From the NCBI GenBank assembly GCA_021163815.1, contig JAGGTJ010000174.1:1-35410 (forward strand): 35,410 nt of DNA. The letters run 5' to 3'. Of the stretch, positions 1-35,410 are shown one piece after another. Source of the DNA: Deltaproteobacteria bacterium (GTDB taxonomy: Bacteria > Desulfobacterota > DSM-4660 > Desulfatiglandales > Desulfatiglandaceae). The notes below the pieces were generated by a model. The model saw only the letters and a program-made list of their open reading frames with translations, was not told the DNA's origin and searched no databases. The position numbers and the translations under genes were made by a program. Every line of letters starts with the position of its first letter. Position 1 is the stretch's first letter.

Positions 1-48
1 AGAGAAAAATCTTCGGTTTGGCTCAAACAAACTTCAAAAACGGTGAAA

Positions 49-85
49 CTTTAGTAAAATAATTTATGCAGGTTTCAGTATTTGA
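49..85 (-). repeat. R4 repeat end (fragment)
   Basis: Read on the minus strand this stretch matches the left end of repeat family R4 (ATACTGAAACCTGCATAAA, then TTATTTTA), also seen near 21320, 23119, 25223 and 31113. Only the terminal part is visible. The rest of the 252 bases upstream of the first gene shows no gene or clear promoter. Confidence 0.5.
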
Positions 86-252
86 TACAAGATAACGAGG
101 ATATTGTGATGTTGCATTTGCCGTGTTTTCATGGTCAAATAAGGGTGTTTCGTAACATCCTGAAAGCATTATATATTGTACAATTGTTGGTTCTGCCCTA
201 ATGGGAATGTCAAGCAAAGAAAGGGCTTCAACTGATTTCAGGGAGAATGAAT

Positions 253-1749
253 ATGAACGATTTTTTGGAAAATGGTCCTATGAACCCCATAAAGATTCAG
301 GATAATACATTTCGTGATGGCCATCAGTCACTTCTTGCTACTAGGATGAGAACCGAAGATATGCTTCCAATAGCAGAGAAGATGGATGATGTTGGATTCT
401 GGGCCATGGAGGTCTGGGGAGGGGCAACGTTTGATGCAACACACAGGTTTTTGGGAGAAGATCCTTTTGATCGTTTAAGGACACTTAAAAAACATATCAA
501 GAAGACGCCGCTTTCCATGTTATTACGGGGGCAGAATCTTGTGGGATACCGTAATTATGCAGATGATGTGGCGCGACTCTTTGTAGACAAGACCTGTGAA
601 GCGGGAATAGATATCTTCAGGGTCTTTGATGCCCTCAATGATTTCAGGAACTTTCAGACAGTAGTTGAGAGAATAAAGGCCAACGGAAAGCATTTTCAAG
701 GCACAATATGTTATTCCCTCACAGAAAGACGTATGGGAGGGGATGTTTTTAATCTGGAGTATTATTTAGATAAGGCCAAAGAAATTGAAGACATGGGAGC
801 TGATACCCTTTGTCTAAAAGATATGGCCGGTATCATGGCTCCTTTTGATATCGCCAAGCTTATTGTTGAACTAAAGAAGACTGTATCTATTCCTATCCAT
901 CTGCATACGCACTACACAAGCGGTATGGCATCCATGGTTTATCTTGAGGCTATAAAGGCGGGTGTGGACATTATCGACACGTGTCTTGCGCCTTTTGCAC
1001 TGAGAACATCCCAGCCTGCTGTGGAACCTATGATTGCTTCTCTGTATGGCACTGTAAGGGATCCTGGGTTTGATCTGAATGCCTTACTTGAGCTTGATGA
1101 ATACATGGAGAGTATTGCTCCCAAGTATCGTGATTACCTTGCCAAACACAGGATGTCTGTTATCGATACAGGTGTTCTTGCACATCAGGTGCCAGGAGGC
1201 ATGATTTCAAACCTTGTCAGCCAGCTAAAAGAGGCCAATGCCCTGGATCGTCTTCCTGAGGTTTACAGGGAAGTGGCTGTGACGCGGAAAGAACTCGGTA
1301 CTCCTCCTCTTGTTACTCCAACAAGCCAGATCGTTGGAGTCCAATCTGTGCTTAATGTCCTGTTTGGAAGGTATAAGATGGTAACCAATGAGGTTAAAGA
1401 TCTTGTGTTCGGTCTGTATGGTAAGACCCCTGCACCTGTGGATCCGGATGTCCAAAAAAAGATCCTGAAGGGTTATAAAAGGGGGGAGACGCCTGTTACA
1501 GGGCGTGCAGCAGATTACCTTGAACCGGAACTGGATAATGCAAGAAAAAAGGCAGGTGATTTGGTGAAGGATGATTTTGATCTTCTCATATACGCCCTTT
1601 ATCCAACTACAGGGGAGCAGTTTTTGAAATGGAAGTATGGCCTTGAGGAGAAACCGCCCGAGATAATGCCCAAGACAATGGACGAAATAGAGAGAGAAGA
1701 TAAGGCTGTGGCAGAGGCATTGGAGGCCGTTCGTAAAGGCCGTTCATAA
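253..1749 (+). CDS. Pyruvate/oxaloacetate-type biotin-dependent carboxyltransferase subunit
   Basis: Carboxyltransferase (DRE-TIM barrel) of the pyruvate carboxylase B / oxaloacetate decarboxylase alpha / transcarboxylase 5S family. It moves CO2 between carboxybiotin and a 2-oxoacid such as pyruvate. Visible motifs are RDGHQSLLATR (residues 21-31, metal-binding Asp22), LCLKDMAG (Lys189, the carboxylated metal-ligand lysine) and HLHTHYTSGMA (His218, His220). The conserved carboxylase C-terminal domain follows. At 498 residues it ends without a biotinyl domain and no biotin-attachment AMKM motif is present, so the carrier must be a separate protein. GGGAG at 241-245 lies 7 bases before ATG 253 but only 1 base before ATG 247, so 253 is preferred. 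Whether the substrate is pyruvate, oxaloacetate or methylmalonyl-CoA cannot be decided here; no biotin carboxylase gene is in the window. Confidence 0.9.
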   Translation: MNDFLENGPMNPIKIQDNTFRDGHQSLLATRMRTEDMLPIAEKMDDVGFWAMEVWGGATFDATHRFLGEDPFDRLRTLKKHIKKTPLSMLLRGQNLVGYRNYADDVARLFVDKTCEAGIDIFRVFDALNDFRNFQTVVERIKANGKHFQGTICYSLTERRMGGDVFNLEYYLDKAKEIEDMGADTLCLKDMAGIMAPFDIAKLIVELKKTVSIPIHLHTHYTSGMASMVYLEAIKAGVDIIDTCLAPFALRTSQPAVEPMIASLYGTVRDPGFDLNALLELDEYMESIAPKYRDYLAKHRMSVIDTGVLAHQVPGGMISNLVSQLKEANALDRLPEVYREVAVTRKELGTPPLVTPTSQIVGVQSVLNVLFGRYKMVTNEVKDLVFGLYGKTPAPVDPDVQKKILKGYKRGETPVTGRAADYLEPELDNARKKAGDLVKDDFDLLIYALYPTTGEQFLKWKYGLEEKPPEIMPKTMDEIEREDKAVAEALEAVRKGRS

Positions 1750-1770
1750 AACTGAGTGATCTGTCTTACT

Positions 1771-1827
1771 GTTTTTTCATATCCGTGGGTGGTCAGGATC
1801 TTTTTGAATTTGGCCATGCTGGGTTAC
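1771..1827 (+). repeat. R3 intergenic repeat, copy 1
   Basis: Contains TTTCATATCCGTGGGTGG, then CAGGAT, TTTTTGAATT and GGCCATGC, matching the copies at 32521-32620 and 33176-33270 and a partial one at 25241-25295. It fills the space between the carboxyltransferase stop and tmk. Translated in the tmk frame it gives an SYPWVVRIF peptide, and the copy at 32.5 kb gives SYPWVARIF. Reading tmk upstream of TTG 1891 is therefore translating the repeat. Confidence 0.75.
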
Positions 1828-1890
1828 ATTTTTCTATGCTGCTTGTTTTTTTGTTGCAGGCAGATTTTTATTCATCTTCAGGAGAAATCA

Positions 1891-2544
1891 TTGTTTGTTA
1901 CCTTCGAAGGTATAGAAGGCAGTGGCAAGTCTACTCAGGCTGTCCGTTTTTATAGATATCTTAAGGATATGTCTGTGCCGGTTATACTGACCAGGGAGCC
2001 CGGAGGAACTAAGCAGGGCGAGCGTATCAGGGATATCCTTCTTGATTCTGATGCCAGTGATCTTGTTTCCTGCGCAGAACTTCTTTTATATACTGCAGAC
2101 AGGGCCCAGCATGTACAAACAGTGATTAGACCTGCCCTTGACGAAGGAAAGTGGGTTTTGTGTGACCGGTTTATTGATGCTACCATTGCGTATCAGGGAT
2201 ATGCCCGTGGTCTGGATATCTCTTTTATAGAACTGATTAATCGTAAGGTCTGTTGCGGTGTATGGCCTGATATTACCTTTCTTTTTGATTTACCTGTAGA
2301 AGTGGGTCTTGAAAGGGCCGTGAACAGGAACAGGGAGATGAATCAGGAATCTAACGGTCGCTTTGAACAGGAGGCCATTGCCTTTCATGAAGCAGTAAGG
2401 AGAGGGTATCATATGCTTGCTGCTGCGGATCAGAAACGTTTTGTCAGGGTTGATGCAATGCTTTCGGAGGAAGAAATAACGGCAAGGCTGATTGAACATA
2501 TCGAAGATATCGCAAAACCTGCTTTGCGACGCCATCTCCTTTGA
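1891..2544 (+). CDS. tmk: Thymidylate kinase (dTMP kinase)
   Basis: Phosphorylates dTMP to dTDP with ATP in the cytoplasm, for dTTP synthesis. The P-loop GIEGSGKST is at residues 7-15, followed by the TREPGGT segment, the CDRFIDATIAYQGYARG dTMP-binding region and a C-terminal LID-like segment (RNREMNQESNGRFEQE). The 217-residue length is normal for the family. The start is TTG 1891: AGGAG at 1880-1884 sits 6 bases upstream and the P-loop then lies at the usual distance from the N-terminus. The frame stays open back to 1756, but those 45 codons are repeat R3 and hydrophobic, so they are rejected. It is followed by holB, ricT and metG in the order common in Deltaproteobacteria. Confidence 0.95.
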   Translation: MFVTFEGIEGSGKSTQAVRFYRYLKDMSVPVILTREPGGTKQGERIRDILLDSDASDLVSCAELLLYTADRAQHVQTVIRPALDEGKWVLCDRFIDATIAYQGYARGLDISFIELINRKVCCGVWPDITFLFDLPVEVGLERAVNRNREMNQESNGRFEQEAIAFHEAVRRGYHMLAAADQKRFVRVDAMLSEEEITARLIEHIEDIAKPALRRHLL

Positions 2545-2613
2545 ACCTCAACAATATTGCCGTGTTTACAAGGGCCTAAACTGTTGTAGCCCGTCTGTAC
2601 TTTTGCTATCTCG

Positions 2614-2668
2614 CCCCTGTCTGCCGCAGGCAGGTCTTAGGCAGGCTTGATGTTTGCAGGATTTGTAA
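2614..2668 (+). repeat. R4 repeat, right-end fragment with hairpin
   Basis: CCTGTCTG (2616-2623), loop CCG, CAGGCAGG (2627-2634) forms an 8-bp hairpin. It is followed by TCTTAGGCA and GTTTGCAGGATTTG, matching R4 copies at 17344 and 31147. It ends only a few bases before the holB start, so the holB leader is largely repeat. Confidence 0.6.
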
Positions 2669-2675
2669 GTTTATT

Positions 2676-3722
2676 ATGCCGTTTTCGCACATCATGGGCC
2701 AGGAAAAGGCCAAAAAGTTTTTGAGACAGGTCCTGGCAATGCAACGGGTGCCCCATGCATATCTGTTTTGTGGTATATCAGGGGTAGGTAAAAAGTCCAT
2801 GGCCAGGGCCATTGCTATGGCCCTGAATTGTGATCATTCTGTTGATGGTGATGGATGTGGGGTTTGCCCCTCATGTCGAGCTATTGCTGATGGTAATTCT
2901 CCCGATTTTTTGCTTGTTGGTCCTGAAAACAGGGAGATCTTTGATGAAAGATCGGACAGGATTCTTATTGAACATATCCGTAAGCTTAACCATGCAGTCG
3001 GTTTTTCACCTATTGGCAGATACAGGGTGTGTGTACTTGATCATGCACAGAATATGACAGTTGAGGCGGCCAATTCGTTTCTCAAGATCCTTGAAGAACC
3101 CCCCCCAGGCAATATCTTTATTCTTAATGCCGTAGATCCCCTTGATCTGCTACCTACCATTGTTTCCCGCTGTCAGCGGGTAGCTTTTCAACCCTTGTCC
3201 ATTAATGATATCAAAAAATGGCTGTTTCGGGAGAGAGATGTGGATGAGGAATCTGCCGATATTTTGTCCAGGGTCTGTTCAGGCAGTCTTGGTAAGGCCA
3301 TTGATATGCTTGACAGCAATTATCTTGTAAAAAGAAAATCCTGGCTTTCTTCTGTTGTCGACCTGTTTTCTGTTTCTCGCAATAGAGCCTTTTTAATTGC
3401 CGTTGAGTATATGAATATATTAAAAGATTCTTATCGGACAGGGTCAGGTGGCAGGAATGATGTTTTTGATATGTGTATGACGTGGAAATCCTTGTATCGG
3501 GATCTTATCCTTATAAAAGAGGGTGCCCCGTTTAATATGCTTATGAATATGGATTATATCCATGATCTTGAAAGACATGTGCAAGCCTTTGGTGTAGATG
3601 CCCTGTTAAAAAGTATTGATTTCTTGAACAGGACAGAGCGGGATTTAATGAACAATATCAATATGTCTTTAATCATGGAGCAGACTGTTATGGGGCTTTG
3701 GTCTCTTGCCAGGGGGGCATGA
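2676..3722 (+). CDS. holB: DNA polymerase III subunit delta' (clamp loader)
   Basis: Clamp-loader AAA+ subunit that helps load the sliding clamp during replication. The N-terminus has the usual FSHIMGQEKAKKFL opening, then a P-loop-like GISGVGKKS (33-41). A zinc-binding cysteine set follows at Cys52, Cys61, Cys64 and Cys67, and the SRC motif with the arginine finger is at 164-166. FLKILEEPPP (135-144) is also typical. The 348-residue length fits delta'; dnaX-type proteins are longer. ATG 2676 gives the family N-terminus, but no strong Shine-Dalgarno is visible because the leader is an R4 repeat. The C-terminal third is poorly conserved, as is normal for this subunit. Confidence 0.92.
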   Translation: MPFSHIMGQEKAKKFLRQVLAMQRVPHAYLFCGISGVGKKSMARAIAMALNCDHSVDGDGCGVCPSCRAIADGNSPDFLLVGPENREIFDERSDRILIEHIRKLNHAVGFSPIGRYRVCVLDHAQNMTVEAANSFLKILEEPPPGNIFILNAVDPLDLLPTIVSRCQRVAFQPLSINDIKKWLFRERDVDEESADILSRVCSGSLGKAIDMLDSNYLVKRKSWLSSVVDLFSVSRNRAFLIAVEYMNILKDSYRTGSGGRNDVFDMCMTWKSLYRDLILIKEGAPFNMLMNMDYIHDLERHVQAFGVDALLKSIDFLNRTERDLMNNINMSLIMEQTVMGLWSLARGA

Positions 3723-3739
3723 TTTCAAGTTGCTATTAT

Positions 3740-3788
3740 TTATAACCTAAATTCTGTAGGTGTCCAGGTTTGCCAAAGACCTGCCTAC
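3740..3788 (-). repeat. R4 repeat, inverted right-end fragment
   Basis: On the plus strand it begins TTATAACCTAAATTCTG and runs to GCCAAAGACCTGCCTAC. This is the reverse complement of the R4 right end (GGCAGGTCTTTGGCA ... TTTAGGTTATAA). It lies in the 120-base gap between holB and ricT. Confidence 0.6.
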
Positions 3789-3842
3789 GATAGCCGCATA
3801 GGGTAAACAGACAGTCCCTTTTTATACGGAGACAAGTTAAAA

Positions 3843-4712
3843 ATGTCTAAAACCGTTGGTATAAAATTTAGAAACAGCCAGAGAATACAGTACCTGAGTT
3901 CAGCCGGTTTTGTCCTCAAAAAGGGCGATAAGATAATCGTGATGACCGATAATGGTCCCTTAATGGGAGAAGTTTTTATTGAACCGAGAGAAATGCCTTT
4001 TTCCTGTTCACAGAATTCATCTATGGAGGTCTTCAGACTGCCCCTTGAAGAGGAGATAAAAAGGCATGAGCAGAATTGCATTCTCGAAGAGAGGGTATAC
4101 AGGTTTTGCGAACAAAAGATCAAAGAAAAACATATTCCCATGGTTCTTTCATCTGTTGAACGTCTGTTTGATGAAAGCAAGATAGTTGTCTCTTTTACTG
4201 CAGATGGGAGGGTGGATTTCCGGGAACTGTTAAAGGCCCTTGTTGAAACATTTAATGTCAAGATAGAAATAAGGCAGATTGGTGTACGTCAGAAGGCCAG
4301 TATGAAGGGTGGCCTGGGGCCATGTGGCAGGGCCTTGTGCTGCTCGAGTTTTTTGAATGAGTTTGTCCCGGTGACCATCAAGATGGCCAAGATACAGAAT
4401 GTATCACTAAATCCCGGCAAGATATCAGGCATGTGTGGCAGGCTTATGTGCTGCCTTAGTTATGAATATGATTTTTATGAGAAAACAAAAAAAAAATTCC
4501 CGGCTCTTGGCAGTAAGGTAGGCACAAAAAAAGGGATTGGTAAGGTCATCCGGCAGGATGCCCTTAAAGGAATGGTAACTGTCATGTTGGAATCCGGAGA
4601 ACTCTTTAATGTTGTTGCTGAAAAGGACCTTGTTGATAATGTTGTGCAGGCAAAAAACAGATCTTCAAAACGTGGGAAGAAAAAAAAAACGAAAAGAGGT
4701 AAGAACAGTTGA
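3843..4712 (+). CDS. ricT: RicT-like PSP1 domain protein (Fe-S Ric complex subunit family)
   Basis: PSP1 C-terminal domain protein of the RicT/YaaT family. In Bacillus, RicT with RicA and RicF forms an Fe-S complex that affects RNase Y and phosphorelay; the role in Deltaproteobacteria is not well defined. Visible are an N-terminal basic and beta-rich part (1-55) and a central PSP1 domain with two matching cysteine motifs: CGRALCC (Cys161, 166, 167) and CGRLMCC (Cys198, 203, 204). The C-terminus is very lysine-rich (about 278-288). GGAG at 3828-3831 lies 11 bases before the ATG. The stop overlaps the TTG start of metG in a TTGA arrangement, indicating coupled translation. Confidence 0.88.
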   Translation: MSKTVGIKFRNSQRIQYLSSAGFVLKKGDKIIVMTDNGPLMGEVFIEPREMPFSCSQNSSMEVFRLPLEEEIKRHEQNCILEERVYRFCEQKIKEKHIPMVLSSVERLFDESKIVVSFTADGRVDFRELLKALVETFNVKIEIRQIGVRQKASMKGGLGPCGRALCCSSFLNEFVPVTIKMAKIQNVSLNPGKISGMCGRLMCCLSYEYDFYEKTKKKFPALGSKVGTKKGIGKVIRQDALKGMVTVMLESGELFNVVAEKDLVDNVVQAKNRSSKRGKKKKTKRGKNS

Positions 4713-6616
4713 AAAACAAATTTTATGTAACAACACCCATATATTATGTAAATGCTGAGCCTCATATCGGGCATGCTTATTCTACAGTTGTAGCGGATGT
4801 GATTAACCGTTTTTATCGCCTTTGCGGTTATGATACCTTTTTTCAGACAGGTACTGATGAACACGGGGAAAAGATTGTTGCTGCCGCTGAGGCCCTGGGT
4901 CAGACACCTGAAGAGTATGTCAATATGATCAGTAATAAATTCAGGATGTTGTGGCCAGAACTGAGTATAGAATATGACAATTTCATACGTACTACAGATC
5001 CTTTGCATAAAAGGACAGTTGAATTGATATTAAATCGTGTTAATGATAAGGGAGATATATATTTTAGTGAGTATGAGGGATTGTACTGTATCGGGTGCGA
5101 GCGATTTTATACAAAACGTGAACTCGTCAACGGTAAATGTCCGGATCATAAAACAGTACCTGAACCAGTCAGGGAATCCAATTATTTTTTCCGTATGAGC
5201 AATTATCAGGACTGGCTTATTGATCATATCAAAAAAAATCCGGGTTTCATAAGGCCAGAAAGATATAGAAACGAGGTGTTGGCCTTTTTAAGGGAACCCC
5301 TTGATGATCTGTGTATTTCCAGACCCAAGTCCAGGCTTACGTGGGGGATAACTCTGCCTTTTGATGAGAATTTTGTAACCTATGTCTGGTTTGATGCCCT
5401 TATTAACTATCTGTCAGGGCTGGGGTATCCAGATGGACAGATGTTTGTGGATTTCTGGCCATCTGCCCAGCATATAATTGCCAAAGATATCTTAAAACCC
5501 CATGGGATCTATTGGCCGTGTATGCTTAAATCTGCCGGTATTGAACCGCATCAGCATCTTAATGTGCACGGTTACTGGAATGTGAATAAGGGAAAGATGT
5601 CAAAATCCATTGGTAATGTAATCAATCCTCTTGATTTGGTAAAACGTTATGGTGTTGATAGCTTCAGGTATTTTGTTATGCGTGATATGGTTTTTGGTCT
5701 GGATTCAGAGTTCAGTGAGGATGCCTTTATAGAGAGAGCCAATGCGGATCTGGCAAATGACCTTGGGAATTTGGTCAGTCGTACTTTTACAATGGTGCAC
5801 AAGTACTTTAAGGGTGTTTTGCCCGAGCCTGGAAAATCCCTTCTCATTGACGATGAGTTGAAACAAAATGCCCTTGCACTGATAGATCACTATGAAGATT
5901 TTATGAAGGAGTTTGCCTTTCACAAGGCCTTGATGTCAATATGGGAGGTAATAGGCGAAGTAAACAGATACATTGACAAAACATCTCCATGGATGTTGGC
6001 AAAGTCGGATACCGCACGTCTTGCTACGGTACTATGCCATGTAGTGGAAACCATTAAGGTTGTATCTGTGTTGATGTGGCCGTTTATGCCAGGTTCCAGT
6101 GAAAGGATAGAGGAGGGGCTTGGCCTTGACCGCAAGGGGAATCAGATCACCCTTGACGATATCAGGGCATGGGGTAATGTCAGGCCTGTGAAACCAATAC
6201 ACCGGCTTCCATCACTATTCCCAAGGATTGAGAGGAAAAAAGATGTAAAAGAGGGTCATGGCTGCAAGCAGAAAAATGAAATTAGCGGGGAAGAAAATAC
6301 CATATCCTTTGAAGACTTTCAGAAGGTTGACCTGAGAATCGGAACCATAAAAGAGGCATCCATGATACCCAAGGCCAGAAAGCTTGTAAAACTCACCGTT
6401 GATATTGGTGAAGAAAGGACCGTAGTGGCAGGAATTGCAGGTGATTACGATGTCTCTGACCTTGTGGGAAGGCAGGTGTTGGTTGTGGCCAATCTTGCAC
6501 CCGTTAAACTGATGGGGGTTAAGTCATATGGTATGATAATTGCCGCAAAAGATGATTCAGGTCTGCACCTTTTATCTCCTGATACTGAGGTTAAGCCCGG
6601 CAGCAAGGCCAGTTAG
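4709..6616 (+). CDS. metG: Methionyl-tRNA synthetase with C-terminal tRNA-binding domain
   Basis: Class I synthetase that charges tRNA-Met. HIGH is at residues 19-22 after the PIYYVNAEP stretch, and KMSKS is at 296-300. Between them is one putative zinc knuckle, CIGC followed by CPDH. The anticodon-binding helical domain contains the conserved YIDKTSPW. Residues from about 533 to 635 form a Trbp111/EMAP-like OB fold (FQKVDLRIGTI) that binds tRNA and dimerises the enzyme. Length is 635 residues, normal for this two-domain form. The start is TTG 4709, overlapping the ricT stop, with AGAGGT at 4695-4700 eight bases upstream. It closes the tmk-holB-ricT-metG block. Confidence 0.97.
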   Translation: MKNKFYVTTPIYYVNAEPHIGHAYSTVVADVINRFYRLCGYDTFFQTGTDEHGEKIVAAAEALGQTPEEYVNMISNKFRMLWPELSIEYDNFIRTTDPLHKRTVELILNRVNDKGDIYFSEYEGLYCIGCERFYTKRELVNGKCPDHKTVPEPVRESNYFFRMSNYQDWLIDHIKKNPGFIRPERYRNEVLAFLREPLDDLCISRPKSRLTWGITLPFDENFVTYVWFDALINYLSGLGYPDGQMFVDFWPSAQHIIAKDILKPHGIYWPCMLKSAGIEPHQHLNVHGYWNVNKGKMSKSIGNVINPLDLVKRYGVDSFRYFVMRDMVFGLDSEFSEDAFIERANADLANDLGNLVSRTFTMVHKYFKGVLPEPGKSLLIDDELKQNALALIDHYEDFMKEFAFHKALMSIWEVIGEVNRYIDKTSPWMLAKSDTARLATVLCHVVETIKVVSVLMWPFMPGSSERIEEGLGLDRKGNQITLDDIRAWGNVRPVKPIHRLPSLFPRIERKKDVKEGHGCKQKNEISGEENTISFEDFQKVDLRIGTIKEASMIPKARKLVKLTVDIGEERTVVAGIAGDYDVSDLVGRQVLVVANLAPVKLMGVKSYGMIIAAKDDSGLHLLSPDTEVKPGSKAS

Positions 6617-6665
6617 TTTTCATCTGCAGATCAAAATTCAGCATGTAATGTAAAAAAATCCCGTT

Positions 6666-8219
6666 ATGTCAGAAAAACTCCTTTTGTCAGAAATAGATTT
6701 GCATAGCACGCTGGATGCTATGTCTTCTTTTATAGCAATAGTGGATGTAAATGGTGATCTGGTCTTTGTCAACAAAAGGGCGCGGGATTATCTGGAATTC
6801 GATATAGAGGACATGTATGGGATTCCATTTTGGTCCTGTCCCTATTTTCAATCCGATTCCGAGACAGAATCAATCATACAGGACTCCATTTATTCAGCAA
6901 TAAAAGGAAAGGCTGCAAGACACAGAATTAATGTATATTGCAAAAAAAGGCCTGTCCCCCTGTCTGTCCTGTGTACAGCCTCACCTGTTAGTGACAGACA
7001 GGGAATGGTGTGTGCAGTTGTCTTTGAAGGAACGTTTGATTTTGAACTGGAACAGGACAAAAATGCTGCAATGTATGAGCGCAAGGCCTTCCAGATTATA
7101 GCAGATGCAGCGGTTAATGCTTCAGATATTAATGACCTGTGCAAAAGGGTCCTTTTTGGTCTGGTAAGGGCTATGGGCTTTGATCGTGGGAATATCAGAC
7201 TCTATGACAGGAAATCTGAGATGTTGAATCCCTGTGCTATTTTTGATGAAAGCAGCGAAACCCAGGTATGGTGGGTACGACCGCACAATATTCATGATAC
7301 ACATTTTATATCCTCTCTTACCGCCAAGAAACGAATTGCCCTGTTTGCTCCCGATATAACTGTTCATGATATATACAGCAGGTTTAAGGAAAACCTTGAC
7401 CGGTGGAAAATAGGATCCTTTATCTCGTGGCCAATTGTTGGTTCTGAAAATAATCTCATAGGCGTTATGCAGCTTCTGGACAAGTCTGTTAAGTCCGGTT
7501 TCAGTTATGAAGATCAGAGTTTTTTTGAGACAGTGGCCAGTATGTTTGCTCACGTACTTGAGCACAAGATTGCAGAAGAAAGGATAGCAAGGAGCCTGAA
7601 AGAGAAGGACCTTTTGTTAAAAGAGATTCACCACCGTGTGAAAAATAATCTTCAGGTGATATCCAGTATGCTGAGTCTGCAGTTGAACAATGGGCTGCAC
7701 AGGGATTTCAGGGAGCTTGTAAGGGAAAGTCAGAATCGTGTGAGATCTATGGCCATGATTCATGATGCCCTTTATCGGTCATTGAATCTTTCAGCCATAG
7801 ACTTCGGTTCATATTTAAAAGAATTATCATCATATCTGCTCTCTTCATATGGGGTATCTGAGCATAGGGTGATGGTGATTGTAAATGCAGAGGGTGTTAT
7901 CCTTGATATTGACCAGGCAATACCGTGCGGCCTTATTGTGAATGAGCTGATATCCAATGCCCTCAAACATGCCTTTCCAGGAGGGCTTACCGGCAGAATC
8001 TGTGTTGATTTTTACAGGGTAGGTACCCGTAAATATGAATATATGCTAAGGGTAAGTGATGATGGTATTGGTTTGCCGGATGGTCTGGATCTGGACAGGA
8101 GCAGATCTTTTGGTATTCAGTTGGTCAGCATGCTTACCAAACAAATTGGAGGAACATGGAGTGTTGTTCATGATAAAGATAAAGGTACGTCGTTTGAGAT
8201 AAGGTTAAAAATCCCGTAG
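6666..8219 (+). CDS. Soluble PAS-GAF-HisKA_2 sensor histidine kinase
   Basis: Sensor kinase without membrane segments, so probably a cytoplasmic sensor. Residues about 10-135 look like a PAS domain (FIAIVDVNGDLVFVNKRA). About 145-305 look like a GAF domain. The HisKA_2 motif EIHHRVKNNLQ follows, with His323 the likely phosphorylation site, then an HATPase_c domain (NELISNALKHAFPGG; SDDGIGLPDG). HisKA_2 kinases usually signal to soluble receivers of the type that opens the next gene, 100 bases downstream, so the two probably form one pathway. No strong Shine-Dalgarno is seen before ATG 6666; the start is chosen because the PAS domain begins soon after. The signal is unknown. Confidence 0.88.
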   Translation: MSEKLLLSEIDLHSTLDAMSSFIAIVDVNGDLVFVNKRARDYLEFDIEDMYGIPFWSCPYFQSDSETESIIQDSIYSAIKGKAARHRINVYCKKRPVPLSVLCTASPVSDRQGMVCAVVFEGTFDFELEQDKNAAMYERKAFQIIADAAVNASDINDLCKRVLFGLVRAMGFDRGNIRLYDRKSEMLNPCAIFDESSETQVWWVRPHNIHDTHFISSLTAKKRIALFAPDITVHDIYSRFKENLDRWKIGSFISWPIVGSENNLIGVMQLLDKSVKSGFSYEDQSFFETVASMFAHVLEHKIAEERIARSLKEKDLLLKEIHHRVKNNLQVISSMLSLQLNNGLHRDFRELVRESQNRVRSMAMIHDALYRSLNLSAIDFGSYLKELSSYLLSSYGVSEHRVMVIVNAEGVILDIDQAIPCGLIVNELISNALKHAFPGGLTGRICVDFYRVGTRKYEYMLRVSDDGIGLPDGLDLDRSRSFGIQLVSMLTKQIGGTWSVVHDKDKGTSFEIRLKIP

Positions 8220-8319
8220 CGTTGGATATTCTCCTTGGGTTTGTTGCTTTATGATGTTTGATATCTGTAAGCCGTGTTTGTTGATTCCAGGGGTGAAAAT
8301 AAAGACGGGAGATATTTGT

Positions 8320-10239
8320 ATGATGAAAAGATCTATACTTATTGTTGAGGATGAGATAATAGTTGCCAGGGATATTCAGATACAACTGGAAGACCTTGGG
8401 TACACGGTTTCCGGTATTGTATCAACTGGTAAGGATGCCTTGCTAAAGATCAGAAAATCCCCTGTAGATCTTGTGTTGATGGATATCAGGCTTGATGGTG
8501 ATATGGATGGTGTGGAGGCAGCCTCGTGTATCTGGTCGGAATTTGGTATTCCTGTGGTGTTTTTGACAGCTTATGCCGATGACATGACCTTGAGACGTGC
8601 CATGGAGACGAAACCCTTTGGGTATATTGTAAAGCCTTTCAATAGCAGGGAGCTGCATTCAACTTTAGAGGTTTCATTTAGCAGACACGATACTGAACAG
8701 TTGTTGAGAAAGGAAAGAAAATGGCTGGAAACGGTTTTGGAAAGTATTGGTGAAGGTGTAATTATTACAGATGCAAGAGGTAGAATTATCTCCATGAATC
8801 CAATGGCCGAGTTGTTATCAGGCTGGAAAAAGGGAGAGACAAAGGGCAGAAGCCTTGCCGAGATCTTTGTTCTTAAAGATACGCAGCAAGTTGTGCAGAT
8901 AGAAGGCCTTATGGAAAAAGTTTTGCAAAAAGGTCTTGTTGTTGATTTGGAAAGGTACATTATACTGATTACAAGAGATGGCACTGAACGTTTAATAGAT
9001 TATAATGCCGCTCCTGTTAAGGATATACAGACAGATATTCTGCAGGGAATGATCCTGGTTTTTAAGGATGTGACAGAAAGGCAAAAGATAGAAGATAGTA
9101 TCCAGCAGGCCCAGAAAATGGAAGCTATTGGCATGCTGGCAGGGGGCATGGCTCATGATTTCAACAATCTGATGATGGGTATACAGGGAAATATCTCATT
9201 AATGTTAATGGGTATGAGTCCGGACGATCCCAATTATACCAGGCTGAAAAATATGGAACAGTACGTGCAGCGTGGATCTGACCTTACCAAACAGTTTTTG
9301 GGGTTTGCACGTAAGGGAAAGTATGATGTCAGGGTTGTTGATTTGAACAGCGTTGTCAAAGATGCAGCTTTCATGTTTGCCAGGACCAGAAAAGATATCA
9401 GGCTTTATACGGACTACCATGAAGATATATGGAAGGTTGAGGTAGACAGCAGCCAGATAGATCAAGCGCTTCTTAACCTTTTTGTTAATGCGTGGCAGGC
9501 CATGCCTTCAGGGGGTGACCTGCATGTCAGTACGGAAAACGTGACTGTTGATGAAAAAACCGCAAGACGTTTTGATGTGTCTCCGGGTGATTATGTAAGG
9601 ATATCCGTTTCTGATACAGGGGTGGGGATAGATGACGATCTGAAGGAAAAGATATTCGAACCCTTTTTTACCACAAAAAAAGAGGGTGGGACAGGTCTTG
9701 GTCTGTCTGCTGTATATGGTATTGTAAAGGCCTATGGAGGTTTCATAGAGGTATTTAGCAAAAAAGGTGAAGGAACTTCTTTTTATCTCTATTTTCCTGC
9801 CTGCCAGGACGATGGAAAGAGGATAAAGTCGGATAAGACTATTTCCTGTATGCCTGATCTTTCATCAAAGAAGGTGACGGTGCTCGTTATAGATGATGAA
9901 GATATGGTATTGGGTGTTGCCAGGGAAATGATAGAGGCGCTTGGATATGATGTCTTGTGTGCCGGGAATGGATATGAGGCTGAGAGGCTCTTTCTTGAAA
10001 ACAGGGGTAAGATTGATATTGTTATATGCGATATGATAATGCCTGAGATGACCGGAGAGCAGGTTTGTCAAAGACTGAGGAAGGTATCTCCTGATCTAAG
10101 GGTGTTATTTGCCAGCGGTTATAGTGTGGATACAAGGACATCTGAGCTTTTAAAAGATGCCTGTAATGGTTTTATTCAAAAACCCTTTAATATAGATAGC
10201 CTGTCCAAAAAAATTACAGAGGTGTTGAATCCTCATTAA
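8320..10239 (+). CDS. Hybrid histidine kinase, REC-PAS-HisKA-HATPase-REC
   Basis: Domain order from the 639-residue sequence: receiver 1 (acidic E10/D11, phosphoacceptor Asp55, lysine in GYIVKPF); PAS about 133-250; HisKA with His279 in GGMAHDFNN; HATPase_c with DTGVGIDDDLKEKIFEPFF and a GTGLGLS box; and receiver 2 with Asp571 in CDMIMPEM and the lysine in IQKPF. Both receivers keep their key residues. Receiver 1 has the LTAYADDMTL and KPFGYIVKPF features of receivers paired with HisKA_2 kinases, so the preceding kinase is the likely donor. ATG 8320 is preferred because GGGAG (8307-8311) is 8 bases upstream. An in-frame ATG at 8251 would add 23 residues before the receiver and lacks this support. 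No DNA-binding domain is present. Confidence 0.88.
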   Translation: MMKRSILIVEDEIIVARDIQIQLEDLGYTVSGIVSTGKDALLKIRKSPVDLVLMDIRLDGDMDGVEAASCIWSEFGIPVVFLTAYADDMTLRRAMETKPFGYIVKPFNSRELHSTLEVSFSRHDTEQLLRKERKWLETVLESIGEGVIITDARGRIISMNPMAELLSGWKKGETKGRSLAEIFVLKDTQQVVQIEGLMEKVLQKGLVVDLERYIILITRDGTERLIDYNAAPVKDIQTDILQGMILVFKDVTERQKIEDSIQQAQKMEAIGMLAGGMAHDFNNLMMGIQGNISLMLMGMSPDDPNYTRLKNMEQYVQRGSDLTKQFLGFARKGKYDVRVVDLNSVVKDAAFMFARTRKDIRLYTDYHEDIWKVEVDSSQIDQALLNLFVNAWQAMPSGGDLHVSTENVTVDEKTARRFDVSPGDYVRISVSDTGVGIDDDLKEKIFEPFFTTKKEGGTGLGLSAVYGIVKAYGGFIEVFSKKGEGTSFYLYFPACQDDGKRIKSDKTISCMPDLSSKKVTVLVIDDEDMVLGVAREMIEALGYDVLCAGNGYEAERLFLENRGKIDIVICDMIMPEMTGEQVCQRLRKVSPDLRVLFASGYSVDTRTSELLKDACNGFIQKPFNIDSLSKKITEVLNPH

Positions 10240-10282
10240 GCCGAAAGACATCTGTGTATATAACCTTTTATAGGGGATAAGT

Positions 10283-10858
10283 ATGGGAGATAAAGACAGT
10301 TTTGATGAAAAAGAGGGTGCTTTTCTTCTTGATGTGGCCCGTAAGACCATAGAAAATGAACTTTTTAATAAGAATCAGAGGATACTGCCTGACCATGATC
10401 TGCCTGGGAAATTTATTAAAAAAAGAGGCACCTTTGTTACTCTGACAAAGAATGGCAATCTCCGAGGATGTATTGGGCATATCGTGCCCCACGAGCCTTT
10501 AATAGAGAGTCTTAAAAATAATGCTATTGCTGCTGCCTTTAAAGATCCCAGGTTTCCTCCCCTGCAACGGGATGAATGGAAAGATGTGGAGATTGAAGTC
10601 AGCATATTGACAGATCCTAAGCCTCTTTCATATTCTGATGCCCAGGATCTGCTGCAGAAGTTGCGTCCAGGGGTCGACGGTGTGATAATACAAAAAGGCT
10701 ATCATTCCGCGACATTTCTTCCCCAGGTATGGGAGCAACTCCCGGATAAAGAGACATTTTTGAGCCATCTTTGCATGAAGGCGGGTCTTCCTGCAGATGC
10801 GTGGAAAGACGGGGATCTTGCGGTTTTTACATACCAGGTACAGGCATTTGAAGAATAG
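10283..10858 (+). CDS. amrA: AMMECR1-domain protein (AmmeMemoRadiSam system protein A)
   Basis: AMMECR1 family protein of 191 residues. The signature LRGCIGHI is at about 61-68, with the conserved DPRFPPL region and the SILTDPKPL strand after it. In many bacteria it is encoded with a Memo-domain protein and a radical SAM protein, giving the AmmeMemoRadiSam name; neither partner is adjacent here. The radical SAM gene next door is convergent and of a different family (TIGR03960). The biochemical function is not firmly known. AGGGGAT lies about 7 bases before the ATG. The gene ends 30 bases from the end of the convergent gene, with no clear terminator between them. Confidence 0.85.
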   Translation: MGDKDSFDEKEGAFLLDVARKTIENELFNKNQRILPDHDLPGKFIKKRGTFVTLTKNGNLRGCIGHIVPHEPLIESLKNNAIAAAFKDPRFPPLQRDEWKDVEIEVSILTDPKPLSYSDAQDLLQKLRPGVDGVIIQKGYHSATFLPQVWEQLPDKETFLSHLCMKAGLPADAWKDGDLAVFTYQVQAFEE

Positions 10859-10888
10859 AATATTGGGGCATTTGGGTCTGTCGGGATG

Positions 10889-13411
10889 TCATGAGAAGAT
10901 CTGTCTTGTTTTTATTACCTTTATTTCCCAGGGATTGATATTTGGCAGCATAAACACTGTCCTGACTATTTTATCCGGTTTCAGACCTGCTTTTTGACTA
11001 TGCCTCAAGACCAGTTCTACCTGTTTTTCAGAGACAATACTTATTGACTGAACCTGTTTTTTTATGTCAACCTCTTTGTTTCCTTTTTTGGTGTTTTTTT
11101 CTACAGGCCATTTATCAACCTCATAAAACCTTTTTAACCTGTCCGTCTGTGTTAAAAGATCTGCTCCTTCAATATTGACAAGATAATGAATGCGGATCAG
11201 TGTTGGCTTTTTTCTTCCTGAAGGAAGCCTCGTTACTGAGTTTACGGCAATGCCTTCAGGAAGCTCACGATTTATGCGATCCTTTAGGATATGGGCTGAT
11301 ATAGGATGCACAACAGTTATATCTGCTGTTTCACACATGCTTTCTGTCCCGACCGGCAAGGCAGAGAGAAAGGACACCTTTGGCATGGGATGAAAACCGT
11401 GAGAATATGCCAGAGGTATGCCCGAACGTCTAAATGCCCTTAAAAACACATTGACAAGTTCCAGATGCCCAAGGAACCTGGCCCTGCCAAGTTTTGTATA
11501 GGTCAGGCGGTAAACCCCCGGCAGATTTGCAGGAGAAGACGGCTTGTCAGATGATCTGTTGCCTGAAACGGTCGTGGCCTTTTTGCTGTTCATAATGACA
11601 GGCATAATCTTTTTTTGATCACAAACACCGCAGCCAGTACACCCTCTTCTGCAATCTTCGGTAAACTTACGCTGTGTAGCTTTTTCAAGTTCCTGTTTTA
11701 AAAATCTTTTACTTACCCCTGTCCTTATATGATCCCATGGCAGGATTTCATCAGGCCCTCTTTTCCTCAGATAAAACTCCGGATTTACCCCTGTACTTAC
11801 AAAGGCCTCATCCCATATATCCTTTCTGAATTGATCTCCCCATGCATCAAATCTGGCGCCGAGTTTCCATGCCTTTAAAACAGCATTGGCAAGAACCCTG
11901 TCCCCGCGTGAAAAGATACCTTCAAGCCAGCTCGTTTGAGGTTCATTCCATTTTACACGGATTTGTGTGCCTCTGAGACGCTCTCTTATCAAGTTTATGC
12001 GTCTTGTGCTTTCCTCTAAGGATAACTGGGATTCCCACATAAATGGTGTATGAGCCTTTGGTACGAAGGTGGAAACGCTGACATTTAACTTAAAGCCTTT
12101 TTTCCCCTTATCGGAAAGTTTTACTACCTGTTTGGCCAGATCAACAATGTCGCAGACATCCTTTTCTTCTTCAAAAGGCAGGCCGATCATAAAGTACAGT
12201 TTTATAAGTTTCCAGCCGGCCCTGTATACGGCCTGTGCTGTTTTAAGAATATCCTGTTGTGTCAGGCCCTTATTGATGACTTTTTGCAGATCCTCATTGC
12301 CTGCCTCCACGGCAATGGTAAAGCCGGTTTTTCTCACTCTTTTTATCTGCTCCATCAGTAATGGATTAAGGGTATCAACCCTTAAAGAGGGGAGACTTAT
12401 AGCAACCTTTTCAGAAGAAAGGCTGTCCATCAGGGAAATTAACATGGGTTCAATGCATGAATAGTCACCTGAACTCAGTGATAAAAGGCTCATCTCATCA
12501 TAACCGGTTGCGGCAATGGCATCCCGGGCAATACGGAGAATTGAATTGGGGTTACGCTCCCTAACGGGTCTGTAGATCATACCAGCCTGACAAAAGCGAC
12601 ATCCCCGTGTGCATCCCCGTGCAATCTCTATGGCTACCCGGTCATGGACAAGTTCGGTAAAGGGAACGACCTGTTTTGTTGGAAATGGATATTTGTTTAT
12701 GTCATCAACAATGGCCTTTTCTACAAAAGAATAATGATGGAGTCTTGGTTCAATACTGTTTACTGTGCCTTTGTTTGTATAATGGATAGTAAACATGGAG
12801 GGAATATAAACGCCACGGATGTGTATAAGCTCATGTAATATCCTTTCTCTGTCCCTCACACCGGACCTTTTGGCCTCTTTTACGGTTTGACATATCTCAA
12901 CAAGGGCATCTTCACCATCCCCTATAAGAAAAAGATCGAAAAAATCGGCAACCGGTTCAGGATTGAAGCATGCAGGACCTCCTCCAATTATCAGCGGTTC
13001 TGTATCTTTTCTGTCCCGGGCAAACAGGGGGATGTTTGAAAGGTCCAGCATGGTCAGCACATTTGTATAGCACAGTTCATGCTGAAGGCTGAATCCCACA
13101 ATATCGAAGGAGGAAAGGGGCCTGTCAGATTCAAGGCTTGTGAGGCCTACATTATGTATCCTCATTTCCTGTTCAAGATCTGTCCATGGGCAAAAGACTC
13201 TCTCTGCTGCTATCCATGGTTTTTCATTGAGTATATGGTAAAGTATCTTGAGGCCAAGATGGGACATGCCTACATCGTAGACATCGGGAAAGGCAAGGGC
13301 AATGGACAGATCCGTGTTTGAAGTATCTTTTTTTATGCTGTTGATTTCACCGCCTATGTAACGGCTTGGACGTGTGATCTTTGGAAACCAGGGATAGTTG
13401 TATAGGGTCAT
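10889..13411 (-). CDS. TIGR03960-type B12-binding radical SAM protein fused to a DUF2344 domain
   Basis: Large radical SAM protein of 840 residues. The N-terminal part (about 35-175) resembles a cobalamin-binding-like domain (FPDVYDVGMSHLG). The SAM-binding Fe-S motif CTRGCRFC follows with Cys267, Cys271 and Cys274, then the radical SAM core. A second cysteine group, CRRGCTGCGVC, near 610 could hold another cluster. From about 650 a DUF2344 (TIGR03936) domain starts (YRLTYTKLGRARFLGHLELV), often a separate gene but fused here. The reaction is unknown; in other bacteria such proteins are commonly next to an RNase E/G gene, which is not seen here. It is the last gene of the minus-strand run ftsH-folP-coaX. 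The start is fixed by the conserved N-terminus, as the Shine-Dalgarno is weak. Confidence 0.88.
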   Translation of the reverse strand: MTLYNYPWFPKITRPSRYIGGEINSIKKDTSNTDLSIALAFPDVYDVGMSHLGLKILYHILNEKPWIAAERVFCPWTDLEQEMRIHNVGLTSLESDRPLSSFDIVGFSLQHELCYTNVLTMLDLSNIPLFARDRKDTEPLIIGGGPACFNPEPVADFFDLFLIGDGEDALVEICQTVKEAKRSGVRDRERILHELIHIRGVYIPSMFTIHYTNKGTVNSIEPRLHHYSFVEKAIVDDINKYPFPTKQVVPFTELVHDRVAIEIARGCTRGCRFCQAGMIYRPVRERNPNSILRIARDAIAATGYDEMSLLSLSSGDYSCIEPMLISLMDSLSSEKVAISLPSLRVDTLNPLLMEQIKRVRKTGFTIAVEAGNEDLQKVINKGLTQQDILKTAQAVYRAGWKLIKLYFMIGLPFEEEKDVCDIVDLAKQVVKLSDKGKKGFKLNVSVSTFVPKAHTPFMWESQLSLEESTRRINLIRERLRGTQIRVKWNEPQTSWLEGIFSRGDRVLANAVLKAWKLGARFDAWGDQFRKDIWDEAFVSTGVNPEFYLRKRGPDEILPWDHIRTGVSKRFLKQELEKATQRKFTEDCRRGCTGCGVCDQKKIMPVIMNSKKATTVSGNRSSDKPSSPANLPGVYRLTYTKLGRARFLGHLELVNVFLRAFRRSGIPLAYSHGFHPMPKVSFLSALPVGTESMCETADITVVHPISAHILKDRINRELPEGIAVNSVTRLPSGRKKPTLIRIHYLVNIEGADLLTQTDRLKRFYEVDKWPVEKNTKKGNKEVDIKKQVQSISIVSEKQVELVLRHSQKAGLKPDKIVRTVFMLPNINPWEIKVIKTRQIFS

Positions 13412-13480
13412 GTTTACCGTTGTTCAAAAAAAGCAGTAGCGCCCAATTGCAGGCAGGGTTTAGGTTTTATTGAATTGTTG

Positions 13481-14254
13481 CTAAGGTCGATTGATCTTTT
13501 TGAAAATGGCCATTAATCCATGAATGGTCAAAAATTTTTCCACGGTATCTATTGTCTCTGATAAGTCGGAAAATATATGGGCCAGACCCCCTGTAGCAAT
13601 TACCATCGGGTTGGAACCCATCTCTTTTTTCATACGCTTGACTATGCCATCCACCAGCCCTGCATAACCGTATAATATGCCAGACTTGATGCTGTTGACC
13701 GTATCCTGTACAACTATACCTTCAGGGGGGGTAAAGATATTCACCTTCGGAAGTTGGGATGTACTGTTGAAAAGGGCCTCGGAAGAAATAAGAGCACCTG
13801 GGGCAATAAGGCCCCCCATGAATTCTCCGTTTACGGAAACATAGTCAAAGGTAGTGGCTGTTCCGAAGTCGACTATGATTATGGATGTATGATATTTTTC
13901 ATATGCCCCTGCTGCATTTACTATCCTGTCTGATCCTAGAGTTGCTGGATCAGTATATCTGATGGGCATCCCGATGTTTAGAGAGGCGTTTACAACAATC
14001 GGTGATATGTGAAAATATTTGATTGCAAGTTCCTCGATCCTGTTCGTAACAGGGGGTACTACAGAAGAGACCACAATCGCATCTACATCGTCAGATCTTA
14101 GCCCTGCAATCTTAAACAGGCTGAAAATCGTTACCGATAACTCATCAGCCGTTATCCTGGTATCTGTCCTGATCCTCCAGTTATGAATAACTTCATCTGT
14201 GGTGGTCAGACATAATACAGTATGTGTATTGCCTACATCTATGCAAAGTATCAT
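13481..14254 (-). CDS. coaX: Type III pantothenate kinase
   Basis: First step of coenzyme A synthesis: phosphorylates pantothenate with ATP and needs a monovalent cation. It belongs to the ASKHA fold. Visible motifs are the N-terminal phosphate-binding DVGNTHT (6-12), the GSDRIVNAAGAY region, the FGTATTFDYV stretch with catalytic and cation-binding surroundings, and GGLIAPGA. The 257-residue length is typical. It lies about 100 bases downstream of folP and 70 bases upstream of the radical SAM gene on the same strand, probably one transcript. No biotin-ligase (birA) fusion or neighbour is present. Confidence 0.95.
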   Translation of the reverse strand: MILCIDVGNTHTVLCLTTTDEVIHNWRIRTDTRITADELSVTIFSLFKIAGLRSDDVDAIVVSSVVPPVTNRIEELAIKYFHISPIVVNASLNIGMPIRYTDPATLGSDRIVNAAGAYEKYHTSIIIVDFGTATTFDYVSVNGEFMGGLIAPGALISSEALFNSTSQLPKVNIFTPPEGIVVQDTVNSIKSGILYGYAGLVDGIVKRMKKEMGSNPMVIATGGLAHIFSDLSETIDTVEKFLTIHGLMAIFKKINRP

Positions 14255-14353
14255 GGGATATTATATACGGGTTAAGGAGTTTGTGAGAAATATGTTGTGT
14301 GGTACCGTACAGAAAGAGAGGTGTACAGAAAACCTGTTGACTTTCTTCTCTTG

Positions 14354-15196
14354 TCATGTGTTTGATGCATTCTTTATTGCATCGGCCATCTTTACCACGG
14401 GTACGGCCATCTTTACGTTATGTACCCGGACGATACTGGCACCGGACATGATTCCACAGGCAATGGTGGCCATGGTTCCCATTTCTCTATTGTTATTTCC
14501 AACCACACGTCCTATAAATGCCTTGTTGGAGGTGCCAAGCAGTATGGGCCTGTTAAGAGACTGAAAACACGATAGGTTCCGGATGATGGTGAGATTGTGA
14601 CTCATGGTTTTTCCAAATCCGATGCCAGGGTCTATGATGATATTCTCTTCCTTAATCCCAAGACTCTTGGCATACTCGATGGTTTTTCTGAAGAATGACG
14701 TTATATCTGTCAGAAGATTGTCGTAATGGGGGTTATCCTGCATTGTTTCAGGTGTTCCCTGCATGTGCATGAGAATCACAGGCACCTGCAGGCTGGCTGC
14801 CACCTGTCCCATACGGGGATCAAACCTGAGCGCACTTATGTCATTGATGATAGATGCGCCTGCCATAACTGCTTCCTGTGCCACCTCACTTTTGCAGGTA
14901 TCTATGCTTATCGGAATGTCAATCTGTTTGCTTAACTCCTCTATAACAGGGATAACCCTGTCCATTTCCTCGTCAGTTGATATCCTCTTTGAATACGGGC
15001 GCGTGGATTCACCTCCGATATCGATTATGTCTGCCCCATTTCTAACCATGGCAAGGCCATGTTCAATGGCCCTGTCTTTTTCAATGTATTTCCCCCCATC
15101 TGAAAATGAATCCGGAGTGACATTCAGTATCCCCATGACAAGGGTACGATCCATAAGTTCCAGCACATATTGTTTATCTTTCAACAGGATAATCAA
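14354..15196 (-). CDS. folP: Dihydropteroate synthase
   Basis: Joins p-aminobenzoate to the pterin diphosphate in folate synthesis (TIM barrel). Motifs are [14 protein letters not shown] (22-35), DIGGESTRP (59-67), the SIDT strand, the NDIS strand, and a terminal RVHNV with its conserved histidine. Length is 280 residues. One site is unusual: the loop normally read as S-R-K is S-N-K here (Ser223, Asn224, Lys225; codons TCC AAC AAG on the minus strand), so the arginine is replaced while the lysine is kept. The start is TTG 15196, overlapping the ftsH stop in a TTGA arrangement, with GGAG about 10 bases upstream. It is likely translationally coupled to ftsH, a pairing known from other Deltaproteobacteria. 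Confidence 0.95.
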
Positions 15197-17022
15197 GATG
15201 CCATGTCTCCATCCCTAGAATCAGAGTTTTCTTTTTTAGGAATAAATTCTGATATAATTTCATCTATATCATTGCCGTCAAGGGTCTCTTTTTCTAACAG
15301 GGACTGTGCGATCTTCTCCAGAATCTCCAGGTTATCAGACAGTAGTTTATGGGCAGTGTCGTAACTTTCAGTGACAATTCGGTTTACCTCCTCGTCAATT
15401 TTTTGAGCTGTAAGCTCACTGTAGTCCCTATGTTGGGATATTTCTTTTCCAAGGAATATCTGTTCTTCCTGTTTGCCAAAGGTCATGGGCCCAAGTTTGT
15501 CACTCATGCCGTAAACGCACACCATCTTGCGGGCAAGATCGGATGCCCTCTCAATATCATTGCCGGCCCCGGTTGTCTGTTGCTTTAATGTGATCTCTTC
15601 TGCAGCCCTTCCGCCCATAAGTATAGCCATATTGTTCAAAAGGAATTCTTTTGGGTATGTATGCTTTTCATCTATGGGAAGCTGTTGTGTCAGGCCAAGT
15701 GCCCGTCCTCTTGGTATAATGGTTACCTTATGGATAGGGTCTGTGTTCGGTAGAAGCTTGGCAACAAGTACATGACCACCCTCGTGATATGCCGTAATCC
15801 TTTTTTCTTCCTCGGTTATAAGCATGCTTTTTCGCTCTACACCCATCAAGACCTTGTCCTTGGCATCTTCAAGATCTTCCATCTCAATCTTGTCTTTTCC
15901 ACGTCTTGCGGCAAGAAGGGCGGCCTCGTTAACCATGTTTTCAATATCAGCTCCCGTGAATCCCGGAGTTCCTCTCGCAAGTACGGATATATCTATGTCT
16001 TTGCTCAAAAGCTTGTTTTTCATGTGTACCTTGAATATTCCCTCTCTGCCCTTGATATCCGGAGTTGGTACTACAACCTGACGGTCAAAGCGGCCTGGCC
16101 TGAGAAGGGCAGGGTCAAGGACGTCCGGTCTGTTGGTAGCAGAAATTAATATTACACCCTCATTGGACTCAAAACCGTCCATTTCTACAAGAAGCTGATT
16201 GAGTGTTTGTTCCCTTTCATCGTGTCCCCCTCCGAGGCCAGCTCCTCTATGCCTGCCAACAGCATCAATTTCATCAATAAATATGATACAGGGAGCATTC
16301 TTTTTACCCTGTACAAAAAGATCCCTTACCCTGGAGGCTCCAACGCCTACAAACATCTCTACAAAATCTGATCCGCTTATACTGAAAAACGGGACGTTTG
16401 CCTCTCCTGCAATGGCTCTTGACAAAAGGGTCTTTCCTGTTCCAGGGGCGCCTACGAGGAGCACCCCCTTTGGGATACGGCCCCCAAGACGGGTAAATCT
16501 TTTGGGATCCCTTAAAAATTCTACAATCTCCTGTAGCTCCTCTTTTGCCTCGTCAATACCTGCCACATCATCAAAGGTGACCTTTTCCTGATCATTGGTC
16601 ATCATTCTTGCGCGGCTTTTTCCAAAAGAAAGTGCCTTTCCTCCCCCTGACTGCATCTGACGCATGAAAAATATCCATACACCAATCAGTAGAAGCATGG
16701 GTACCCATGACAGGAAGACCTGGAACCAGGAAGATGTCTCTATGGGTTTTGCAAGAATCTTTACCCCCTTGCTTCTCAATAGCCTGATCATTTCAGGATC
16801 CTTGGGTGCATAGGTTTTAAAAGGCCCCTGTACCGACATGCCGGTAATATTGTTTCCCTGAATGGTAACCTGAGATACGCTGCCGGTTTCCACCATATTC
16901 AGAAAATCGCTATAGCTTATAGTGGATATGGCAGTGTTGGGATGTCTGAAAACCTGAAACAACATTACCATCATTAAACTGATAACAAGCCAAAGAGCCA
17001 AATTTTTGTAAAACTGATTCAA
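15193..17022 (-). CDS. ftsH: ATP-dependent zinc metalloprotease FtsH
   Basis: Membrane-anchored AAA+ protease for membrane-protein quality control and regulatory proteolysis. TM1 is at about 8-25 and TM2 at about 102-120, with an extracytoplasmic segment between. Walker A is GAPGTGKT (191-198), Walker B IIFIDEID (246-253), and the second region of homology includes [20 protein letters not shown]. The protease zinc motif is HEGGH (His413, Glu414, His417), which fits HExxH although HEAGH is more usual. Length is 609 residues. The start is TTG 17022: AGGAGGT (17032-17038 on this strand) lies 9 bases upstream and no in-frame ATG gives a complete TM1. It is the first gene of the minus-strand run. 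Confidence 0.97.
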
Positions 17023-17086
17023 TTTGAAATGACCTCCTGTGCCGTATTTTTAGGAGCTTTGTGAAATGTTCAATTTTGTTCAAATT

Positions 17087-17233
17087 TGATGGCATCGTAA
17101 AAGGTGTCTCCATATATTGTGAGTGTTTGGCCATACGTTGAACATTTTGTATGCCTTCACGCATGACCAAACACTATGCCTTGTATATGAAGTTTTTTGC
17201 CTATCCATCGGTTCTATTTTTACAGGGGCATTA
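17087..17233 (+). mobile_element. R1 MITE-like element, copy 1
   Basis: A 147-base non-coding element about 80% identical by eye to 25071-25222. The ends are imperfect inverted repeats: TGATGGCATCGTAAAAGG at the left, and a right end whose complement reads TAATGCCCCTGTAAAAAT. An internal stem pairs 17123-17137 with 17160-17174. No transposase frame is present. No clear target duplication remains around this copy. Confidence 0.75.
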
Positions 17234-17343
17234 AAGGTTATGATTTTTGAAGATAGTTTACCCTTAAGGAGCGCCGATTTTACCGAATCTGTGTGGCAAG
17301 GATTTAAAGTTTCGTAGTACGTCTGTGCCCTTGCCGTCTTGCA

Positions 17344-17393
17344 CCTGCCTGCAACAGGCAGGTCTTTGGCAAATTTGATGTTTGTAGGATTTA
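17344..17393 (+). repeat. R4 repeat, right-end fragment with hairpin
   Basis: CCTGCCTG (17344-17351), loop CAA, CAGGCAGG (17355-17362) is a perfect 8-bp hairpin. It is followed by TCTTTGGCA and GTTTGTAGGATTTAG. It matches the fragment at 2614 and the complete element at 31113. Confidence 0.65.
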
Positions 17394-17532
17394 GATGAAA
17401 ACGAGTTTCCTCTTTTCAAAGACGGAAAACAGCTATTTATAGTTTAGAATTTGACTTAAAAACACATTATATGGAATGTATTGTCATTTTTCAATGTTTT
17501 CTGCATGGTGTTCCTTCTCTAAATAATCTTTT

Positions 17533-17565
17533 TGTCCAATGGTTGCTCTGTAATTGCAACGGACA
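17533..17565. promoter_or_regulatory. Candidate upstream activator site (palindrome)
   Basis: TGTCC (17533-17537), GTTGC (17542-17546), then GCAAC (17556-17560) and GGACA (17561-17565) form an imperfect inverted repeat. Its centre is about 128 bases upstream of the start site predicted from the sigma-54 promoter, a usual place for an enhancer-binding-protein site. This is inference from symmetry and spacing only. Confidence 0.4.
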
Positions 17566-17650
17566 GACTTTGGCACAGGAAAGATACTGTCAGGGTATTG
17601 AGATGAAACAGGCAGGGGCAGATGATGTTTTTTGCGATTATAAGATAGTT

Positions 17651-17666
17651 TGGCACGGTCATTGCT
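17651..17666 (+). promoter_or_regulatory. Sigma-54 (RpoN) promoter upstream of pilT
   Basis: TGGCACG (17651-17657), four bases, TTGCT (17662-17666) matches the sigma-54 consensus exactly, with GG and GC 10 bases apart. The predicted start is near 17677, giving a leader of about 150 bases before pilT at 17826. This strand and position fit pilT and possibly the two genes after it. Confidence 0.85.
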
Positions 17667-17688
17667 GTCAATCCATAGTGTCAATCCA
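17667..17688. promoter_or_regulatory. Direct repeats at the predicted pilT transcription start
   Basis: GTCAATCCA occurs at 17667-17675 and again at 17680-17688, a 13-base period, spanning the predicted +1. It could be an operator or an early-transcript element. Evidence is only repetition and position. Confidence 0.35.
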
Positions 17689-17825
17689 AGATTTTGGTAA
17701 TAGTGAGTTCAAGGAAGGTAAAGATCTTAGTCCGGGGAGTATATTTTCAGGGTTAAGAGCTGAATCTGATACGGAAATTGGACAAAACAGCAGGATATGA
17801 GTAGACCAAAAACAGGAGGTAAGAA

Positions 17826-18911
17826 ATGGCACAAATTGATGCCTTTTTTAAGCTTATGCATGAACAGGGAGCATCAGATTTGCATCTTTTGTCAGGTCAG
17901 CAGCCTGTATTAAGAATAAATGGTGATCTTGAAAGGGTCAAGTACAAGGTTCTGGACGATGATGCTTTACGCTCCATGCTATATGAAATAGCCCCTGAAC
18001 ATAAACTGAAGGTGTTTGAAGATACGGGAGACATGGACTTTGCCTATGAAATTCCGGGGCTTGCAAGGTACCGCGCCAATTTTTTTCAGCAAAAACACGG
18101 AATAGGTGCAGTGTTCAGAGAAATTCCCTCTACAATCCTTACCTGTGATGAGCTTGGCCTCCCTCCGGTGGTTAAACGTCTTGCAAGCTTGCCAAGGGGC
18201 TTGGTTTTGGTTACCGGTCCCACTGGTTCCGGAAAGTCCACTACACTGGCGGCAATTATAGATGAGGCAAACAAGACCAGAAAGGACCATATACTTACAA
18301 TTGAGGATCCGATTGAGTTTGTACATAAGAGCCTTATGGCGGTTGTTAATCATAGAGAGGTGGGAGTGCATACCAAGACGTTCGCAACCGCCCTGAGGGG
18401 GGCACTCAGAGAAGATCCGGATATTATTCTGGTTGGGGAATTGCGTGATCTTGAGACCATTGCTCTTGCTATTGAAGCATCAGCTACCGGTCATCTGGTG
18501 TTTGGTACGCTTCATACATCGAGCGCTGCCAAGACGGTTGACAGGATAATAGAGGTATTCCCTGTCAGTCAGCAGGATCAGATAAGGAGCACCCTGTCTG
18601 AGAGCCTGAGGGCCGTTGTTGCCCAGAACCTGTTTAAACGTATTGATAGAAGGGGAAGGGTTGCAGCGCTTGAAATAATGATTGCAACACCGGCAGTAAG
18701 GAATCTTATCCGTGAGGCAAAGACGTATCAGATTCCATCAATGCTTCAGACAGGAAAAAAGTATGGGATGCAGACTCTTGATGATACCATAATGGCCCTT
18801 CTTAACAAAAAGCTTATAAGCCCGGAGGAGGCATATTCCAAGTGTAATGACAAGCCAAAATTTTTACCGTTTCTTAAAAATCCTCCGGTTGATTTTACCG
18901 ATGTGGTCTAA
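17826..18911 (+). CDS. pilT: Type IV pilus retraction ATPase PilT
   Basis: Hexameric ATPase at the inner face of the cytoplasmic membrane that drives pilus retraction and twitching. The N-terminal domain begins with the ASDLHL box (16-21). Walker A is GPTGSGKST (131-139), the Asp box is TIEDPIEF, Walker B is DIILVGELRD (199-208), and the His box is GHLVFGTLHTSSA. The C-terminal AVRNLIRE (290-297) is the PilT signature that separates it from PilB and GspE. Length is 361 residues, normal. AGGAGGT lies directly upstream at proper spacing. A consensus sigma-54 promoter is 160 bases upstream. It is followed by a pilU-like paralogue. The rest of the pilus machinery is not in the window. Confidence 0.96.
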   Translation: MAQIDAFFKLMHEQGASDLHLLSGQQPVLRINGDLERVKYKVLDDDALRSMLYEIAPEHKLKVFEDTGDMDFAYEIPGLARYRANFFQQKHGIGAVFREIPSTILTCDELGLPPVVKRLASLPRGLVLVTGPTGSGKSTTLAAIIDEANKTRKDHILTIEDPIEFVHKSLMAVVNHREVGVHTKTFATALRGALREDPDIILVGELRDLETIALAIEASATGHLVFGTLHTSSAAKTVDRIIEVFPVSQQDQIRSTLSESLRAVVAQNLFKRIDRRGRVAALEIMIATPAVRNLIREAKTYQIPSMLQTGKKYGMQTLDDTIMALLNKKLISPEEAYSKCNDKPKFLPFLKNPPVDFTDVV

Positions 18912-18990
18912 GTTATGAGAAACCGTCAAAAATTATTTGTGGATGGACATTATTTTGTTCATCTTTCTAATGGGCAAATGGAGAGATGTG

Positions 18991-20175
18991 ATGCGACAAC
19001 AGCAAATTGACTATATACTGACAACCATGCTGGAATCTCATGAAGGTGTCTCGGATCTCAATATCACCGTGGGCAAACCGTTTCAGGTGGAGTCGTCGGG
19101 TGAACTTAAACCGGTGTCTCTAAGTCCGCCAATCAAGCGAATATCACCGTTTCAGGCAGAAACTCTTGCCCTCAACATTATTGGTGGAGACCGCCGTTTA
19201 ACAAGAGAACTGTTGTCTAAGGGATCATGTGACCTCTCTTACAATCTGGCAGGGAAGGCTCGTTTCAGGGTAAACGTGTTTTCACGGCAGGGCACCTATT
19301 CAACTGTAATGAGGCAGTTGGCTACGAGAGTGCCAACCATAGATGATTTGGCCTTACCGACGGTGTTTCATGAGATTGCCAAGGAGAGGAATGGAATAGT
19401 GCTTTTTACCGGTGCTACTGGATCAGGAAAGAGTACTTCTCTTGCTGCTATCCTGGATGATATTAACAGCAATTTTTCTGTACATGTTGTGACCCTTGAG
19501 GATCCTGTAGAGTATGTACATCCGCAAAAAAAGGCCACCTTTAATCAAAGGGAACTCGGTACAGATTTTGATACCTTTGCTTCTGGTTTCAGGGCTGCAT
19601 TAAGACAGGCTCCAAAGGTAGTCCTTGTTGGTGAAATGAGAGACAGGGAGACCATGGAGATAGCCTTGAGTGCTGCAGAAACCGGTCATCTTGTGTTAAG
19701 CACCCTTCATACGGTTGATGCAGGGCAGACAATCAACAGGATTGTGGGAATGTTTGATTTGGAAGAGGAAAAACTGATTCGTACCCGTCTTGCCGATACG
19801 GTCAGGTGGATTGTGTGTCAGCGCCTGTTACCTAAGGTGGACGGAAGAAGAGTTGCTGCCATTGAAATTATGAAGTCTGATATAAGGGTTAAGGACAATA
19901 TAGTGAATGGGGAAACAGAGGAAAGGACATTCTATGACATAATCGAATCAGGACAGGCATTTGGAATGAGAACATTTGATCAGGCGATTGCAGACCTGTT
20001 TGAGAGAGGGCTTATTACTGAAGAGGTCGCCATGAGTTATGCCTCCAGGAAATCTGTAGTTGGCAGAAGTATTGATTCGATTAAGGCTGCAAGGGGAGAA
20101 AAGACCTCTGATATTGAAGGGCTGTCTGTTGATACAGAGTATGGAAAAGAAAAACGGAACAGGGATTTCTGGTAG
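18991..20175 (+). CDS. pilU: PilU-like type IV pilus retraction ATPase (PilT paralogue)
   Basis: Second PilT-family ATPase of 394 residues. Walker A is GATGSGKST (141-149), with the Asp box TLEDPVEYVHP, Walker B KVVLVGEMRD and the His box GHLVLSTLHTVDAGQT. The N-terminal SDLNITVG (21-28) replaces the ASDLHL box, and the C-terminus has SDIRVKDNIVNGE where PilT has AVRNLIRE. Both changes suit a PilU-type auxiliary motor. The start is ATG 18991 because GGAG (18980-18983) is 7 bases upstream. The frame stays open to 18937, but those 18 codons are hydrophobic and lack a ribosome site. The gap to pilT is 79 bases, so they are probably co-transcribed. The symbol is by position and family, not proven orthology. 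Confidence 0.88.
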   Translation: MRQQQIDYILTTMLESHEGVSDLNITVGKPFQVESSGELKPVSLSPPIKRISPFQAETLALNIIGGDRRLTRELLSKGSCDLSYNLAGKARFRVNVFSRQGTYSTVMRQLATRVPTIDDLALPTVFHEIAKERNGIVLFTGATGSGKSTSLAAILDDINSNFSVHVVTLEDPVEYVHPQKKATFNQRELGTDFDTFASGFRAALRQAPKVVLVGEMRDRETMEIALSAAETGHLVLSTLHTVDAGQTINRIVGMFDLEEEKLIRTRLADTVRWIVCQRLLPKVDGRRVAAIEIMKSDIRVKDNIVNGETEERTFYDIIESGQAFGMRTFDQAIADLFERGLITEEVAMSYASRKSVVGRSIDSIKAARGEKTSDIEGLSVDTEYGKEKRNRDFW

Positions 20176-20245
20176 GTATGGAGTGCTGGCCTGATATGTA
20201 TTGATACTGCAGATCACGGTTGCCTTGTAATGAAACACTATGAGA

Positions 20246-20263
20246 TTTTTTACGACGCCATCA
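20246..20263 (-). repeat. R1 terminal repeat (inverted, fragment)
   Basis: The complement reads TGATGGCGTCGTAAAAAA, matching the left terminus of R1 at 25071 almost base for base. Weak similarity to R1 may continue toward 20176, suggesting a decayed copy between the pilU-like gene and the next gene. Confidence 0.55.
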
Positions 20264-20288
20264 TATTTGATTTTAAGGAGATATACCA

Positions 20289-20969
20289 ATGCAGATTCAA
20301 TGTGATAAGTGTGGAAAGAAACTTGTTATTCCCGATGAAAAAATTCCTGCAAATACCCACGTAGCCATATCATGTCCTCAGTGCAAAAACAGGATATCCC
20401 TATCTGTTGATAAGACAGACAGGAAGGGAGGATCTTTGGGATCTGTCTCTTTGAACAGGGTTTCTGGCAAACAGGCACAGGATAGGGATATGTACAGCCA
20501 TGATTATGATGACAGTGTGCTTGATCTGTACGAGAATGGAATGACAGCAGCCATAATCATTACTGATGACAGGACCCTGGCAGAGAGAACAGGGCGTGCT
20601 ATTGTGGAGTTGAAATACAGAAGTGTTCCAGCTTTTACGTCGAGAGATGCAATAGGCAAGCTCAGACTTCATCAGTTTGACCTGTTGATTATGAATGATA
20701 ATTTCGAGGATATGTCTATTGAAAATAATCCTATAATGAAATACTTAAATCATCTTTCCATGTCTGTCAGAAGGCGGATGTTTGTAACATTGATAAGTGA
20801 AGAATTTAAAACCATGGATGAACTGATGGCATTTGCATTGAGTGTTGATCTGATAATAAACATGAAGGATATAGAGAAAATAGCCATTATCTTAAAACAT
20901 GCAATTTCCGCGCATGAAAAATTTTATAAGGTATTTACCGATACCTTGGCAGAAATTGGTTATGCGTAA
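20289..20969 (+). CDS. Zinc-ribbon protein with a degenerate receiver-like domain
   Basis: The N-terminus is a zinc ribbon (Cys5, Cys8, Cys29, Cys32) of the type found at the start of many deltaproteobacterial regulatory proteins. A linker of about 45 residues follows. Residues about 85-205 look like a CheY-type fold: hydrophobic strand AAIIITDD with the two acidic residues, and strand FDLLIMND. The phosphorylation aspartate appears to be Asn136, and the conserved Lys-Pro near the end is missing, so it is probably a pseudo-receiver. AAGGAGAT lies 6 bases before the ATG. It follows the pilT-pilU pair by 113 bases on the same strand, suggesting a role in pilus motor control; that is inference. 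I cannot name a characterised family. Confidence 0.75.
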   Translation: MQIQCDKCGKKLVIPDEKIPANTHVAISCPQCKNRISLSVDKTDRKGGSLGSVSLNRVSGKQAQDRDMYSHDYDDSVLDLYENGMTAAIIITDDRTLAERTGRAIVELKYRSVPAFTSRDAIGKLRLHQFDLLIMNDNFEDMSIENNPIMKYLNHLSMSVRRRMFVTLISEEFKTMDELMAFALSVDLIINMKDIEKIAIILKHAISAHEKFYKVFTDTLAEIGYA

Positions 20970-20977
20970 AAATCTGC

Positions 20978-21207
20978 GGGGGACACCCGCCCCTTAAGCA
21001 TTCCCAGCACTCAACTACTAATCAGAAAATGGTTTGCCGAGAGGCTTGGGTTACCTGATGAAGGACTATGCTTTCTATAGAGTTTTTTGGAGAGTTGAGT
21101 GCTGGGCTGCGGTTTCCCCCACTGATAAGTCACGAAGAAACGGCACCCTCCCGGCAGTTGCGTCAGAAAAAGCCTCCTACCCCAGCGCTGTGTTCGCTGT
21201 TATTCCC
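20978..21207 (+). repeat. R2 structured repeat, copy 1
   Basis: Non-coding element starting GGGGGACACCCGCCCC. It contains a perfect 14-bp inverted repeat, CCCAGCACTCAACT (21003-21016) with AGTTGAGTGCTGGG (21093-21106), enclosing 76 bases. A core of about 100 bases (21105-21207) follows that differs from the inverted copy at 32692-32843 at only about three positions. GGGGGA (20978-20983) can pair with TCCCCC (21115-21120) around the long stem. Confidence 0.75.
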
Positions 21208-21517
21208 CTTATCCTCTCCTTTTTGTATGGTTCTGTATAATTGTGAGACCATATCTTTATTAAACTTTTAATGGTGCCCATTTACAAATAAATTGTTGGA
21301 CGCTATAAAGGTTTCAGTTCATACCTAAAACCCGCATAAACTATTTTCAAGAAGAAAAATATGCTTTTAATATCAAGGAATTATAGAAATGTTGTGCTTG
21401 TATAACTCTCATCAGTTTAAATATGGTCATGGTTAGAATTTTGGCCTTCCCTGAACTTGAACAAAATTGAATATTATGTAAGTGTCTCAATATGTTATGT
21501 AATGTTGGTGTGTTTTT
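21208..21517. other. Intergenic region before the MenE-like gene
   Basis: A+T-rich, with an R4 left end at 21320-21352 and no gene. A possible weak promoter for the next gene is TTGAAT, 18 bases, TATGTT near 21467-21500. TTGAACAAAATTGAA occurs here and also, on the minus strand, in the ftsH leader near 17065. Confidence 0.4.
21320..21352 (+). repeat. R4 repeat, left-end fragment
   Basis: TACCTAAAACCCGCATAAA followed by CTATTTTCAA matches the left end of the complete R4 element at 31113. Confidence 0.55.
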
Positions 21518-23110
21518 ATGGACAAAGAAGAGATGATTCCATTATTTGAGATGGCAATAAGGCATCCTGATGATGTGGCTATAGTTACACCGGATACGGT
21601 CATAACATACAGACAATATTTATGTGCCATTATTAATGCCTCTATACGCCTGTACATTGCAGGGATCAGACATGGTGATCGTGTTGCTGTTCTGGCGCCA
21701 ACTTCCCCTGAATACATCATCTTGACCATGGCCCTGTGGCTTTTAAGGGCTGTTATGGTGCCTTTAAATACACGATGGCCCGAAAGAGACATAAAGAGGT
21801 CTCTGCGTGATATTTGCAGCGCAAGGCTCGTTGTTTCATATGAAACTGCCTCTACTGTGTCTTTTGAAGATACCCTGTTTATGGAAGATATGGTTTTACC
21901 AACATGGACAGATGATAAAAAGGGCTGTAAACAGCTTTTTTGTTGTAAACATGCAAACAGTGGGTGCAATAACAAAAAACCGTCTTTATCTTCCAAGATC
22001 TCCATACGGTCTTTGTATTCAGTGATGCCCCCTTGTTTTGAGGCATCTGTCGGGTTTTTTGATGATATCAAAACACTCTCGTTTTCTTGTGATCAGGATG
22101 CCACGATAATATTTACGTCCGGCAGTTCAGGAAAACAGAAAGCTGTTCTGCATTCCCTTGGCAACCATTACTACAGCGCATTGGGATCTAATGTTAATAT
22201 TTCTCTTACTTCCGGTGACCGTTGGGGGCTTGTTCTGCCTCTTTATCATGTTGGGGGACTTGCTATTCCTGTTCGTGCACTTTTATCCGGTGCCGCTGTT
22301 GCCATACCTTATAAGGGGATGACAATACCGGATGCAATAAGGCATATGAATATTACCCATATCTCTATGGTACCAACCCAGCTCATACGAATTATGGATA
22401 GTAATGCACCTTCTTACCTTTCAGGTATGAAAGCTGTTTTGCTTGGAGGTGATTCTGCCCCTGCAGATCTGATTGCAAGGGCAACTGAAAACCGTATCCC
22501 ACTGGTTACCAGTTACGGATCCACTGAAATGACCTCACAGATTACCGCGACAATGCCGCGAGACAGCACTCCTCATGTCTTTACCTCGGGAAAGCTGCTC
22601 CCCTACAGGCAGCTTATGATATGTGATGACGGTGAGATCCTTGTGAGGGGGGCTACACTTTTCAAGGGGTATGTCAATGGAAAGGAAACAATAAAAACAG
22701 GAGATGGCGGGTGGTTTCATACGGGCGACCTCGGTTTTTTGGATAAGGACGGTTATCTTACGGTAACGGGCAGAAAGGATAATATGTTTATCTCTGGAGG
22801 AGAAAACATACAGCCGGAGCATATCGAAAGGGAGATCCTGAAACTTGACGGGGTAGCGCAGGCAATAGTAGTGTCTGTTGAAGATTATGAATATGGGAAT
22901 CGTCCGGCAGCATTTATAATGATGAAAGACAATGTTGCGTTAGATCCTGTTAAGATAACGGGTGGATTGGCAGGCAGGCTTCCAAAATTTATGATTCCTG
23001 TAGGTATTTATCCGTGGCCAGATGAATTTGAACAAAAAGGGATTAAGATAAACAGGCAATATTTCCAGAAATTGGCACGGAAATTATTCTCTTTATCTGC
23101 AAACAGATAG
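21518..23110 (+). CDS. menE: AMP-dependent acyl-CoA ligase, MenE-like (o-succinylbenzoate-CoA ligase type)
   Basis: Adenylate-forming enzyme that activates an acid with ATP and joins it to CoA. The P-loop is IIFTSGSSGKQKAVLHS. SYGSTEM, the TGDLGFLD loop and GRKDNMFISGGENIQPEHIE are clear, and the C-terminal KGIKINR carries the likely catalytic lysine. Overall features fit MenE, the menaquinone pathway ligase, better than fatty-acyl or acetate ligases, but no other men gene is nearby, so substrate and symbol are tentative. Length is 530 residues, slightly long because of a linker (about 125-175) containing five cysteines. The Shine-Dalgarno is weak. The stop is followed by an R4 end. Confidence 0.75.
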   Translation: MDKEEMIPLFEMAIRHPDDVAIVTPDTVITYRQYLCAIINASIRLYIAGIRHGDRVAVLAPTSPEYIILTMALWLLRAVMVPLNTRWPERDIKRSLRDICSARLVVSYETASTVSFEDTLFMEDMVLPTWTDDKKGCKQLFCCKHANSGCNNKKPSLSSKISIRSLYSVMPPCFEASVGFFDDIKTLSFSCDQDATIIFTSGSSGKQKAVLHSLGNHYYSALGSNVNISLTSGDRWGLVLPLYHVGGLAIPVRALLSGAAVAIPYKGMTIPDAIRHMNITHISMVPTQLIRIMDSNAPSYLSGMKAVLLGGDSAPADLIARATENRIPLVTSYGSTEMTSQITATMPRDSTPHVFTSGKLLPYRQLMICDDGEILVRGATLFKGYVNGKETIKTGDGGWFHTGDLGFLDKDGYLTVTGRKDNMFISGGENIQPEHIEREILKLDGVAQAIVVSVEDYEYGNRPAAFIMMKDNVALDPVKITGGLAGRLPKFMIPVGIYPWPDEFEQKGIKINRQYFQKLARKLFSLSANR

Positions 23111-23118
23111 TCTTTATT

Positions 23119-23150
23119 TACACCTGAACACTGTATAAACTGTTCGCAAA
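23119..23150 (+). repeat. R4-like left-end fragment
   Basis: ACACCTGAACACTGTATAAA followed by CTGTTCGCAAAA resembles the R4 left end, more diverged than other copies. Confidence 0.4.
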
Positions 23151-23170
23151 AACACATAAGTGGGAATGTG

Positions 23171-23201
23171 TTCATCGCTGCAGGTTTCCTGGAGCGATGA
23201 A
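23171..23201 (+). promoter_or_regulatory. Strong hairpin in the leader of the aminopeptidase gene
   Basis: TTCATCGCT (23171-23179) pairs perfectly with AGCGATGAA (23193-23201). An inner CAGG/CCTG stem with a TTT loop extends it past one G-G mismatch. No T-run follows, so it does not look like a terminator. It ends about 20 bases before the ribosome site of the gene at 23236, so it may affect transcript stability or initiation. Confidence 0.5.
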
Positions 23202-23235
23202 ACATGTCTTAATAATAATGATAGAGGAAAAATTT

Positions 23236-24132
23236 ATGTCAAGTAAACACAAAGTCAAGATAGGCAGGAACGATCCCTGTCCCTGTGGGAGTGGATTAAA
23301 GTACAAAAAATGCTGTATGAATAACAGGTCGGTCTCCAGTGTCAATATAAAGGACAAATACATGCAAAAATACAAGATCATGCTGAAGACAGAGAAAGAT
23401 GTGGAAGGTATAAGACAGGCAGGTCGTCTTGCACTGGAAACGCTTAAGCTGGTTGAGGAAAGGATACAGCCGGGCATTACCACAGACGAAATTAATACTA
23501 TAGTTCATGAATTTACTGTAAAAAACGGTGCGATTCCGGCTCCTTTAAACTATAATGGATTTCCAAAAAGCGTGTGTACCTCTGTGAACGAGGTTATATG
23601 TCATGGTATTCCGGGAGACAGGGTTTTAAAAGACGGAGACATTATCAATGTAGATGTTACCCCTATATTGAATGGATACTTTGCAGATGTAAACAAGACC
23701 TTTTTTGTTGGTACTCCGACCAAAGATGCAAAAAAGATCGTCGCGGTTGCAAGGGAAAGCCTGAGAAGAGGCATTTCAATGGTTAAGCCAGGCAACAGGG
23801 TTGGGGATATAGGTTGGGCAATCAGCCGCTATGCAGAGGGAGAAGGATGTTCAGTGGTCAAGGAGTTTGTGGGACATGGTGTAGGACTGGAATTTCATGA
23901 GCCTCCTCAGATTCCCCATTATGGAAGAAGGGGCCATGGCATAGAACTGGTTCCAGGAATGGTGTTTACCATTGAACCTATGATAAATATTGGTGGGGCA
24001 GCACTTAGGATACTGGAGGATCACTGGACAGCCGTTACCCTAGATGGTTCTCTTTCTGCCCAGTTTGAGCAAACCATTCTTGTTACTGAAAATGGTTATG
24101 AGATTCTTACTCCTTTTGATCCAGATGAATAA
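23236..24132 (+). CDS. map: Type I methionine aminopeptidase with N-terminal SEC-C zinc motif
   Basis: Removes the initiator methionine from new proteins. An N-terminal SEC-C motif ([11 protein letters not shown], then CC; Cys15, 17, 26, 27) probably binds zinc and aids ribosome contact. The pita-bread peptidase domain follows from about residue 45. Its parts are the CHGIPG histidine region, the metal-ligand aspartates in INVDVTP and YFADVNKTF, the FVGHGVG histidine, and glutamates in TIEPM and QFEQT. Length is 298 residues. ATG 23236 is chosen: AGAGGA lies about 8 bases upstream and SEC-C then begins near residue 10. An earlier ATG at 23197 adds 13 hydrophobic residues and sits inside the leader hairpin. 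Confidence 0.95.
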
Positions 24133-24181
24133 TATCAGCAATCTTTAAATTTCGCCATGCTGTTTTTAAGGGGTTTGATCT

Positions 24182-25084
24182 GTGGAAATAGTCCAGGCAT
24201 TAAAGGCAGAGGCCAATAACTTGGGTTTTGCAGCCATAGGTTTTTCAGAACTTAAGAGACCTGTATTTTTTGATCAGTTTTGCCTTTGGGTGGATAGGGG
24301 TAAAAATGGGGATATGGCCTGGCTTAACAGGAATGTGGATATAAGAGAAAATCCGGAAAAACTTCTGTATGGCTGCAAGACAATTATCAGCCTTGCTTAT
24401 CCCTATTCGACCAAAAAGCCAGGGACACCGGATGGATTTACCGCAGCAAGATATACTGAGCCCAAAAAACGGGATTATCATTATAGGCTCAGAAAGCTTG
24501 GGAAACGTATGGTTTCCTTTCTTAAAACAATAGATCCATCGAGCAGGTCAAGGGTATGTGTGGATTCTGCCCCTATTCTTGAACGAAGCTTTGCATATAC
24601 ATCAGGTATAGGCTTTATCGGGAAAAACAATATGTTGATTGTTCCTGGCTTTGGATCGTATGTCTTTCTTGTAGAGATCTTGACGACCATTCCCATAGAC
24701 TTCCCGGATATATCTCCGATGGAAAGCAGGTGCGGTTCATGTACCAGGTGCATGGATGCATGTCCCACCGGGGCCTTGGAGTCGCCATATTCCATTGATG
24801 CCAGAAGATGTCTCTCTTATTTAACTATTGAGAATAACGATGCGTTATCTCCTGAAGCCGTAAAAAGGATGAAAAATTGTTTTTTGGGGTGTGATGTATG
24901 TCAGGAGGCATGTCCTTTTAACAGGGATCCGTTATCTGTTGACGTTCTGTTGCCATCAGCCAGGGAATTTTTATCTATGAGCAGTGAGGAGTTTAAGAAC
25001 AGGTTGGGTAAGACAGCCTTTGGCTATGCAGGCCTTGATAAGATTAAGAGAAACCTGTCTCCATTATACCTGATGGCGTCGTAA
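24182..25084 (+). CDS. queG: Epoxyqueuosine reductase QueG
   Basis: Cobalamin- and Fe-S-dependent enzyme that converts epoxyqueuosine to queuosine in tRNA. VDSAPILERSFAY contains the catalytic aspartate (Asp128). Cluster 1 is CGSCTRCMDACP (Cys184, 187, 190, 194). Cluster 2 uses Cys210 and CDVCQEACP (Cys237, 240, 244). At 300 residues it is shorter than QueG proteins with a C-terminal HEAT-repeat part, and it ends right after the conserved KRN region. The final Met-Ala-Ser and the stop are encoded by the left terminus of an R1 element inserted at 25071. The start is GTG 24182, with AAGGGG about 8 bases upstream. Function is probably retained because both clusters and the active site precede the element. 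Confidence 0.93.
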   Translation: MEIVQALKAEANNLGFAAIGFSELKRPVFFDQFCLWVDRGKNGDMAWLNRNVDIRENPEKLLYGCKTIISLAYPYSTKKPGTPDGFTAARYTEPKKRDYHYRLRKLGKRMVSFLKTIDPSSRSRVCVDSAPILERSFAYTSGIGFIGKNNMLIVPGFGSYVFLVEILTTIPIDFPDISPMESRCGSCTRCMDACPTGALESPYSIDARRCLSYLTIENNDALSPEAVKRMKNCFLGCDVCQEACPFNRDPLSVDVLLPSAREFLSMSSEEFKNRLGKTAFGYAGLDKIKRNLSPLYLMAS

Positions 25085-25222
25085 AAGGTCTCCATCTACT
25101 GTGAGCGTTTGGCCATACGCTTTACATACTACCTGTATGCCTTCACGCATGACCAAACACCATACCTTGTATATGAAGATTTTTACCTACCCATATCGGT
25201 TCTGCTTTTTACAGCTTCATCA
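25071..25222 (+). mobile_element. R1 MITE-like element, copy 2, at the queG 3' end
   Basis: A 152-base non-coding element. The left end TGATGGCGTCGTAAAAGG and the complement of the right end, TGATGAAGCTGTAAAAAG, are inverted repeats. TACC occurs directly before it (25067-25070) and directly after it (25223-25226), a candidate 4-base target duplication. The internal stem pairs 25105-25119 with 25146-25160. It overlaps the last codons of queG. Confidence 0.78.
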
Positions 25223-25295
25223 TACCTAAGGTCTGTATAAACTGTTTTCATAAGGTAGTTAGGATATTTTGGATTCTGTTATGCCGGTTTAGATG
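25223..25295 (+). repeat. Composite of R4 left end and R3 right part
   Basis: TACCTAAGGTCTGTATAAA and CTGTTTTCATA match R4. Then AGGATATTTTGGATTCTG and TTATGCCGGTTTAG match R3. The two families are joined here within 73 bases, directly after the R1 element. Confidence 0.55.
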
Positions 25296-25584
25296 ACAAA
25301 TAAAAACTTGACTTTTTTTGTTGCAGGTTTTAAATAGATATCTATCTATAAATGAGGAGTTTTGTCCAATATCAAGGTATGTGTAAATCTTGATCGAAAC
25401 AATACGAGGTGTTTTTGAGGGCTGGAGGTTGGGTCTGACCTGTTTGTTGGTAGGCAGGTACAGAAAATGGGCAAAAGAGGATGTTATACAAAGGGCTCAT
25501 ATTATTGTGTCTGAAAATTGATTTATGGATAGGTTCTGGCTATAAGAGTTAAGGATTACAAATAAACTTAAGGAGGTAAGTATA
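25296..25584. other. Leader region of the MaoC-like pair
   Basis: No gene seen. It contains a sigma-70-like promoter at 25308-25336 and, if that is used, a leader of about 240 bases before the first hotdog gene. No known riboswitch was recognised in the leader. Confidence 0.4.
25308..25336 (+). promoter_or_regulatory. Candidate sigma-70 promoter for the MaoC-like pair
   Basis: TTGACT at 25308-25313, then 16 or 17 bases to TTAAAT/TAAATA ending at 25336. The -35 match is good and the -10 moderate. It lies in the long gap after queG and points at the two hotdog genes. Confidence 0.45.
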
Positions 25585-26079
25585 ATGCCACAAGCAGTAG
25601 TTCCGACACTTAGATGGGAAGATTTGTGGGTAGGTTGGGGTTTCCCCGAGTATTATTGGGCTACCACGCCTAATGAACTGATGATGTTTGCACAGGTTAT
25701 AGGTGCAACAGATCCGATTTATTTTGATGATGCAGTAGCCAAGGCTGCAGGACTTGAAACCATATGTGCACATGGTGGTTATCTGAATCTCTTTCATTTT
25801 GAGAAGGTTTTGGTAACGGCCGCAAATACAAACCCTGTTTTTCCGACCATGCACAATCGGTCAACTATCGATTTTTTTGCCCCAATTTATCCCGGTGATA
25901 TCCTGACGATCAAATCAAGGATAGCGGACAAGGTAAAATCTTCCAAGGGTAAAAAATTTGCTGCTTTTGAGATTGAGATATACAACCAGAAAGGTGAGAA
26001 GGTAGCAAGGAAGATTCACAGTTCACAGTGGCTCAGTGAATGGCCAGGAACAAAATCCGGTCCAAGGCCTTTGTATTAA
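25585..26079 (+). CDS. MaoC-like hotdog-fold protein (N-terminal dehydratase type), subunit 1
   Basis: A 164-residue hotdog protein resembling the N-terminal half of MaoC/FAS1-type dehydratases, which hydrate or dehydrate acyl thioesters. The usual active-site motif is G-D-x-N-P-x-H. Here the matching stretch is GATDPIY (40-46), so the aspartate and histidine positions are Ala and Tyr. This suggests a non-catalytic subunit, as in two-gene heterodimers of this fold. AAGGAGGT precedes the ATG at good spacing, a strong ribosome site. The next gene, 21 bases on, is a second hotdog protein; the pair has its own promoter candidate and terminator. Substrate unknown. Confidence 0.78.
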   Translation: MPQAVVPTLRWEDLWVGWGFPEYYWATTPNELMMFAQVIGATDPIYFDDAVAKAAGLETICAHGGYLNLFHFEKVLVTAANTNPVFPTMHNRSTIDFFAPIYPGDILTIKSRIADKVKSSKGKKFAAFEIEIYNQKGEKVARKIHSSQWLSEWPGTKSGPRPLY

Positions 26080-26100
26080 ATGCGAAAAAGGGGGTAAAAA

Positions 26101-26556
26101 ATGAGTGAAAAATTGACCTTTGATAGTATAAATGTCGGCGATGAGATGACACCCTATGTTAGAAAATATACCCAGGAAATGGTAAATGTCATTATGGATG
26201 TTATCGGCTCGGTTCCGAATTGGCATGTTGACCCTGATCAGGCAAAGAACGTATCTGACTGGGATATTAAGGAAGATTCTACAGCTCTACCTGGAGTTAT
26301 GACAGAGATGGGAGTTTCCGAGTTTATGGTTAACTGGTTGGGAAGCCCTCTTCCCTGGTATGGTGGCGGTGGTTTGAATATAAAACTGATTGCCCCTGTT
26401 CAGATTCATGTGAAAGATGGTGGAGAGATAACTTACAAGGGTAAAGTAACCGGCAAGAAAGAAGAAGACGGTAAAAAAATAGTTGAATGTGATATCTATG
26501 GCGAACATGGCGGTGGCAAGGTAATGGTTGGTACGGCAAGGGCAGTGTTTTCTTAG
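26101..26556 (+). CDS. MaoC-like hotdog-fold protein, subunit 2
   Basis: A 151-residue hotdog protein that starts with a typical FDSINVGDE entry. The active-site region aligns as GSVPNWH (36-42): the histidine (His42) is kept but the aspartate position is Ser. It probably pairs with the preceding protein to form one double-hotdog unit acting on an acyl-CoA or related thioester. The two open frames are 21 bases apart with a G-rich ribosome site between (AAAAAGGGGG). A strong terminator follows at 26583. Whether it is a hydratase, thioesterase or binding protein cannot be settled from the sequence. Confidence 0.75.
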   Translation: MSEKLTFDSINVGDEMTPYVRKYTQEMVNVIMDVIGSVPNWHVDPDQAKNVSDWDIKEDSTALPGVMTEMGVSEFMVNWLGSPLPWYGGGGLNIKLIAPVQIHVKDGGEITYKGKVTGKKEEDGKKIVECDIYGEHGGGKVMVGTARAVFS

Positions 26557-26582
26557 ACTTGTCAATAGATATAAAATAAAAG

Positions 26583-26618
26583 AAACCGACGTGCCATGAT
26601 TTGGTCGTCGGTTTTTTT
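26583..26618 (+). terminator. Rho-independent terminator after the MaoC-like pair
   Basis: AAACCGACG (26583-26591) pairs with CGTCGGTTT (26606-26614), followed by a run of T to 26618. It ends the two-gene unit and separates it from nadE. Confidence 0.9.
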
Positions 26619-26658
26619 ATTTTATAAATGCCTTAAGTTTGTATTGGGGGTCTTTCTG

Positions 26659-28368
26659 ATGGGTTTTATCCGTATTGCTCAGGCACAGGTTAATGTAATT
26701 GTGGGCGACTTTGTATCAAATACCAGGAAAATAATAGAGTTTATTGAAGATGCCCGCAATCAACATGCCGATATAGTAACCTTCCCGGAACTTGCCGTCT
26801 GTGGATATCCTCCTGAAGACCTTCTTTTTAAGTCCCGTTTTATCAGGGAAAATCCGAAAGCAATTGAAACCATAAAAGAACATACCAGAGATATTACAGC
26901 TATTGTGGGATATGCGGCATCAGATGATGACAGAATATACAGTAGCGCCGCCGTTATTATGAATCAGAGGCTTTTGTCGACATATCACAAGATAGAACTT
27001 CCCAATTATGGTGTGTTTGATGAAAAACGTTATTTTGCGAGAGGGAATAGGGGTCTGATTCTTTTGTCAGGTACAAACAGGCTTACAGTTAATATATGTG
27101 AAGATATATGGGTAAAAGGAGGAATCCCTCAACGTTTTGTTTCTGCAAACAATATTGGTATAGTGTTAAATATTTCTGCGTTGCTGTTTCATGTCAATAA
27201 GATTTCAGAACGTATGGAAGTTGCCAGGCAGTTTGCTATGGGTACAAAGTCTTATGTGTGTTTGAATAACCTTGTTGGAGGGCAGGACGAACTGGTATTT
27301 GATGGTGGAAGTTTTATTATAGGTCCAGATGGCGATATCATTTCCAGGGCAAACCGGTTTCAGGAGGAGCTTCTTGTGACAGATATTCCAGAGTATAGTG
27401 TTACAGATGTTTTTGAAGCACAACCTGATGATATCTTTAAAGAAACACTTGCTCTTGATATCCCTCGTCATGATCGTGAACAACGTTTTCCTACTGTTGC
27501 CAGTGAAATAAGTGCGTTATGTGAAGTGTACGAGGCATTGGTTCTTGGCACGAGGGATTATGTTATAAAGAACGGGTTTCAAAAGGTGGTAATTGGTCTT
27601 AGTGGAGGTATAGATTCTTCCCTCACTGCGGTCATTGCGGCAGATGCCCTTGGATCAGATAATGTGGTTGGTGTAACCATGCCGTCCATATACACATCGA
27701 ATGAAACATTTTCGGATGCTGCCCTTTTTGCCAACAGGTTGGGTATCAAGCTTCTTACTATCCCGATTAAAGAACTCCATTCCTCTTATATAAACGTGTT
27801 AAAGGATATTGTAGGCAGCAAAGGACGTGGGTTTGTATATGAAAATATTCAGGCCCGTATCAGGGGAAATTTATTGATGGCGCTTTCCAATCACTTTGGC
27901 TGGCTGGTACTTACAACAGGCAACAAAAGTGAACTTGCTGTGGGATATTGTACTCTTTATGGTGATATGGCAGGGGGGTTTGCAACTATCAAAGATGTTC
28001 CAAAAACAATGGTTTTTGAACTGGCTGACTATGTTAATACTATTCATAAACAGGAGATTATACCTCAAAGTATTATAGAAAGGCCTCCCTCAGCGGAACT
28101 AAGGCCTGATCAGAAAGATGAAGATTCCCTGCCTCCTTATTCCATACTTGATGGCATACTGCATGCATATGTGGAAGAAAATAAGGCCGTGGATGAGATA
28201 ATAAACTCAGGCTATGATCCTGAAACAGTCAATAAGGTTGTGCGTATGGTTGATCTGAATGAATATAAAAGACGTCAGGCTCCTCCGGGTGTTAGGATAA
28301 CTCCAAAGGCCTTTGGCAAGGACAGAAGATTTCCCATTACCAACAGGTACAGGGAGACCTTTGCATAA
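26659..28368 (+). CDS. nadE: Glutamine-dependent NAD+ synthetase
   Basis: Final step of NAD synthesis: amidates deamido-NAD using glutamine-derived ammonia. The N-terminal nitrilase-type glutaminase domain has the triad Glu44 (FPELAVCGYPPEDLL), Lys111 (YHKIELPNYGVFDEKRYF) and Cys147 (NICEDIW). The C-terminal synthetase domain starts near 290 with the PP-loop SGGIDSS (315-321), and ends with the conserved KRRQAPPG and RRFPITNRY. Length is 569 residues. ATG 26659 is preferred because a G-rich site (26646-26650) lies 8 bases upstream and the glutaminase strand begins at once. The frame continues back to 26596, but those codons lie in the terminator of the preceding gene. Confidence 0.96.
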   Translation: MGFIRIAQAQVNVIVGDFVSNTRKIIEFIEDARNQHADIVTFPELAVCGYPPEDLLFKSRFIRENPKAIETIKEHTRDITAIVGYAASDDDRIYSSAAVIMNQRLLSTYHKIELPNYGVFDEKRYFARGNRGLILLSGTNRLTVNICEDIWVKGGIPQRFVSANNIGIVLNISALLFHVNKISERMEVARQFAMGTKSYVCLNNLVGGQDELVFDGGSFIIGPDGDIISRANRFQEELLVTDIPEYSVTDVFEAQPDDIFKETLALDIPRHDREQRFPTVASEISALCEVYEALVLGTRDYVIKNGFQKVVIGLSGGIDSSLTAVIAADALGSDNVVGVTMPSIYTSNETFSDAALFANRLGIKLLTIPIKELHSSYINVLKDIVGSKGRGFVYENIQARIRGNLLMALSNHFGWLVLTTGNKSELAVGYCTLYGDMAGGFATIKDVPKTMVFELADYVNTIHKQEIIPQSIIERPPSAELRPDQKDEDSLPPYSILDGILHAYVEENKAVDEIINSGYDPETVNKVVRMVDLNEYKRRQAPPGVRITPKAFGKDRRFPITNRYRETFA

Positions 28369-28455
28369 CATCTTCTTTTCCCCGGTAAAAAATAGTCTTG
28401 ACATTGGGGGCTACCTTTGTGAAGACCTGAAACCTCTCTATTGTCCAGGATCGAT

Positions 28456-28471
28456 TCGTGTAAGGACACGA
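28456..28471 (+). promoter_or_regulatory. Small hairpin in the PilZ gene leader
   Basis: TCGTGT (28456-28461), loop AAGG, ACACGA (28466-28471) is a perfect 6-bp stem about 48 bases before the PilZ start. Its function is unknown and a chance origin is possible. Confidence 0.3.
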
Positions 28472-28519
28472 GTTAGCTGGAAGGCCATTCTTGTAAACAG
28501 AATTATTGGGAGAGACCTG

Positions 28520-28846
28520 ATGAATCAATCGCAGGAAAAGAGAGCTGAAAAAAGGAACAGTACAAACAAGTATTTTAGTGTCGAAATATCTATGAGCAGC
28601 TCTGCCCAAATTTATCAATTCAAGATATGGAATATTTCATCAAAAGGGTTGTGCCTTGTTGTTAGACAGGATTCGCATCTGATAGAAGACCTTGATGTTG
28701 GCAAGGTGTTAAAAATGAAATATTACCGTCCTGATACCAGCATTCCTGCTGAATATCTCCAAACACAAATAGCACATATTACCAGGTGTGATCATGGTCC
28801 TTTTAATGGACATTACCTGGTTGGTCTGTCTATATTGGATGATTGA
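28520..28846 (+). CDS. PilZ domain protein (probable c-di-GMP binding)
   Basis: Single-domain PilZ protein of 108 residues. The two c-di-GMP contact motifs are visible: RxxxR as RAEKR (8-12) and [DN]xSxxG as NISSKG (38-43). A beta-barrel pattern follows to the end. No enzyme or membrane part is present, so it probably acts by binding a partner after c-di-GMP binding. The start is ATG 28520: GGGAGAG (28508-28514) is 5 bases upstream and the PilZ motif begins at once. An open frame extends upstream to 28313, overlapping nadE, but is not needed. It sits 94 bases before an NtrC-type regulator and in a region rich in motility-type regulators. Confidence 0.85.
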   Translation: MNQSQEKRAEKRNSTNKYFSVEISMSSSAQIYQFKIWNISSKGLCLVVRQDSHLIEDLDVGKVLKMKYYRPDTSIPAEYLQTQIAHITRCDHGPFNGHYLVGLSILDD

Positions 28847-28940
28847 TCCTTTATAGTCTTTAACCTTTTAGGGCATATGAAAGTACAATTTTATTTTTGA
28901 GTGGGCATTTGAGTATTTTTTACGGTAAGGGAGAGCCTTT

Positions 28941-30323
28941 ATGCAGGGCTTTAAGATACTATTTGTTGACGATGAAAAGGATGTTCTTTCTATTGTTCAG
29001 GAATATTTGTCTGCCTATCAATATGACATCACCGTTGTTGATAGTGCTGTAAAGGCGCTTGAGCTGGCAAGTCAAGGGGATTTTGATGTGATCTTTACGG
29101 ATTTAAAGATGCCTGATATTAGTGGCTTGGATCTTCTTGTCTCTATAAAAGAAAAGGTGCCAGCATGTGAGGTTGTGATTGTAACGGGACACGGTTCTGT
29201 TGAGTCAGCAGTAGAGGCCTTGAAACTTGGCGGCTATGACTATATACAAAAGCCCATAAAGTTAGAGCGGTTAAAGGTTTTGGTTGACCGTATTGCTGAA
29301 AAAAAGACCCTTGAAAGAGAGAATCTTGTTCTGAAAAACCGTCTCAAGGAACGATATCACTGTTATGATAACATGGTTGGTGTCAGTAGGCCCATGCAGG
29401 ATATCTATGATATTATAGACAGAATTAAAATGAGCAGTCCTACGGTTCTTATATATGGGGAAAGCGGCACAGGAAAAGAGGTCCTGGCCAGGGTAATTCA
29501 TAAGAACAGTGACAGAGGTAATAAGCCATTTGTTCCTGTCAACTGTGGTGCAGTTTCTGAAGGCCTCTTGGAAAGTGAACTGTTTGGCCATATAAAAGGT
29601 TCTTTTACCGGTGCGGTAGATAATAAGATAGGTTTGTTCAGGGCAGCAGAGGGGGGGACCATCTTTCTGGATGAGATAGCCAAGAGTTCCCCCTCCTTTC
29701 AGGTGAAACTTTTACGTGTTTTACAGGAAAAGAAGATAAGACCCGTAGGGGATATAAAGGAGATAGATGTTGATGTTCGTGTCATTGCAGCTATGAATGG
29801 GGAACCAGAGACAGTGATCAATGAAGGGAAACTCAGACCGGATCTGTTTTACCGCTTAAATGTTGTTTCTATCAAGCTTCCTCCGTTGAGAAGCAGGAAA
29901 GAAGATATATCTTTTTTGATAAGTCATTTTCTGGAGAAATTTAACGCTGTAAACAAAAATAAAATTTCATCTGTGTCTTCAGAGGCCATGTTTGCCCTTT
30001 TAAATTATGATTGGCCAGGTAATGTAAGACAGTTAGAAAATGTTATAGAAAGGGCATTTGCCCTTGGAACGAAAAACACAATAGGCATTTCTGATCTTCC
30101 CGCTGAAATAAGGCAGTCCCAGGACACTCATGCATTGAAGCAACAGAGCTTTTTATCAGAAGATAAAGAACAGATTTATTCACTTAAAGAACAGGAAGTT
30201 GCTTTAATCAGGCGGGTTTTGCAGAAAACAAACGGCAACAAATCCCAGGCTGCCAGGCTTTTAGGGATAAATGTTGCAACCCTTTACAGAAAGATCAAGG
30301 CTTATGGCATCAAGTTGCAATAG
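28941..30323 (+). CDS. Sigma-54-dependent response regulator, NtrC family (REC-AAA-Fis)
   Basis: Activator of RpoN promoters, 460 residues. The receiver (6-120) has acidic DDE, phospho-Asp in VIFTDLKMPD, Thr in IVTGHGS and Lys in IQKPI. The AAA+ domain has Walker A GESGTGKE, Walker B GTIFLDEI and the arginine segment RPDLFYRL. The sigma-54 contact loop reads GSFTGA (codons at 29598-29615) instead of the near-universal GAFTGA. A Fis-type helix-turn-helix ends the protein (KSQAARLLGINVATLYRKIK). GGGAGAG lies just upstream. No cognate kinase is adjacent. The pilT sigma-54 promoter in this window is one possible target, but that is inference. Confidence 0.92.
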   Translation: MQGFKILFVDDEKDVLSIVQEYLSAYQYDITVVDSAVKALELASQGDFDVIFTDLKMPDISGLDLLVSIKEKVPACEVVIVTGHGSVESAVEALKLGGYDYIQKPIKLERLKVLVDRIAEKKTLERENLVLKNRLKERYHCYDNMVGVSRPMQDIYDIIDRIKMSSPTVLIYGESGTGKEVLARVIHKNSDRGNKPFVPVNCGAVSEGLLESELFGHIKGSFTGAVDNKIGLFRAAEGGTIFLDEIAKSSPSFQVKLLRVLQEKKIRPVGDIKEIDVDVRVIAAMNGEPETVINEGKLRPDLFYRLNVVSIKLPPLRSRKEDISFLISHFLEKFNAVNKNKISSVSSEAMFALLNYDWPGNVRQLENVIERAFALGTKNTIGISDLPAEIRQSQDTHALKQQSFLSEDKEQIYSLKEQEVALIRRVLQKTNGNKSQAARLLGINVATLYRKIKAYGIKLQ

Positions 30324-31112
30324 CCTTGCAAAATGCAAATCACCTTATCATTATGCAATGGTGTTGTGGCATCTGTTTTGTCTGTTTTGTTGCTTTAAGC
30401 CTGTTTTATCTCTTGGCCCTTAGTGGCATACAATATATGCTGCTTTGAAGTGTGTAATGTGTGGTAACTTGTGTTTTTTGGACGCAGGTAAGCAGCTTTT
30501 CTTTGAAAAAAATCGTTCCTGCCTTTCTTTGTTCCTCATTTATGTTCTCTCGCCTTGTATCACAAACCTGAAACCTTTCTTGTCCTATATTTTGGCTGTA
30601 AAAAATAAGTTACACAAAATAATGTGTTTGACGCAATGTTGTCTATATCCCTGTTTTTTGGTTGAGGTACGGTTTTCCTTGGTGTGTTTGGGTGATTTTA
30701 TTGTTATGTTACTTTATGTGGTATGGGTAAGATGTATAGCCTGTATGTTATTGCTGTGAATATGTAGTGGTTTTGTATGCTTACCTTATGCTGTCTCCAC
30801 GTGATCTCATGCCTTTTTTGCAAAATGCAATGATGAAAGGCGTAGTTTCCCCTTTCTGTATTGTTTGTTTTGGTCTTTATAGTTCCATGTATACTTTATG
30901 TGTGTTTTTCAATAATAGAAAGATGTACCGTATATGTTGTGGTATGAGTCTTGTTTTTATCCTTTATTTCTGTATTGTTTGTTTTATTCTGCTAACCTTT
31001 TCAGGATCTCTTTTGTTGATTTATGTGAAAGATATATAAATCGGAACAGGTTTTGCAATGTTGGTGTCTAAAACAGGAGACAGGTCATATAATCATATGT
31101 GCAACTTTTTAC
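30324..31112. other. T-rich 0.8-kb intergenic region without a recognised gene
   Basis: The plus strand is strongly T-rich (about 45% T in 30601-30720) with low C. Two open frames (30445-30759 and 30767-31039) would encode hydrophobic, cysteine-rich peptides starting at TTG and GTG without ribosome sites. They resemble no family and probably reflect base composition. TTTCTGTATTGTTTGTTTT occurs twice, near 30854 and 30968. TGGCAT, five bases, TTGTC near 30368 is a near miss to a sigma-54 promoter. Confidence 0.5.
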
Positions 31113-31196
31113 TTATTACCTGAAATCTGGATAAACTATTTTTAAATCTGTCTGGTGCAGGCAGGTCTTTGGCACGTTTGCAGGTTTTAGGTATAA
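31113..31196 (+). mobile_element. R4 element, most complete copy (84 bases)
   Basis: The left end TTATTACCTGAAATCTGG and the complement of the right end, TTATACCTAAAACCTGC, are imperfect inverted repeats. A central hairpin is TCTGTCTG, loop GTG, CAGGCAGG (31147-31165), followed by TCTTTGGCA. No coding capacity. It ends 23 bases before the start of the sigma-54 activator gene, so that gene's leader is largely repeat. Confidence 0.7.
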
Positions 31197-31219
31197 TCTG
31201 AAATATAAGGGAAATGCTT

Positions 31220-32278
31220 ATGTCTGATTTAGCTGCGAGAAAAATTATGCCGGAAACCAGTTGTTCCAATCACCCCAACGGGGAACAGGGCTTTATGGGT
31301 ATTGTCGGAAAAAGTGAGAAGATTCAAAAGATATTTAAGTTGATAGCGCAGGTGGCAGACAGTGACAGCAATGTGATTATATACGGAGAAAGCGGAACAG
31401 GGAAAGAACTGGTTGCCAGGGCAATCCACAACTGTTCGCATAGGAACAGTAAGCCATTGATACCGATAAACTGTGGGGCCATTCCAGGCAATCTTCTTGA
31501 AAGTGAGTTGTTTGGACATGTGCGGGGTGCATTTACGGGAGCAACGAGTGCAAAGGCAGGTAAATTTGAATTGGCTGATAATGGGACCATTTTTCTGGAC
31601 GAGATAGGTGATATGAGTCACGATTTGCAGGTTAAGGTCCTCAGGGTATTAGAAGAGAGGGAATTCTACCGTGTGGGAGGGTCAAGGGCAATTAATGTGG
31701 ATGTCAGAATAGTTGCAGCCACACACAAAGATTTAGAAAAGGCCGTCCAAAAGGGAGAATTTAGGGAAGATCTCTTTTATCGTCTCGAGGTTATTCCCAT
31801 TCACATTCCCTCTCTGAGAGAAAGACGAGACGATATTCCACTTCTTGTTAACCACTTTTTAAAGACCTTTAACGAGAAAAAGGGTAAAACTGTAACCGGT
31901 ATTTCAGAAGAGGCAATTCAGATTCTTTATTCTTATTCGTGGCCAGGGAATATTCGGGAACTGAAGAACATGATGGAAAGAATAGTGGTTCTGAAAGGAG
32001 ACGGAGAAATAACCCCGGAAGATTTACCAGACAAATTAACTCATAGAACAAAGGATGTCCTGTTTTCTGATATAGAATTTTCCGGAGATGGAATTTGTTT
32101 GAATACAGCGGTCAGTGAGTTTGAAAAGGCCCTAATCTATAAATCCCTTGAAAAAACGCATTGGGTCAAAAACAGGGCCGCAAAGTTATTGCATTTAAAT
32201 AGAACTACCTTGGTAGAAAAGATAAAGAGATATAAGTTGACTCAAGAACATCCCCAGATATCATCTGCCTTTTTTTAG
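31220..32278 (+). CDS. Sigma-54-dependent activator without receiver (FlrA/FleQ-like C-terminus)
   Basis: A 352-residue enhancer-binding protein with only about 25 residues before the AAA+ domain, so it lacks a receiver or sensor domain. Walker A is GESGTGKE (56-63), the sigma-54 loop is GAFTGA (103-108), Walker B is GTIFLDEIGD and the arginine segment is REDLFYRLEV. The Fis-type helix-turn-helix ends NRTTLVEKIKRYKL, a form typical of FleQ/FlrA-type flagellar or pilus activators. ATG 31220 is preferred: AAGGGA (31207-31212) is 7 bases upstream, against 1 base for ATG 31214. A strong terminator lies 120 bases after the stop. A kinase and NtrC-type regulator pair follows a kilobase on, as in flr-type cascades. 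Confidence 0.9.
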   Translation: MSDLAARKIMPETSCSNHPNGEQGFMGIVGKSEKIQKIFKLIAQVADSDSNVIIYGESGTGKELVARAIHNCSHRNSKPLIPINCGAIPGNLLESELFGHVRGAFTGATSAKAGKFELADNGTIFLDEIGDMSHDLQVKVLRVLEEREFYRVGGSRAINVDVRIVAATHKDLEKAVQKGEFREDLFYRLEVIPIHIPSLRERRDDIPLLVNHFLKTFNEKKGKTVTGISEEAIQILYSYSWPGNIRELKNMMERIVVLKGDGEITPEDLPDKLTHRTKDVLFSDIEFSGDGICLNTAVSEFEKALIYKSLEKTHWVKNRAAKLLHLNRTTLVEKIKRYKLTQEHPQISSAFF

Positions 32279-32307
32279 GCCTTGCTATAAAAGAGATGGG
32301 ATTTTTG

Positions 32308-32344
32308 AAGATAGCCATCTACTCGGCTTTTTACAGGTTCATCA
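32308..32344 (+). repeat. R1 right-end fragment
   Basis: GAAGAT, then CTTTTTACAGGTTCATCA at the end, matches the last part of the R1 copy at 25071-25222 (CTTTTTACAGCTTCATCA). The left part is absent. Confidence 0.55.
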
Positions 32345-32400
32345 TGGATGAAAGACAGATAAAATAATACTTCCCCCTGTACTTAGGATTTTTCCACTAT

Positions 32401-32472
32401 AAAGCTCAGCCAGGAAGGAAACGGCACTATTGCCCATTGGTGCTCTTTTCTTTCTTGGTTGAGCTTTTTTTT
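32401..32472 (+). terminator. Long-stem rho-independent terminator
   Basis: Bases 32401-32421 pair with 32447-32467 over 21 positions, including three G-U pairs when read as plus-strand RNA. An inner GCAC/GTGC stem caps it, and eight T follow (32465-32472). The wobble pattern indicates plus-strand transcription. It is placed to end transcripts from the sigma-54 activator gene, or it may be the 3' end of a small RNA. Confidence 0.85.
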
Positions 32473-32520
32473 GGGGGGGAAAAGGAGGAATAACAAAAAA
32501 TAGCCTATACAGGTTTTTTA

Positions 32521-32620
32521 CGTTTTACCATGAAAACACACAAAAGCATGTTGAAAAACCAGTATGTATTTTCATATCCGTGGGTGGCCAGGATATTTTG
32601 GATCCGGCCATGCCGGTTTA
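32521..32620 (+). repeat. R3 repeat, copy at 32.5 kb
   Basis: Contains GTTGAAAAACCAG, then TTTCATATCCGTGGGTGG, GGATATTTTGGATCCGGCC and ATGCCGGTTTA. The same order of blocks recurs in direct orientation at 33176-33270, with similarity over about 95-100 bases, and a shorter match lies at 1771-1827. Confidence 0.75.
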
Positions 32621-32691
32621 GCAACAAGATGATGAATCGCAGCTTTAGGCCTTCCAGAGTACTATTGTTTTGTGGTATCAGCTCAATAATT

Positions 32692-32843
32692 AGGGGAATA
32701 ACAGCGAACGTAGCGCTGGGGTAGGAGGCTTTTTCTGACGCGACTGCCGGGAGGGTGCCGTTTCTTCGTGACTTATCAGTGGGGGAAACCGCAGCTCGAC
32801 GAAGTCGAGAATGCGGAGGGGGCAGGTGTCCCCCACAGATAAG
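32692..32843 (-). repeat. R2 structured repeat, copy 2 (inverted)
   Basis: On the minus strand the outer arms are 32829-32843 (CTTATCTGTGGGGGA) and 32772-32786 (TCCCCCACTGATAAG), which pair at 14 of 15 positions. Inside are a CCGCA/TGCGG stem and a CTCGAC-TTC-GTCGAG hairpin (32795-32809). The core after the hairpin is almost identical to 21105-21207. AGCTCAATAA near 32681 and its near-complement TTGTTGAGCT near 32902 may be the outer ends of this copy. Confidence 0.78.
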
Positions 32844-33175
32844 TTACTGAAGAGACCAGCCCGGAGGCCCGGAGCGGAGGAAAAAACCTCCTGCCCTTGT
32901 TTGTTGAGCTATTACGTTTTGTGTCAAATGGCTGACGACAAACAAACTGGGAGTTGCATTTTATATCTATATCCACATGTAATGATTCTATCCTTTAACT
33001 GCCTGAATAATCATTCTAAATCCAAGTTTCCCCCTCTTTTGTTTTCTTCATAAAATCCCTGGCATAATTTTTGCCGTATCTTCTATGTGCATAGTCTTCT
33101 TCCACAAAAGATTGTTCTTTTGCAATTCCGCTGTTTCTCTGTGTGTCGGATGCGTTGATCTTGAAGAATTTGTAT

Positions 33176-33270
33176 CGTTTCCCGTGAGAATACACAAGAC
33201 TGTGTTGAAAAACCAGGTCGTATTTTCCCGTAGGTGACCAGAATATTTTGATTCTGCTCATGCCGATTTA
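33176..33270 (+). repeat. R3 repeat, copy at 33.2 kb
   Basis: GTTGAAAAACCAG, CCGTAGGTGACCAG, AATATTTTGATTCTG and CATGCCGATTTA follow the same order as the copy at 32521-32620, in direct orientation. It ends about 50 bases before the kinase gene. Confidence 0.7.
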
Positions 33271-33321
33271 TGAGGAAATATCAGTTGGTTTTTACGGAAT
33301 TGGAATGATTTGAGGGGATAA

Positions 33322-34683
33322 ATGGAAACACAACAATCAAATATTGGTGATAATCAGTTTGCAAGACTCAGTCTGTTGGATGATGCGATTAAGTCTTTTA
33401 ACAGTGCGGCCTCAAGTGTCGAAAAATATTACCAGAATCTTGAGAATCAGGTAAGGGCGTTAGACATTGAACTTAAATATAAAAATGAGGAGCTGGAAAG
33501 AAACCTAAAGGAAAAGGATGCTTCTGAAAGTTACCTTCACTGTATATTGAACAGTTTGACTGCAGGAGTGATTGTGATTGACAGGAAAAATCGTATTACC
33601 AGCTTTAACAGGGCCGCTGAACAGTTAACAGGTTTTAAGGCCATGCAGGCTATGGGAAAGACTTTAAAATATGTCTTTGAATCAGATTTTTTTGAAGAGC
33701 TTGACCTGCATTTGCTATCTGTTGCTGAAACCGGAGAGGCCGTACAGTTTGAAACAGAGATACATGTGAAAAAAGGAAACAGGCATGTCAGTGTCTGTAT
33801 ATCTCCGTTACAAAACAAGGAAGGAGAAAAACATGGTATCGCCTTGACGCTCCAGGATATTACAAGAATGAAAAGACTTGAGGAACGTGCAAACAGGGCA
33901 GGTCGCCTTGCCGCAATGGGGGAAATGGCGGCAAATATAGCCCATGAGATAAGAAATCCTCTTGGCAGTATTGAGCTGTTTGCCTCATTACTCAAAAAGG
34001 ATCTAGAGAACTTACCGGATGCCAAAGCCCTTGTGGAACATATATCTTCCGGAGTTACATCTATAAACAACATTGTATCCAATATGTTGCTGTTTATTAA
34101 GCCACAGCAGATGCCCGATTTTAAGGTGCTGGATATAGAACAGCTTATCAATGATTCTCTGTACTTTACAGATCATATGATCAGATCTATCAACTCTATT
34201 AACGTAGTTACTGAGTTTTTGCCGTTTTCTCTTACGGTCTATGGTGATCGGGAACTGTTGAAGCAGGTTGTGCTGAACATTGTTCTTAATGCCATTCAGG
34301 CTATGCCAGGGGGAGGCAGACTTGTCATCTCTGTAAACAGAATAAAAACAAGGGCGGGCGATCCTGATTTGGCAGAGATCAAGTTTGCAGATACTGGTAA
34401 AGGTATCTCCAAAGCTGATATTCCTATGGTGTTTGATCCTTTTTTCAGTACGAAAAAAAAGGGAACAGGGCTTGGCCTTGCCATTGTTCATAATATCGTA
34501 AAACTTCACAATGGCACCATTGATATTACCAGTACAAAAGGAAAAGGGACAGTTTGTGTTATCAGGCTGCCTGTTTGGAAGGGTATGGGAACCTCTTCAG
34601 ATTTCAGGGATGGATTTGTAGATGGACACCGGTTAAATGGCCATTTGTATAGACAGGCGAAGGAGCATAAGAATGGGAATTGA
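33322..34683 (+). CDS. Soluble PAS histidine kinase (FlrB/FleS-like)
   Basis: A 453-residue kinase with no membrane segments. A predicted coiled coil lies at about 30-70, a PAS domain at about 70-185 ([20 protein letters not shown]), HisKA with His208 in [12 protein letters not shown], and HATPase_c with [20 protein letters not shown] and GTGLGLA. This layout is like FlrB/FleS, the cytoplasmic kinases that act with NtrC-type FlrC/FleR in flagellar gene control. GAGGGG lies just before ATG 33322. The stop overlaps the next gene, an NtrC-type regulator, by 11 bases, so they are a cognate pair. The flagellar assignment rests on layout and the nearby FleQ-like activator; no flagellar structural gene is in the window. 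Confidence 0.88.
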
Positions 34684-35410
34684 ACCAATTTTAGTCGTTG
34701 ATGATGAACCTGATATGAGAGTGGCTCTGAGGCATGCATTAAACCGAAGCGGTTTTTCTGTGGAAACGGCCAAAAACGGCATGGAGGCCATAGATAAGTT
34801 CCGTAAAAACTGTTTCAGCATGGTTATAACAGACGTTAAGATGCCAGAGATGTCAGGAATGGAGGTCTTGGAGAATGTTAAAAGGATTTCTCCAGAGGTT
34901 CCTGTAATAATGATAACCGCATATGGGACAATAAACAATGCCGTGGAAGCCATTCAGGAGGGGGCATCAGATTATATAATCAAACCTTTTTCTTCAGATG
35001 TCCTTGATTCTGCTGTAAAAAAGGTTCAGTCCAGGATGATTCACAGGGCCGATAATGGTTGTGTTATTTATCATCCCAAAAATGCACATAAGTCCAGAAC
35101 CATTATTACTGCCAATCAGAGACTTCTTAATATAATGAAACTTGCCAAGAAGATTGCTCCAAGTGACTCTTCTGTCCTTATAACAGGTGAAAGCGGAACG
35201 GGAAAGGAGCTTTTGGCTTCCTATATTCATGCACACAGTGGCAGGGATAAGGGGCCATACGTTGCTGTTAACTGTGCGGCACTGCCCGAGACCTTGGTGG
35301 AAAGCGAATTATTTGGTCATGAAAAAGGGGCATTTACAGGAGCTGTAAACCGGAAAAAAGGCAAATTTGAACAGGCTGATGGTGGTACGCTTATCCTGGA
35401 TGAAATAACC
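34673..35410 (+). CDS. Sigma-54-dependent response regulator, NtrC family (FlrC-like), cut by window end
   Basis: The first 246 codons are present and the frame is open at the window edge, so no stop is seen. The receiver has DDE near 10-12, phospho-Asp54 in [10 protein letters not shown], Thr in MITAYGT and Lys in IKPF. The AAA+ domain follows a linker near 125-145, with Walker A GESGTGKE, an intact GAFTGA loop and the start of Walker B (GGTLILDEI). The missing part should hold the rest of the ATPase and a Fis-type helix-turn-helix. AAGGAG (34660-34665) is 7 bases before ATG 34673. It overlaps the kinase gene by 11 bases and is its likely phosphorylation target. Confidence 0.92.

Follow-up and report, generated by a model that had tools for sequence, protein, structure and literature searches.

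The window, i.e., the whole stretch of 35,410 nucleotides analysed here, contains two copies of one element in opposite orientation. The inverted pair had been described from the letters alone (hereafter the sequence-only reading), and BLAST recovered it as 21106-21212 (+) against 32689-32795 (-), with 96% identity over 107 bases and about four differences. The perfect 14-bp stem attributed to copy 1 was confirmed by a script check (21003-21016 / 21093-21106, enclosing a 76-base loop). The 6-bp stem with a 3-nt loop attributed to copy 2 was read from the sequence as CTCGAC-TTC-GTCGAG, and the GCA/TGC pairing with TT opposite C is present in the sequence of both copies. The boundaries of the core had been drawn too narrowly. 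When copies from the same genome were read with their flanks, the earlier core proved to be the right-hand portion of a longer near-palindrome. What is conserved is a hairpin of ~185 nt, and copy 2 forms a transposable unit of 241 bp. As claimed, the tips of the two copies do differ, but the comparison of the arms had set the hairpin tip of copy 2 against its alternative, the 104-nt apical domain of copy 1. That the element forms the body of MITEs had been missed. For the copies below, the strand listed is that with the better-supported RNA fold.

20972..21212, strand -: copy 1, a relic of the element of copy 2 (BLAST against own-genome copies, ORF list)
21003..21106, strand -: apical domain of copy 1, 104 nt (14-bp stem, 76-nt loop), which replaces the small hairpin
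21107..21212, strand -: right arm of the core of copy 1 with the 3' extension GCGCTGTGTTCGCTGTTATTCCCC (BLAST)
32667..32674, no strand: left copy of the 8-bp target-site duplication of copy 2, GTTTTGTG (script read, family tally of duplications)
32675..32915, strand +: copy 2, a complete MITE of 241 bp (terminal inverted repeat matches, perfect 8-bp duplication), with the ends GTATCAGCTCAATAATTAGGGG and, on the other strand, GTAATAGCTCAACAAAC
32716..32898, strand +: structured core of copy 2, ~183 nt, from P1 outer stem to P1 (covariance model R1)
32795..32809, strand +: variable apical hairpin of copy 2, 6 bp with a 3-nt loop (sequence)
32916..32923, no strand: right copy of the 8-bp target-site duplication of copy 2, GTTTTGTG (script read)

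Copy 1 no longer has the outer left arm or either terminus, and starts directly past the stop codon of the ORF-list gene 20289-20969. Covariance model R1 recognised copy 2 on the alignment strand (-) with 193 bits (E value 1.4e-47). The earlier statement that no protein explains the core is borne out, the core not being inside any protein gene; a protein-coding reading is contradicted by one-base insertions and by the variable length of the tip across copies. A second dispersed repeat adjoins copy 2 (window 32540-32640, CCGGCATGGCCGGATCC...CACGGATATGAAAATA..TTTTCATGGTAAAACG), and its signature was found in 25 of the 64 own-genome loci fetched.

The BLAST search proposed in the sequence-only reading returned 46 matches in the own genome, a draft of 1.6 Mb in 176 contigs with 71% completeness. 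Many copies had E values below 1e-70, which is far beyond chance. With the whole unit as query, 41 of 99 relatives belonging to several families of the order were matched, and outside the own genome the matches nearly always comprised the inner ~180 bases only. In an even sample of 297 genomes across the phylum, the covariance model matched 6, a lower bound with eight candidates scored per genome; all six belong to the same order or to two other families. The named host records are MAGs of Desulfobacterales, Deltaproteobacteria or Pseudomonadota. Four genomes have 25-99 matches each, counts that include some opposite-strand hits of the same copies. Plasmids and phages gave no match to the element; in IMG/VR the core pattern was absent, and the two 16-mer matches there are not the element.

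All of the 104 scorable copies (non-redundant, with a called gene on both sides within 500 bases) are intergenic, as judged by simple ORF calling and not by a gene finder. Their orientation is unbiased (26 same and 36 opposite in tandem contexts; convergent/divergent 21/21), which speaks against a fixed role in cis regulation and in favour of strand-blind insertion between genes. The orientation bias hinted at in 40 copies, which would have suggested a cis-regulatory role, was gone in the 104. No promoter was identified for the element. At L077 and L078, a copy adjoins sequence that resembles the terminal part of a group II intron maturase gene (GAGCCGTATGGGATCC...).

In the own genome, a full-length copy starts with GTAATAGCTCAACAAAC and, beyond the folded body, closes with AATTATTGAGCTGATAC. 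The terminal inverted repeats carry GTAWYAGCTCAAYA at both ends, a pattern with 149 matches in the own genome and none for the reversed-pattern control. The target-site duplication is 8 bp long and is perfect in copy 2. In a tally over all loci fetched, the 8-bp flanks agreed in at least 7 of 8 positions in 24 of 65 IS66-type units, as against 0.24% of cross-pairings in which left and right flanks came from different units. Copy 2 contains no transposase gene (241 bp, without a long frame). Units of 54-176 bp represent internal deletions (60-bp, 85-bp, 88-bp and others), many with perfect duplications. From the 8-bp duplications and the short deletion forms it follows that the unit is a MITE, and the window element shows every defining feature that could be tested. 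Near-identical 60-bp forms from which the core has been deleted occur at three sites, again with target duplications. These short units indicate that the IS66-type ends appear sufficient for movement, and the core-deleted forms suggest that the vehicle needs its ends only.

Intergenic palindromes at high copy number also characterise the REPINs, which are mobile with RAYT proteins (PMC3116915), and some of the vehicles described below have IS200/IS605-like hairpin ends. Both points would suit a REP/REPIN-type repeat moved by a RAYT/TnpA-REP protein. The window element differs from REPINs in its size, its terminal repeats and its duplications. The search for a linked transposase or RAYT gene, advised in the sequence-only reading, showed that neither adjoins the element and that no transposase-like gene family recurs beside the copies. 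For the window copy, with its terminal inverted repeats and 8-bp duplications, REPIN/RAYT identity fails, and we regard this explanation as scarcely credible.

IS66 elements have GTAA-type ends and produce 8-bp duplications. In a relative (G020), an IS66-like transposase is bordered by window-type ends at L198/L199. It is divergent: at the two G020 loci it scores 46.6 and 42 bits in Pfam, above the cut-off of 23.1, and lies under the NCBIfam cut-off. In another relative (G018), locus L382 is a 1.0-kb remnant between two window-type ends which, judged by eye from similarity to the G020 proteins, comprises the start of a DruA-like protein and an IS66-like C-terminus. A DruA-domain protein is coupled to the divergent IS66-like transposase at L198, L199 and L382, probably as an autonomous element. 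A complete autonomous element with both window-type ends was not recovered among the loci examined. The ends of the window element are absent from the strong IS66 loci in G018, G022 and G040, which were considered as a source. Since window-type ends flank DruA/IS66-type transposase genes in relatives, the vehicle in the window is probably moved in trans by the IS66-like enzyme of a DruA-IS66 element; the match of the ends is observed, and from it we infer the mobilisation.

The same core was found between differing terminal sequences, even inside one genome. In G070, it lies between GTTCAAAAGTGTTTNCATG ends, and these ends likewise enclose a unit of 1.47 kb that encodes an ISH6 transposase (466 bits). 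The short ISH6-type units of this genome have 8-bp duplications agreeing in at least 7 of 8 positions in 6 of 15 cases, compared with 2.9% in the control. The ends of an autonomous ISH6 element together with an 8-bp duplication are features of the G070 copies and not of the window element. In G065 (L434-L451), an element of ~105 bp, which has constant ends and a pair of subterminal hairpins, occurs in many near-identical core-less copies, four of which were read fully, and in several core-filled versions with the core between the hairpins. This pair offers a good comparison of empty and filled states. The two-hairpin element, CTATCAA..TATCTAC, exists with and without the core. By its anatomy, it resembles IS200/IS605-derived elements, and carriers of this type were seen in G020 and G065. 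Further ends around the core include TTACTAnnGAGAGCAT, TGATTATTGCTTTAGCTCC, GTAAnTGATCAC, ATCATCCGGCAAATGAGTAC and more. The common part starts at the inner P1 (CTTTTC..GAAAAG), while the outer ~12 bp are vehicle-specific yet complementary. A single core occurs with various kinds of ends, of which two can be assigned to unrelated transposase families, and the mobilisers likely act in trans and come from unrelated families.

The conserved structure was analysed in an alignment of 48 divergent copies (A1) and in a later set of 80 copies. Since the consensus from RNAalifold by itself was poor, the structure was assigned manually and then tested. Alignment A1 supports a single nested rod. It begins with P1 (~18 bp), followed by an internal loop that contains one pair, then by P2a and the symmetric UCCC/UCCC loop, and continues through P2b-e and P3 to a variable tip. 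Tested against a null of columns simulated on the inferred tree, the top six covarying pairs of the 48 copies all fall in P1, P2a and P2b. In the 80 copies, 14 pairs reached E<0.05, and 12 of these belong to the nested structure; the 14 comprise ten helix pairs in P1, P2 and P4, two P3 pairs and two that join neighbouring P3 columns. Double changes occur in 33 of the 56 pairs of the named structure, and the double-change cells number 278, versus 101 in shuffles and 49-79 when the structure was slid, with the proviso that covariation can also be mimicked by template-switch repair between the arms of a palindrome. The subfamily G020b re-pairs the P2c/P2d helices, which are almost invariant elsewhere, from GTCTTTTC/GAAAAGAC to GTGATTTCA/TGAAATCAC and from ACTTATC/GATAAGT to GCAGTTATGGG/CCCATAACAGC, with the loops largely kept. 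The asymmetric internal loops are unpaired and conserved across families. The tip sequence differs between copies, with compensation. Relatives of the 104-nt apical domain of copy 1 are found at the corresponding position in G033 and G052, the latter from another family of the order, and the base of the stem is compensated (CAGCAC/GTGCTG, CGGCAC/GTGCCG, CGTCAC/GTGACG); the members used were those that aligned by eye, as automatic extraction also caught unrelated sequences.

Covariation beyond phylogeny, a criterion for structured RNA, is present in the core. The genome-wide copies, whose covariation the sequence-only reading had made the touchstone of its proposal, do covary in our own R-scape-like test, and its suggestion of selection on RNA or single-stranded DNA is supported by nested compensatory changes across several families of the order, beyond the tree-aware null and the shuffled and slid controls. 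The core fits no Rfam family: there was no match for the window at the gathering threshold, nor for nine other loci at relaxed E values.

A functional strand would be expected to gather wobble pairs, so that an excess of A.C over G.U on the alignment strand points to its complement. For the alignment strand, 188 A.C events (= G.U on the complement) were counted as against 82 G.U events; restricting the count to internal branches gave 51 and 18. The complement is the more stable strand in 77 of 80 copies, with a mean of -98.8 versus -85.0 kcal/mol. On these counts and folding energies, the complement of the alignment strand is taken as functional, i.e., the + strand for copy 2 and the - strand for copy 1. 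Mutational bias can in part influence the strand test; among unpaired sites, G>A is in weak excess, whereas T>C versus A>G tends the other way, so that they show no consistent bias. The small apical stem has the opposite asymmetry or none. The asymmetry fits RNA, and is also compatible with strand-specific single-stranded DNA.

Two other explanations bear on this pattern. According to the first, the element would be an ordinary palindromic MITE with a functionless core, in which template switching keeps the arms complementary and conservation reflects common ancestry. Palindrome arms are known hot spots for template-switch repair, and deletion series and decayed copies are common in this family. 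Such repair would perfect the internal loops too, yet the asymmetric loops persist across families; moreover, a functionless core predicts neither strand asymmetry nor a core common to unrelated termini. We consider it improbable. According to the second, the fold would matter as DNA, as a strand-specific hairpin or cruciform aiding MITE transposition, replication restart or single-strand processing. The core is a long near-palindrome, carriers include single-strand-type hairpin elements, and single-stranded DNA with G.T pairs also predicts strand asymmetry. This proposal is rather unlikely in view of the core-less 60-bp forms, which have duplications at several sites and for which the IS66-type ends seem enough, and of the loops, whose conservation across unrelated transposases is unfit for a transposase-specific role.

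We favour, as probable though by no means assured, a portable candidate structured RNA (or strand-specific single-stranded DNA) which hitchhikes on unrelated, trans-mobilised MITEs. An intact copy would be a non-autonomous mini-transposon, and a transposase encoded outside it would cut and paste its ends. Its body would be a portable module of ~185 nt that, as the RNA or single-stranded DNA of one strand, is predicted to fold into a long rod with P1 as its outer stem, with conserved internal loops and the stems P2a-e and P3, and with a variable hairpin or domain as its tip. Selection would keep the fold and the loop sequences, while the outer stem, the tip and the terminal repeats may be swapped. 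The module may be a hitchhiking structured RNA that arises by read-through transcription of intergenic copies, and its conserved loops might act, e.g., on a host protein or RNase, so as to favour the spread or tolerance of the carrier. MITEs from at least two unrelated transposase families (IS66-like and ISH6) would have acquired the module; a third carrier type with IS200/IS605-like ends is probable, and several MITEs with other ends would be carriers as well. We infer, rather than observe, the RNA nature, the mobilisation in trans and any benefit to carrier or host. A more specific version is put forward tentatively, as possible: a selfish or host-useful RNA of ~185 nt, outside Rfam, would be exchanged between mechanistically unrelated mini-transposons (IS66-like, ISH6 and single-strand hairpin elements) and spread through this order of relatives of sulfate reducers on whichever is available.

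Bacterial IS66-type MITEs share with the window element terminal inverted repeats starting with GTA, an 8-bp duplication, the absence of genes and the IS66-like ends of relatives; the body in the window differs in being a conserved structured module common to unrelated MITEs and not a decayed transposase. HEARO/omega RNA and other transposon-linked RNAs are likewise structured noncoding modules tied to transposons and present in many copies. Unlike these, the core has no Rfam match and no TnpB/IscB-like gene was seen beside it, and its vehicles have terminal inverted repeats and duplications. ERIC/IRU, Correia/NEMIS, RUP and CIR are multicopy, imperfect intergenic palindromes of 100-200 bp according to the available portions of two reviews (PMC2229807, PMC10969869), which also report transcribed structures in some of them, RNase III or RNase E effects for Correia and ERIC elements and, for bacterial MITEs, IHF sites and RNase III processing alongside transcribed structures. 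The present element differs from these four groups in sequence and host lineage. The QMITE of Coxiella, which has terminal inverted repeats, a core and 7-9-bp duplications, a strongly folding transcript and a proposed role as a source of small RNA (PMC5896051, PMC10969869), has the same layout of repeat, core and duplication; in the available portions of these sources, neither cross-family covariation nor cargo exchange was found. One internal structure under different terminal repeats was likewise not found in the available portions of the MITE reviews (PMC2229807, PMC10969869). Within the open-licence literature, one folded cargo common to different transposons appears to be undescribed.

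MITEs are usually viewed as inert ends plus filler. If the proposal is true, the filler is conserved, folded and strand-specific in unrelated MITEs and has a job. The family would then be a natural experiment on the demands made on a non-coding passenger that spreads via different transposases, and may constitute a new class of bacterial noncoding RNA with tens of copies per genome.

In MAG AUK324 (L092, L118, L180), many copies have a domain of ~100 nt (TGCCAACGCCAATTGAGCG...CAATGGCGGGCAGG) in place of the small GGGGG/CCCCC hairpin of the core, and other copies of this MAG have an arm with repeated GGGGACCCATCCGAAGGATGGGG units. At L094, L101, L102, L220 and L255, side hairpins were swapped or gained in single lineages, e.g., TCCCGCC-GGCGGGA; the new hairpins are self-complementary each time, an additional instance of structural compensation.
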